Source: a virus. From it: a stretch of DNA of 46,141 bases. Positions 1 through 46,141 of this stretch are shown here, piece by piece. The stretch lies in IMG/VR virus record IMGVR_UViG_3300025168_013811, positions 1 through 46,141 of that record. One strand, written 5' to 3'. The first letter of the stretch is position 1. Each line of letters opens with the position of its first letter. The position numbers and the translations under genes are program-made. Under the pieces are notes generated by a model. It saw nothing but the letters and a program-made list of their open reading frames with translations. It was not told the DNA's origin and searched no databases.

Positions 1-1
1 T

Positions 2-100
2 CATTTCTGTTTTGAAATAGATGATGAATGGGTGGTAGGTTATGGATTAGATGATAATTCATTAAAAAGAAATTATAGAAACATTTATAAAATAAATTGA
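2..100 (+). CDS. C-terminal end of a purine (hypoxanthine-type) phosphoribosyltransferase, cut by the window edge
   Basis: Only the last 32 codons are present, read in the second frame from base 2 to the TGA at 98-100. The peptide contains FEIDDEWVVGYGLDD and then a KRNYRNIYKI-like tail. That is the classic C-terminus of hypoxanthine/guanine phosphoribosyltransferases, where the acidic residues and the 'VGYGLD' stretch form part of the base-binding and metal-binding site. These enzymes salvage free purine bases to nucleotides using PRPP, which suits a replication gene neighbourhood. The catalytic PRPP-binding part lies outside the window, so the exact base preference cannot be told. Confidence 0.7.
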   Translation, partial: HFCFEIDDEWVVGYGLDDNSLKRNYRNIYKIN

Positions 101-106
101 AAAAGA

Positions 107-138
107 TTAGGTTATATGAAATATATTCCTTATCTTTA
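107..138 (+). promoter_or_regulatory. Class A promoter-like motif (copy 1)
   Basis: TTAGG at 107-111, then exactly 18 bases, then TTATCTTTA at 130-138, with TG at spacer positions 6-7. The same layout recurs before the genes at 3248, 9210 and 23070. The gene downstream starts at 161, so this copy leaves about 22 bases of leader, unlike the other copies. Function is inferred from recurrence and position only. Confidence 0.5.
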
Positions 139-160
139 TATATAATAAAAAGAAAAAGTT

Positions 161-358
161 ATGAGAAAAGCAAAAGCACAATCTAGACGAATAAAATCAT
201 TAATAGCATATCCAGATGCTAAAAAACATCAATTGATTAGTTTTATCAAATCAGGAGTTAGAATATTTGGTTATATTTTACTAACAGTTGATATAACAAC
301 AGCAGTTATTGTTTTAGCATTAAGTGAAGGATTAGGAATTTTTGAAGAACTAGTTTAA
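161..358 (+). CDS. Small single-pass membrane protein, unknown function
   Basis: A 65-residue protein with a basic N-terminal half (many Lys/Arg in residues 1-40) and one hydrophobic stretch at about residues 35-56, predicted as a single transmembrane helix near the C-terminus. Its TAA is immediately followed by the ATG of the DNA polymerase at 359, so the two are probably co-transcribed from the class A promoter at 107-138. No family recognised. Small basic membrane proteins next to replication genes are common in T4-like phages but no role can be assigned. Confidence 0.6.
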   Translation: MRKAKAQSRRIKSLIAYPDAKKHQLISFIKSGVRIFGYILLTVDITTAVIVLALSEGLGIFEELV

Positions 359-2842
359 ATGTATCAAGCAATAGCATATCACAAACGTACTAATAAAGTA
401 CACATATGGGATGACCAAAAAGGTCATATTGAAGTAGATTATAAGCCTTATGCTTATCGTAAATCAAATTACGGTAAATTTGTAGCATTAGATGGCAAAC
501 AAGTAGAAAAGGTTTACAATCCAGATCCTGGTGATCGAAGTTTATATGAAGTTGATATCAATCCAGAAATGAGAACATTGATTGATATGTATACAGATTC
601 AGATGAAGCATCAGTAGGACATACTCCATTGTTTATTGATATTGAAGTAGATATCGAATCCGGGTTTCCAACACCAGAAAAGGCAGAAAATGAAGTTACA
701 TCAATTGCAATATTTGATGAAGCAGGTAAGCAAAGATGTGTATGGATTTTAGATAAAGATCAAGTTGTTGATAATGTTGTACAGCCCGGATATGAAGTTA
801 CTTCATGCTCAGATGAGAGAATATTGTTAGCTAGATTTTTAAACAAGTATCAAGAAATTAGACCTACTTTAATAACTGGTTGGAATATAGACTTTTTTGA
901 TATTCCATACTTGTACAATAGAATGGTAAGGATATTAGGAGAAAAACAAGCAAGAGGGTTATCTCCAATTAATGATGTTATTTGGCTAAAACATAGAAAT
1001 AGATATAGAATATCTGGTGTATCATGTTTAGACTATATGGCACTTTATAAGAACTTTACTTATAATCAAGAATCAAGTTATTCACTTGAAGCTATATCAC
1101 AAAAAGAATTAGGTAAAGGTAAGATGAAATATGAAGGCTCATTAAATGATTTGATGAGAGATGATATACAAGGTTATATTGATTACAACATGAATGATGT
1201 TGATTTGGTATGGGAAATAGATCAAAAAATGAAGTTGATGGATTTGGCTAGAAGTATATGTCATAAAGGACATGTTCCATATGAAGATTTTTTATTTCCA
1301 ACTAGATATTTAGATGGAGCTGCTTTAACATATTTGAAACGATTAGATATTGTTTCTCCTAGTAGAAAATTAAGAAAATCAGATGAACCATTAGAGTTAC
1401 TAGGAGCATATGTAAAGGCACCTAATCCAGGTAGATATAAGTGGGTTTACGACCTCGATTTAACATCTCTGTATCCTAGTATCATCATGACATTGAATGT
1501 TTCTCCAGAAACTAAAGTAACTAAATTACAGAAGTTTAATGGCCATGCATATGTAAAAAATAAAGGACAACATTATTCTGATGAATGGAATGGTTGGGAA
1601 ACTAGTCAAGACTTAAGAGAATATTTAGAAAAGAATAAATATTCAATTGCCGCTAATGGTGTTGTATATGATACTCAAATTAAAGGATTTCTGCCAAGTA
1701 TATTGGATAAATGGTTTAATGAAAGAGTTGAATATAAAAATTTAAGAAAGAAATATGAAGCCGAAGGAGATGATGTTAAAGCAGAATATTTTGATAGGAT
1801 GCAATTGGTAACTAAAATTTTATTGAATTCATTTTATGGAGTATTAGGTAATCCTGGTTTTAGATTTTTTGATCCAGACAATGCTGTTGCAATTACAAGT
1901 ACAGGACAGCAATTGATTAAGTTCACAGCTGATATTGGAAATAAGTTTTATATAAGAGAATTAGGTCTAGAAAAAGATTATTGTATTTATACAGATACAG
2001 ATTCAACTTTCTTTTCATCATTACCAATCATTAAACATAGGTATCCGGATTTTGATATAACAGATGAAAAATGGATGGCTGATAAAACAATTGAAATTGC
2101 GGATGAAGTCCAAGACTTTATGAATAGGTCATATGATATATACGGTAAACGATTTCATAATGTAGATACTCATAGATTTGATATTAAACAAGAAAATGTT
2201 GCCAAGGCTGGTTTATGGATTGCCAAAAAAAGATATGCACAATGGATTATTAATGTTGAAGGTCATACGGTATCAAAATTAGATGTGAAAGGATTAGATG
2301 TTGTTAGGTCATCCTTTCCTCCATCATTTAGGAAGTTCATGGCACAGATATTAGAAGATATATTGAATGATATTGATAAGGTAACATTAGATCAAAAGAT
2401 TCTTGACTTTAAAGAACATATGAAAACATTACCATTAATGGAAGTGATGTTTCCGATTGGAGTTAAGAATGTTAAAAAGTATACAAGAAAAGGCGATGAG
2501 CCATTTGCAGTAAGAATGAAGGGTACGCCAGTACATGTTAAATCTGCTTTAAATTATAATGACATGTTACGTCATCATAAGATAAAAACAATTCGTGGTA
2601 TTATTAATGGTGAAAAAATTAAATGGACATATTTGACAAATAACAATATGGGTTTAGAAACAATGGCATTAAAAGGATATGATGACCCGGTGCCAATAGA
2701 AAAATTTGTAGAACAGCATATTAATCATAATAAAGTTTTCAAATCAGCATTTGCAAACAAATTGAATGATTTTTATGGTGCAATGAAATGGGGGAAGGTC
2801 CCCGAAAATAATAACTTAGGGAAATTTTTTGCATTCGACTAA
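359..2842 (+). CDS. 43: Family B DNA polymerase, T4 gp43 type
   Basis: 827 residues (T4 gp43 is 898). It is the replicative DNA polymerase with 3'-5' proofreading. Exonuclease motifs are present: Exo I FIDIEVD (Asp94, Glu96), Exo II GWNIDFFDIPYLYNR (Asn176, Asp181) and Exo III YNMNDVD (Asp280). Polymerase motif A is DLDLTSLYPSI (Asp367), motif B is KILLNSFYG (486-494) and motif C is YTDTDS (Asp546, Asp548). All catalytic acids are intact, so both activities should work. It begins directly after the stop of the upstream small ORF. In T4 gene 43 follows 45-44-62-regA; here it lies before that cluster, with three genes in between. Family assignment is certain. Confidence 0.97.
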   Translation: MYQAIAYHKRTNKVHIWDDQKGHIEVDYKPYAYRKSNYGKFVALDGKQVEKVYNPDPGDRSLYEVDINPEMRTLIDMYTDSDEASVGHTPLFIDIEVDIESGFPTPEKAENEVTSIAIFDEAGKQRCVWILDKDQVVDNVVQPGYEVTSCSDERILLARFLNKYQEIRPTLITGWNIDFFDIPYLYNRMVRILGEKQARGLSPINDVIWLKHRNRYRISGVSCLDYMALYKNFTYNQESSYSLEAISQKELGKGKMKYEGSLNDLMRDDIQGYIDYNMNDVDLVWEIDQKMKLMDLARSICHKGHVPYEDFLFPTRYLDGAALTYLKRLDIVSPSRKLRKSDEPLELLGAYVKAPNPGRYKWVYDLDLTSLYPSIIMTLNVSPETKVTKLQKFNGHAYVKNKGQHYSDEWNGWETSQDLREYLEKNKYSIAANGVVYDTQIKGFLPSILDKWFNERVEYKNLRKKYEAEGDDVKAEYFDRMQLVTKILLNSFYGVLGNPGFRFFDPDNAVAITSTGQQLIKFTADIGNKFYIRELGLEKDYCIYTDTDSTFFSSLPIIKHRYPDFDITDEKWMADKTIEIADEVQDFMNRSYDIYGKRFHNVDTHRFDIKQENVAKAGLWIAKKRYAQWIINVEGHTVSKLDVKGLDVVRSSFPPSFRKFMAQILEDILNDIDKVTLDQKILDFKEHMKTLPLMEVMFPIGVKNVKKYTRKGDEPFAVRMKGTPVHVKSALNYNDMLRHHKIKTIRGIINGEKIKWTYLTNNNMGLETMALKGYDDPVPIEKFVEQHINHNKVFKSAFANKLNDFYGAMKWGKVPENNNLGKFFAFD

Positions 2843-2877
2843 TGATTTTAATAATAATTAAATAAAGGAGAAAGATT

Positions 2878-3201
2878 ATGGAAATAATTATGACAGTGCT
2901 AATTACATTAATAGTTGTGGCTTTAATAGTTGCAGTTATTAATTTGGTTAGGTTGAACAAAAAAGCTCAAGAACATGATATGCTTCAAATGGAAGTAATG
3001 GATGTTCAAAATAGACTTGATCGAATGATTGAAAAGCTTGAAATTGATTTACGTAAAAGTGATGACGATTTACAAAAAGATTATGTAGATCGAATTAACG
3101 GGTGGGTATCATCCACCGATCGTAGATTTGATTATCTTGCAAGTGATATTAACAAATTAAATGAGACAGTAAATCCAAATTCGGATATACTAAAAAAGTA
3201 G
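2878..3201 (+). CDS. Membrane-anchored coiled-coil protein, unknown
   Basis: 107 residues. An N-terminal hydrophobic helix (about residues 3-24, rich in Ile/Val/Leu) is followed by a charged, heptad-like region (about 28-70) likely to form a coiled coil, and a polar tail. The start is supported by a good Shine-Dalgarno, AAAGGAG, about 8 bases upstream of the ATG. It looks like a membrane-tethered scaffold or a small inner-membrane protein. No family is recognised and function is unknown. Confidence 0.65.
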   Translation: MEIIMTVLITLIVVALIVAVINLVRLNKKAQEHDMLQMEVMDVQNRLDRMIEKLEIDLRKSDDDLQKDYVDRINGWVSSTDRRFDYLASDINKLNETVNPNSDILKK

Positions 3202-3209
3202 TTAAATAA

Positions 3210-3241
3210 TTAGGTCGTTTGCAAAAAATTTCTTATATTAA
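3210..3241 (+). promoter_or_regulatory. Class A promoter-like motif (copy 2)
   Basis: TTAGG at 3210-3214, 18-base spacer with TG at positions 6-7, then TTATATTAA at 3233-3241. The ATG of the next gene is at 3248, only six bases beyond the box. A transcript initiated at normal distance would have almost no 5' leader. Confidence 0.55.
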
Positions 3242-3247
3242 ATTAAT

Positions 3248-3685
3248 ATGATAGGATTTAGAAAACATTGGTATGGTAAAGAATGTGAAGGCAGATTAAC
3301 AGATGTTGAAACATTATTTATAGCCGACATTACAGTAAAAGGAGTAGATATGGAAAAGATGCCTCATATCTATTTTTGTTCTGGAGCAGTAGAACAATTG
3401 ATAAAAGATAAAGGTGATTTGAATTGGGATTGGATGAATAAATTTATTGATAGAACAGGTATAACAATAAGCTTAGAATGTGAACCTCTTATGTTACATA
3501 ATATTCCAGATATGATTAGAATCAAGACTCATATCATGTATATGATTTCTTTAAAAGAAGTTGGGTTATTAAAGAAAAATGATAGTATAAAAGTTGTACA
3601 TGCTCCATATAGTTTATATTGTACAAGTATACAAAATATGCAAAAGGTTACACCTGATGATTATAAATACGATAGATATGAATAA
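3248..3685 (+). CDS. Conserved-looking phage protein, unknown function
   Basis: 145 residues, no membrane segment, several Trp, His and Cys residues. I do not recognise a family. It follows a class A promoter motif with no leader, and its last eight bases overlap the start of the glycosyltransferase at 3678, suggesting translational coupling. The position between DNA polymerase and the glycosyltransferase/transglycosylase pair could mean a role in DNA metabolism or modification, but that is context only. Confidence 0.6.
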   Translation: MIGFRKHWYGKECEGRLTDVETLFIADITVKGVDMEKMPHIYFCSGAVEQLIKDKGDLNWDWMNKFIDRTGITISLECEPLMLHNIPDMIRIKTHIMYMISLKEVGLLKKNDSIKVVHAPYSLYCTSIQNMQKVTPDDYKYDRYE

Positions 3686-4739
3686 AATTTGGATAGTAGA
3701 TTTAGAAGCTGTAGAGAGTAGATACACTGGTCAATGGAAAACTCATATTCCACAAATATTAGAAGTACAATCTCTTATACATGATAAGTATGAAATAGAA
3801 GTTATTGAAGGACCAATTGATATACCAGAAGCAACAACACCTGGTGCATTTTTAAATTTTGGTGGCACTAACATATATAAAAGTGCTCAAATGGAAAAGA
3901 TAAGTAGATTGTTTTGTGAAGGGGAAGTTAAAGACGGCGATCACTTTATTTATACTGATGCATGGAATCCAACTATTATTCAATTGAAGTATATGAGTCA
4001 ATTATTAAATATTCCAATTATGATACATGGATTTTGGCATGCAGGTAATTATGATAAAAATGATTTTTTAGGTAGATTGATTAATAGTCAATGGGTTAAG
4101 ACATTTGAAAAGTCATTAGCTCAGGCAATAGATTATAATTGGTTTGCATCTGATTATCATTTAAATATGTTTAGAAAGAATTTTGGATTTAAAGAAATTG
4201 AATTGTTTAGAACAGGTTGGCCAATGGAATATTTAGAAGATACATTTACTCCAGTAGAAAAGAGGGATATTATATTATTTCCGCATAGGATTGCACCGGA
4301 GAAACAATTAAATATATTTAAAGACTTAGCAAAAGAATTGCCTGAATATGAATTTATAGTATGCCAAGAATTTGAGTTTACTAAGGCTCAATATCATAAA
4401 TTATTAGAAAGTGCTAAAATAGTATTTTCTGCTAATCTTCAAGAAACATTAGGTATATCATGTTATGAAGGAGCGTTAGCTGGAGCATTACCAATGGTTC
4501 CAGATAGATTAAGTTATTCAGAAATGTATGTCGATGATTTTAAATATCCTAGTGAATGGACAAAATCTTGGACTTCATATAAAAGACATAAACAATTATT
4601 AGTTAATGAAATAAAAATATGGATATCAAGATATGATGAAATAATAAAGAGTAAAAAATTGAACAAATTAACAACATTTTTACATGAGAATTATTTTTCA
4701 TGTAATGGATTAAAAAAAGTATTATTTGATGGAGAATAA
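3678..4739 (+). CDS. GT-B fold (GT4-like) glycosyltransferase in the replication region
   Basis: 353 residues from the ATG at 3678. An upstream in-frame start would overlap the previous gene heavily, and the peptide from 3678 begins with a proper strand (MNKIWIVDLEAVE). The C-terminal half has the GT4 nucleotide-sugar site: FPHRIAPEKQ (R...EK) and then an acidic-Gly pattern, ETLGISCYEGALAGALPMVP, equivalent to the E-x7-E motif. It transfers a sugar from an activated donor; the acceptor is unknown. It lies some 6.5 kb from the glycan block, between replication genes, and overlaps the TGT-like gene by 11 bases. A DNA-base or DNA-linked acceptor is therefore possible, but this is inference. Confidence 0.75.
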   Translation: MNKIWIVDLEAVESRYTGQWKTHIPQILEVQSLIHDKYEIEVIEGPIDIPEATTPGAFLNFGGTNIYKSAQMEKISRLFCEGEVKDGDHFIYTDAWNPTIIQLKYMSQLLNIPIMIHGFWHAGNYDKNDFLGRLINSQWVKTFEKSLAQAIDYNWFASDYHLNMFRKNFGFKEIELFRTGWPMEYLEDTFTPVEKRDIILFPHRIAPEKQLNIFKDLAKELPEYEFIVCQEFEFTKAQYHKLLESAKIVFSANLQETLGISCYEGALAGALPMVPDRLSYSEMYVDDFKYPSEWTKSWTSYKRHKQLLVNEIKIWISRYDEIIKSKKLNKLTTFLHENYFSCNGLKKVLFDGE

Positions 4740-5976
4740 ACAAAAAGAATTTATATATTTTCCTTCCTTATCAGCAGGAGGGTTTGCATCATCATTAATA
4801 AAAGATGACAAGTTGTCATCAGGTACAACATGTAGATTTTATGATGATAGTTATCCAGAGAAATTTAGACATAAAGCATTTCTGTTAACAGCGGGTCATT
4901 ATTATAAGAAAATGGATGCACGTGAGCAATTTGGATTAGGTAAAGATACATTAGTGTTTGGTGACTCAGGAGGTTATCAGATTGCAACAGGTGCATTAAA
5001 GTATAGTGATGATTTAAGAGAAAAGATATTTCATTGGTTAGAAGCCAATTCAGATGTAGCAGCTAATTTAGATATACCACCTAAAACAGTTTATGAAAAT
5101 CAATTTGCAAAATGTGCAGATATTAGTTTTGATAATTTTGCATGGTTTGAAAAACATCAATCAGGTAAGACTAAGTACTTAAATATGTTACAAGGTTCAA
5201 ATCCTAATGAATATGAATGGTGGTATCATAAATTTAAACATTTTGAATTTAATGGATGGGCAATAGGAGGACCGCAGAAATTGGTTGATTTTATGTGGGC
5301 ATTAGCATTAATGTTAAAAAATAGAGAATTTGAAAAGGTAAATTTAGAATACTTACATTTGTTAGGAATATCTAAAATATCAGATTTCTTTATTTTATCT
5401 ACAATACAAAAATGTTTGAATAAACATTATGGTAATAGAATTGTTGTTACAACAGATTCAAGTTCACCTGGTCAATATCCTGTATATGGGACGTATTTAC
5501 ATTCTCATAATTTTAAGAAATTGTCATTTACAGATGTATACATGCCAAAAGGCACAAAAGATGATGATGGAAATATTACTCCATTAGTAGAAGATAAAGT
5601 TCCAGATTTACAACTTGATCAATTAGTTCCATGTAGTTTAGATTGTCCTGCATGTAAAGATTTTAATTGGGGAATGTTAGATGCATATAATAAAGATGCC
5701 GTTCCAAGAATGGTGTTACATAATGTACATGTATTTCAAAATACAATCAAAGAAGTAAATAAATTAGTAGCAGCTCATAAAGATGTTGCTCAATATGTTG
5801 TTCCAAATAATTTAGCAGGAGTGTTAAAAAGCATTTATGAAATGTTTGAAGATCCTGATAAAGCTATTACGACATACGAAAAATATAAACAATACTATCA
5901 GAAATTTGGAGGACAGAGTATATCAACAATTAATATAGATAAGTTTAACCAATTTTTTGAACAAAAAGCGAAATAA
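4729..5976 (+). CDS. tRNA-guanine transglycosylase superfamily protein, DpdA-like candidate
   Basis: 415 residues from the ATG at 4729. TGT-family signatures appear in order: FGDSGGYQ (residues 78-84; Asp79 corresponds to the catalytic-site Asp of the DSGGFQ motif), GWAIGGP (176-182), LHLLGIS (209-215), TTDSSSP (241-247; Asp243 may be the nucleophile) and a Cys cluster C302-x3-C-x2-C309 that could bind zinc. TGTs exchange guanine for a 7-deazaguanine in tRNA; the DpdA branch does this in DNA and is found in phages, where it protects DNA from restriction. Its place among replication genes favours the DNA role. No queC/D/E or folE gene is visible here, so the base would come from the host or from genes outside. 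tRNA TGT remains possible. Confidence 0.75.
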   Translation: MENKQKEFIYFPSLSAGGFASSLIKDDKLSSGTTCRFYDDSYPEKFRHKAFLLTAGHYYKKMDAREQFGLGKDTLVFGDSGGYQIATGALKYSDDLREKIFHWLEANSDVAANLDIPPKTVYENQFAKCADISFDNFAWFEKHQSGKTKYLNMLQGSNPNEYEWWYHKFKHFEFNGWAIGGPQKLVDFMWALALMLKNREFEKVNLEYLHLLGISKISDFFILSTIQKCLNKHYGNRIVVTTDSSSPGQYPVYGTYLHSHNFKKLSFTDVYMPKGTKDDDGNITPLVEDKVPDLQLDQLVPCSLDCPACKDFNWGMLDAYNKDAVPRMVLHNVHVFQNTIKEVNKLVAAHKDVAQYVVPNNLAGVLKSIYEMFEDPDKAITTYEKYKQYYQKFGGQSISTINIDKFNQFFEQKAK

Positions 5977-5977
5977 T

Positions 5978-6691
5978 ATGAAAAAGAATGAATTATTAAA
6001 TTTTGTAGGCCGGTATCATCTTGCCGGAGCAACTACATCAGTAAAATGGATTGCAAAAGATGGAAAATTACATACAGAATTTATTACAGATGACCAAAAT
6101 GTAATAGGAACAGTTAATGCAAATTTAGATTTAGGAGAACATCAATTAGGTGTTTATGCAACTCCTAGTTTAGTAAAAATGTTATCTGCAGTAGGTGATG
6201 ATTTAGATGTAAAAGTAAATGGTGTTGGTAAAACAGCTGTTAGTATGAAGATTAAAGATAAAGATGTTAATATGATATTCATGTTAGCTGATCTATCAGT
6301 TATAAGACAAGTTCCGGATCTAAAAAATACACCAGATTGGAATGCATCAATTGAAATATCTAAAGATTTTACTAATAAGTTTATTAAAGCCAAAAATGCA
6401 TTACCAGAATCTGAAAATTTTGGTATTAAGTGTAGTAATGAAACAGTTGAAATGATTATAAATTATTCGACAATTAATACTAATAGAATTAAATTTGACG
6501 TAGCTGCTCCAAGTAGTACAGATATGTCAGTTATTTGTTTTTCATCAACTTTATTTAAGGAAATATTACAATCAAATAAAGATGCAGAATCAGGTAAATT
6601 AGAAGTATCAAGTGCAGGATTAGCAAGAGTATCATTTACAGGTAAAGATTATTCATCTACATATTACTTAGTACAATTACAAACAGCATAA
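5978..6691 (+). CDS. 45: DNA polymerase sliding clamp, T4 gp45 type
   Basis: 237 residues from the ATG at 5978 (T4 gp45 is 228), starting one base after the previous stop. A longer in-frame start (TTG) would only add a basic overlap. The sequence shows the repetitive beta/alpha pattern of processivity clamps, an opening MKKNELLNFVGRY helix, and the typical last strand YYLVQLQ that faces the clamp surface. Gene order (45, then 44, then 62) matches T4, which strengthens the call. It forms the trimeric ring that holds the polymerase on DNA and, in T4, also activates late transcription. Confidence 0.88.
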   Translation: MKKNELLNFVGRYHLAGATTSVKWIAKDGKLHTEFITDDQNVIGTVNANLDLGEHQLGVYATPSLVKMLSAVGDDLDVKVNGVGKTAVSMKIKDKDVNMIFMLADLSVIRQVPDLKNTPDWNASIEISKDFTNKFIKAKNALPESENFGIKCSNETVEMIINYSTINTNRIKFDVAAPSSTDMSVICFSSTLFKEILQSNKDAESGKLEVSSAGLARVSFTGKDYSSTYYLVQLQTA

Positions 6692-7128
6692 TGAAAGTAA
6701 AGTTTAAGAAATTAGTAGATACGGTGACAATTCCATCATATGCAAAGTCTGGCGATGCTGGATTAGATATGGTTGCAACTAAACATACAATAAATACAGA
6801 TCACAACTTTATTCAATATCATACAGGTATTGCAATAGAAATACCAGAAGGACATGTAGGATTATTATTTCCAAGATCATCAATATCAAAAACAGATTTG
6901 AGATTGGCAAATGGTGTTGGAGTAATAGATTCAGGATATAGAGGAGAAGTTGTATTTAGATATAAGTTTAAAAAGGATACATATTTTGCAGGAATGAAAA
7001 GATATGAAGATGGAGATAGAGTAGGTCAATTAATAATAATTCCAATACCACAAATAGATCTTGAAGAAGTTTCTGAATTAACAGATACGGATAGAGGTGA
7101 TGGTGGATTTGGATCAACAGGTAATTAA
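6691..7128 (+). CDS. dut: Deoxyuridine triphosphatase (dUTPase)
   Basis: 145 residues, the usual size of trimeric dUTPases. All five motifs are present: SGDAGLD (20-26), PRSSISK (61-67), GVIDSGYRGEV (76-86, catalytic Asp80 and Tyr83), GDRVGQLI (108-115) and the C-terminal RGDGGFGSTG (135-144) that closes over the substrate. It hydrolyses dUTP to dUMP, preventing uracil incorporation and feeding dTMP synthesis. The ATG overlaps the clamp stop codon, and the gene is wedged between gp45 and gp44, so dUTPase and replisome proteins should be made together. Confidence 0.96.
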   Translation: MKVKFKKLVDTVTIPSYAKSGDAGLDMVATKHTINTDHNFIQYHTGIAIEIPEGHVGLLFPRSSISKTDLRLANGVGVIDSGYRGEVVFRYKFKKDTYFAGMKRYEDGDRVGQLIIIPIPQIDLEEVSELTDTDRGDGGFGSTGN

Positions 7129-7129
7129 T

Positions 7130-8056
7130 ATGTTTGGAAATCAAGAACACACATTATGGGTAGAAAAGTTTAGACCCGGTACATTAGATGGTTATGTCGG
7201 TAATGAAGATATAATTGATAAGGTTAAAATTTATATAGAATCAGGAGATGTTCCTCATTTGTTATTTTATGGAGGAGCAGGTACAGGTAAGACTACATTG
7301 GCTAAAATTATTGCAAATAATGTAGATGCAGATATTATGTATATAAATGCATCAGATGAAAATAATATTGAAACGGTTAGAACTAAGATTAAGAGTTATG
7401 CTAGTACTGTTGGATTTAAACAATGGAAAATTGTTATATTAGATGAGGCAGATTATATGACTCCTAATGGCCAAGCTGCATTAAGAAATTTAATGGAGAC
7501 CTTTTCGAAAACAACTAGATTCATATTAACATGTAATTATGTTGAAAAGATTATAGACCCTATCCAATCCAGATGTCAGGTATTTGGAATAACTCCCCCT
7601 AATAAAAAAGAGGTTGCAAAAAGAATTGTATCAATATTAGAAGAACTTGAAGTGTCATATGATAATACAGACCTTGTTACAATTATAAACGCCGGCTATC
7701 CTGATATTAGAAGGGTATTAAATGGCTGTCAGAGGCAGGTTATTAATGGAGTCTTAAAAATAGATGATACTAGTGTCATGCAAGCAAATTATATGAGCAA
7801 ACTAGTTGAGATGATAAAAACTGATGATAAGAAATCAGCATTTAAAAACATTAGACAATTAATTAATGACAGTAAGGTAAAAGACTTTTCCGCATTACAC
7901 AAATATTTATTTGATGAAGTAGATAGTTATGCAACAGGTCATATAGCAGGTGTTATATTAATATTAGCAGAATCACAATATCAGGATTCATTTGCAGTCG
8001 ATAAAGAATTACATATCATGTCTACAATAGTAAAATTATTAAACGAATTAAAATAA
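7130..8056 (+). CDS. 44: Clamp loader ATPase large subunit, T4 gp44 type
   Basis: 308 residues from the ATG at 7130, one base after the dUTPase stop. An upstream in-frame start would overlap dut, and the peptide from 7130 leads straight into the family's WVEKFRP opening. Walker A is GGAGTGKTT (48-56), Walker B is VILDEAD (102-108) and the sensor/arginine-finger motif is QSRCQ (Arg148). It is a AAA+ ATPase that, with gp62, opens the clamp and loads it on primer-template DNA. The gene is followed by a small zinc-ribbon gene and then gp62. Confidence 0.95.
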   Translation: MFGNQEHTLWVEKFRPGTLDGYVGNEDIIDKVKIYIESGDVPHLLFYGGAGTGKTTLAKIIANNVDADIMYINASDENNIETVRTKIKSYASTVGFKQWKIVILDEADYMTPNGQAALRNLMETFSKTTRFILTCNYVEKIIDPIQSRCQVFGITPPNKKEVAKRIVSILEELEVSYDNTDLVTIINAGYPDIRRVLNGCQRQVINGVLKIDDTSVMQANYMSKLVEMIKTDDKKSAFKNIRQLINDSKVKDFSALHKYLFDEVDSYATGHIAGVILILAESQYQDSFAVDKELHIMSTIVKLLNELK

Positions 8057-8065
8057 GAGACCATT

Positions 8066-8308
8066 ATGGCAAAGTTAGTAGGTTTAGATGGTAAACCGCA
8101 GGGATCACGATTAGATCCATCAAAATTAAAAGATATCACATGTGACCAATGTGGAAGTAAATATTTTAGAGCAGTTAACGCATTTAAACGAATTTCAGCA
8201 CTATTATCACAAACTGGTAAAGAACAAATTGTTCCAGTACCGACATTTAGATGTGATGAATGTGGATTTATCAATGAAGAATTTAGACCAATTGAAGAAA
8301 TTAAATAA
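8066..8308 (+). CDS. Small zinc-ribbon protein between clamp-loader genes
   Basis: 80 residues with two CxxC knuckles, TCDQCGSK (about 26-33) and RCDECGFI (about 63-70), about 34 residues apart: a four-cysteine zinc ribbon. A weak AGAGACC sequence lies before the ATG. It sits between the genes for gp44 and gp62 and overlaps the latter by 35 bases. Function is unknown; a DNA-binding or replisome-accessory role would fit the context, but nothing in the sequence proves it. Confidence 0.7.
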   Translation: MAKLVGLDGKPQGSRLDPSKLKDITCDQCGSKYFRAVNAFKRISALLSQTGKEQIVPVPTFRCDECGFINEEFRPIEEIK

Positions 8309-8747
8309 AACAGCTACAATATTTGATCATTTAGCAAATATTACATGGAAAAAAACTAATTGGAATACATTAGACGAGGCTTCGCAGAAATCATTTTCAC
8401 CTTATCTAATTAACAGATGGTTATCCATGAATCCAGATTTGATTGAAATAGTTGACATGTTTCAGCAATATACTATCGGTCCATTAAGTAAAAAACATGT
8501 GTATCAATTGTATTTAGATTTTCTGCCTAAAGCAAAAATGTTTTCAAAATACATTAAAGGAAAGAAGATGAATAAATATAATAAAGATCTAGTTAAAATT
8601 ATAGCCAACCATTATAAAATTCCAAAGTCAGAAGCTGAAGAATATATAGGACATTTTTTAAAAGATTCTATTATGAGAGATAATTTGGTTACATTATTAA
8701 AAATGTATGGTAAACAAGAAAAAGAAATAAAAGGGTTACTAAAATGA
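8274..8747 (+). CDS. 62: Clamp loader small subunit, T4 gp62 type
   Basis: 157 residues from the ATG at 8274, chosen because the peptide from here (MKNLDQLKKLNK...) resembles gp62 while the longer reading overlaps the zinc-ribbon gene without family features. Recognisable parts include FSPYLINRWLSMNPDLI (about 42-58), typical of gp62 in marine T4-like phages, and the basic helix FSKYIKG before a run that ends KEIKGLLK. It has no ATPase site; it bridges the gp44 ring and the clamp. T4 gp62 is 187 residues, so this is slightly short. The position right after gp44 supports the call. Confidence 0.78.
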   Translation: MKNLDQLKKLNKTATIFDHLANITWKKTNWNTLDEASQKSFSPYLINRWLSMNPDLIEIVDMFQQYTIGPLSKKHVYQLYLDFLPKAKMFSKYIKGKKMNKYNKDLVKIIANHYKIPKSEAEEYIGHFLKDSIMRDNLVTLLKMYGKQEKEIKGLLK

Positions 8748-9172
8748 AAACAATAAAAGATACACCAAGGGTAGATGAAAAGCCAACTCATAAAGTAGTA
8801 TTCAATCAAATTCAACAACAAATTAAAGAATGGGATGATGAGGCAGTTAGATATTGTGAAAAAGAATATCCAGAAACCTGTAAAGAATTTAAACAAATAA
8901 TGGCCGATCAATATGTTTTGTTTTGTAAGAAACAAAAGAATTATGGACCAGGTAATATTTCAGTAGGAACTGATTTAAGAACAGATGGTGATGTAAAATT
9001 ATCATTAACTGGATTATGGTTTAGAATAAATGATAAAATACAAAGATTAAAACAATTAATTATATTAGGTCATAAAGATAATGTTGGAGAATCTGAACTA
9101 GATACATTCCAAGATCTATCAGTATATGGTATAATTGCTCAAATAGTTTCTGCAAAAAAATGGGGCAAATAA
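8744..9172 (+). CDS. DUF1599 / nucleotide-modification-associated-like all-alpha protein
   Basis: 142 residues, mostly helical. The pattern YGPGNISVG, then GLWFRINDKIQRLKQL, then DTFQDLSVYGIIAQIV is that of the small DUF1599-type (MazG-like helical) proteins that occur in phages near thymidylate or modified-base genes. That family has been linked by genome context to nucleotide modification; no reaction is certain. It overlaps the gp62 stop by 4 bases (ATGA). It occupies the place of T4 regA but shows no similarity to RegA. Family call is moderate; function is open. Confidence 0.55.
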   Translation: MKTIKDTPRVDEKPTHKVVFNQIQQQIKEWDDEAVRYCEKEYPETCKEFKQIMADQYVLFCKKQKNYGPGNISVGTDLRTDGDVKLSLTGLWFRINDKIQRLKQLIILGHKDNVGESELDTFQDLSVYGIIAQIVSAKKWGK

Positions 9173-9204
9173 TTAGGTTTTATGAATAATTTTTCTTATA
9201 TTTA
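9173..9204 (+). promoter_or_regulatory. Class A promoter-like motif (copy 3)
   Basis: TTAGG at 9173-9177 directly after the previous stop, 18-base spacer with TG at positions 6-7, then TTATATTTA at 9196-9204. The nuclease ATG is at 9210, five bases past the box, so the mRNA would be nearly leaderless. Confidence 0.55.
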
Positions 9205-9209
9205 ATAAT

Positions 9210-10145
9210 ATGAATAAGTTCCTAAAATATAATAAACGAGAGCCGTTACCAGACGAGCGCAAGATTTCCTATTCACAATTTTCAATGTATTCACAATGTC
9301 CTAAACATTGGGAATTGGCATATGCGAAAAATCTTCGGACATTTAGTCAATCAATCCATACCGTATTCGGAACAGCCATGCATGAAACATTACAACATTA
9401 TTTAACAGTAATGTATGATGATTCTGTTAAGGCAGCTGATGCTATCGATATACATGGTTATTTGAAAGATCAAATGTATTCAATATATAAAGAAGCAGTT
9501 GAAAAGATGGGCAATCATTTTTCAAATAAATTTGAACTAGGAGAATTTTATGAAGATGGAGTTGCAATACTAGATTGGTTTAAGAGAAGAAGAGGACAAT
9601 ATTTTAGTAGAAAGAATGAAGAGTTAATAGGAATAGAGACTCCAATTTATCATCCGGTTAATGAAACAAATGATAAAGTAATGATGTTGGGTTATTTAGA
9701 TGTAGTTGTAAGAGATAAGCGAGATGATACGATAACTATTATTGATATCAAAACTAGTACAAGAGGATGGAATAAATGGCAAAAAGCAGATAAAACAAAG
9801 ACATCTCAATTGGTATTATATAAAAAGTACTTTGCAGAACAATATGGGTTTGATGTTGAAAAGATTAGCATTAAATATATGATTGTAAAACGTAAGTTGA
9901 TTGACGGAGCTATGTTTCCTCAAAAGAGAATAACAGAATTTTCTCCAGCGAGTGGTAAGCCAACTAGGAATAAATTAACTCATTCTATTAAATCATTTGT
10001 TGATTCAAGTTTTCATGCAGATGGTTCATTTAATTTAGATCGAAATTATATAGCAAGTGCAGGTAAGAATAATAAGAATTGTAAATGGTGTGAATTTAAA
10101 GATCAACCAGATTTATGCCCAGTTAAAAATAGAATAAAAGAATAA
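9210..10145 (+). CDS. PD-(D/E)XK nuclease, RecB/Cas4/AddB-like with Fe-S cysteines
   Basis: 311 residues. A RecB-family nuclease core is clear: YSQFSMYSQCPKHWEL near the N-terminus, GTAMHE (motif I, His59), GYLD (Asp164), DIK (Asp179-Lys181) and a following Gln/Tyr helix SQLVLYKKYF. One Cys near the N-terminus (Cys30) plus three at the end (C291-x2-C294-x8-C303) form the arrangement that holds a 4Fe-4S cluster in Cas4 and AddB. It probably cuts or resects DNA ends during recombination-dependent replication. It opens a transcription unit with its own class A promoter. Not a CRISPR component: no array or other cas gene is present. Confidence 0.88.
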   Translation: MNKFLKYNKREPLPDERKISYSQFSMYSQCPKHWELAYAKNLRTFSQSIHTVFGTAMHETLQHYLTVMYDDSVKAADAIDIHGYLKDQMYSIYKEAVEKMGNHFSNKFELGEFYEDGVAILDWFKRRRGQYFSRKNEELIGIETPIYHPVNETNDKVMMLGYLDVVVRDKRDDTITIIDIKTSTRGWNKWQKADKTKTSQLVLYKKYFAEQYGFDVEKISIKYMIVKRKLIDGAMFPQKRITEFSPASGKPTRNKLTHSIKSFVDSSFHADGSFNLDRNYIASAGKNNKNCKWCEFKDQPDLCPVKNRIKE

Positions 10146-10149
10146 AATT

Positions 10150-10368
10150 ATGCAACAAAAAATTATAGACGCATTGATGGCTAAATATCAAGCGCAAAAA
10201 TTAGAAGCAGTAGCTAATCTGCAAAATTATCTTTCTAATACAGTTGGTATTGCAGAACATGCAAATATAGTAGCTGAATGTGATAAGTTAGTAAGACAAA
10301 TAGCAGAGGCAGAAGAACTTGCTAAAACAGTAAACATGATACTTCAAACACGTCAACCTACTGAATAG
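10150..10368 (+). CDS. Small helical protein, unknown
   Basis: 72 residues, almost entirely helix-forming with many Ala, Glu, Lys and Gln, likely a short helical hairpin or coiled coil. It starts 4 bases after the nuclease stop, and its own TAG is followed at once by the ATG of the SLOG gene. No family recognised. Confidence 0.55.
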   Translation: MQQKIIDALMAKYQAQKLEAVANLQNYLSNTVGIAEHANIVAECDKLVRQIAEAEELAKTVNMILQTRQPTE

Positions 10369-10770
10369 ATGAAGGTAGCAATAATAGGATGTAGGGAATA
10401 TGAAAATTCTCGAAAGATAAAAGATACTTTAACCGAATTGAAAAAACGATTTGGCGATAAATTAATTATTATTTCAGGGGGTGCACAATATGGTGCAGAT
10501 AAATTTGCAAGAAAATTTGCATTAGAGTTTGGAATTAGATATAGAGAATTTAATCCTGCTCATACAGTTAAAAATTTACATTCAGCTATGACAGAAACTT
10601 ATTATGAAAAACCATATCATGTATCACAATTTCATCACAGGAATATGTTGATAGCAAAAGATTGTGATGTTATGATGGCATTTATTGCAAATGGATCTAA
10701 TTCGAATGGAAGTATGAGTGCAATTAAAAAGGCTAAAAAATTAGATAAAAGAGTTACTATTATATCATGA
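10369..10770 (+). CDS. SLOG-superfamily (DUF2493/YspA-like) nucleotide-binding protein
   Basis: 133 residues with a Rossmann-like layout: VAIIGCREY at the N-terminus, ISGGAQYGADKFA (about 39-51, the diagnostic GGAxxGAD loop), HRNMLIAKDCDVMMAFI (about 90-106), and a C-terminal SMSAIKKAKKLDKRVTII strand. SLOG proteins bind nucleotides or nucleotide-derived ligands; DUF2493 members are common in T4-like phages but have no settled function. Some SLOG relatives sense nucleotide signals in bacterial defence, so an anti-defence or nucleotide-processing role is conceivable, but this is only a possibility. Confidence 0.72.
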   Translation: MKVAIIGCREYENSRKIKDTLTELKKRFGDKLIIISGGAQYGADKFARKFALEFGIRYREFNPAHTVKNLHSAMTETYYEKPYHVSQFHHRNMLIAKDCDVMMAFIANGSNSNGSMSAIKKAKKLDKRVTIIS

Positions 10771-11012
10771 GAAAGGAAAGATTTTATATAGTTATCAAGT
10801 ATCATTATAATCCAACATCTAATGACGAGGTAAAAAAGAAATCATTACCAGTGTTAATGTTAGATGGAGATAATGACCCATTAGAATTTGATTCACAAGA
10901 ATCAGCAGATGAATTTGTTGATATATGTAATATAAATTCAAATCAAGGATTTCATTATGAAGTTAAGGAGTTAGGAAAAAAGTATTTAAAAGTTAATCAA
11001 AAAACAGTATGA
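10767..11012 (+). CDS. Small hypothetical protein
   Basis: 81 residues, mixed charge, no membrane segment, no recognised family. It overlaps the SLOG gene by 4 bases (ATGA) and the next membrane protein gene by 4 bases, so it is translated as part of the same unit. Confidence 0.5.
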   Translation: MRKERFYIVIKYHYNPTSNDEVKKKSLPVLMLDGDNDPLEFDSQESADEFVDICNINSNQGFHYEVKELGKKYLKVNQKTV

Positions 11013-11194
11013 AAAAGTATTTAACATATCACGCAAAATGGCAATTAGGAATAATTGTATCATGGCCATGTATGTATCTGTTCTCAGATATATTAGGATG
11101 GTCAAATTTAGAAACAGTAATTGGATTTCAATTTGTAGGAGCTATAATTTTTTGGCCAATTGACAAATTTATCTTCAAGAAAATGAAAGGTTAA
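11009..11194 (+). CDS. Small two-helix membrane protein
   Basis: 61 residues with two hydrophobic stretches (about 12-28 and 37-52), a Trp-rich first helix, and a basic tail ending KKMKG. Probably an inner-membrane protein. It is the last gene before the glycan block. Unknown function; small membrane proteins of this sort can act in superinfection exclusion or lysis control, but there is no specific evidence. Confidence 0.55.
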   Translation: MKKYLTYHAKWQLGIIVSWPCMYLFSDILGWSNLETVIGFQFVGAIIFWPIDKFIFKKMKG

Positions 11195-11205
11195 GATAAC
11201 AAAAG

Positions 11206-11220
11206 CATATTTATAATAAA
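11206..11220 (+). promoter_or_regulatory. Class B promoter-like motif (copy 1)
   Basis: CATATTTATAATAAA, 18 bases before the ATG at 11239 and followed by CGGAG as ribosome binding site. The same box occurs before 36081, 37009, 38128 and 40803. Here it would drive the 24.5 kb glycan block together with the structural genes, suggesting late expression. Confidence 0.55.
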
Positions 11221-11238
11221 GTTATACGGAGATTTTAA

Positions 11239-12696
11239 ATGGAAATAAAGTTACCTAAGTTGAACAAAATTGATTCGACAAAGATACAAAAAAAGAAAAA
11301 AATATTACTACTTTCAGATGACATGAGAATGCATTCCGGAATAGGAACAATGTCACGTGAGTTTGTATGTGCAACTGTGCATAAATATGATTGGATTCAA
11401 ATAGGCGCAGCAGTTAAACATCCAGAACATGGACAAGTTATAGACATATCACAAGAAGTACAAAAAGATACTGGTGTTCAAGATGCAAGAGTAGTTGTTT
11501 ATGCACATACTGGTTATGGCAATGCTCAAACATTGAATGAAATTTTAAATAGAGAAAAGCCAGATGCAATTTTACATTTTACAGATCCAAGATTTTGGGG
11601 CTGGTTATATTCAATAGAACATCAAATAAGACGAACAATTCCTTTAATGTATTATAACATTTGGGATGATTTACCTTATCCTTTTTGGAATGAGCCATAT
11701 TATGAGTCATGTGACTTGATAATGAACATATCAAGACAAACTGATAATATTGTAAAAAATGTATTACGTAAACAACCAAAACCAGATTGGGCAGTACAAT
11801 GGGTACCACATGGTATAAATGAATCTAGATTTTATCCAATAACAGAATTACATCCAGATTGGGAAGACTATGATAAATTTACAAAGAATTTCAAATCTAC
11901 TAATAATTTAGATTTTATAATTTTATGGAATAACAGAAACATTAGACGAAAACAGCCTGGTGATGTAATATTATCATATAAACATTTTTGTGATTCATTA
12001 CCAAAAGAAAAAGCTAAAAAATGTGCATTATTTATGCACACTCAAATATCAGATGGCAATGGAACAGATTTAGCAGCGGTTAAAAATGCAATTTGTCCAG
12101 AGTATAATATTATATTTTCAGATAAAGCAGTAAATACTCGTGAGTTAAATTTTTATTATAATATGTCTGATATAACTATAAATATTGCAAGTAATGAAGG
12201 ATTTGGGTTATCTCATGCAGAATCATTAATGACCGGAACGCCTATAGTTAATAATGTGACAGGAGGATTACAAGATGGTTGTAGATTTGAAGATGAAAAT
12301 GGCAAATGGATAGAGTTTACAACAGATTTTCCAACTAATCATGATGGAACAGTTAAGGAACATGCAAAATGGGCAAAACCAGTATTTCCATCAAATAGAT
12401 CATTACAAGGTTCGCCATCGACACCATATATTTTTGATGATAGAGTTGATTTTAGAGATGTAGCGGAAGCAATTAAATATTGGTATGATATGTCAAAAGA
12501 AGAAAGAGATAAATGTGGTATGACAGGACATGAGTGGGCATGTGGAGATGAGTCAAACTACTCAGCTAGAAAAATGGGAGTAAGATTTATTGAATGTATT
12601 AATGAATGTCTGGAAAAATGGACACCACGTAAAAAGTTTACAATGTATAAAGTTGGAAAAAAGGAACAAATTGAAAAACCAGGAGTTATAGTATAA
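11239..12696 (+). CDS. GT4-like glycosyltransferase
   Basis: 485 residues, GT-B fold. The N-terminal domain shows LLLSDDMRMHSGIGTMSRE (Gly-rich donor-side loop); the C-terminal domain has NEGFGLSHAESLMTGTPIV, the E-x7-E nucleotide-sugar motif of family GT4. Retaining transfer of a sugar from an NDP-sugar is expected; donor and acceptor are unknown. It is the first gene of the glycan block, behind a class B box and a GGAG site. The first residues contain IKLPKLNK, a short motif that recurs twice at the C-terminus of the next protein. Its last base is the first base of the next ATG. Confidence 0.85.
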   Translation: MEIKLPKLNKIDSTKIQKKKKILLLSDDMRMHSGIGTMSREFVCATVHKYDWIQIGAAVKHPEHGQVIDISQEVQKDTGVQDARVVVYAHTGYGNAQTLNEILNREKPDAILHFTDPRFWGWLYSIEHQIRRTIPLMYYNIWDDLPYPFWNEPYYESCDLIMNISRQTDNIVKNVLRKQPKPDWAVQWVPHGINESRFYPITELHPDWEDYDKFTKNFKSTNNLDFIILWNNRNIRRKQPGDVILSYKHFCDSLPKEKAKKCALFMHTQISDGNGTDLAAVKNAICPEYNIIFSDKAVNTRELNFYYNMSDITINIASNEGFGLSHAESLMTGTPIVNNVTGGLQDGCRFEDENGKWIEFTTDFPTNHDGTVKEHAKWAKPVFPSNRSLQGSPSTPYIFDDRVDFRDVAEAIKYWYDMSKEERDKCGMTGHEWACGDESNYSARKMGVRFIECINECLEKWTPRKKFTMYKVGKKEQIEKPGVIV

Positions 12697-14021
12697 TGAA
12701 GCCGTATATAGTAGTACAAGGACCAGTAGCAACTAGGTCAGGTTATGGAAATCATACAAGAGATTTAGTTTTAGCATTAATTAAATCAGATAAATATAAT
12801 ATTGAAATTATATCATTACCATGGGGACATTGTCCTATGGATGCATTGAAATCTGATAACCCAGAACATGTAGAAATTCAAAAGCATATTGCACGTAAAA
12901 ATATAACTCAACAACCAGATGTATTTATTCAAATTTCAGTACCTAATGAATTTAAAAAAGTAGGAAAGTATAATATTGGAATAACTGCAGGAATAGAAAC
13001 AACAATAGTTTCTCATGATTTTTTACAAGGATCTAATAATATGGACCTAATTGTAACAACATCAGAACATTCAAAAAAAGGATTTTTAGATTCTGTATAT
13101 GATAAAATAGATGAAAAGACAAAACAAAAAACAGGTGATTTAAGATTAACAACGCCTATAAAAGTTTTATTTGAAGGTGTTGATTTAAATGTGTATAAAA
13201 AGATAGATACAATTCAAGATAAAGTTAGCACTGAATTAAAAGACATTAAAGATGATTTTTGTTACTTATTTGTTGGTCATTGGTTAAAAGGTAATGTCGG
13301 TCAAGATAGAAAGGATGTAGGAATGATGTTAAAAACATTTTGTGAAGCCTTTAAAAGAAAATCACCACGTAATCGTCCAGGATTAATTTTAAAATGTTCT
13401 CATGCTACATTTAGTATTTCTGATAAAACAGCAATTATTGACAAAATTCAATCAGTATTAAGTCCATATGATATAAATGATATTCCAAATATCTATTTAT
13501 TGCATGGAGATTTATCAGATGATGAAATGAATAGTTTATATAATCATCCTAAAGTAAAGGCTATGATATCATTTACAAAAGGTGAAGGTTTTGGAAGGCC
13601 ATTGGCAGAATTTGCAAGAACAGGAAAGCCAGTAATAGCAAGTAAATGGTCCGGCCAATTAGATTTCTTACATGAGGATTATTGTATGTTATTACCAGGA
13701 GAATTAACTCAGGTACATAGTTCTGCATCTGATCAATTTATTTTAAGAGATTCAAAATGGTTTACAGTAAATTATGCATATGCAGCAAAGATATTATTAG
13801 ATGTTATGACCAATTATAAACAATATTTAGCTAAATCTAGAAAAATGCCGCAATACATAAAAGATAATTTTAGTTTAATTAAAATGAATGATTTGTTCAT
13901 TAATTTAGTTGATGAAGGTTTAAAAGTAGTTCCGACAGCTGTTAAACTTAAATTACCAGAATTAAATAAAAAAACAGATAATAAAATTAAATTACCGGAA
14001 TTAAAAAAAGTTAGTGTATGA
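12696..14021 (+). CDS. GT4-like glycosyltransferase with KLPELNK tail
   Basis: 441 residues. The N-terminus carries a Gly-rich loop (ATRSGYGNHTRDL) and the C-terminal domain carries KGEGFGRPLAEFARTGKPVI, a GT4 donor-binding motif. After the catalytic domain there is a short Lys/Pro-rich tail (about residues 415-441) with LKLPELNK and IKLPELKK, echoing IKLPKLNK at the N-terminus of the preceding enzyme. The tail looks like an unstructured docking segment. The two neighbouring transferases probably act in sequence. It overlaps the next gene by 4 bases. Confidence 0.83.
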   Translation: MKPYIVVQGPVATRSGYGNHTRDLVLALIKSDKYNIEIISLPWGHCPMDALKSDNPEHVEIQKHIARKNITQQPDVFIQISVPNEFKKVGKYNIGITAGIETTIVSHDFLQGSNNMDLIVTTSEHSKKGFLDSVYDKIDEKTKQKTGDLRLTTPIKVLFEGVDLNVYKKIDTIQDKVSTELKDIKDDFCYLFVGHWLKGNVGQDRKDVGMMLKTFCEAFKRKSPRNRPGLILKCSHATFSISDKTAIIDKIQSVLSPYDINDIPNIYLLHGDLSDDEMNSLYNHPKVKAMISFTKGEGFGRPLAEFARTGKPVIASKWSGQLDFLHEDYCMLLPGELTQVHSSASDQFILRDSKWFTVNYAYAAKILLDVMTNYKQYLAKSRKMPQYIKDNFSLIKMNDLFINLVDEGLKVVPTAVKLKLPELNKKTDNKIKLPELKKVSV

Positions 14022-14509
14022 AAAAGACAAATATAAATTTAGATTATGATGCAGTATCACCTATTACAAATAATAAATGTGTAATAGAAGAAGCTAGTCC
14101 ACATGACAATTCAGTATCTTATCTATGTATGGAATCTGGATTTACATCTCATGAACATCTAGATGATAATTCTGAATTTCAAAAAGGTTATGAATTAAAT
14201 TTAACAGAACTAATGATTAAATGTAAATTTATAGATGATGATGATAAAGCATGGTATCCAACATTTATGCAAATGCCAGGTGGGATGTTATATATGGAAG
14301 GTGAATCTATACAATCATGGTCATGGAAAGTTGCAAAAATTATTCCTATTGTAGGAGATGAAAGACTAAACTATCCAGTATTAGGAAAAGAAAAGGAATA
14401 TCATACAAGTCGATTAGATGTAGACAATGCTAAAACATATGATAAAGACAACTTTAAGGATGCATTAGAAGAACTATATGTTATCGTAAAACAAGAATAT
14501 ACACAATGA
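14018..14509 (+). CDS. Unknown protein in the glycan block
   Basis: 163 residues, acidic, no membrane segment. Features seen: two Cys near residues 20-37 and a Trp/Met-rich middle (AWYPTFMQMPGGMLYMEG, about 77-94). I recognise no domain. Overlapping starts with both neighbours (ATGA) show that it belongs to the glycan transcription unit; it could be an accessory subunit or acceptor protein, but nothing decides this. Confidence 0.6.
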   Translation: MKKTNINLDYDAVSPITNNKCVIEEASPHDNSVSYLCMESGFTSHEHLDDNSEFQKGYELNLTELMIKCKFIDDDDKAWYPTFMQMPGGMLYMEGESIQSWSWKVAKIIPIVGDERLNYPVLGKEKEYHTSRLDVDNAKTYDKDNFKDALEELYVIVKQEYTQ

Positions 14510-15138
14510 AAATAAGTTACGCAATTACAGTATGCAATGAACATAAAGAAGTAGAAAAATTATTAACATTTCTATTTGAACATAAACGACAACAAGACCA
14601 AGTTGTAGTTCAAATGGATGCAGATAATGTTACAGATGAAGTTGTAGGAGTATGTGAAAGATTTGAAAATAGACCATTTGATGAATATAGATTAACACAA
14701 TGTTTATTAAATAAAAATTTTGCTCAATACAAAAACACTCTTAATAGAGAATGTGATGGAGATTGGATATTCCAAATAGATGCAGATGAAATACCAAATG
14801 AATATTTGATAGAGGCTTTACCATTTATATTAGAAGCAAATGAAGATACAGAAGCATTTTGGGTTCCAAGAGTAAATACAGTAGCAGGCATTACAGATGC
14901 CCATGTTGCTAAATGGGGATGGAAATTAAATGAAGATGGATGGGTAAATTTTCCAGATTGGCAAATGAGAATATATCAAAATAAAGAAGAAATATATTGG
15001 ATAAAACCAGTACATGAACAATTAAAAGGTTACACAAAATTCGCAAATCTTCCAGCTGAAGAAAAATTTGGTTTATATCATCCAAAAAATATTGGAAAGC
15101 AAGAAAAGCAAAATGCGTTTTATAATACAATAGGTTAA
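14506..15138 (+). CDS. Short GT-A (GT2-like) glycosyltransferase
   Basis: 210 residues. It opens with ISYAITVCNEHKEVEKLL, the usual GT2 beginning, and has WIFQIDADEIP (about 86-96) with the metal-binding DAD motif. The C-terminal HPKNIGKQEKQNAFY stretch is usual in phage GT2 enzymes of this size. It probably transfers a sugar with inversion; the donor is unknown. It ends with TAA at 15136-15138. Confidence 0.78.
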   Translation: MKISYAITVCNEHKEVEKLLTFLFEHKRQQDQVVVQMDADNVTDEVVGVCERFENRPFDEYRLTQCLLNKNFAQYKNTLNRECDGDWIFQIDADEIPNEYLIEALPFILEANEDTEAFWVPRVNTVAGITDAHVAKWGWKLNEDGWVNFPDWQMRIYQNKEEIYWIKPVHEQLKGYTKFANLPAEEKFGLYHPKNIGKQEKQNAFYNTIG

Positions 15139-15199
15139 TATGATAAATAGCACTAGAGAATGGGATTGGATGGATGATAAGAAAAATAAATTAAATAAT

Positions 15200-16141
15200 A
15201 TGAAAAATATATTAATTACAGGAGGAACAGGATTTTTAGGTTCATACATAGCTAAACGTGTATTACCTAAAGTAAATAGTGTAACAATTGTTACATTGGA
15301 TATTAAACAAAAGACTACTCTTAAATCATTAGATGTAGATACTGATAAGATTAATTTAGTCAAAGGAGATATTAGAGATTTTGATTTTATTAAATTATTG
15401 TTTAACGAATATGAATTTGATACAGTATTTCACCTTGGAGCTCTTTCAGAAGTAAAAAAATGTCAACCAAATCCTAAATTAGCATTTGAAACGAATGTTA
15501 TGGGTACAGTAAATATTTTAGAAGCTTGTCGAATGTATAATGTTAAAGCTGTTGCAATTAGTAGTTCAGATAAAGCATATGGATCGGGTGAAGTTCCATA
15601 TCTAGAAAATTATGCAATGAATGGTAAAGGTATTTATGAAGTATCAAAATCTTGTACAGATTTAATTGCTCGGTCATATTATTCTAATTATGGCGTTCCG
15701 GTAGTTGTTACAAGATGTTCTAATTTATATGGAGGCGCTGATATGAATATGTCAAGAATTATTCCAAATACAATTAGATTAGCATTACAAGGAAAGGCTC
15801 CTACAATTTGGAAAGGAAGTGAAAAATCAGTAAGAGAATTTTTATATATTGAAGATGCAGTAGATGGTTATTTATCATTAATTGAAAACATAAATGCAAC
15901 TAAAGGCGAGGCATTTAATATTGGTAGTGGAGAAATAGTTACAATCGGAGAAATAGTAAATACAATATTATCAAAAATTGATAAAAATATATCAATCGAT
16001 TATCAAGAAAAAGACTTTCCAGAGATATCAACACAATATTTAAATTCTGATAAAATTAAAGACTATACAGGTTGGACTCCTAAAACTAAATTGAACGAAG
16101 GAATAGAATACTGTATAGAAGGTTATAAAAATATATTATGA
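15200..16141 (+). CDS. NAD-dependent nucleotide-sugar 4,6-dehydratase/epimerase (extended SDR)
   Basis: 313 residues from the ATG at 15200, chosen because the Rossmann opening MKNILITGGTGFLGS starts there as in its relatives. An in-frame ATG at 15140 would add 20 odd hydrophilic residues (NSTREWDWMDD...) and cannot be ruled out. Other motifs: VFHLGALSEV, the active-site segment SSSDKAYG and a YEVSK catalytic Tyr/Lys. The SSDKAYG form is close to CDP-glucose 4,6-dehydratases. It would make a 4-keto-6-deoxy sugar nucleotide, a possible substrate for the downstream ColD-like enzyme if the nucleotide matches. The exact substrate is uncertain. Confidence 0.8.
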   Translation: MKNILITGGTGFLGSYIAKRVLPKVNSVTIVTLDIKQKTTLKSLDVDTDKINLVKGDIRDFDFIKLLFNEYEFDTVFHLGALSEVKKCQPNPKLAFETNVMGTVNILEACRMYNVKAVAISSSDKAYGSGEVPYLENYAMNGKGIYEVSKSCTDLIARSYYSNYGVPVVVTRCSNLYGGADMNMSRIIPNTIRLALQGKAPTIWKGSEKSVREFLYIEDAVDGYLSLIENINATKGEAFNIGSGEIVTIGEIVNTILSKIDKNISIDYQEKDFPEISTQYLNSDKIKDYTGWTPKTKLNEGIEYCIEGYKNIL

Positions 16142-17160
16142 TAAAAATAAAGATTCAAAATCCAACAATTGATAGGAATCGTCCAACATTTAATCCATTA
16201 TTTGTTGTTAAAGATATGTTACGTGACTATAGTATTGATATAACAGAATCAAATGATTTTGACTATCTTTTTGTCGGAATGCATGATTTTATCGATAAAA
16301 AAAGGTCATTACAAGAAAGTATTGATTATGGATTAAATAATTTATCAAAAATAACAGGAGATTATTTTTTATTTGATGGATCTGATTCTGTATCTTTAAT
16401 GGGAGCATATGAAGTATTTGAACAAAGTGATGCTATTTATTTAATGAAAAATCAATTGTTACCAAATCGAGAAGATTATAAAGTGCCATATGCATTCAAT
16501 AAATTCTTTTTTGGAAAAGGAAGTGATTTAGATTTGTCATATAATATTACAGAAGAAACTTGGAACAGAATAAAGTTTTCTCATATCAATTTAGGTTATT
16601 GGAATAACTATCATCAATTCCAGCCGATCAATACAAATAAAACTACAGATCTTTGTGCAATATTCCAAGCATATCATCCGGAAAACTATGATCATAATGT
16701 ACGTAATGATTTATTATATACTGAACATAGAGGAGGATTATGGGATAAACTTCAACCACTAAAATCTAAATATTCAATGTTAACTGAGAAGTTGCCATAT
16801 CAAGAATATGTAAAAAATCTTTGGAATTCAAAAGTTTGTATATCCCCGTATGGTATGGGAGAATTTTGTTTTCGTGATTTAGAAGCTATGGTATTTGGAA
16901 CAATTATATTAAAGCCTAGTCATAAAATGGTTGATACTTTGCCAAATTTAATGATAGATGATGAGACATTTATTGCGTGTAATTATGATTGGTCTGATCT
17001 TGAAGAAAAATTAGATTATATTTTTAGTAATTTTAATGAAGTAAATCAAAAAATTGTACATAATATAAGAAAAAAATATTCAGAACAATTTACATCTGAA
17101 AAAATTTGTATGTACTATTATAATTTGTTTAACAATTTAGATAAAGTGAGTTCAAAATGA
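16138..17160 (+). CDS. Putative GT-B glycosyltransferase, paralogue of the 29209 gene
   Basis: 340 residues. It is a clear paralogue of the product at 29209-30225: both begin MIKIK, share GDYFL, GAYEV...AIYL, FFGxGSxLD, and the C-terminal VCISPYGMGEFCFRDLEAM / IGISPYGQCEVCYRDLEII segments. The latter (acidic residue, Arg-Asp-x-Glu) resembles the donor-binding end of GT-B enzymes of the exostosin-like kind. It overlaps both neighbours by 4 bases. A glycosyltransferase role is probable rather than proven. Confidence 0.65.
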   Translation: MIKIKIQNPTIDRNRPTFNPLFVVKDMLRDYSIDITESNDFDYLFVGMHDFIDKKRSLQESIDYGLNNLSKITGDYFLFDGSDSVSLMGAYEVFEQSDAIYLMKNQLLPNREDYKVPYAFNKFFFGKGSDLDLSYNITEETWNRIKFSHINLGYWNNYHQFQPINTNKTTDLCAIFQAYHPENYDHNVRNDLLYTEHRGGLWDKLQPLKSKYSMLTEKLPYQEYVKNLWNSKVCISPYGMGEFCFRDLEAMVFGTIILKPSHKMVDTLPNLMIDDETFIACNYDWSDLEEKLDYIFSNFNEVNQKIVHNIRKKYSEQFTSEKICMYYYNLFNNLDKVSSK

Positions 17161-18155
17161 AGTTTGCATTAATAATAGATACGGTTGGGAATTGTGACTC
17201 ATACTATGTAAAAAATTCTAAAGCATATAAACTTAAAAATGATACATTACATTCATATGAAGGTTCTATAAGCTCAGAATGTTTTATGAATACATGGAAC
17301 TATCCATGGTTGTTTGATGGACATTTTATAAATTGGAAAGATTATGAAAGTAATTTACCTAAATTAGATTTAGATGTTATATTTGTAACTATAGAAAGAT
17401 TTCTAGATAAATATGATTGGTGTAATGTATCTGCATTAAGAAAACAATATCCAAATGCTAAAATAATAGGATTCATAAAAGAAGTATGGACAGGTCCTGC
17501 TCATGATTTTAAACATCCTAAACATAAAGCTAGAATTAATTTTTTAAACGAATGTGATGGTGTAATACATAATCGACCAGAATTAAAAGAATTTGTTAAT
17601 ATACAAGATCAGTTAAATGTTCCAATGCAATTTATTGCACAGCCACATAATGTAGAATATTTTCATAAACATTATTTTAAAGAAAAAAAATTAGCATTAT
17701 ATGAATATGTCCCAAATCATCCACCTAGACATGGTACTACTCAAGCATTTTGTGAATATATGAATAAAAAACATAATATTCCAATTGTAAGAAGAGAATA
17801 TAAAAAAGAGGGAGTGTATTGGTGGCAATCACAAGAAGAATTTATTGAAAGCTGGTCGACATGTCAATTTCATGTTAACTTAGATCCAATAGAATACTTT
17901 CCAGGCAATCAATGTACGCAAGTTGCTAGTACAGGGACAATACAAATAGGAGGTATTAATGATAATCATCAATTACTATATCCAGATACAGCAACAACTG
18001 ATTGGAATATTCTTGAAGATAGGATATTAACATATATTGATGATGAAAAGGCTCGCTTTAATGTAATTAATTATGCATGGACGAAACTTAATGATGTATT
18101 TAGCTTTAATGCAGTACGAGATAATATTAATATGTTTGTAAAAGGAATAAAATGA
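17157..18155 (+). CDS. Putative GT-B glycosyltransferase
   Basis: 332 residues without membrane segments. The order of elements suggests a GT-B fold: NAKIIGFIKEVWTG, a GVIHNRPELKEF helix, PHNVEYFHKHYF, and then a C-terminal CQFHVNLDPIEYFPGNQCTQVASTGTIQIGG region, where a Gly/Thr-rich loop could hold the sugar nucleotide. It has no classical E-x7-E, so the family call is tentative. Overlaps both neighbours by 4 bases. Confidence 0.55.
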   Translation: MKFALIIDTVGNCDSYYVKNSKAYKLKNDTLHSYEGSISSECFMNTWNYPWLFDGHFINWKDYESNLPKLDLDVIFVTIERFLDKYDWCNVSALRKQYPNAKIIGFIKEVWTGPAHDFKHPKHKARINFLNECDGVIHNRPELKEFVNIQDQLNVPMQFIAQPHNVEYFHKHYFKEKKLALYEYVPNHPPRHGTTQAFCEYMNKKHNIPIVRREYKKEGVYWWQSQEEFIESWSTCQFHVNLDPIEYFPGNQCTQVASTGTIQIGGINDNHQLLYPDTATTDWNILEDRILTYIDDEKARFNVINYAWTKLNDVFSFNAVRDNINMFVKGIK

Positions 18156-19066
18156 AAAAAATATTAGTAACAGGTGGAACGGGTATGGTTGGAAAATATC
18201 TTAAGGATATATTACCAAATGCTACCTATATAGGAAGTAAAGATTATGATTTACGAGATTGGTTAGAAGTAGAAAATTGTTTCGAAACTCATAAGCCTGA
18301 CCATGTAATTCATTTAGGAGCAAAGGTAGGTGGAATATTAGAAAATATAGCATCACCGGCAGAGTTTTATAATGATAATACATTAATTAATACAAATGTA
18401 TTAATGATGGCCAAACAATATAATACAACTCGATTTACTGCTATATTAAGTACATGTATGTATCCAGATGTAGTAGATAATTATCCAATGACAGAAAATG
18501 ATATTCATTTAGGACCACCGGCAGATGCGAATTTTAGTTATGGGTTTACAAAAAGATCATTATTAGTAGCTATTAATGCCTACAACAAACAATATGGAAC
18601 AAAATACAATTATCTTATTCCATGTAATTTATATGGTGAACATGATCATTTTGATGACCCAAATAAATGTCATTTCATAACAGCATTAATTAGAAAAATA
18701 ATAGATGCGGATAATGAAAATAAAAAAGAAATTAATTTATTTGGAACTGGCAATCCTTTAAGACAGTTTATGTATGCAGGTGATTTAGCACGTACGATAA
18801 AATTAGTAATTGATTATGATATTACAGAAAGTTTTAATGTTGCAACTACAGAAGAACATTCAATTAAAGAGATGGCTGATATTGCTATAAAAGGTTTGGA
18901 CAAAAATATGTCGTATAATTTTGATATATCAAAGCCAGATGGGCAATATAGAAAAACTGTTAGTAATAGAAAAATGTTAAATAATGTAGGTGAATTTGAA
19001 TTTACTACATTAAGTGATGGAATAAAAAAAGTTTATAACGAGGTAATAAAAAAATATGGAAAATAA
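18152..19066 (+). CDS. GDP-L-fucose/GDP-colitose synthase-like epimerase-reductase
   Basis: 304 residues, SDR fold. Nucleotide-binding VTGGTGMVG (6-14), HLGAKVGG (54-61, typical of Fcl), Ser100 in STCMYP and the catalytic Tyr130-x3-Lys134 (SYGFTKR). Fcl-type enzymes do 3,5-epimerisation and 4-reduction of GDP-4-keto-6-deoxymannose; the close relative ColC does 5-epimerisation and 4-reduction on the 3-deoxy product. The gene overlaps, by 11 bases, a ColD-like 3-dehydratase, so the ColC role (GDP-L-colitose) is attractive. The distinction from fucose synthase cannot be made by eye. Confidence 0.83.
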   Translation: MKKILVTGGTGMVGKYLKDILPNATYIGSKDYDLRDWLEVENCFETHKPDHVIHLGAKVGGILENIASPAEFYNDNTLINTNVLMMAKQYNTTRFTAILSTCMYPDVVDNYPMTENDIHLGPPADANFSYGFTKRSLLVAINAYNKQYGTKYNYLIPCNLYGEHDHFDDPNKCHFITALIRKIIDADNENKKEINLFGTGNPLRQFMYAGDLARTIKLVIDYDITESFNVATTEEHSIKEMADIAIKGLDKNMSYNFDISKPDGQYRKTVSNRKMLNNVGEFEFTTLSDGIKKVYNEVIKKYGK

Positions 19067-20237
19067 AATATTTTGGCCATTAATGAAAGATTGTATAACG
19101 GCAGACGATAAATCAATTATGATTGATTTTATTACAAATGCTGGACGTTTTACTAATGGTCCAATGGTTAAAAAATTCGAACAAGAATGGTCGGATTGGT
19201 TAGGATGTAAACATTCATTATTTGTATCTTCAGGTAGTACAGCTAATTTATTATTAGTTGCAGCTATGAAAGAAAAATATAATCTTAAAGATGGAGATAA
19301 AGTTATAGTCCCAGCGATGACTTGGGTGACTAATATATCTCCAATAATGCAATTAGGACTTCAGCCAATATTCTGCGACGTCGACCCTATTACTTTTAGT
19401 TTTAATGAACATCATTTAAAAGTATTAGCATTAGCGCATCATGATATAAAAGCTGTATTTGTTTCACATCTGTTTGGTATTGCAGCTGAAATGGATGTAT
19501 ATAAAGAAATTTTACCTGAAGCAGTTTTTATTGAAGATGTCTGTGAATCTCATGGCGCGACATATAAAGGAAAAAAATGTGGAACGTTATCAGAAGGATC
19601 AACATTTAGCTTTTATTTTGGACATCATATGACTACAATTGAAGGAGGATTTGTCTGTACAGATGATGATGAATTATATAATATAATGAAAATGAAAAGA
19701 AGTCATGGTATGGCTAGAGAAGCAACACCGGCAAAATATGAAGAATATAAAAAAGAATATCCGGATATACATCCTATGTTTATGTTTATAACTGATGGGT
19801 ATAATTTACGAAGTATGGAACTAAATGCAGTTTTAGGTTCATCACAACTTAAAAATTTAACTAAAAATAATGAAATTAGGAAAGCTAATTTTAATAGATT
19901 TATAAATAATATCAAAAAATATCCTAATTTATTTCATGGAACATATAAAGAAGAAGGTAATAGTAGTTTTTGTTTTCCTTTTATTTGTAAAACATTTGAA
20001 GTTAAGAATCAATTAGAAAAATATTTAAGAAATAATGGTGTAGAAACTAGACCATTATGTAGTGGTAATTTATTAAGACAGCCATTTTTACAAAGAGATG
20101 GGAAATTACCTAAACCAGAAAAATTTCCAGTTGCTGATTCACTTCACCAATTAGGATTTTTTATAGGTAATAATCATATGATATCAGAAAATGACTGGAT
20201 TAAATTAGAAACATTATTAAAGGAGTATAAATTATGA
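19056..20237 (+). CDS. PLP-dependent sugar 3-dehydratase, ColD-like (His in place of the PLP lysine)
   Basis: 393 residues of the DegT/DnrJ/EryC1/StrS fold: SSGSTANLL (59-67), DVCESHGA (161-168) and FYFGHHMTTIEGG (187-199). In aminotransferases the residue at His190 is the Lys that holds PLP. His at this place is the hallmark of sugar 3-dehydratases (ColD, RfbH), which use free PLP/PMP to remove the C3 hydroxyl. RfbH has an extra Cys cluster for 2Fe-2S which is absent here, so ColD (GDP-4-keto-6-deoxymannose 3-dehydratase) is the better match, also in length. Together with the preceding Fcl/ColC-like gene it points to a 3,6-dideoxyhexose. Confidence 0.85.
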   Translation: MENKIFWPLMKDCITADDKSIMIDFITNAGRFTNGPMVKKFEQEWSDWLGCKHSLFVSSGSTANLLLVAAMKEKYNLKDGDKVIVPAMTWVTNISPIMQLGLQPIFCDVDPITFSFNEHHLKVLALAHHDIKAVFVSHLFGIAAEMDVYKEILPEAVFIEDVCESHGATYKGKKCGTLSEGSTFSFYFGHHMTTIEGGFVCTDDDELYNIMKMKRSHGMAREATPAKYEEYKKEYPDIHPMFMFITDGYNLRSMELNAVLGSSQLKNLTKNNEIRKANFNRFINNIKKYPNLFHGTYKEEGNSSFCFPFICKTFEVKNQLEKYLRNNGVETRPLCSGNLLRQPFLQRDGKLPKPEKFPVADSLHQLGFFIGNNHMISENDWIKLETLLKEYKL

Positions 20238-21175
20238 AAAAGAAAATATTAGTTACTGGCGGTGCTGGTTATGTAGGAACTACATTAATACCTAAACTTT
20301 TAGAAAAAAAGTATAACGTTACTGTTTTTGACAATTTAATGATGGGTGGTAATCCATTAATACCATTTTTTAAGGATAAAAATTTTAATTTTATAAAAGG
20401 TGATATTAGAGATCTAGATAAACTAAAAAAGGCAACAAAGGGACAGGATATTATTATTCATCTAGCAGCATTAGTAGGATTTCCAGTATGTCGAATGAAC
20501 CCAGATTTAGCAAAAGAAATTAACGTTCAAGGAACTATTAATTTAATAAAAGCATGTACAGATGATCAGCCTATATTTTATGGATCAACTGGTAGTAATT
20601 ACGGAACAGTTACAGATATATGTACAGAAGAGACTCCATTAAATCCATTAAGTTTATATGGCGAGACAAAAACTGAAGCAGAACAATTATTACTTGCAAG
20701 AGGTAATACAATAGCATATAGATTTGCAACAGCATTTGGAACATCTCCTAGATTAAGATTAGACTTATTAGTTAATGATTTTACAAATAAATGTTTGAGA
20801 GATGGATATTTGGTAGTATATGAAAAGAATTTCATGAGAACATTTATACATGTATCAGATATGGCTGATTCATTTTTATTTGGAATTGATAATGTAGATG
20901 ATATGATAAACAATGTTTATAATGTAGGTAGTGATTCGATGAATTATAGCAAGGAAGAGATTTGTAATATGATTGCAGAGAAGACAGGTGCATTTGTACA
21001 TTTCGAAGAAATAGGAACAGATGCTGATAAAAGGAACTATACAGTAAGTTATGAAAAAATAAATAAATTAGGTTTTGATACAAAAATTAGTATGGAAGAT
21101 GGTATAGATGAAATTTATAATGCTTTACAGGTTATAGATATTAGCAATACATATACTAATGCAAAATATTTTTAA
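20234..21175 (+). CDS. NAD-dependent sugar-nucleotide epimerase/dehydratase
   Basis: 313 residues, extended SDR. VTGGAGYVGTT at the N-terminus, IIIHLAALVG, a Ser/Thr-rich active strand GSTGSNYG, and SLYGETK with the catalytic Tyr and Lys. It belongs to the broad epimerase group that includes UDP-glucose/GlcNAc 4-epimerases and 4-reductases; the substrate cannot be read from sequence. It overlaps the ColD-like gene by 4 bases and is 10 bases from the dehydrogenase gene. Confidence 0.8.
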   Translation: MKKKILVTGGAGYVGTTLIPKLLEKKYNVTVFDNLMMGGNPLIPFFKDKNFNFIKGDIRDLDKLKKATKGQDIIIHLAALVGFPVCRMNPDLAKEINVQGTINLIKACTDDQPIFYGSTGSNYGTVTDICTEETPLNPLSLYGETKTEAEQLLLARGNTIAYRFATAFGTSPRLRLDLLVNDFTNKCLRDGYLVVYEKNFMRTFIHVSDMADSFLFGIDNVDDMINNVYNVGSDSMNYSKEEICNMIAEKTGAFVHFEEIGTDADKRNYTVSYEKINKLGFDTKISMEDGIDEIYNALQVIDISNTYTNAKYF

Positions 21176-21185
21176 GGGATAAATT

Positions 21186-22262
21186 ATGAAAAATATAAGT
21201 ATAATAGGAGTAGGAAGATTAGGATTATGTTTAGCTTTAAATTTAGAGAAAAAAGGTTCATATATTATAGGAGTAGATATAAATAAAGATTATATAGATT
21301 CGCTAAATTCTAAAACTTTTCAATCTAGTGAAGAAGGCGTAAATGAATTATTAGAATCAAGTAACAATATTCATTTCACTACAGATATTAAAAAATCATT
21401 AAAAAATGATATTATATTCGTTGTTGTTCCAACACCTTCAACTGTTGATTGGAAATATGATCATACATATATAGAAGAAGTGGCGGATAAATTAATATCA
21501 TTAGGAAAACAAGATCGTCGAAAAGATTTAATTATTAACTGTACTACATTTCCAGGATATTGTGACACTTTACATGAAAGATTAAAAGAATATAATTATT
21601 ATGTATCATATAATCCAGAATTTATAGCTCAAGGAACTATTATAAGAGATCAAGTAATGTGTGACAGTGTATTGATTGGATCTGCCGATAAATATGCTGA
21701 ACTATTAATTGAGAATATATATTTAGACATGGTAGAGTCAAAGCCAATTTATAACAAATTAACTAGAACAGAAGCAGAATTAGTAAAATTATCAGTTAAT
21801 TGTTTTTTAACAACTAAAATATCTTTTGCAAATATGGTAGGTGATATTGCATCTAGATTAAATTGTAATGCGGAAAAGGTATTAGAATCAGTTGGATCAG
21901 ATTCTAGAATTGGTACAAAATATATTAAGCCTGGGTTTGGTTTTGGAGGTCCTTGTTTTCCAAGAGATAATAGAGCTTTAGCTAAATGTGGACAAGAAAT
22001 AGGAGTAGATGCGGAAATAGCAAATGCAACTGATAGAATGAATGAAAAACATTTACAGTATCAAATTGAAGATTTTGTAAAGAATAATATAGATAAAACT
22101 AAACCATTAATATTTGATTATGTTACATACAAAAAAGAAAGTGTATTAATCGAAGAGTCTCAACAATTAAAATTTGCATTGGCTCTAAAAAAATTAGGTT
22201 ATACTATCATTGTTAAAGATGAAAGACCAGAAGTATTAGAACAATTAAAAGGCATTCTATGA
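21186..22262 (+). CDS. Nucleotide-sugar dehydrogenase (UDP-glucose/GDP-mannose 6-dehydrogenase family)
   Basis: 358 residues. GVGRLG (8-13) binds NAD, VVPTPST and YNPEF are family signatures, Lys211 and Cys257 in GFGFGGPCFPRD are the catalytic pair. It oxidises the C6 alcohol of an NDP-hexose to the acid, via a thiohemiacetal on the Cys. A short third domain is retained (VTYKKESVLIEESQQLKFA), smaller than in typical 390-440 residue enzymes. A second, more truncated homologue is encoded at 34871. The substrate is probably a UDP- or GDP-sugar but cannot be fixed. Confidence 0.88.
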   Translation: MKNISIIGVGRLGLCLALNLEKKGSYIIGVDINKDYIDSLNSKTFQSSEEGVNELLESSNNIHFTTDIKKSLKNDIIFVVVPTPSTVDWKYDHTYIEEVADKLISLGKQDRRKDLIINCTTFPGYCDTLHERLKEYNYYVSYNPEFIAQGTIIRDQVMCDSVLIGSADKYAELLIENIYLDMVESKPIYNKLTRTEAELVKLSVNCFLTTKISFANMVGDIASRLNCNAEKVLESVGSDSRIGTKYIKPGFGFGGPCFPRDNRALAKCGQEIGVDAEIANATDRMNEKHLQYQIEDFVKNNIDKTKPLIFDYVTYKKESVLIEESQQLKFALALKKLGYTIIVKDERPEVLEQLKGIL

Positions 22263-23032
22263 AACTATCAAATAAAATTTCAAATTGGATAAAGGATTAT
22301 GTAATTAAACATAAAATAGAATCTTTAGTTATCGGCATATCTGGTGGAATTGATTCTGCAGTAACATCGACGTTATGTGCAGAAACAGGTATACAAACTA
22401 CTATCGTATCAATGCCTATAATGCCCGGGATAAGAGTAGATACTCCGGAGTACCAAAGTAACGATGAACTAGTACGAGCTAGAAATCATATAAGATTTTT
22501 AGAAGATAGATATGAAAATGTACATGTAATTGAAAAAGATTTAACAGATCTTTTTGAAACTTTTAAACTTACATTTAGTGACTTATTTATAGACGATTTA
22601 GCATTTGCGAATGCAAGAGCAAGATTAAGAATGACATCATTATATCATATAGCACAAACATCAAATGGAATAGTTGTAGGTACAGGAAATAAAATAGAAG
22701 ATTTTGGAGTTGGGTTTTTTACAAAATATGGAGATGGAGGAGTTGATATAAGTCCAATTGCAGATTTGATGAAATCGGAAGTAAAAAGTCTTGCTAAAGA
22801 AATAGGAATTGCAGAAGATATAATTAATGCAGCTCCGACAGATGGATTATGGGAAGATGGTAGAACAGATGAGGATCAAATAGGCGCAACATATGATGAA
22901 CTTGAATGGGCGATGGGATATGAAGAAGGATTTACAATGTCAGAAAGACAGCAAGAAGTTCTTGATATATACAATAAGTTTAATAAACAAAATAAACATA
23001 AAATGATTTCAATACCAATTTTTAAACAATAA
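22259..23032 (+). CDS. nadE: NH3-dependent NAD+ synthetase
   Basis: 257 residues, the size of the ammonia-dependent form (no glutaminase domain). PP-loop SGGIDSA (28-34), GTGNKIED, the FFTKYGDGGVDISPI segment and the PTDGLW loop are all family hallmarks. It adenylates nicotinic acid adenine dinucleotide and amidates it to NAD+. It is tucked between sugar enzymes, with a 4-base overlap to the upstream dehydrogenase. The block holds many NAD-dependent enzymes, so it may supply cofactor; counteracting host NAD-depleting defences is another idea. Some PP-loop amidotransferases act on sugars, so a changed substrate is possible. Confidence 0.9.
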   Translation: MKLSNKISNWIKDYVIKHKIESLVIGISGGIDSAVTSTLCAETGIQTTIVSMPIMPGIRVDTPEYQSNDELVRARNHIRFLEDRYENVHVIEKDLTDLFETFKLTFSDLFIDDLAFANARARLRMTSLYHIAQTSNGIVVGTGNKIEDFGVGFFTKYGDGGVDISPIADLMKSEVKSLAKEIGIAEDIINAAPTDGLWEDGRTDEDQIGATYDELEWAMGYEEGFTMSERQQEVLDIYNKFNKQNKHKMISIPIFKQ

Positions 23033-23033
23033 C

Positions 23034-23065
23034 TTAGGAATCATGCAAAAAATTTATTATATTTA
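23034..23065 (+). promoter_or_regulatory. Class A promoter-like motif (copy 4), inside the glycan block
   Basis: TTAGG at 23034-23038, 18-base spacer with TG at positions 6-7, then TTATATTTA at 23057-23065, and ATG at 23070 four bases on. This is the only gap in the otherwise overlapping glycan block, so the genes from 23070 can be expressed separately from the class B-driven upstream part. Confidence 0.55.
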
Positions 23066-23069
23066 AATA

Positions 23070-23699
23070 ATGAAGTATCTTAATTTTAACAAAGTATTAT
23101 GTCTATCTCCTCATCCGGATGATATTGAAATTGGACTCGGAGGATCGATTATAAAATATTCTGATACTCAATTTGATATGTTAACATTATCAGGTGGAGG
23201 AGATTTTGAAGGCACGGGAGTAGATATACGAGAAATTGAATTAAAATCTGCATGGCAAGAGGCTAATGTAGATAATATTTCAATCAATGTTCAACCATCA
23301 CTTAAGCCAAAAAATAATACAGAAGATTTTTTAATTAATACAATTGAAACATCTTATTTAGACGATCACCAGGCTATATTTGTTCCGACATATATTGATG
23401 CTCATTTTGAACATAGATTAACTAATCGATTGGCAGCCGCATTAACAAGATGTAAAAATATTTCAATCATTGAATATCGTACTCCATCTACATTAAATAA
23501 TTGGATACCAAATATGTATGTTGATATAACAAATGAATATAAACAAAAATTATCAATGTTATCAAAATTTAGTTCACAGCAGAATAAAGAATATTTTAAA
23601 CGAGATATGCTAGATGCATTTCATATAGATTTTCAGAGTTCTAAAAAAGGAAATAAATACGTAGAACATTTAAAAATAATTCAATTATATGGAATCTAG
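23070..23699 (+). CDS. PIG-L/LmbE-family de-N-acetylase
   Basis: 209 residues. The N-terminal PHPDDIE (14-20) is the zinc-binding PHPDDxE signature, and HFEHRLTN supplies the later His ligand. Members remove N-acetyl groups from GlcNAc-containing sugars or related compounds. It starts right after a class A promoter, and its last bases overlap the carbamoyltransferase start (23689), so the two modifications, deacetylation and carbamoylation, are likely paired. The acceptor is unknown. Confidence 0.87.
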   Translation: MKYLNFNKVLCLSPHPDDIEIGLGGSIIKYSDTQFDMLTLSGGGDFEGTGVDIREIELKSAWQEANVDNISINVQPSLKPKNNTEDFLINTIETSYLDDHQAIFVPTYIDAHFEHRLTNRLAAALTRCKNISIIEYRTPSTLNNWIPNMYVDITNEYKQKLSMLSKFSSQQNKEYFKRDMLDAFHIDFQSSKKGNKYVEHLKIIQLYGI

Positions 23700-25389
23700 A
23701 AATTATATATTAGGAATATTTCCAAATAAAAACTCTTCAGCTTGTCTATTAAAAAATGGAGAGATAATAGCAGTTGGAGAAGAAGAAAGGTTTAACAGAA
23801 TTAAAACTACATCTAGTTTACCTATTCAATCTATTAGATATGTTTTAAAGGAAGCTTCTATATCTTTTAAAGAAGTAGATCATATAGCAATTGCATGGGA
23901 TTGTCTTAAATATCCAAATCATATGGATAATTTTCGATCGAGAGAATTAAAGGGAAGGACTGAATTGGATGAATTAATTGATCAAATAAAAACAACCAAT
24001 TGGAATCCTAATTATTTAGAATTTCAATTGCAAACTCAGATTGGAGAAACATTACCACCTATACATTATATACCACATCATCGAAGTCATGCAGCTAGTA
24101 CATATTATTTATCTGGTTTTGATGAATCATTAATTTTAACCATCGATGGTTCTGGTGAAGAACATGCAACAATAATTTGGTATGGTAGTGGTACTAATAT
24201 AGAAAAAGTAAAGGAAATAAATTTACCTAATTCATTAGGATGGTTTTATTCAGCAATAACAGAATTTTTAGGATTCAAAGCATATACAGGTGAAGGTAAA
24301 GTAATGGGTTTGGCGCCATATGGAAATGATGTTAAAGAAATAAAAGAAAAATTACGAAAGATTATACAAATTAAAGAAGATTCATATACTATAGATCCAT
24401 CATATATTTATTTTGATAAACGTACAAAAAGTAATAAGTTTACAGATAAATTAACTGATTTATTAGGTACGCCAAGAAACCATGGAGAAGATTTTACACA
24501 GTATCATAAGGACATTGCATTTTGTGTGCAAGATTTATTAGAAGAAGCTGTAGAGAATTTAGTTCGATGGGGTATAAAACAAACAGGATTGAAAAATATT
24601 TGTATTGCTGGCGGCGTAGGAATGAATTGTAAAATGAATGGAAAAATTCGTTCAATGAAAGAAGTTGATGATGTATTTGTTATACCACCGAGTAGTGATA
24701 ATGGAGCAAGCATCGGATCGGCATTACAACTTTATAAAGATTTAGGTTTTAATCCTAAACAATATAAAATGCAACATGCTTATTATGGTCCATCCTTTTC
24801 AAATGAAGAAATAAAACATGTATTAGATTATTGTAAAGTAAATTATACATATCATAAAGATATAGAAAAAGTAACAGCAGAAAAAATTTATAAAAATAAA
24901 ATAATAGGATGGTTTCAAGGTAGAATGGAGATAGGATCTCGGGCATTAGGCAATCGAAGTATTTTAGGTAATCCATTAAATGAAGATATGAAAGATATTA
25001 TTAATTCACAGGTTAAACATAGAGAATCATATCGTCCATTTTGTCCTTCAATGTTACAAGAAGATGCCAATAAATATCTTAAGAATATAGAATCTGCTCC
25101 ATTTATGATTGTTGCATATGATGCTAAAGATGGAATAAAAGAAAAACTTCCAGCAGTAGTACATGAAGATAATTCAGTACGTCCGCAGACAGTTTGTAAA
25201 GAAGATAATAAACGATATTGGAATTTGATAAACGAATTTAAATCCTTATCTGGAGAATCAGTAATTTTGAATACTAGTTTTAATATAGCAGGAGAGCCGG
25301 TAGTATGTACACCGCAAGATGCTGTTAGATGCTTTTATGGCACAGGTATAGATGTTTTAGTAATAGGAAATTATTTAATTGAAAAGTAA
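23689..25389 (+). CDS. O-carbamoyltransferase (NodU/CmcH/TobZ family)
   Basis: 566 residues, usual for the family. It shows N-terminal ILGI...SACLLKNGEIIAVGEEERF, the metal-binding HHRSHAAS (130-137, ASKHA-like Kae1 domain), ILTIDGSGE, and the C-terminal YrdC-like-side signature GRMEIGSRALGNRSI. These enzymes make carbamoyl-adenylate from carbamoyl phosphate and pass it to a sugar hydroxyl. Carbamoyltransferases of this family have also been reported to act on 5-hydroxymethylcytosine in phage DNA. The sugar-rich context and the paired deacetylase favour a glycan acceptor, but no hydroxymethylase is visible to test the other idea. Confidence 0.93.
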   Translation: MESRNYILGIFPNKNSSACLLKNGEIIAVGEEERFNRIKTTSSLPIQSIRYVLKEASISFKEVDHIAIAWDCLKYPNHMDNFRSRELKGRTELDELIDQIKTTNWNPNYLEFQLQTQIGETLPPIHYIPHHRSHAASTYYLSGFDESLILTIDGSGEEHATIIWYGSGTNIEKVKEINLPNSLGWFYSAITEFLGFKAYTGEGKVMGLAPYGNDVKEIKEKLRKIIQIKEDSYTIDPSYIYFDKRTKSNKFTDKLTDLLGTPRNHGEDFTQYHKDIAFCVQDLLEEAVENLVRWGIKQTGLKNICIAGGVGMNCKMNGKIRSMKEVDDVFVIPPSSDNGASIGSALQLYKDLGFNPKQYKMQHAYYGPSFSNEEIKHVLDYCKVNYTYHKDIEKVTAEKIYKNKIIGWFQGRMEIGSRALGNRSILGNPLNEDMKDIINSQVKHRESYRPFCPSMLQEDANKYLKNIESAPFMIVAYDAKDGIKEKLPAVVHEDNSVRPQTVCKEDNKRYWNLINEFKSLSGESVILNTSFNIAGEPVVCTPQDAVRCFYGTGIDVLVIGNYLIEK

Positions 25390-25391
25390 TT

Positions 25392-26765
25392 ATGAGTAAA
25401 AATGTAATTTGGTGGATAGGCGTAAAAAATGATATGTACGCTGACAAATATGGAGGATGGGATTGGATGGACTGTTCTAGAAAGTCATGGGAGTTTTGGT
25501 GTAAGAAAAATGATGTGTTATTCGTGCCATTAGAAGAACCTATTGAAACGGATTTAAAACGATTTCGAGTAAATTGGCAAAAAGCTATTTTAGTATTTGA
25601 TGAATTAGATAAAAGAAAAATTGATTATGATCAGATATGTTTAGTCGATGGTGCTGCTATAATTAAATGGGATGCTCCAAACTTTTTTGAATTGACAGAT
25701 CATAAGCTTACAGCTTGGAGAGATATGGATAATATGAGATGGGTACATGATAGTATTCAAGGATATAAAGAATTTTTTAATGGGTTTGAATTAGATCAAT
25801 CAAAATATGTTAATTCATCGCCTATGATATTTAATAAAAGTCATAAAGAAATATTTCAATCATTTACAATGTTATATTATGATAATGTAGATAAATTTGT
25901 AGAATTACAAGATAAAATAGTAAGAAGAGGAACAGAACAAACTCCTTTAAATTATTGGCTACAAATAAATAATGTAGATATTAAAACAGATTTATCTTTA
26001 TCTTATAAATTAACTCATATTCATAGAAAACAGATGTTTAATCATAACTGGCAATTAGATGAAGATAAAACTCCATTTTTTATTAAGTATGGTTATATTT
26101 GGTATATGCAAGGATTTCCAAAAGAACAAAGAAATCGTATTTCATTAGAAATATGGAATATGGTGAAACATAATTATGATGAATCATATGTGTTAAATAA
26201 AATACAAAATAAAGATAGTGATAAGGATACAACATCTAACAAATTTAAAGAAGATATATTAAATTATTTTAGTAATCCAGAATACAAAGATAAAACTATA
26301 TTAGAATTAGGTTCATGTAAAGGTAATACAACTAGAGTATATGCTGAATGTTTTAAACATGTTATAGGAGTAGAACATAATTCAGATAATATAGAAATAT
26401 CAAAAGAACGTTGTTCAGATGTGAATAATGTGAAATTTATATTAGCTGATGTATATTCAAATACATTTAAATTTCCAATAGCAGATGTAGTTCATATTGA
26501 TGCTGGACATAATCATGACCAAGTTTGTCGTGATATTGATATATGTGTTAATGAACTTAACAAGCCTATATTAATATTTGATGACTGCAGTGCAAAGCGA
26601 TATCCAAATGGTTCTTTAGGAAATACTATACGGACTGCAGTAGATCAAAAAATATCAGAAGGAAAAATACAATTTATTAAGTATATAGGATCGAATAATG
26701 GTTATAAGTCAGGTAATGGTAAAGTGTTAACAGGTATTGAGGGAATGATATGCAAAGTAATATGA
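25392..26765 (+). CDS. Fusion of a DxD-less GT-A domain and a class I SAM methyltransferase
   Basis: 457 residues in two domains. Residues 1-265 are homologous to the whole next protein (26762-27547): both share SW.FWC.KND, NWQK/SWQR, IDYDQI, PNFFE, and GTEQTPLNYWL/GTDQTPVNFLT. But the metal-binding VDADT of the neighbour is VDGAA here (85-89), so the transferase domain has probably lost activity. Residues 301-457 form a methyltransferase with ILELGSCKGNTTRVYAE (SAM loop) and VVHIDAGHNHDQVCRD. It may methylate the sugar placed by its neighbour, using the dead domain to bind substrate. The role is inferred. Confidence 0.75.
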   Translation: MSKNVIWWIGVKNDMYADKYGGWDWMDCSRKSWEFWCKKNDVLFVPLEEPIETDLKRFRVNWQKAILVFDELDKRKIDYDQICLVDGAAIIKWDAPNFFELTDHKLTAWRDMDNMRWVHDSIQGYKEFFNGFELDQSKYVNSSPMIFNKSHKEIFQSFTMLYYDNVDKFVELQDKIVRRGTEQTPLNYWLQINNVDIKTDLSLSYKLTHIHRKQMFNHNWQLDEDKTPFFIKYGYIWYMQGFPKEQRNRISLEIWNMVKHNYDESYVLNKIQNKDSDKDTTSNKFKEDILNYFSNPEYKDKTILELGSCKGNTTRVYAECFKHVIGVEHNSDNIEISKERCSDVNNVKFILADVYSNTFKFPIADVVHIDAGHNHDQVCRDIDICVNELNKPILIFDDCSAKRYPNGSLGNTIRTAVDQKISEGKIQFIKYIGSNNGYKSGNGKVLTGIEGMICKVI

Positions 26766-27547
26766 AAAAAAATATAGTATTTATAGTAGATGTAAAATTA
26801 CAAGGTAAACAAACAGAAGTTGGCCGGTGGGCAAAGTCTAGAAGTAATCCTTATAAATTTAGTATTGATAGTTGGAAAGTTTGGTGTGATAAAAATGATT
26901 GTGAATTATTCATATTAAATGATGAAGTTTTGCCACATTCAGAAATGCCTATATCATGGCAGAGATATTATATATTTGATTTATTAGAAGCAAATAAAAT
27001 TGAATATGATCAGATTATGTATGTGGATGCAGATACAATTCCACATCCAGATTGTCCAAATGTATTTGAAATGAGCGATCGTAAATTTTGTTTTGTTCAT
27101 AATGATGGATCATATGATTGGGTATTACGTAGTATAGAAAATTATTCAAAATATTTTTTTAATGGATATATGTTTAGATATGATCATTATTTTGATTCTG
27201 GAATGTTAATATTTAATGAAACTCATAGAGAATTTTTTAATCAAATTTTATCATTTTTTCATAATAATAAAAAACAATTAATTACAGCAGAAAAGACATG
27301 GCATGTTGGGACAGATCAAACACCGGTAAATTTTTTAACTCATATGTTAAATATTGATTATAAAGTATTACCATATGAATACAATATGGTTGATATGGCT
27401 CGAAAAGAATTGCTATTGGAACACATGCCATTTATTGATATAGGATGGATATATCAATATAATTCTATTCCAGATAATAAAGATGATCAATTAACATATT
27501 TTTGGATGGAAAAAACATTTAATAAATTATACGGAGATAAGTCATGA
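26762..27547 (+). CDS. GT-A glycosyltransferase with intact DxD
   Basis: 261 residues from the ATG at 26762, which overlaps the previous TGA (ATGA) like most junctions here; an earlier in-frame ATG at 26750 would add four residues. The strand IMYVDADTIPH (86-96) carries Asp89-x-Asp91 for Mn-nucleotide binding, followed by a helix and the GTDQTPVNF loop near the end. It is the active-looking paralogue of the N-terminal domain of the preceding fusion protein. Sugar donor unknown. Confidence 0.72.
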   Translation: MKKNIVFIVDVKLQGKQTEVGRWAKSRSNPYKFSIDSWKVWCDKNDCELFILNDEVLPHSEMPISWQRYYIFDLLEANKIEYDQIMYVDADTIPHPDCPNVFEMSDRKFCFVHNDGSYDWVLRSIENYSKYFFNGYMFRYDHYFDSGMLIFNETHREFFNQILSFFHNNKKQLITAEKTWHVGTDQTPVNFLTHMLNIDYKVLPYEYNMVDMARKELLLEHMPFIDIGWIYQYNSIPDNKDDQLTYFWMEKTFNKLYGDKS

Positions 27548-28245
27548 CTATATATAAATTGCAAAAACCTTTAGAACGACAAGGCCTTGAAATGTGGGAA
27601 GGTACAACAGATTCAAATGGTAGATACTGGGAAATAGCAATGACCCGTATAGAAGGAGAATGTATTACAAAATATTTAAATTCTGAAACAGAAATGTTAG
27701 AATGGGGAAGTGGTGGTAGTACAATTAAATTAGCTCAATATGTTAAACATATTGATTCAATAGAACATAATATTGAGTGGTATAACAATATAAAAGATAA
27801 GTTGCCGGCAAATGCTAATTTACATCATGTTCCATCTAATAATATTAATTTACGTGACAAGGAATTAGATACATCTGCATTTAATGTATGGAAGCCATGT
27901 ATTGAAAGAAATAATAAGATAAGTATTGATAATAATATACTTTTTAGAGTATGTAGAGATGGACGTGATTGGCACGAATATATTAATTATATAAATTTTC
28001 CAGCCACTCTTAACAAAAAATATGATGTCATTTTAGTTGACGGTCGAGCTCGGCCGAATTGTGCTTATAAAGCATTATCATTATTGAAGCCTGATGGCGT
28101 TGTTGTTGTACATGATTTTAAAGGAACAAAAGAAGAAGGTGGGAGATGGTATTATCAAGGTATATTGCATTATTATGATATGATTGATTTTGGAAAGTCT
28201 TTAGTTGTATTAAAACCAAAAACACAGTTTATTAATGAAAACTAA
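27544..28245 (+). CDS. Class I SAM-dependent methyltransferase-like protein
   Basis: 233 residues. EMLEWGSGGSTIKLAQYV (about 51-68) is the SAM-binding loop, HIDSIEHNIEWYNNI the acidic-ended second strand, and YDVILVDGRARPNCAYKAL / PDGVVVVHDF the later strands. It lies in the glycan block with overlapping starts and probably methylates a sugar. A Rossmann-fold protein with some other activity cannot be excluded. Confidence 0.68.
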   Translation: MTIYKLQKPLERQGLEMWEGTTDSNGRYWEIAMTRIEGECITKYLNSETEMLEWGSGGSTIKLAQYVKHIDSIEHNIEWYNNIKDKLPANANLHHVPSNNINLRDKELDTSAFNVWKPCIERNNKISIDNNILFRVCRDGRDWHEYINYINFPATLNKKYDVILVDGRARPNCAYKALSLLKPDGVVVVHDFKGTKEEGGRWYYQGILHYYDMIDFGKSLVVLKPKTQFINEN

Positions 28246-29212
28246 ATTTGCAATAGGATGTCTTGTACAATGGTATGAGATTGAGATAATAGAGGAATAT
28301 CTAGAATCTTTAACAGATGCAATCGATTCAGCTAAAAATACAGATGTTATAATCGATTTGACCTTTATAACAAATCAAGATTTAGAGGAAATAGAAGGTG
28401 CTAATATGGTTGATATTATATCTAGATGGAGAGAAATAATTACATTATTAAATGATAAAGGTTATAAAGTATATGATAAATTTGAATATCGATTGCATAC
28501 AATAGCAGATTATAGAAGATTATTCAATGCCAACTACTGCAATGATGTAGATGTTCTTATATGGGGCGAATCGGATGCCTTATTACCTAAACAGATGTTT
28601 ACAATATTAGACAATCTTCATAAGACATCATTACAGAATAATAATCCAAAATATCTAGCATTTTTTGGAATGTGTAAGATGTGGGACGATTCATGGAAAC
28701 CATTAGAACATCCTGATTTTACGGATAAGCCATTTATCGAAATGGATACAAAAAACTGGTGGAGTTTAAGGTATACAATGAACAAAGATGAGATGAATAA
28801 AATAAATGATAAAACAAATGAATTAGATGTTAGAATTATGCCTCAACATAAGTTTAATGGATGTGGATTAGTTATATCCTCAGAGGTTATTAAGTCAGGA
28901 GTTAACATTCCAAAGTCTGTTTTCTTTGTTCATGAAGATTCAGCATTTATGTTTATGACAAATAAAGTGTTAGGAAATATACCACAATATGTAATTAAAA
29001 ATATTTTGTTGGTTCACAATAGAAAACATCCAAATAAAAGGATGTACATTAAAGGAGAAGAAGGAATTGATAAAACCGATCCAGGAGCTCAAAGAAGAAC
29101 ACATAAATGGTATAGTATTGCAAATAAAATGTGTGAAGAAAATTATAGAAATTTATTTAATCCAAATTATAAGTCATTTACTTGGCAAAATGTATTTAAA
29201 GAAATAAAATGA
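28235..29212 (+). CDS. Putative GT-A glycosyltransferase
   Basis: 325 residues. FAIGCLVQWYEIEIIEEYLESL at the start resembles GT2 openings, and VDVLIWGESDALLP (about 104-117) sits where GT-A enzymes carry the metal-binding motif, here E-S-D. The HED segment near FFVHEDSAFMF could be the catalytic base region. It overlaps both neighbours. The family call is by pattern and position, not by strong motif. Confidence 0.55.
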   Translation: MKTKFAIGCLVQWYEIEIIEEYLESLTDAIDSAKNTDVIIDLTFITNQDLEEIEGANMVDIISRWREIITLLNDKGYKVYDKFEYRLHTIADYRRLFNANYCNDVDVLIWGESDALLPKQMFTILDNLHKTSLQNNNPKYLAFFGMCKMWDDSWKPLEHPDFTDKPFIEMDTKNWWSLRYTMNKDEMNKINDKTNELDVRIMPQHKFNGCGLVISSEVIKSGVNIPKSVFFVHEDSAFMFMTNKVLGNIPQYVIKNILLVHNRKHPNKRMYIKGEEGIDKTDPGAQRRTHKWYSIANKMCEENYRNLFNPNYKSFTWQNVFKEIK

Positions 29213-30225
29213 TAAAAATAAAATTATCCGATCCTAAAAATATAAAATGCTTTGGAGCATTGTTAGTGGCACAAAATTTATTGCCACAATATAGTATACA
29301 GTTAACTACTTCAAATGATTATGATTATGAATTAGTTGATATGACTCAATGGATGAATAGAGGTGTAAAATTAGAACAAAGTATTGAAAAAGGTATAAAT
29401 GCATTAGCGAACAAACGTGGAGATTATTTTTTAGTACATGGAGGAGGCGCAACTGATATAGTTGGTGCATATGAAGTTCTTAAAGAATCAAATGCAATAT
29501 ATCTTTTAAAAAAATCTATGTTATCACAAGAGGATTATAAAGAACCAACAGCAGTTGGTAAATGGTTTTTTGGTAATGGTTCAGCACTAGATAAAGGATA
29601 TAATATATCTGATGAAGAATATGCACGTATTAAATTATTAGGTTATACTGTATGTCATAATTGGCCACATATGCAAAAATTACAACCTATAAAAAAGAAG
29701 GATATAGATATATGTGCTGTATGGCAAACATATCATCCATTTGAAGCTTGGGAATTTGCAACTGTTGAGAGTGGAGCTTTATACACTAAACACAGATTAG
29801 ATGCTTGGAATGAATTATCAAAAATTTCAGATAAGTATAAAATAGTTGCAGAAAAATTGCATCCACAAATGACTAATGATATAATGAGTCGATCTAAAAT
29901 TGGAATTTCACCGTATGGTCAATGTGAAGTATGTTACAGAGATTTAGAAATTATTCAACAAGGATCTTTATTAATTAAACCGGATATGGGTAAAGTCATA
30001 ACAGAACCTGATTTTTATAAACCATGGGAAACATATATTCCGGTTAAACCAGATTGGTCTGATTTAAATGAAATAGTTGATAAAGTATTAGGAAATTACA
30101 ACGATTATTTATATATTATAGATAACGCTAGAAAGAAATTAGTTGAAATGTATTCATATGAAAATGTTGGCATGTATTGGTATAATATGATTGCAAATTT
30201 AAACGGAGTTAAAAGTGAAACATAA
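29209..30225 (+). CDS. Putative GT-B glycosyltransferase, paralogue of the 16138 gene
   Basis: 338 residues, nearly the same length as the product of 16138-17160, with matching blocks along the whole sequence (start MIKIK, then GDYFL, GAYEV, FFGNGSALD and ISPYGQCEVCYRDLEI). The acidic C-terminal motif fits a GT-B donor site. Two copies 13 kb apart in one block suggest duplication followed by specialisation for different sugars or acceptors. The stop overlaps the next GTG start. Confidence 0.65.
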   Translation: MIKIKLSDPKNIKCFGALLVAQNLLPQYSIQLTTSNDYDYELVDMTQWMNRGVKLEQSIEKGINALANKRGDYFLVHGGGATDIVGAYEVLKESNAIYLLKKSMLSQEDYKEPTAVGKWFFGNGSALDKGYNISDEEYARIKLLGYTVCHNWPHMQKLQPIKKKDIDICAVWQTYHPFEAWEFATVESGALYTKHRLDAWNELSKISDKYKIVAEKLHPQMTNDIMSRSKIGISPYGQCEVCYRDLEIIQQGSLLIKPDMGKVITEPDFYKPWETYIPVKPDWSDLNEIVDKVLGNYNDYLYIIDNARKKLVEMYSYENVGMYWYNMIANLNGVKSET

Positions 30226-31093
30226 AATAACGACATGTATATCATCTAATAATAATTTAGAGTATTTAAAATTAGCTGTTAAATCAGTTAGGCAAAATGC
30301 TTATTATAAAGATATGCCAATTATAGTTTATGCAGAAAATTGTACAGATGGAACAGATGAATGGTTAGCAGATAATAATTACAACCTAGAATATTATATT
30401 GAAAACAATAAAATTGAAAAGGGTATAGGCGGCGGCATGAATTTTTGTGTTGAAAAAGCCAAAACGGAATTTGTAAATATCATTCATTCTGATATGTGGA
30501 TAGCTCCTAATCAAGATATTGAACTCTTAAAGTGTTACGATGATATAGAATCTAATGTTAGACTTATAGCATCATCATTTAGAATACAACCACATATATT
30601 TCCAAATGATCCGAAATATAGACCTGGTACTGTATTTGTAGATAAAGAAGAATTTGGCTACTATCATCATAATTTTGATCATAAATGGTTTGATAAATGG
30701 GCAACAAGTTTTGCAAAACAAAATGATTCGATAGTGCGTAAAGGAGGAGGTGCTGGATTTTTTTGTCGAAAGGTAGATTATGAATGGATAGGAGGAAATG
30801 ATTCATTGTTTGCACCAGCAAGTTGGGAAGACAAAGATTTATTCATTCGAATGCAATTAGAAGGATATGAATTCAAGATGATAACTAAGTCAGTGATGTG
30901 GCATTTTTCTGCAAGAGGCAGTTGGTTTCGAGATGAGGCAAAGGACAACCTAAATAGTAAATCAAAAAGACAACAAACTGCAGAACAAATAAATGCTCAA
31001 AAATTTATAAAAAAATGGGGAAGGCTGCCTGAAGATGATGAAGAAACGTTTGTAAAGCCAATTTATGGAACTAATGTTAAAACAAGATTATGA
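30215..31093 (+). CDS. GT2-family glycosyltransferase (GTG start)
   Basis: 292 residues with a GTG start at 30215, supported by an ACGGAG site upstream and by the typical GT2 opening ITTCISSNNNLEYLKLAVKSV directly after it. VNIIHSDMWIAP (about 88-99) holds the metal-binding Asp, and NDSLFAPASWEDKDLFIRMQLEGY carries the ED catalytic base. The C-terminal RGSWF...FIKKWGRLP section is shared with the GT2 at 33675, so the two are paralogues. Confidence 0.8.
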   Translation: MKHKITTCISSNNNLEYLKLAVKSVRQNAYYKDMPIIVYAENCTDGTDEWLADNNYNLEYYIENNKIEKGIGGGMNFCVEKAKTEFVNIIHSDMWIAPNQDIELLKCYDDIESNVRLIASSFRIQPHIFPNDPKYRPGTVFVDKEEFGYYHHNFDHKWFDKWATSFAKQNDSIVRKGGGAGFFCRKVDYEWIGGNDSLFAPASWEDKDLFIRMQLEGYEFKMITKSVMWHFSARGSWFRDEAKDNLNSKSKRQQTAEQINAQKFIKKWGRLPEDDEETFVKPIYGTNVKTRL

Positions 31094-32052
31094 AAAATAA
31101 AATAATATTAATAATAGGCGGTACAGGTGCGTTAGGTAAAACGTTAACTCAACGTTATTATAAAGATAATAAAATAATTATCTTATCACGTGATGAACAT
31201 AAACATGTTAATATGCAAAGAGTATATCCAGACGTAACATATTGTATTGGAGATGTAAAAGATAAAGATTCGATATTACAATCTTTAAATGACTATAAAC
31301 CTCATGTAGTTATTAATACGGCTGCATTAAAACATGTTCCAGTATGTGAAGATAATCCATATGAAAGTGTTAAAACAAATATTATAGGTCATAAAAATTT
31401 AATTGATAGTGTTGCAGTATGTAATCATCAAATAGAAACATTAATGTTTATATCAACAGATAAAGCATGTGCTCCAATTAATGTTTATGGACAATGTAAG
31501 GCTATATCAGAAAGATTATATATTGACTTTGCAAATAAACAAACAGATATCAAAGTATGTTTATGTAGGTATGGAAATGTATTAGAATCAACAGGATCTG
31601 TTATTCCATTTTTTAAACAATTATTAGACAATGGTGCAACAGAGTTACCTATTACTCATAAAGATATGACAAGATTTTTATTAACATTAGATGAAGCAGT
31701 TGAATTGATTGATTGGGCATATATGCATGGAGAGTCCCATGGTAAGATTGTGATACCAAATATAAAAGCACTTAAGGTAACAGATATTGCAAAGTCATTA
31801 GGAAGGTCATATGGACATGAAGATATTAAATTGTCCTATATAGGAATACGTCCTGGAGAAAAACTACATGAAGCAATGATATCGGAAACAGAATCATTTC
31901 GAAGCAAATGGTATGAATGTACATATAATGATGGATATTATATGATAACAGATAACATAATAAATAATAAATGTTGGTCATTTACATCTGACCAAAGTCT
32001 TATGAAATCAGAAGAAACGGATAATTTTTTGAAAGAATCGAAAGTAATATGA
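31090..32052 (+). CDS. UDP-GlcNAc 4,6-dehydratase (inverting), CapE/FnlA-like
   Basis: 320 residues. IIGGTGALGKTL binds NAD(P); TAALKHVPVCE, ISTDKACAPINVYGQCK (Tyr133 and Lys137) and RYGNVLESTGSVIPFF are the signatures of the CapE/FnlA/PseB group, and GIRPGEKLHE near the C-terminus is typical of FnlA/CapE/WbjB. It converts UDP-GlcNAc to a 4-keto-6-deoxy sugar with C5 inversion. Followed by a CapF/FnlB-like reductase (4-base overlap), so the pathway probably leads to UDP-L-FucNAc or a related amino sugar. The third enzyme of that pathway (CapG/FnlC 2-epimerase) is not in the window. Confidence 0.87.
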   Translation: MKNKIILIIGGTGALGKTLTQRYYKDNKIIILSRDEHKHVNMQRVYPDVTYCIGDVKDKDSILQSLNDYKPHVVINTAALKHVPVCEDNPYESVKTNIIGHKNLIDSVAVCNHQIETLMFISTDKACAPINVYGQCKAISERLYIDFANKQTDIKVCLCRYGNVLESTGSVIPFFKQLLDNGATELPITHKDMTRFLLTLDEAVELIDWAYMHGESHGKIVIPNIKALKVTDIAKSLGRSYGHEDIKLSYIGIRPGEKLHEAMISETESFRSKWYECTYNDGYYMITDNIINNKCWSFTSDQSLMKSEETDNFLKESKVI

Positions 32053-32759
32053 GAGTATTAGTATTAGGACATAATGGTATGTTAGGTCATATGGTTGTAA
32101 AATATTTACAAAGCCAGGAAATGGATATTGTAAAGTTTATAGGAAGATTTCCAGAAGACCAAAAAACATTATTAGAGTTTAAAGGAGATTATATCATTAA
32201 TTGTATTGGAGCAATACCACAGAGAACAGATAATTTTGATATCAATTGGTATTTACCAATTTGGTTAGATACACATGCACCATGCAGAGTTATTCATCCA
32301 GGTACAGATTGTGAAATGGATGAAGATGATTATGGCATTTCAAAACGCATTGCTGCAGATTATATACGCAATCATGGTAGACAAACTAAATCAATAAAAA
32401 CATCAATTATAGGTCCAGAACCAGTTGAAAATAAAAGTTTATTGGATTGGCTTTTATCACAAGAAGGAGAGGTATTTGGTTATACAAACGCAATGTGGAA
32501 TGGCAACACAACATTAGAGTGGGCAAAGTATTGTGAACATGTGATGCAATCATGGAACATGATTGACCAAGAACTAACGATAAGTTCAAATTGTATATCA
32601 AAATATGAATTATTATGTACAATAAAAAAAGTATTTGATAAAGATATAAAAATAAATAAAAAAGAATTAGGTAAAGATAAATGTTTAATTGGGACAATTA
32701 CTACTGATCCTATAGTTGAGCAGTTAGAAGAATTAAAAGAATATTATTATGGTAATTGA
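32049..32759 (+). CDS. RmlD/CapF-like NAD(P)-dependent sugar reductase
   Basis: 236 residues. VLVLGHNGMLGHMV is the nucleotide loop of RmlD-like SDRs; INCIGAIPQR and DYGISKR (Tyr and Lys) follow. Shorter than RmlD (about 290) and CapF (about 370, which has an extra cupin domain that is missing here). The adjacency to the CapE-like gene suggests that it reduces the 4-keto product. Substrate not certain. Confidence 0.7.
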   Translation: MRVLVLGHNGMLGHMVVKYLQSQEMDIVKFIGRFPEDQKTLLEFKGDYIINCIGAIPQRTDNFDINWYLPIWLDTHAPCRVIHPGTDCEMDEDDYGISKRIAADYIRNHGRQTKSIKTSIIGPEPVENKSLLDWLLSQEGEVFGYTNAMWNGNTTLEWAKYCEHVMQSWNMIDQELTISSNCISKYELLCTIKKVFDKDIKINKKELGKDKCLIGTITTDPIVEQLEELKEYYYGN

Positions 32760-33678
32760 TATACATCCTGAATTTGGTTATGAAATAGCATGTGCTGTTC
32801 CATATGCATATTGGTTACATAAAAATGATCAATTGGAAAAGATAGTTACATGTAAAGGTATGAAGCCTTTCTATTATTTTTGTGATAATGTAGAAGAAAG
32901 ATACGATTCTAGAAGTATTGATAATAATACAAATGGCATACAAAATTTACCAAACAGTTGGATACATCATAATGCAAAGGCACAGTTTGGAACTGATTAT
33001 AATAGCCTATCAGAAGAAGATAAGACGAAGGCAAATGGTTGGTTAGATTATTCTAAATGGGAATGTCCACCATATAAAGAAAAATATAACAATGAATTAG
33101 ATTTGCCTAAAAATTTTATTGTTATATCTAATCGCTATAATTTAGAACATGGTGACAATCCTATAGGTTATTTTGATTTTAAATGTTTATATAATATGTT
33201 TCAATACTTGACACAACAAGGATATTCTGTTATATATAAACGTCCATCAAATACAGAATTTGCATGTGATATGAACGAACGTATAGGAATGAACATCACC
33301 GGTGATACTACAGATGGGATAGTATCAGATTATCAATTAACAAAATATTTTGATAATGTTTATTTGTTTGATGATATTATACAATCGATTGGTAAAAATT
33401 ATAATGAAAATCAACTTAAGTTATTTTCACAAGCAAGCGGATTTATATCAATGGGTGGAGGGTCTAGTATTTTATGTAGTTGTTTTGGCGTTCCTGTTGT
33501 AATATATGTTAATACATCCGGAGATATACGACCAGGATATTTTGATGAAAATTCTTATTTTCGTAAATTATCAGGTGCTGAGATATATCCTATTATTGAT
33601 AAAAAACAAGATATAATTAAAAGAGGACATAGAGATTATAGTGAATTATTTAAAACAATTAAAAGGATATATAAATGA
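32749..33678 (+). CDS. Putative glycosyltransferase-like protein (unassigned family)
   Basis: 309 residues, soluble. The N-terminus (DIHPEFGYEIACAVPYAYWL) and the C-terminal ASGFISMGGGSSILCSCFGVPVVIYVN, with a Gly/Ser-rich loop followed by a buried strand, resemble the sugar-nucleotide half of GT-B proteins and fucosyltransferase-like enzymes. No diagnostic catalytic residue can be named. Overlaps by 11 bases with the reductase and 4 with the next GT2. Confidence 0.5.
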   Translation: MVIDIHPEFGYEIACAVPYAYWLHKNDQLEKIVTCKGMKPFYYFCDNVEERYDSRSIDNNTNGIQNLPNSWIHHNAKAQFGTDYNSLSEEDKTKANGWLDYSKWECPPYKEKYNNELDLPKNFIVISNRYNLEHGDNPIGYFDFKCLYNMFQYLTQQGYSVIYKRPSNTEFACDMNERIGMNITGDTTDGIVSDYQLTKYFDNVYLFDDIIQSIGKNYNENQLKLFSQASGFISMGGGSSILCSCFGVPVVIYVNTSGDIRPGYFDENSYFRKLSGAEIYPIIDKKQDIIKRGHRDYSELFKTIKRIYK

Positions 33679-34883
33679 AAATAAGTTTAATACAACCAGG
33701 AAGAAATAATCTTAAGTATCTTAAATGGTCTTATGATTCAATAAGAAAAAATCAAGGCGATCATGAAGTAGAAATTTGTGTAGCAGATGATTTTTCAAAT
33801 GATGGTACTTGGGATTGGTGTCAAGAAATGATGGAGAAGGATTCTAGTTTTAAGGCAATTAGAAATGAAGGTCCGACTAGATTAGGACATACTATACTAT
33901 ATGATAGATTAGTTAATGAAGTGGCTAGTTATGATATTTGTATGATATATCATGCAGATATGTATTTATGTCCAGGCGCAATGGATGCAATTGAAAGATA
34001 TATAAAACCTAAAACAATTGTTTCATTAACAAGAATCGAACCACCATTACATCCCCCAGGTCCAGAAAAGATATTACATGACTGTGGAATTGAACCAGAA
34101 GAATTTAAGGAAGAAGAATTGTTAAATTTTTTATATAGAAATGAAAAGTTGTTAGGTAGAGTAACTGAAGGTATATTTGCCCCCTGGGCATTTTATAAAT
34201 CAGACTTTCAAGAGATAGGAGGACATGATGAATTATATGCACCTCAATCAAAAGAAGATACAGATATATTTAATAGGTTTCAATTGAATGGAGTACAATT
34301 CATACAAACATGGAGAGGATGTGTATATCATATGACATGTAGAGGAAGTAGATTTGCAGATGGAGCCAAACGAAATCCAGATGGTAATGTATTTATGAAG
34401 AATAGAGAAACTGATGAATGGTTAAAACAAAATCAAAAAGCAACTAGAGAATTTATCAGGAAATGGGGACATTTCTGTAAACATGATGAATATATGAAAC
34501 CAATCATTCCACCAAAGTATGATGTAGGATTTAAGATACATAACTGTAATTTAGATCTTTTAAAAGTTCTAGAACCATGGTGTACTACAATATATTGTGA
34601 TGAGCAATTTGCTGTAGGTAGGGTTGCAGATTATGTTGAAATGGAAGATACTTCATATGATTTATATGATAAGATTCTAAAATATGATGATGATGTAGAA
34701 AATGGGATATTAATTGAAATTGATGGAAGACAATTTACACAACAAGATTTTGGCTATGTACAACAATTAGCTGAAATAATAGCAGATAGCGGAGAACTAG
34801 GATCATTTGATCTTGGTAATTTAAATATAACAATAAATAGTTTAAAAACATTTGAAAAAGATTTAATAATATGCAAAAAATAG
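33675..34883 (+). CDS. GT2-family glycosyltransferase with C-terminal extension
   Basis: 402 residues. Residues 1-280 are a GT2 domain: ISLIQPGRNNLKYLKWSY, CVADDFSNDGTWDW, CMIYHADMYLCP (HAD as the DxD-like motif) and SKEDTDIFNRFQLNG with the ED base. The MTCRGSRF...EFIRKWGHF section matches the GT2 at 30215 (paralogues). A C-terminal segment of about 110 acidic residues follows, with no known domain. Such longer GT2 proteins are seen in marine T4-like phages. Confidence 0.82.
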   Translation: MKISLIQPGRNNLKYLKWSYDSIRKNQGDHEVEICVADDFSNDGTWDWCQEMMEKDSSFKAIRNEGPTRLGHTILYDRLVNEVASYDICMIYHADMYLCPGAMDAIERYIKPKTIVSLTRIEPPLHPPGPEKILHDCGIEPEEFKEEELLNFLYRNEKLLGRVTEGIFAPWAFYKSDFQEIGGHDELYAPQSKEDTDIFNRFQLNGVQFIQTWRGCVYHMTCRGSRFADGAKRNPDGNVFMKNRETDEWLKQNQKATREFIRKWGHFCKHDEYMKPIIPPKYDVGFKIHNCNLDLLKVLEPWCTTIYCDEQFAVGRVADYVEMEDTSYDLYDKILKYDDDVENGILIEIDGRQFTQQDFGYVQQLAEIIADSGELGSFDLGNLNITINSLKTFEKDLIICKK

Positions 34884-35782
34884 GTATAATAGGAAATGGG
34901 TTTGTAGGTAATTCAATAGCATTTGGATTCTCACCTACACATGAAATTAGAATACATGATAAAGATCCAAAAAGAAATTTAAATTCAATCGAAGAGGTAT
35001 TAGAGTGTGACTATATATTTGTCGCAGTTCCTACACCCATGAACGATGATGGTTCAATTAGTTTAGATATAGTTTATAAAGCATTGAGTGAAATATATAC
35101 AAAGAATAAACGTACAGATAATATTGTTATTCTCAAATCAACAATGGTACCAGGCTCGACAAATATATTTGTTGAACAATTTTCAAAATTAAATATAGTA
35201 TTTAATCCAGAGTTTCTAACTGAAAGAACTGCTAAATTAGATTTTTTAACTCAAGCAAGAATTATTTTAGGTGGCGAAAAAACTCATACATCTAAAGTCA
35301 AACAATTATTCGAAACGCGATTTACACATTGTTATGTTATTGAAATGGATACTAAGACAGCTGAAATGATTAAGTATATGAATAATGTATTTTTTGCAAG
35401 TAAAGTATCTATAATGAATGAGATGAAATTGATATGTGATGGAGTAGGCGCAGATTGGAATTTAGCTCTTAAAGGATTTGCAGCAGATCAAAGAATAGGA
35501 GACTCCCATTTAAATGTTCCAGGACCAGATGGTAGATTAGGCTTTGGAGGAGCATGTTTTCCAAAAGATATAAATGCATTTATGTCAATGGCAGACAATT
35601 TAGGAATTAAGATTCCAACAATTAAGGGAGCATGGGAAACTAATTTAAATGTTAGACCAGAAAAGGATTGGGAAAAGTTAGAAGGTAGAGCAGTAGTTAA
35701 AAAGAAACAACCAAATAAAGTATCTAAGTCTTCTGCGCCAAAAGAAGTAATTAAAGAAAAATCATATCCGAGTAACCTATGA
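34871..35782 (+). CDS. Nucleotide-sugar 6-dehydrogenase lacking the C-terminal domain
   Basis: 303 residues. GNGFVG (8-13), VAVPTPM, FNPEFL, Lys178 and Cys229 in GFGGACFPKD show an intact NAD domain and catalytic pair. After the central helix the usual UDP-binding third domain is missing; instead there is a Lys/Ser/Pro-rich tail (KKKQPNKVSKSS...). It could work with a partner, perhaps as an unusual dimer, or use a different substrate. It is the second dehydrogenase of the block and overlaps the previous gene by 13 bases. Confidence 0.83.
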   Translation: MQKIGIIGNGFVGNSIAFGFSPTHEIRIHDKDPKRNLNSIEEVLECDYIFVAVPTPMNDDGSISLDIVYKALSEIYTKNKRTDNIVILKSTMVPGSTNIFVEQFSKLNIVFNPEFLTERTAKLDFLTQARIILGGEKTHTSKVKQLFETRFTHCYVIEMDTKTAEMIKYMNNVFFASKVSIMNEMKLICDGVGADWNLALKGFAADQRIGDSHLNVPGPDGRLGFGGACFPKDINAFMSMADNLGIKIPTIKGAWETNLNVRPEKDWEKLEGRAVVKKKQPNKVSKSSAPKEVIKEKSYPSNL

Positions 35783-36024
35783 TGTATTACATTTTATATC
35801 CTGGCAATGATGAAAAGGATACAGTTAATGATATCAACCAACTTGGTGAACAGTCTTTTAAAGTCTTTTGGGCATATAAAGGATTTGAACTATTAATGAA
35901 AGCTGTAGATCAAAATCATTTTTTATTAAATAGTTTTGCTATCATCGATGAAAAGGGTACAAAATATTCAATTGAAGAATTTCTAGACAAAATTAAAAAA
36001 TTAGAAGTAAGACTTCAAAATTAA
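35779..36024 (+). CDS. Small hypothetical protein at the end of the glycan block
   Basis: 81 residues, soluble, no recognised family. The C-terminal half (about 55-81) is a charged helix. It overlaps the dehydrogenase stop (ATGA) and is followed by a 56-base gap with a class B box, so it is the last gene of the block. Confidence 0.5.
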   Translation: MMYYILYPGNDEKDTVNDINQLGEQSFKVFWAYKGFELLMKAVDQNHFLLNSFAIIDEKGTKYSIEEFLDKIKKLEVRLQN

Positions 36025-36044
36025 TAAGTGAAGCATAGGTAACT

Positions 36045-36059
36045 CATATTTATATAAAA
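36045..36059 (+). promoter_or_regulatory. Class B promoter-like motif (copy 2)
   Basis: CATATTTATATAAAA, 21 bases before the ATG at 36081, with AAAGGAG between. It starts the late-looking structural region. Confidence 0.55.
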
Positions 36060-36080
36060 TTAAATTAAAGGAGTTTATTT

Positions 36081-36692
36081 ATGTATACACGCGAACAGAT
36101 TGAAGCCGCTGTTAAGGCAAAAGGCTACGTTTGGTTTGAAGATGCTAACAATAAAGGTTATGATGTAAATATCGTAGGTGTTAGAAATTCTGAAACTAAT
36201 GGAAAAGTCACAAATGCATTTGATGACAAAATTACAATATCATATAAAGTCGATGGAGAATGGCAATTTCATTGCTTTAATTGTACTACCGATCCGGGAT
36301 CACATTGGGTTGAAAACATAATGAGAAAAGAAGGCGTTGCTGTATTGAAACCAGGCCAATACAGAAAGTCTCATAAATTAAGATTACACCAAGGTAAATA
36401 TCTTGCATTAGGTCAACAAAATCCTGTAACTGTTTATAGAGATAATAATCGTGATGATAATTATGATTTAGATGATAACAATACACAAACAGGAATATAT
36501 GGAATTAATATTCATAGAGCCACCGGTAGAGCCGGAAAGAAATCTACTCAAGTTGATAAGTGGTCAGCAGGTTGTCAAGTAATTGCCGATAATGATGATT
36601 GGCATTGTTTCTTAGATATATGTCAACAAGCAAGAGAAACATGGGGAAATAACTTTTCATATACTTTGATTGAATCGAAAGATATGGGATGA
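36081..36692 (+). CDS. Putative YkuD-like (L,D-transpeptidase-fold) peptidoglycan enzyme
   Basis: 203 residues with a strong AAAGGAG site. The pattern GINIHRATG (His145) followed by DKWSAGCQVI (Ser162, Cys165) repeats the His...S-x-G-C arrangement of the YkuD catalytic Cys proteins. No signal peptide is seen. A cell-wall active lysin or tail-associated enzyme is plausible since tail-fibre genes follow, but the pattern alone cannot tell a hydrolase from a transpeptidase. It overlaps the next gene by 4 bases. Confidence 0.6.
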   Translation: MYTREQIEAAVKAKGYVWFEDANNKGYDVNIVGVRNSETNGKVTNAFDDKITISYKVDGEWQFHCFNCTTDPGSHWVENIMRKEGVAVLKPGQYRKSHKLRLHQGKYLALGQQNPVTVYRDNNRDDNYDLDDNNTQTGIYGINIHRATGRAGKKSTQVDKWSAGCQVIADNDDWHCFLDICQQARETWGNNFSYTLIESKDMG

Positions 36693-36901
36693 TAAGATAT
36701 ACAATATCCCCATCAGGTACGCGTGTGATTACTGAAATATGTGATACATGCCGCTGTCATGTTCAAGATCTAACAATAGCAGATGTAGTTACAGTACGAA
36801 AGGCTAACAAGGCTGGTTTAGTAATAAAAGATAAAACAACAGGAAATGTGATAACAAGAACTGAACCTAGATCGTCATGTTATTGTGACAAATGTTCATG
36901 A
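36689..36901 (+). CDS. Small Cys-rich (zinc-binding) protein
   Basis: 70 residues. Cys pairs at CDTCRC (about 18-23) and SCYCDKCS (about 63-70) could form a zinc site joining the N- and C-terminal ends. Otherwise unrecognised. It overlaps the YkuD-like gene start-to-stop and precedes a 107-base gap. Confidence 0.6.
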   Translation: MIRYTISPSGTRVITEICDTCRCHVQDLTIADVVTVRKANKAGLVIKDKTTGNVITRTEPRSSCYCDKCS

Positions 36902-36977
36902 TAAAACTTAAATAAAAGGAATTGATCTTAAAAAGCAAAAACCATCAACGGATTCTGTATTTTAATGGTTGTAACTA

Positions 36978-36992
36978 CATATTTATAATAAA
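36978..36992 (+). promoter_or_regulatory. Class B promoter-like motif (copy 3)
   Basis: CATATTTATAATAAA, identical to the copy at 11206, 16 bases before the ATG at 37009. No obvious Shine-Dalgarno follows. Confidence 0.55.
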
Positions 36993-37008
36993 ATAATATA
37001 CAACTCTG

Positions 37009-37359
37009 ATGGCTGGAAAATTTAATTTTATATTAACTCAAGGAACTACGTTTGAACAGTTTATTAATCTTAAAGATGCAAATGAAGATCCTATCGACCT
37101 TCAAGATTATAGGCCAAGAATGCAGATTCGATCTGGCTTTGGAGGAGATTTATTTGCTAATGTAAGTTGTTCTATAACAGAAACATCCGGTAGTAATATT
37201 CAAGGAACAATATTATTAGAGTTAGCAGCAGAAGATACTGCCAATCTAAATTTTACAAAAGGATTGTATGATTTAGAAATTGTAAGTGGAAGTGTTAAAC
37301 CATATGTACAAAAAGTATTAAATGGACAAGTTAAACTAAATAAAGAAATAACAACGTAA
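37009..37359 (+). CDS. Short tail/baseplate-associated structural protein (putative)
   Basis: 116 residues, beta-rich. The opening FILTQGTTFEQFINLKD and then DYRPRMQIRSG are typical of a small protein that in marine T4-like phages sits just before collagen-like and fibre genes. It probably forms a beta-sandwich adaptor, though this is from context. Its stop overlaps the next ATG (TAATG). Preceded by a class B box. Confidence 0.62.
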   Translation: MAGKFNFILTQGTTFEQFINLKDANEDPIDLQDYRPRMQIRSGFGGDLFANVSCSITETSGSNIQGTILLELAAEDTANLNFTKGLYDLEIVSGSVKPYVQKVLNGQVKLNKEITT

Positions 37360-38045
37360 TGGCACAAATAAAAATAACAGATGCGGTAAATGTAATTGAA
37401 ATCATAGAAAAAGGATTTCAAGGACCAAAAGGAGATACAACGACTGGAGAATTATCAACAGCCAATACTATTTTTATTAGTGGTTCATCATATCAAGGTG
37501 ATTCAGTTACAGATGATAATTTAATATCATTAGTTGTAACTGGTTCTATAATACCTGAAGGAGATGGTAATTGGGACTTAGGTTCGACTAGTAATCAATT
37601 CAATTCAATATTTTTAGAAGATATATCTATTAGTCAAGCTATTACAACGCCTATTACAACAAATGCTAATGTAACACAAAATACAACAATACCAGCCGGC
37701 ATTACTATTTATAATGTAGATGATAGTACAGATAATTCTGTTACAATTGCTGAAGATATAGATCTAACAATTGCAGACGGAGCTAGTGCAACAATATTTG
37801 ATTTGATGAGTGGAAATGAAAGTTCAACATTTACCGGCGGAGAGGTAGCAACTATATCATCAGTTGGTCAAGTAATAGGAGGAGGAGGAGTAGGTAATTT
37901 ATCCGTATTAGATAATGATGTTATAATACCTCCAGATGTAAATATGGCTCTATTTGTAAGCCAGTTTGCAGAATCAATAACAATAAGTGAAGATGTAAAT
38001 TATACAATATCAGAAAATTCAAACGTATCCATAACAATGATATAG
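37359..38045 (+). CDS. Collagen-like/fibre-type structural protein
   Basis: 228 residues. An N-terminal adaptor-like strand is followed by EKGFQGPKGDT (a short Gly-x-y run), one copy of the IIPEGDGNWDLGSTSNQF module that recurs in the downstream fibre, and then Thr/Asn/Ile-rich beta-helix-like repeats (NVTQNTTIPAGITIYN..., SITISEDVNYTISEN). A fibre or fibre-connector is likely. The shared module with the next protein suggests that they join or evolved by recombination. Confidence 0.7.
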   Translation: MAQIKITDAVNVIEIIEKGFQGPKGDTTTGELSTANTIFISGSSYQGDSVTDDNLISLVVTGSIIPEGDGNWDLGSTSNQFNSIFLEDISISQAITTPITTNANVTQNTTIPAGITIYNVDDSTDNSVTIAEDIDLTIADGASATIFDLMSGNESSTFTGGEVATISSVGQVIGGGGVGNLSVLDNDVIIPPDVNMALFVSQFAESITISEDVNYTISENSNVSITMI

Positions 38046-38061
38046 GAAATGAAAATTTATG

Positions 38062-38076
38062 TATATTTATAAATAA
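38062..38076 (+). promoter_or_regulatory. Class B promoter-like motif (copy 4)
   Basis: TATATTTATAAATAA, a variant of the class B box with T for the first C, 51 bases before the ATG at 38128. AGAGGAAG serves as ribosome binding site. Confidence 0.45.
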
Positions 38077-38127
38077 AAAAAGAAGTATTTTAACTAATAT
38101 ATCTCAAATATATAAGAGGAAGAAGCC

Positions 38128-40356
38128 ATGAGTAATCTTAACGTAAATAATTTAACCCCGTTACCCGGTCAAGCAAGTAATACTATAAGTATTTCCGGTT
38201 CACTGCTTGTACGAGACAATGTAAAATTGGGAGGTAATATAACAATAGGTGATGTTAATACAGATGCCATATCAATAAATGGTGATTTTACATCAAGTTT
38301 AATACCAAATGCAAGTGGTCAATTTGATCTAGGCGCATCAGATAAAAGATGGAGTTCATTATTTGTTAGTAAAATCTCCGGATCAGTTACGTTTACAGAT
38401 ACAGTAACATTTGGAACTAGTACAGTTATAGTAGATGGTAATAATGGAAACATTACAGCATCTAATAATATAAGTGCAAGTAATTATGTTTTTGGTCATT
38501 CAGGTTCATTTGATTATTTAGAATCAGATCAATGGGTAAGACATACAGATGATGCAGATACAGGTATTGAATTAGGGGCTGATACATTGAGTATGAGAGT
38601 AAATGGATTTAGAACTGCAGTATTTAGAACAACAGATGGAACAGTATTAGGTCATGGCTCATTTAAAACTTCTATTTCAGGTTCAGGAATTCATATTCAA
38701 GGAAGTACTATAGAATTAGAAACTGATGTAACAGCATCAGGTGATTTAAGTGCAAGTGCAAATATTATTGCTAATAATTTTGTTTTAGATACCGATAGTA
38801 AACTATTATTTGATGGCGAATCTGGAAATGATTATTTTACCGGAGCAGGAAATGGCCAAGTAAATCTTCATGTTAACGGTACACAAGTAGTAACAGCAAC
38901 ATCAAATACATTTACTATTGGAACAAATACAGATGTTGGTGGATCAGATATTACTCAAGTTGATCTTAATGCATTATATATATCTGCAAGTGGTTTTATG
39001 GTGATTAGTCAAAGTATATTTCCAAAAAATGATAATACTGCAGACTTAGGTGATACAAATAGACAATGGGCTAATTTACATGTTTATACTGCTTCATTAG
39101 CATATATACAACCAAAAGGAGGGTCAGGACAAGAAAGTATAACAATATCAGGTTCAACAACATTCACTGATAATGTAACATTTAATGGAACAACTAATAT
39201 AGAAGGTACAACTACTAATATTACAAATCTTGTTTCAACTACATCAAGTATTACAAATCTTATTTCAACAACAGCATCATTTAGTGAAATTAGTTCATCA
39301 TTGATACCAGATGCAGATAATGCATTTAATATAGGATCTGAAGCAAATCAATGGGAAGAAGGTCATATAACAACTATGTCATTAGCGCGTATCGATGCTA
39401 AAACATCTACCAATGGCGGAGATATATTAGTTTCAGGAAGTTTTATTCCGGCAATTGATGGAGGAATGTCATCCAATTCATCACAAGGACTTGATTTAGG
39501 AAGTCAAACATTACAGTGGAGTCGATTACATGTGTATTCTGCATCATTAGGATATATTTATCCAAAAGGTGGTAGTAGTGATTTAGAAAGTATAACAATA
39601 TCAGGTTCAACAACATTCACTGATAATGTAACAGTTACTGGTGATATAGCAGTTAATGGAACAGCATCATTTAGTGAAATTAGTTCATCATTGATACCAG
39701 ATGCAGATAATGCATTTAATATAGGAAGTTCAACTAAACAATGGAAAGAATTACATACGTATTCTGCATCATTAGCACTTATTTCTCCAAAAGGAGGTGC
39801 TGGATTAGAAGGCATTACAATATCAGGTTCAACAACATTCACTGATGATGTAACATTTAGTGGAAATTTAATAGGATTAACATCTGCATCTATTTCATTT
39901 ATAAGTGGAGGTTCTCCAATCACATTTGAAGGAGATTTATTACCTTCAATTAATTATACTGTTGGAAGTGCTGGATTTGATTTAGGTTCTAAAGAAAATA
40001 AATGGCATCAAATACATGCAAAAGAAGTACATGTTCCAGGAACAGCATCATTTGGTAATCTAGCTGAAGATCAATTTACAACAACCGGTAATGGTGGTGG
40101 TGCACTTATACAGTCGTACAAAAATCGTGCAACAATGTCAATCTCTTATGACAAGGTAGATGATGTAGGTCCTATGGGAAATACAGCAGGTGGTACACCA
40201 AATAGTACTATTGTAGGACATTTACGTGTGATAATGAATTACTTGCCAACAGCATCAGTAAACTTAACAACAGGTTCACTTTGGGTATCAGGATCTTCAG
40301 GACATGATGCAAATGATAGATCTGGATTCTTAATGGTTTGTGGTGCTGGACAATAA
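38128..40356 (+). CDS. Large repetitive tail fibre protein
   Basis: 742 residues, Ser/Thr/Gly rich. It is built from about six modules of the form [IL]PxxxxxFDLGSxxxxWxxLHxYSASLxxIxPKGG, most followed by ESITISGSTTFTDNVTF, i.e. short beta-turn repeats spaced by about 60-130 residues. The final 80 residues (SYDKVDDVGPMGNTAGG...) lack repeats and may be the receptor tip. Shufflable repeats are common in host-range fibres. Direct DNA repeats at 39133-39180/39586-39633 and 39271-39336/39661-39726 show recent duplication inside the gene. No chaperone of intramolecular type is seen. Confidence 0.82.
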   Translation: MSNLNVNNLTPLPGQASNTISISGSLLVRDNVKLGGNITIGDVNTDAISINGDFTSSLIPNASGQFDLGASDKRWSSLFVSKISGSVTFTDTVTFGTSTVIVDGNNGNITASNNISASNYVFGHSGSFDYLESDQWVRHTDDADTGIELGADTLSMRVNGFRTAVFRTTDGTVLGHGSFKTSISGSGIHIQGSTIELETDVTASGDLSASANIIANNFVLDTDSKLLFDGESGNDYFTGAGNGQVNLHVNGTQVVTATSNTFTIGTNTDVGGSDITQVDLNALYISASGFMVISQSIFPKNDNTADLGDTNRQWANLHVYTASLAYIQPKGGSGQESITISGSTTFTDNVTFNGTTNIEGTTTNITNLVSTTSSITNLISTTASFSEISSSLIPDADNAFNIGSEANQWEEGHITTMSLARIDAKTSTNGGDILVSGSFIPAIDGGMSSNSSQGLDLGSQTLQWSRLHVYSASLGYIYPKGGSSDLESITISGSTTFTDNVTVTGDIAVNGTASFSEISSSLIPDADNAFNIGSSTKQWKELHTYSASLALISPKGGAGLEGITISGSTTFTDDVTFSGNLIGLTSASISFISGGSPITFEGDLLPSINYTVGSAGFDLGSKENKWHQIHAKEVHVPGTASFGNLAEDQFTTTGNGGGALIQSYKNRATMSISYDKVDDVGPMGNTAGGTPNSTIVGHLRVIMNYLPTASVNLTTGSLWVSGSSGHDANDRSGFLMVCGAGQ
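39133..39180 (+). repeat. 48-bp direct repeat in the tail fibre gene, copy 1
   Basis: Identical by eye to 39586-39633; encodes the ESITISGSTTFTDNVT module. A third, diverged copy starts near 39815. It shows duplication of fibre modules. Confidence 0.85.
39271..39336 (+). repeat. 66-bp direct repeat in the tail fibre gene, copy 1
   Basis: Identical by eye to 39661-39726, and encodes the TASFSEISSSLIPDADNAFN module. Perfect identity over 66 bases suggests recent duplication or gene conversion. Confidence 0.85.
39586..39633 (+). repeat. 48-bp direct repeat in the tail fibre gene, copy 2
   Basis: Second copy of 39133-39180, at a distance of 453 bases (151 codons, in frame). Confidence 0.85.
39661..39726 (+). 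repeat. 66-bp direct repeat in the tail fibre gene, copy 2
   Basis: Second copy of 39271-39336, at a distance of 390 bases (130 codons, in frame). Confidence 0.85.
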
Positions 40357-40376
40357 ATCTTTATTATCAAATAATT

Positions 40377-40406
40377 TGTTTTTCTGAAATATTTTCTTTA
40401 TATTTA
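40377..40406 (+). promoter_or_regulatory. Class A promoter-like motif (variant, copy 5)
   Basis: TTATATTTA at 40398-40406 with the TG at the same distance upstream as in the other class A copies, but without TTAGG. The ATG at 40412 is five bases beyond the box, again nearly leaderless. Confidence 0.4.
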
Positions 40407-40411
40407 ATTAT

Positions 40412-40756
40412 ATGAGTAAATTATTATTAGGTATATTATGTTTCGTATTTGGTCAGACTCTCATCTGGTATCAAACCAATGGTCAATTTGTTTGGATATG
40501 GGCAAAAGAACATCCCGCCTTAATGGCACTTATATTCTGTTTTCCAATATCATATAGTTTTATATACGGGACTACATTTATAGTAGAACATTTTGATGGT
40601 ATATTATGGCCAGGAAGACTTATAGGATTCGGTATAGGAACTATAAGTTTTGCTATTTTGACCTATGCTTATCTAGGAGAAGGTATAACTGCTAAAACAG
40701 CTGTTTCATTAATATTAGCAATTACATTAGTTAGCATTCAAATATTCTGGAAATAA
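40412..40756 (+). CDS. Four-helix integral membrane protein
   Basis: 114 residues with about four hydrophobic helices (roughly 3-22, 35-55, 66-86 and 93-112) and very short loops. No signal for a transporter family. It is set apart by gaps on both sides with a class A motif before it and a class B box after it, so it is expressed on its own. Holin-like or superinfection roles are possible but there is no direct support. Confidence 0.62.
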   Translation: MSKLLLGILCFVFGQTLIWYQTNGQFVWIWAKEHPALMALIFCFPISYSFIYGTTFIVEHFDGILWPGRLIGFGIGTISFAILTYAYLGEGITAKTAVSLILAITLVSIQIFWK

Positions 40757-40766
40757 GTATCACTAG

Positions 40767-40781
40767 CATATTTATATTAAA
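40767..40781 (+). promoter_or_regulatory. Class B promoter-like motif (copy 5)
   Basis: CATATTTATATTAAA, 21 bases before the ATG at 40803. It would drive the whole run of capsid-targeted proteins. Confidence 0.55.
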
Positions 40782-40802
40782 ATAAAAATACTAGGTCATA
40801 CT

Positions 40803-41540
40803 ATGCTTAAACTAAAGAATTTGATTAAGGAAGCACTTCCGACAAAAGAAATCGACCCAATACAATTTCCAAATCCAGTTACCGGTGCATTGAAGAAGAT
40901 ATTTCTAAATAAAGGTGAACAGGATGGCGACCCCAATGATGATATAGTAAATACACAAAAAGCTTCTATACCAGCTGCAAAATTAAAAGCATCTCAAGAT
41001 GCAATATATTTAGGCAAGTCATTAGGAATGGCAGTTGGAGGAGTTAAAGGGGGAGATTTAGATGCAGTGATATCATCTGATAATCATATCTTGGATGGTC
41101 ATCATCGATGGGCAGCTACAATGTTTGCATCACCTACAACAGCTGTTGGCGGCGTAAAGGCAGATTTAAAGATAGGAGATCTAGTTCCAGTGTTAAGATC
41201 TTTAGGAGATGTATTTGGAAATGCAAGAAGAGGAGAACCAAAAGGAGGTGATGTGAATATATTTAAAGCAACAAGACTAGATATTGAAAATATAATTGCA
41301 GATTTAGATCAACAAAATACAGAATTTATCAATCCTGGTATGGCTTCAAAATTTGTAAATTCGGTAGGTGGTATAAATGTATTAGAAAAACGATTAAAAT
41401 TAATACAAAGAGCTAAACCACCATCAGGAGCTCCTGACAGAACAGATATGCCGGTAATAGAACCAAAGAAAGGGGAAATGCCTAAAATGAAAAATCTATT
41501 ACAAAAAGGTAAAATTGACGTAAGAGAACCTTACGCATAA
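40803..41540 (+). CDS. ParB-like nuclease-motif protein with capsid-targeting N-terminus
   Basis: 245 residues. The first ten residues, MLKLKNLIKE followed by Ala, match the length and end of the T4 capsid-targeting sequence (MKTYQEFIAE-A). Cleavage after Glu10 by a gp21-like prohead protease is predicted. The body has IPAAKLKASQ and ILDGHHRWAA (DGHHRW 98-103), the signature of ParB/Srx-fold domains that bind and in some cases cut DNA or hydrolyse nucleotides. A proline/charged C-terminal tail follows. If packaged, it could act on host DNA at injection or on the packaged genome. Function is inferred. Confidence 0.72.
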   Translation: MLKLKNLIKEALPTKEIDPIQFPNPVTGALKKIFLNKGEQDGDPNDDIVNTQKASIPAAKLKASQDAIYLGKSLGMAVGGVKGGDLDAVISSDNHILDGHHRWAATMFASPTTAVGGVKADLKIGDLVPVLRSLGDVFGNARRGEPKGGDVNIFKATRLDIENIIADLDQQNTEFINPGMASKFVNSVGGINVLEKRLKLIQRAKPPSGAPDRTDMPVIEPKKGEMPKMKNLLQKGKIDVREPYA

Positions 41541-41551
41541 CAGGGAATAAT

Positions 41552-42292
41552 ATGGAACCAGCAAAATCATTTAATAACGTTATAATAGGACAATTTGTAT
41601 TAACAGGAGTGCCAATTAAAGTATACGTTGGAGGACAATATTTAACTATTACAGATATCGATGATGTCGAAGATCCTACAATGGGATTTGGAATGGATGA
41701 ACGTGGACGAATGAACCATTTCGATTATCGTAATATTGAAACATTATTAATATCAGGTAATGAAGTTGATTTGGATACATATAATAAAGGTATGGGAGCT
41801 GAAGAAGAAGATTCTACAGAAGAAGAGCCTGCTGAAGAAGAGCCTAAAAAGGAGGAGTCAATTATGAAACTAGGAGATTTATTAAAAGAAGTTAGTGCAG
41901 AAGAGGTAGATGCAGAAGTAGAAGGTGCAGAAGCACAGATGGCTGCAGCAAAAGCAAAATTAAAAGCTGCTCAGGCATCAATGAAGAATACAGTTAAATC
42001 ATCTAAAGAAAAAATTAAAGCAGCTAAGTCACAGCCAATTGATGATGGTGTTGTTACAGAAGATCATAATCCATATACTTTTGGTATTGGAGATATAGTT
42101 AAAAATAAAAATGCATCTTGTCCACATCATGGATCAATGGGTGTTGTTAAGAAGTTAATGGACCTACCAAATAATATGGGTACAGTAGTATTGTATACAG
42201 TAACAAATAATGGTGCTACATATAAAGCCGGCGATGTTTTATCTAAAACGATGGATCAATTAGAACCAATTGCCAAGCCAGACGGAGTATGA
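41552..42292 (+). CDS. Two-part protein with an internal capsid-targeting start
   Basis: 246 residues. Residues 1-80 form a small beta domain (VKVYVGGQYLTITDI..., DERGRMNHFDYRNIE), residues 81-103 are a strongly acidic linker (EEEDSTEEEPAEEEP), then MKLGDLLKE-V begins at residue 105, followed by an Ala/Lys/Glu helix and a small C-terminal domain (GDIVKNKNASCPHHGSMGVVKKLMD). An in-frame ATG at 41864 is preceded by AAGGAGGAG at ideal spacing, so a second, 142-residue product starting with a capsid-targeting peptide is likely. The full-length form could be a scaffold-like fusion. No known family is identified. Confidence 0.65.
   Translation: MEPAKSFNNVIIGQFVLTGVPIKVYVGGQYLTITDIDDVEDPTMGFGMDERGRMNHFDYRNIETLLISGNEVDLDTYNKGMGAEEEDSTEEEPAEEEPKKEESIMKLGDLLKEVSAEEVDAEVEGAEAQMAAAKAKLKAAQASMKNTVKSSKEKIKAAKSQPIDDGVVTEDHNPYTFGIGDIVKNKNASCPHHGSMGVVKKLMDLPNNMGTVVLYTVTNNGATYKAGDVLSKTMDQLEPIAKPDGV
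41846..41866 (+). promoter_or_regulatory. Internal Shine-Dalgarno and in-frame start
   Basis: AAAAAGGAGGAG at 41846-41857, about 8 bases before ATG at 41864-41866, the best ribosome site in the window. It lies in frame within the 41552-42292 gene and begins the MKLGDLLKE-V peptide. Confidence 0.65.
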
Positions 42293-42924
42293 TGATAAAA
42301 TTAAAAAACATATTAGAGGGCACAAGGTGTTGGAAGGGGTATGAAAAGAAAGGTACTAAAAAACTTTTTGGAAAGACAGTTCCTAATTGTGTTAAACGAG
42401 AAAATGTAGCTCCCAATCATGATGGTAAGGCAGCACCATTCGGTTCTGGTTATGATGAACTTGAAGAAGATTTACGTAATTGGGTTAAACAAAAATGGGT
42501 AGATATATCTAGAAAGAAGAAAGGAGGAGGACATCCAGCATGTGGAGCATCCGCAGGAAAGAAATCAAGAGCAGGTGGTAAGAGAGCTTATCCTAAATGT
42601 GTTCCAGCAAGTAAAGCGGCTGGCATGAGTAAAAAGGCTAAATCATCAGCTACAAGAAGAAAGAGGGCTGTATACAAAGGTAAGAAAGGTAAGCCACCTA
42701 AAAAGGCAAAAAATGTTTCTACAAAGGCAGAAGCAATTTTAAAAGAAAGATTGATAGAATATTTAACACAATTATCAGAAAAGGCAAAAAGAGATAAATG
42801 TTATTATAAAGTAAAGGCTAGATACGACGTATGGCCATCAGCATATGGTTCATTATCATTATCAAAATGTAGAAAGGTTGGCGCAGCAAATTGGGGTAAC
42901 AAATCTAAAAAAGGGAAGAAATAA
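42289..42924 (+). CDS. Highly basic Cys-module protein with capsid-targeting N-terminus
   Basis: 211 residues, very Lys/Arg rich (DNA-binding in appearance). It starts MMIKLKNILE-G, a capsid-targeting-like peptide. Three short modules each hold one Cys pair: RCWKGYEKKG...VPNCVK, a GGGHPACGAS...YPKCVPA stretch and KCYYKVKARYDVW...KCRKVG. Similar modules turn up repeatedly in small proteins of marine phages; some are listed as domains of unknown function. It could condense the genome in the capsid or be an injected DNA-binding protein. Overlaps the gene before by 4 bases and the next by 1. Confidence 0.65.
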   Translation: MMIKLKNILEGTRCWKGYEKKGTKKLFGKTVPNCVKRENVAPNHDGKAAPFGSGYDELEEDLRNWVKQKWVDISRKKKGGGHPACGASAGKKSRAGGKRAYPKCVPASKAAGMSKKAKSSATRRKRAVYKGKKGKPPKKAKNVSTKAEAILKERLIEYLTQLSEKAKRDKCYYKVKARYDVWPSAYGSLSLSKCRKVGAANWGNKSKKGKK

Positions 42925-43280
42925 TGGATAAAGTTATTTATAGATCAAAAAAATTAGGATTAGAAATAATAGAACATATAAAGCCATTGATGTTTCAAGA
43001 AGCAGAATACCAAGGAAAGAAAGTTAAACTTGGTAAAGTTAAACGTGGTGGCTCTAGGAAATTTTATGTATATGTGAAAAATCCAAAGACTGATAATGTT
43101 AAAAAGGTTTCATTCGGAGATAATACAGGTCTTAGTATTAAGACAAAAGACCCTAAACGAAGAAAATCTTTCAAAGCAAGACACAAATGTGATCAAAAGA
43201 AAGATAGAACCAAAGCCGGATATTGGTCATGTAGAATGTGGGCTGGTCCAGATTCTGTAAAAAATATGTTGAAGAAGTAA
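42924..43280 (+). CDS. Small basic Cys-pair protein, possible capsid-internal protein
   Basis: 118 residues, basic. C-terminal module RHKCDQKKDRTKAGYWSCRMW is a Cys-pair element seen in many marine phage proteins. The N-terminal 28 residues end in LMFQE-A, a weaker candidate protease site. A YxxKKVKLGKVKRGGSRKFYVYVK stretch suggests a small beta-barrel (residues about 28-55). It belongs to the same run as the capsid-targeted proteins, so packaging is plausible but not as well supported. Confidence 0.58.
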   Translation: MDKVIYRSKKLGLEIIEHIKPLMFQEAEYQGKKVKLGKVKRGGSRKFYVYVKNPKTDNVKKVSFGDNTGLSIKTKDPKRRKSFKARHKCDQKKDRTKAGYWSCRMWAGPDSVKNMLKK

Positions 43281-43281
43281 T

Positions 43282-43770
43282 ATGAAAAAATTAAAGCAAT
43301 TTGCAAAAGAAATAAAGGAATCTATTATAACAGAAGGAGTACTTTCTGATTGGGGAGATAATAATACTCCAGCAGCTCTTAAGAAAGAAAAGGAAATTAA
43401 AAATAAAAAGGTTAAGCCTGAAGATGCAATAACTGATTTAGATTTGAATACTTTAAATAGAAATCAAACTGTTAAAGAATATCGTTACGGACCATTGAAT
43501 CCAGATGATGAAAAAGGATCTGCTAAATTTTGGGAAGATAAAGCAGATATGTGGGATACAACAGTAGATCATGCAAAGACGTCTAGATGTAGCAATTGTG
43601 GAGCATTTGATCAAAAAAAATCGACGTTAGGAAAAATAGAAAAGGCAATAGGAGAAGAAGGTAAAACAATAGTAAAAAATGCCAATGTAGGATTTTGTGA
43701 ATTCTTCTGGTTTAAATGCGCCGGAGCAAGAGTATGTGATGGCTGGATAGGAGGAGGACCAATAAAATGA
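43282..43770 (+). CDS. Cys-rich protein with extended capsid-targeting-like N-terminus
   Basis: 162 residues. It starts MKKLKQFAKE and has a second [LI]-x-E site, SIITE-G at residues 14-19, so the removable peptide may be 18 residues here. After a charged linker there is RCSNCGAFDQ, then GFCEFFWFKCAGARVCDGW: five Cys that could bind zinc. Similar Cys/Trp-rich ends occur in marine phage virion-region proteins. Function unknown. Confidence 0.6.
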   Translation: MKKLKQFAKEIKESIITEGVLSDWGDNNTPAALKKEKEIKNKKVKPEDAITDLDLNTLNRNQTVKEYRYGPLNPDDEKGSAKFWEDKADMWDTTVDHAKTSRCSNCGAFDQKKSTLGKIEKAIGEEGKTIVKNANVGFCEFFWFKCAGARVCDGWIGGGPIK

Positions 43771-44066
43771 AAAAATTAAAAGATATATTGAATGAGGTAT
43801 TACCTAAATTCAAATCACCACTAGAAGCATATAAATGGATAATGGACAAAAGAAATGAAGCCATGGATATTGAACAAGAGATGATGGATACAAATGCAGA
43901 AATACAACAACTGTATAGTGAAATGGAACAAGAAGCAGAAGCAGGTGGTGGACCAATTGCAAATCGCTATGGTAGAGAAATAGAATCACTTGAAAATAAA
44001 CATAGAATCTTAAGAGATCAGTTTGCTGAAATAATGGCTGAGATAGATGAATATGACCAAATGTAA
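43767..44066 (+). CDS. Coiled-coil protein with capsid-targeting N-terminus
   Basis: 99 residues. MKKLKDILNE-V is a near-perfect capsid-targeting-like peptide (Glu at residue 10). The rest is a long heptad-rich helix pair (about 32-99) with a Gly-rich turn (AGGGPIANRYGREIE). It resembles small internal or core proteins of T4-like capsids. Overlaps the preceding gene by 4 bases. Confidence 0.62.
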   Translation: MKKLKDILNEVLPKFKSPLEAYKWIMDKRNEAMDIEQEMMDTNAEIQQLYSEMEQEAEAGGGPIANRYGREIESLENKHRILRDQFAEIMAEIDEYDQM

Positions 44067-44086
44067 ATTATAAAGGAAGAATAGAT

Positions 44087-44326
44087 ATGGCAAAATTAAG
44101 AGTAAGTTTAGATACAAATGATGTAAAAACAATGTATAGAGTACTTGATGATTACATCAAAACAGCAGCATCAGCTAAAAATAAAGATACATTAACAGGA
44201 TTATATGATATGTTCGAATCTGGGGATATGGCTGACGAAATTTCGGATATGCTACAAATGATGGAATCAAAAACAAGTACTAAACCACTACTAAAAGAAT
44301 TCAAACGAATAGGTGGAACAAAGTAA
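44087..44326 (+). CDS. Small helical protein in the capsid cluster
   Basis: 79 residues, starts MAKLRVSLDTNDVKTMYRVLDDY. Mostly helical, acidic. It has no N-terminal capsid-targeting peptide, but a C-terminal LLKEF that resembles the site and may be chance. A good AAGGAAG ribosome site is present. The stop overlaps the superoxide dismutase ATG, so the two are translationally coupled. Confidence 0.6.
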   Translation: MAKLRVSLDTNDVKTMYRVLDDYIKTAASAKNKDTLTGLYDMFESGDMADEISDMLQMMESKTSTKPLLKEFKRIGGTK

Positions 44327-44994
44327 TGATTAGATTAAAAAACATATTAACAGAAGCAGTTCAACAAAAGTTTGAACAAGTAAAACTTAAATTCAAGTTT
44401 AAAGATTATGCACCTGCATTTGATGAGGAAACAATGAAGACTCATTACGGGAAACATTATCAAGCATATGTTGATAAGTTGAATGAAGCTATCAAAGAAG
44501 AAAATATTCCAGTAGTGATGGGAGAAGGAATGTCTGGAATAAGAACAATATTAAATTCAGTTTCAAAATATTCAGATAAGTTAAGAAACAATGGTGGAGG
44601 ATTTTATAATCATACATTATTTTTCAATAATTTAAATCCAGATGAAAAGGGAAAGTTATATGACGGACCATTAGAGGAAGCCATTAAAGAACAATATGAT
44701 AGTATTGATAAATTCAAAGCAGAATTTAAAGAAAAGGCGTTAGGCCATTTTGGCTCAGGATGGTGTTGGTTAATGAATCATAACGGTCAATTAAAAATTG
44801 CTACAACATCTAACCAAGACAATCCACTTATGGACATAGTACATGAGCCTGGCGATATAATTATTGCTTTAGATTTATGGGAACATTCATATTATTTAAA
44901 ATATAAAAATGACCGCGGCAAGTATATAGACGCATTTTATAAATTGTTATGTTGGAAAACGGCTAACAAGAGATTCACAAAAGAACAATATTAA
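44326..44994 (+). CDS. Mn-type superoxide dismutase with capsid-targeting N-terminus
   Basis: 222 residues. The first ten residues, MIRLKNILTE then Ala, match the T4 capsid-targeting sequence in length and cleavage end. The rest is a complete Fe/Mn superoxide dismutase: THYGKHYQAYVDKLN, GGFYNHTLFFNNL, FGSGWCWLM and LDLWEHSYYLKYKN. The metal ligands are His40, His96, Asp183 and His187, all present. GG at 91-92 and SNQD with Gln164 are the Mn-type marks. It converts superoxide to peroxide and oxygen. Predicted to be packed inside the capsid and delivered to the next host or to protect DNA, which is inference. Confidence 0.93.
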   Translation: MIRLKNILTEAVQQKFEQVKLKFKFKDYAPAFDEETMKTHYGKHYQAYVDKLNEAIKEENIPVVMGEGMSGIRTILNSVSKYSDKLRNNGGGFYNHTLFFNNLNPDEKGKLYDGPLEEAIKEQYDSIDKFKAEFKEKALGHFGSGWCWLMNHNGQLKIATTSNQDNPLMDIVHEPGDIIIALDLWEHSYYLKYKNDRGKYIDAFYKLLCWKTANKRFTKEQY

Positions 44995-45009
44995 AAAAGG
45001 AGACCAGTA

Positions 45010-45303
45010 ATGGCACAAAAAAAAGGAACACGAGTAAAAAAGGCAGTTAAAAAGATTTTAGATAAAACAACTGTTGATGAAAAAGTAATTGGACATATAG
45101 ATGATAATAAAAGTCTATATAATAAAATTTTATGTTACACAAAATGTTATGGCGGATATTTATTAGCAGTAGGCGCCGGTTGTTATTTTGGTAGCAATAT
45201 TTGGATAGGACTAGGATTACTAGTTACTGCCGGAGTATGGGGCTGGTGGTCCACATGTGGTTGTAAATTATGCAAGGGCGGTGATGGCTCTTGTTGTAAA
45301 TAA
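45010..45303 (+). CDS. Cys-rich membrane protein
   Basis: 97 residues with a strong AAAAGGAG ribosome site. Basic N-terminus (residues 1-18), then two hydrophobic stretches (about 48-65 and 66-82) with Cys at KCYGGYLLAVGAGC, then a Cys-rich tail STCGCKLCKGGDGSCCK (five Cys). May bind a metal or form disulphides at the membrane. No family recognised, although small Cys-rich membrane proteins occur in several marine phages. Confidence 0.6.
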   Translation: MAQKKGTRVKKAVKKILDKTTVDEKVIGHIDDNKSLYNKILCYTKCYGGYLLAVGAGCYFGSNIWIGLGLLVTAGVWGWWSTCGCKLCKGGDGSCCK

Positions 45304-45311
45304 GAAGTAAT

Positions 45312-45710
45312 ATGGAAAAATATATTTACAGAGCAAAATTAGATAGAGTTGTAGACGGTGACACCATCGATGCAATGATAGATTTAGGATTCAACACTTG
45401 GGTAAAAAGACGTATTAGATATATGGGACTTGATACCTGGGAAAGTAGGACAAGAGATCTTGATGAAAAGAAAAAAGGTTTAGCAGCAAAGGCTAGAAAT
45501 AAAGAACTACTTGAAAAGGTAAGTTCAAAATCTGGATTCTTTAGAATAAAATCTCATGGTACTGGAAAGTATGGTAGAGTATTAGGAGAAATATTTATAC
45601 AAGATGTTGAAGGTAAACAATATAATATTAATGAAACTCTTAAAGCAGAAGGACATGCTTATGAGTATCATGGAGGAAAAAAGAAAGTATTTACAAAAAA
45701 AGGAGAGTAG
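45312..45710 (+). CDS. Staphylococcal-nuclease-like (thermonuclease) protein
   Basis: 132 residues, OB-fold nuclease. VVDGDTIDAMIDLG holds Asp17 (calcium ligand), RYMGLDTWES holds Arg36, Asp41, Thr42 and Glu44, and KYGRVLGEI holds Arg89; these match the SNase catalytic set (Arg35, Asp40, Glu43, Arg87). Non-specific cleavage of DNA or RNA is expected. No signal peptide is seen, so it works inside the infected cell or virion. It starts 9 bases after the previous stop. Confidence 0.92.
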   Translation: MEKYIYRAKLDRVVDGDTIDAMIDLGFNTWVKRRIRYMGLDTWESRTRDLDEKKKGLAAKARNKELLEKVSSKSGFFRIKSHGTGKYGRVLGEIFIQDVEGKQYNINETLKAEGHAYEYHGGKKKVFTKKGE

Positions 45711-45712
45711 TT

Positions 45713-45862
45713 ATGAACTGGATAAACAGTTGGAAGGAAGGTAATAAAAAGAATATTATCAACTTCACATTACGATTTGGAGTATTAACATTATTTGAAC
45801 TAGTCTGGAATCCAGGCGTAAAATTTAGATTTATATTATTAAATTGCGGGATTGAGTTATGA
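45713..45862 (+). CDS. 49-residue hypothetical protein
   Basis: Starts at the ATG at 45713, behind AGGAGAG, and stops at TGA 45860-45862, overlapping the next ATG. A hydrophobic middle (RFGVLTLFELVWNPGV) suggests a short membrane-associated helix. The good ribosome site and the tight ATGA overlap make it a probable real gene. No homologue is recognised. Confidence 0.55.
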   Translation: MNWINSWKEGNKKNIINFTLRFGVLTLFELVWNPGVKFRFILLNCGIEL

Positions 45863-46141
45863 AAAAATTTCTATTAATTTTATTATTGCCATTTTTGGCA
45901 TTTGCACAATATCAGGATTCAATTGTTGAACCACCACCACCAGTCAATTCAATTGGTTGTACAGATGTAGAGGCATGTAACTTAAGTGTTGGTGCATTTA
46001 TAGATGATGGAAGCTGTCTTTATAATCCATTTATAAATGCGGCTATTCTTTTTGATGGCTTTAGTAAACAAATAGAAGGAACAACATTTACACATTCATA
46101 TGGTACACAAGCACAATCAGAAGGTATTTGGATAAGTGATG
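45859..46141 (+). CDS. Secreted DDGSC-repeat protein, cut by the right edge
   Basis: 94 residues visible from the ATG at 45859, running off the window. Signal peptide MKKFLLILLLPFLAFA with a likely signal peptidase I site before Gln17, a PPPP linker, then GCTDVEACNLSVGAFIDDGSC (residues 34-54), the calcium-binding-like repeat usual in marine Flavobacteriia surface proteins. The part after this (SKQIEGTTFTHSYGT) looks like a beta-rich domain. It indicates a Bacteroidetes host and an exported or virion-bound protein. Its late end is not seen. Confidence 0.75.
   Translation, partial: MKKFLLILLLPFLAFAQYQDSIVEPPPPVNSIGCTDVEACNLSVGAFIDDGSCLYNPFINAAILFDGFSKQIEGTTFTHSYGTQAQSEGIWISD

Follow-up and report, generated by a model that had tools for sequence, protein, structure and literature searches.

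Several neighboring genes in a 46,141-nt virus fragment (the window, meaning the whole stretch of DNA analyzed) open with a common leader, and we interpret this leader as a T4-type capsid-targeting propeptide. It would bring proteins into the head by scaffold-like recruitment and be cleaved by an S77 protease after Glu10, freeing in the head a cargo that would most likely exit along with the DNA. We place the probability of this reading at about 0.85; encapsidation, cleavage, and delivery are inferred, and we found neither virion proteomics nor N-terminal sequencing data on any of the leader proteins. As far as sequence comparison can establish, there is a common leader on unrelated bodies, a conserved site, co-occurrence with the protease, gp23, and a scaffold, and swapping of tags on the same body.

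A common leader on unrelated proteins in the window

Using ORF calls and the strict start pattern M-x-[KR]-L-K-[ND]-[IL]-[IL]-x-E, we identified four window genes that open with a strict-type leader (40803, 42289, 43767, and 44326), a longer variant at 43282, and an internal copy at 41864 (Table 1). Given the window composition, a gene would match the pattern with P = 1.75e-7, which amounts to 9.5e-6 expected matches over 54 genes; all four strict matches fell beyond 40.4 kb, where 12 genes lie (hypergeometric p = 0.0016). The ORF calls, with only ∼1e-5 matches expected by chance in the window, confirm the preliminary description, which had reported a shared leader at neighboring gene starts. 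Its placement of the Glu at residue 10 held at 40803, 43767, and 44326 but not at 42289, unless the count starts at the first of its two Met; in a homolog of the 42289 protein (L004), the leader reads MIKLKDILLE. Its view that the bodies behind the leader are unrelated was also borne out: one is a superoxide dismutase by Pfam, one is weakly ParB/Srx-like, and the others have no known domain. The leader thereby meets one criterion for a CTS, that of a short N-terminal peptide common to unrelated proteins of one phage.

The dismutase assignment of 44326 rests on two Pfam domains, both above cut-off (1.8e-33 and 1.4e-17), and H40, H96, D183, and H187, which from knowledge of the family we take to be the metal ligands, are invariant in 11 homologs. 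For the 40803 body, the best Foldseek matches were ParB/Srx folds, weak, with E 0.025 at best; a Pfam search of the window protein gave no match, and a relative (L007) matched ParBc_2 below cut-off. No known domain was found in the window's leader bodies other than 44326 and 40803. In AF2 models, pLDDT was <50 over leader residues 1-10 of 44326 and 1-9 of 40803. The 43282 body is Cys-containing and the 43767 body is coiled-coil; the phage itself is aquatic and T4-like, with five neighboring genes carrying a common ten-residue tag.

The long variant at 43282 is comparable to MKLKSSVQRRATITE↓S on the superoxide dismutase of a jumbo contig (G011). The internal segment at 41864 is retained in homologs and its start codon only in some; internal initiation at this ATG is possible but unproven, the possibility resting on the AGGAGG upstream of it.

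Table 1. Leaders and bodies in the window (arrow, position of the cut, predicted for the leader)
Feature	Position	Strand	Basis or remark
Leader MLKLKNLIKE, ORF 40803-41540 (245 aa)	40803..40832	+	Predicted cut after Glu10 (E↓A)
Body, weakly ParB/sulfiredoxin-like, DGHHRWAA motif	40833..41540	+	73 relatives in viral contigs
ORF without N-terminal leader; conserved acidic protein with internal leader-like segment	41552..42292	+	ORF calls, homologs
Leader-like internal segment MKLGDLLKE↓V, inside ORF 41552-42292	41864..41890	+	AGGAGG 8 nt upstream of ATG
Leader MMIKLKNILE↓G, ORF 42289-42924 (211 aa)	42289..42318	+	One residue short relative to canonical spacing
Body, basic Lys-rich protein, WKGY...FGK..PNCVK motif	42319..42924	+	PHROG families of unknown function (phrog_727 7e-22)
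ORF without leader	42924..43280	+	Homolog in G006 (83996) fused behind leader MIRLKDLITE↓A
Long leader variant MKKLKQFAKEIKESIITE↓G, ORF 43282-43770 (162 aa)	43282..43335	+	ORF calls
Leader MKKLKDILNE↓V, ORF 43767-44066 (99 aa)	43767..43796	+	ORF calls
Leader MIRLKNILTE↓A, superoxide dismutase ORF (222 aa)	44326..44355	+	ORF calls; E10 invariant, L4 nearly so, 11 homologs
Body, Fe/Mn superoxide dismutase	44356..44994	+	Pfam; presumed metal ligands invariant

The leader and the head genes in related phages

Searching related genomes for the leader, as the preliminary description had proposed, showed that it recurs in relatives, on about 99 body clusters, nearly always at the gene start and with varied synonymous codons, and that it is absent from 2.4 Mb of random long contigs (0 matches). 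Most instances (170/204) begin ≤15 codons from an in-frame stop, and 6/204 lie >40 codons into an ORF. With a codon-permuted control pattern there were 6 matches versus at least 120 for the leader; together with the random contigs and the window composition, this rules out an artefact of chance or composition. Because its members were picked by the leader, column conservation in the leader-selected alignment is circular for the leader itself, and the unselected evidence consists of the dismutase homologs, the ParB-like homologs, and a positional peak: [LI]-x-E occurred at residue 10 in 18 cases versus about 2 expected (591 genes). A second CTS criterion, ending in the prohead-protease motif L/I-x-E with the Glu at about residue 10, is met. 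A strict rule of Ala, Ser, or Gly after Glu10 fails, as Asn, Lys, Ile, Asp, and Glu are also found there, and some leader proteins may therefore go uncut.

The prohead protease and capsid cleavage sites, also proposed as search targets, were found in relatives. Among leader contigs >100 kb, the T4-type capsid protein gp23 was present in 9/9 and the T4-type (S77) prohead protease in 8/9, the ninth contig being probably truncated; random long contigs >100 kb had gp23 in 5/10. The major capsid proteins of leader contigs carry LLENQA[KR]xL[IVL]xE↓[ASGT] near residue 60 (LIVE↓T in one contig), matching the [LIV]-x-E type. The CTS criterion that one phage encode both an S77 protease and a gp23 bearing the cognate site is met in relatives, not from the window fragment: neither the prohead protease nor other head genes were found in these 46 kb, and most small relatives also lack the head module. 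The capsid-targeting interpretation of the preliminary description is therefore supported by the protease, gp23, and the site in relatives, along with the tag swapping described below, and remains inferential for the window.

Payload domains across relatives include superoxide dismutase, ParB-like, NUDIX, exonuclease, ADP-ribosyltransferase, lysozyme, and ATP-grasp. The lysozyme and M23 peptidase bodies found behind some leaders are not an evident choice of head cargo, which weighs against the capsid-targeting reading. The largest tagged set comprises nine genes in one cluster (G022). We considered whether tagged proteins might be core or scaffold accessories that serve head building and are then degraded, rather than delivered cargo. 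The T4 core proteins gp22, gp67, and gp68 bear the same sites and are degraded, and IPIII aids head assembly (PMC9026906). Small coiled-coil and Lys-rich bodies such as those of 43767 and 42289 could belong to this class. However, enzymes that keep their catalytic residues are among the bodies (a dismutase with invariant ligands; NUDIX, exonuclease, ATP-grasp), and the bodies differ from phage to phage; we regard an accessory role as unlikely.

Tag exchange and the ends of the scaffold

Within the ParB-like family, KLK-type, T4-IP-type, and scaffold-C-type tags occur on one body and the terminal Glu is always kept, the E10 column being invariant across 23 homologs with differing tags. Some of these tags nearly reproduce that of the T4 internal proteins (MKHIKTYQEFINE versus MKTYQEFIAE), and the family meets a further CTS criterion, evolutionary exchange of the leader with a T4-type tag while the body is retained. 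Another body bears both KLK and FKRMQKLAG tags. No cultured homolog of the ParB-like protein with virion proteomics was found in the phage collection.

The second tag, FKRMQKLAG, was N-terminal in 74 cases, C-terminal in 9 (8 on scaffolds), and elsewhere in 2; contigs bearing it had both S77 and gp23 in 9/9. As it lies almost only at cargo N-termini and the scaffold C-terminus, the cargo tags appear to copy the ends of the phage's own scaffold. The scaffold N-terminus, xLLKE↓AIADAKAVRE, resembles the leader; neither this likeness nor the sister tag at the scaffold C-terminus had been noticed in the preliminary description. The putative second tag at these two places is new here; we found no papers in the open literature that print the leader or FKRMQKLAG peptides, and none reporting that a phage superoxide dismutase bearing a targeting sequence is packaged, although such absence is no proof of novelty.

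We reasoned that, during prohead assembly, the leader would be drawn into the protein core, probably through its resemblance to an end of the phage's own scaffold protein. A T4-gp21-like (S77) prohead protease would then act on the [LIV]-x-E site, the type it uses on the major capsid protein, and cut behind the conserved Glu10. Superoxide dismutase, the ParB-like protein, and the other cargo would thereby be freed within the head and would most likely leave together with the DNA.

The leader might instead send proteins to another virion or assembly site (the tail, the baseplate, or a membrane assembly site), with [LIV]-x-E being incidental; lysozyme, LysM, and M23 bodies bear the leader, and some PHROG matches of leader proteins are tape-measure families. 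Yet the tag classes resemble both the head-scaffold ends and the T4 head tag, the Glu stays invariant as the remainder of the tag is swapped, and leader genes also lie within the head gene cluster in two contigs (G017 and G019), leaving such a destination improbable. That the common start is a DNA or RNA element for translation initiation or regulation, with the peptide as a by-product, is very hard to sustain despite its position at the gene start and some codon skew (AAA at Lys5 93% versus 75% background), as several synonymous codons are used at the Leu, Ile, Lys, Asp, Asn, and Glu positions, homologs swap in peptides of unrelated DNA sequence yet keep the Glu, and FKRMQKLAG also occurs at scaffold C-termini.

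Known packaging systems and proposed protein delivery

In the T4 tag, residues 4 and 7 serve targeting and residues 8 and 10 processing at the site L/I-x-E (PMC9026906). We compared the leader with IPII/IPIII (MKTYQEFIAE↓A), gp22 (MLKEQLIAE↓A), and gp24 (MAKINELLRE↓S). It is hydrophobic at 4, 7, and 8 with Glu at 10, and the window leaders and dismutase homologs agree with the T4 tag at L4, [IL]7, [LI]8, and E10, although there are no functional data. In T4, an E10D change is reported to permit loading but not cutting. Like the capsid-targeting sequence of IPI-III and the Alt propeptide, the leader spans about ten N-terminal residues on unrelated bodies, with Glu10 and the L/I-x-E cut motif, in phages that have both the S77 protease and gp23; moreover, homologs of the ParB-like protein in the window bear tags almost identical to the T4 type. 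In contrast, the leader core is KLK[DN][IL]L rather than KTYQEFI, and leader phages have far more payload families, an enzymatic payload such as superoxide dismutase, and as many tagged genes per cluster as in G022.

An N-terminal signal of phage P1 DarB, a packaging signal placed like the leader, is sufficient to bring a foreign protein into the head (PMC9024508). Unlike in leader phages, no separate scaffold has been identified in P1, and no common tag was found among its Dar proteins by BLAST. In engineered P22 fusions, an appended C-terminal part of the scaffold loads cargo into the capsid (PMC9962691). Whereas that loading is engineered, leader phages have a natural scaffold-like peptide followed by a cleavage site. 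We know of no tag removal by a phage protease in P22 scaffold-fusion loading.

Comparison with hundreds of relatives points to the tag as a swappable address. Since it would load proteins into the new head and then be clipped by the head protease, the virus probably brings enzymes into the next host cell, delivery being inferred. With less assurance, we lean toward a broader picture in which a large aquatic T4-like phage lineage runs modular protein delivery: tags would mimic either scaffold end (N, [DN][IL]LxE; C, FKRMQKLAGI), each ending in or followed by a prohead-protease site, payload genes would acquire and exchange tags, and enzymes such as superoxide dismutase would be delivered to the new host. 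If so, ten residues at the gene start predict which of the many unknown aquatic-phage proteins ride in the virion and are the first to act in the host, and the T4 internal-protein idea, which had covered a few anti-restriction proteins, now takes in about a hundred body clusters, enzymes among them. Mimicry of scaffold ends would offer a mechanism for targeting, and natural tags would be available for loading phage heads.

The closest cultured phage is Flavobacterium phage vB_FspM_immuto (Immutovirus), whose gp23 is 56% identical to that of leader contig G006. Like leader phages, immuto has an annotated prohead protease, a scaffold with the same two ends, and FKRMQ/FRRMQ-tagged proteins, namely KNV73_gp230 and gp083; in contrast, its KLK tag occurs only in diverged forms (MIKLIDLLTES on gp231 and MRLLELLREA on gp082), and, unlike in the window phage, no superoxide dismutase is annotated. 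A scan of bacterial genomes for the leader gave 18 matches. Those that were truly N-terminal lay mostly in contigs of Flavobacteriales, Flavobacteriaceae, and Chitinophagaceae and in one archaeal MAG, several with >1 leader or gp23, and we read these as putative phage contigs.

Leaders at gene starts

ORF calls confirmed the leader M-x-[KR]-L-K-[ND]-[IL]-[IL]-x-E (the KLK tag), which the preliminary description had placed at four gene starts of this 46 kb virus record, and its longer form at a fifth. The strict start pattern was observed four times among 54 genes, against 9.5e-6 expected from the window composition, and all four copies lie in the final 6 kb. At 42289 the leader is present, but its Glu is residue 10, as claimed, only when the double Met is counted; the motif is one residue short. 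The copy at 41864, described earlier as a further start, does sit within an ORF behind a good Shine-Dalgarno sequence (AGGAGG, 8 nt upstream), but its ATG is missing in two of three homologs. Internal translation from this site is possible. Among the homologs the leader-like segment is conserved and the start codon is not.

Coordinates of tags and other features
Feature	Position	Leader or tag	Basis
ParB-like gene	40803	MLKLKNLIKEA	ORF call
Internal leader copy	41864		inside ORF 41552-42292
Gene	42289	MMIKLKNILEG	ORF call
Gene	43282	longer form, MKKLKQFAKEIKESIITEG	ORF call
Gene	43767	MKKLKDILNEV	ORF call
Superoxide dismutase gene	44326	MIRLKNILTEA	ORF call
Sugar-modification block, ~24 kb	11239-35782		ORF translations only
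Nine-gene cluster in 9 kb	L353, G022:15.4-24.4 kb	KLK	
Phage lysozyme	L003:92-625; L004:2507-3040	KLK	Pfam, 1.1e-27 in L003
ORFs around S77, sister T4-like phage	L574, G058:26-44 kb	T4-internal-protein type	
Scaffold C-termini	L379, L386, L388, L397, L409, L413, L418, L426	FKRMQKLAG	

The body at 44326 is an Fe/Mn superoxide dismutase whose presumed metal ligands are kept in 11 relatives; in its AlphaFold model, residues 1-10 had a pLDDT below 50 versus a whole-protein mean of 84. The 40803 model showed a ParB/sulfiredoxin-like fold (weak Foldseek match, E 0.025), with residues 1-9 below 50. Pfam and PHROG profile searches found no known domain in the other leader bodies of the window.

Scanning viral contigs with a degenerate DNA pattern of the leader gave at least 120 matches, versus 6 for a codon-permuted control of equal degeneracy. 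We collected 204 ATG-led leader proteins in 99 body clusters from the compared loci; for 170 of them the nearest upstream in-frame stop is at most 15 codons away, and just 6 leaders lie deeper than 40 codons in an open frame. Because the leader codons vary synonymously, selection acts mainly on the peptide. In contigs picked via superoxide dismutase, not via the leader pattern, hydrophobic-x-E sites peaked at residue 10 (18/591 genes, ~2 expected); random viral contigs showed no such peak (7/1525, ~6 expected).

By Pfam and PHROG, the bodies include superoxide dismutase, phage lysozyme, M23 peptidase, RimK ATP-grasp, NUDIX, RNase T exonuclease, zeta-toxin-like kinase, phosphoribosyltransferase, ADP-ribosyltransferase and FMN reductase. 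The KLK-leader cluster in the table lies on a 75 kb contig. In five body clusters (leader proteins L131, L059, L055, L103, L355 and L156) the body opens with a YHxT segment. Such a segment is typical of ADP-ribosyltransferase-like folds and reminiscent of the injected T4 Alt enzyme. The leader-bearing lysozyme of L003 and L004 occurs in the superoxide dismutase lineage. A lysozyme is odd for pure head cargo; such bodies may be injected wall-opening enzymes or a sign of other tag uses. Leader-bearing contigs L487, L488, L491 and L480 were binned with Flavobacteriales, Flavobacteriaceae and Chitinophagaceae genomes, which suggests Bacteroidota hosts.

Different tags on one body

Relatives of the ParB-like protein were found at 73 loci, the closer ones with ~50-60% body identity. 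They start with T4-internal-protein-type tags (MKSFKEYITE/E, MKSLNEFLNE/A, MKHIKTYQEFINE/D or MKNIPTFEQFLNE/E; the slash marks the predicted cut), and more distant relatives start RLQKLAGILKE/D. In a 23-sequence family alignment built without reference to the motif, the Glu10 column was invariant while the tag sequences differed. Likewise, L007 (MPIKLKSILKES) and L410 (MNKQILSKEFKRMQKLAGLITEA) have a common body (46% over 242 aa) across the KLK and FKRMQKLAG tag classes. Such swapping is our strongest argument for a single function of all three tags (KLK, T4-internal-protein and scaffold-C-terminal type). One of them, the T4 tag, was defined by experiment as the first 10 residues of IPIII, residues 4 and 7 serving targeting and 8 and 10 processing (PMC9026906).

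In the sister phage, several ORFs carry tags of the T4 type (MKNFESFDDFINES, MKNIQSFDEFVNES and MKLKNYKDFLNES). Four proteins of the cultured Flavobacterium phage vB_FspM_immuto (gp003, gp092, gp077 and gp076; L163-L165) share a further N-terminus, M..NFDLKKFLVENKLTxNS(R/K)LL, possibly another tag class.

Head machinery and scaffold ends

All nine leader contigs above 100 kb encode the major capsid protein gp23 (phrog_138); eight of them also have the S77 prohead protease. In the exception, G014, gp23 is close to one end of the contig, from which we infer that the protease probably lies beyond that end. Among ten random contigs above 100 kb, five have gp23, one of them weak (Fisher p = 0.033 for the KLK tag alone, 0.004 once the second tag class is added). 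No leader occurred in 16 random contigs tested (2.4 Mb). We found no head gene in the window; that its phage encodes a protease and scaffold of its own is assumed from relatives. A complete head module is present in only one relative, G006. Its terminase, portal, S77 protease, acidic scaffold and gp23 genes follow a T4-like order, and it carries a window-type superoxide dismutase (59% identical) with the leader MIRLRDIITES.

The gp23 proteins of leader contigs, compared together with that of immuto, share LLENQA[KR]xL[IVL]xE/[ASGT] near residue 60 (LIVE/T in one), equivalent to the FLTE/A cut of T4 gp23. This site and the leader end have the same form. In leaders the residue after Glu is not strictly small. 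The protease ORFs, too, have [LIV]xE sites close to their termini.

The scaffold, upstream of gp23, begins xLLKE/AIADAKAVRE in most contigs and ends R[FMWL][KQR]KLA[GN][IL], preceded by an [IV][IL]xE site. The KLK leader (KDILKEA) resembles the N-terminus, a short likeness that alone is only suggestive. The likeness of a tag to the C-terminus is strong: judged by sequence, FKRMQKLAG is a second, scaffold-copying tag class. Scanning the viral collection gave 85 non-redundant occurrences. Of these, 74 are close to a protein N-terminus, where the tag commonly runs on to an xE site (MKKQILSEEFKRMQKLAGIITE). Nine lie at extreme C-termini; eight of these proteins begin like the scaffold, and in most of the eight cases gp23 is encoded on the same piece. 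The two internal ones are each preceded in frame by a segment, MKKQIL, that resembles a start. Each of the nine long contigs that carry this tag encodes both S77 and gp23. T4 has a fainter version of this relation, gp22 starting MLKEQLIAE/A and IPII and IPIII starting MKTYQEFIAE/A.

Proposed route of the cargo

We propose that translated cargo would bind the growing core via its tag and be enclosed by gp23; the S77 protease would then release it by cutting after Glu10, leaving it in the head with the DNA. Tag, site, machinery and swapping can be read from sequence, whereas the remaining steps are inferred. We put targeting by the leader plus its cleavage at roughly 0.85. Judging from the analogous T4 IPI and Alt (PMC3012670; PMC9026906), ejection into the next host would be expected, and we lean only somewhat towards such delivery. 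That packaged superoxide dismutase protects the incoming genome or the host from oxidative stress early in infection is a guess. We found no description of either tag in the open-access papers searched, which is weak evidence of novelty.

Elsewhere in the window, the sugar-modification block is unusually large and contains glycosyltransferase, epimerase, aminotransferase and methyltransferase-like genes.
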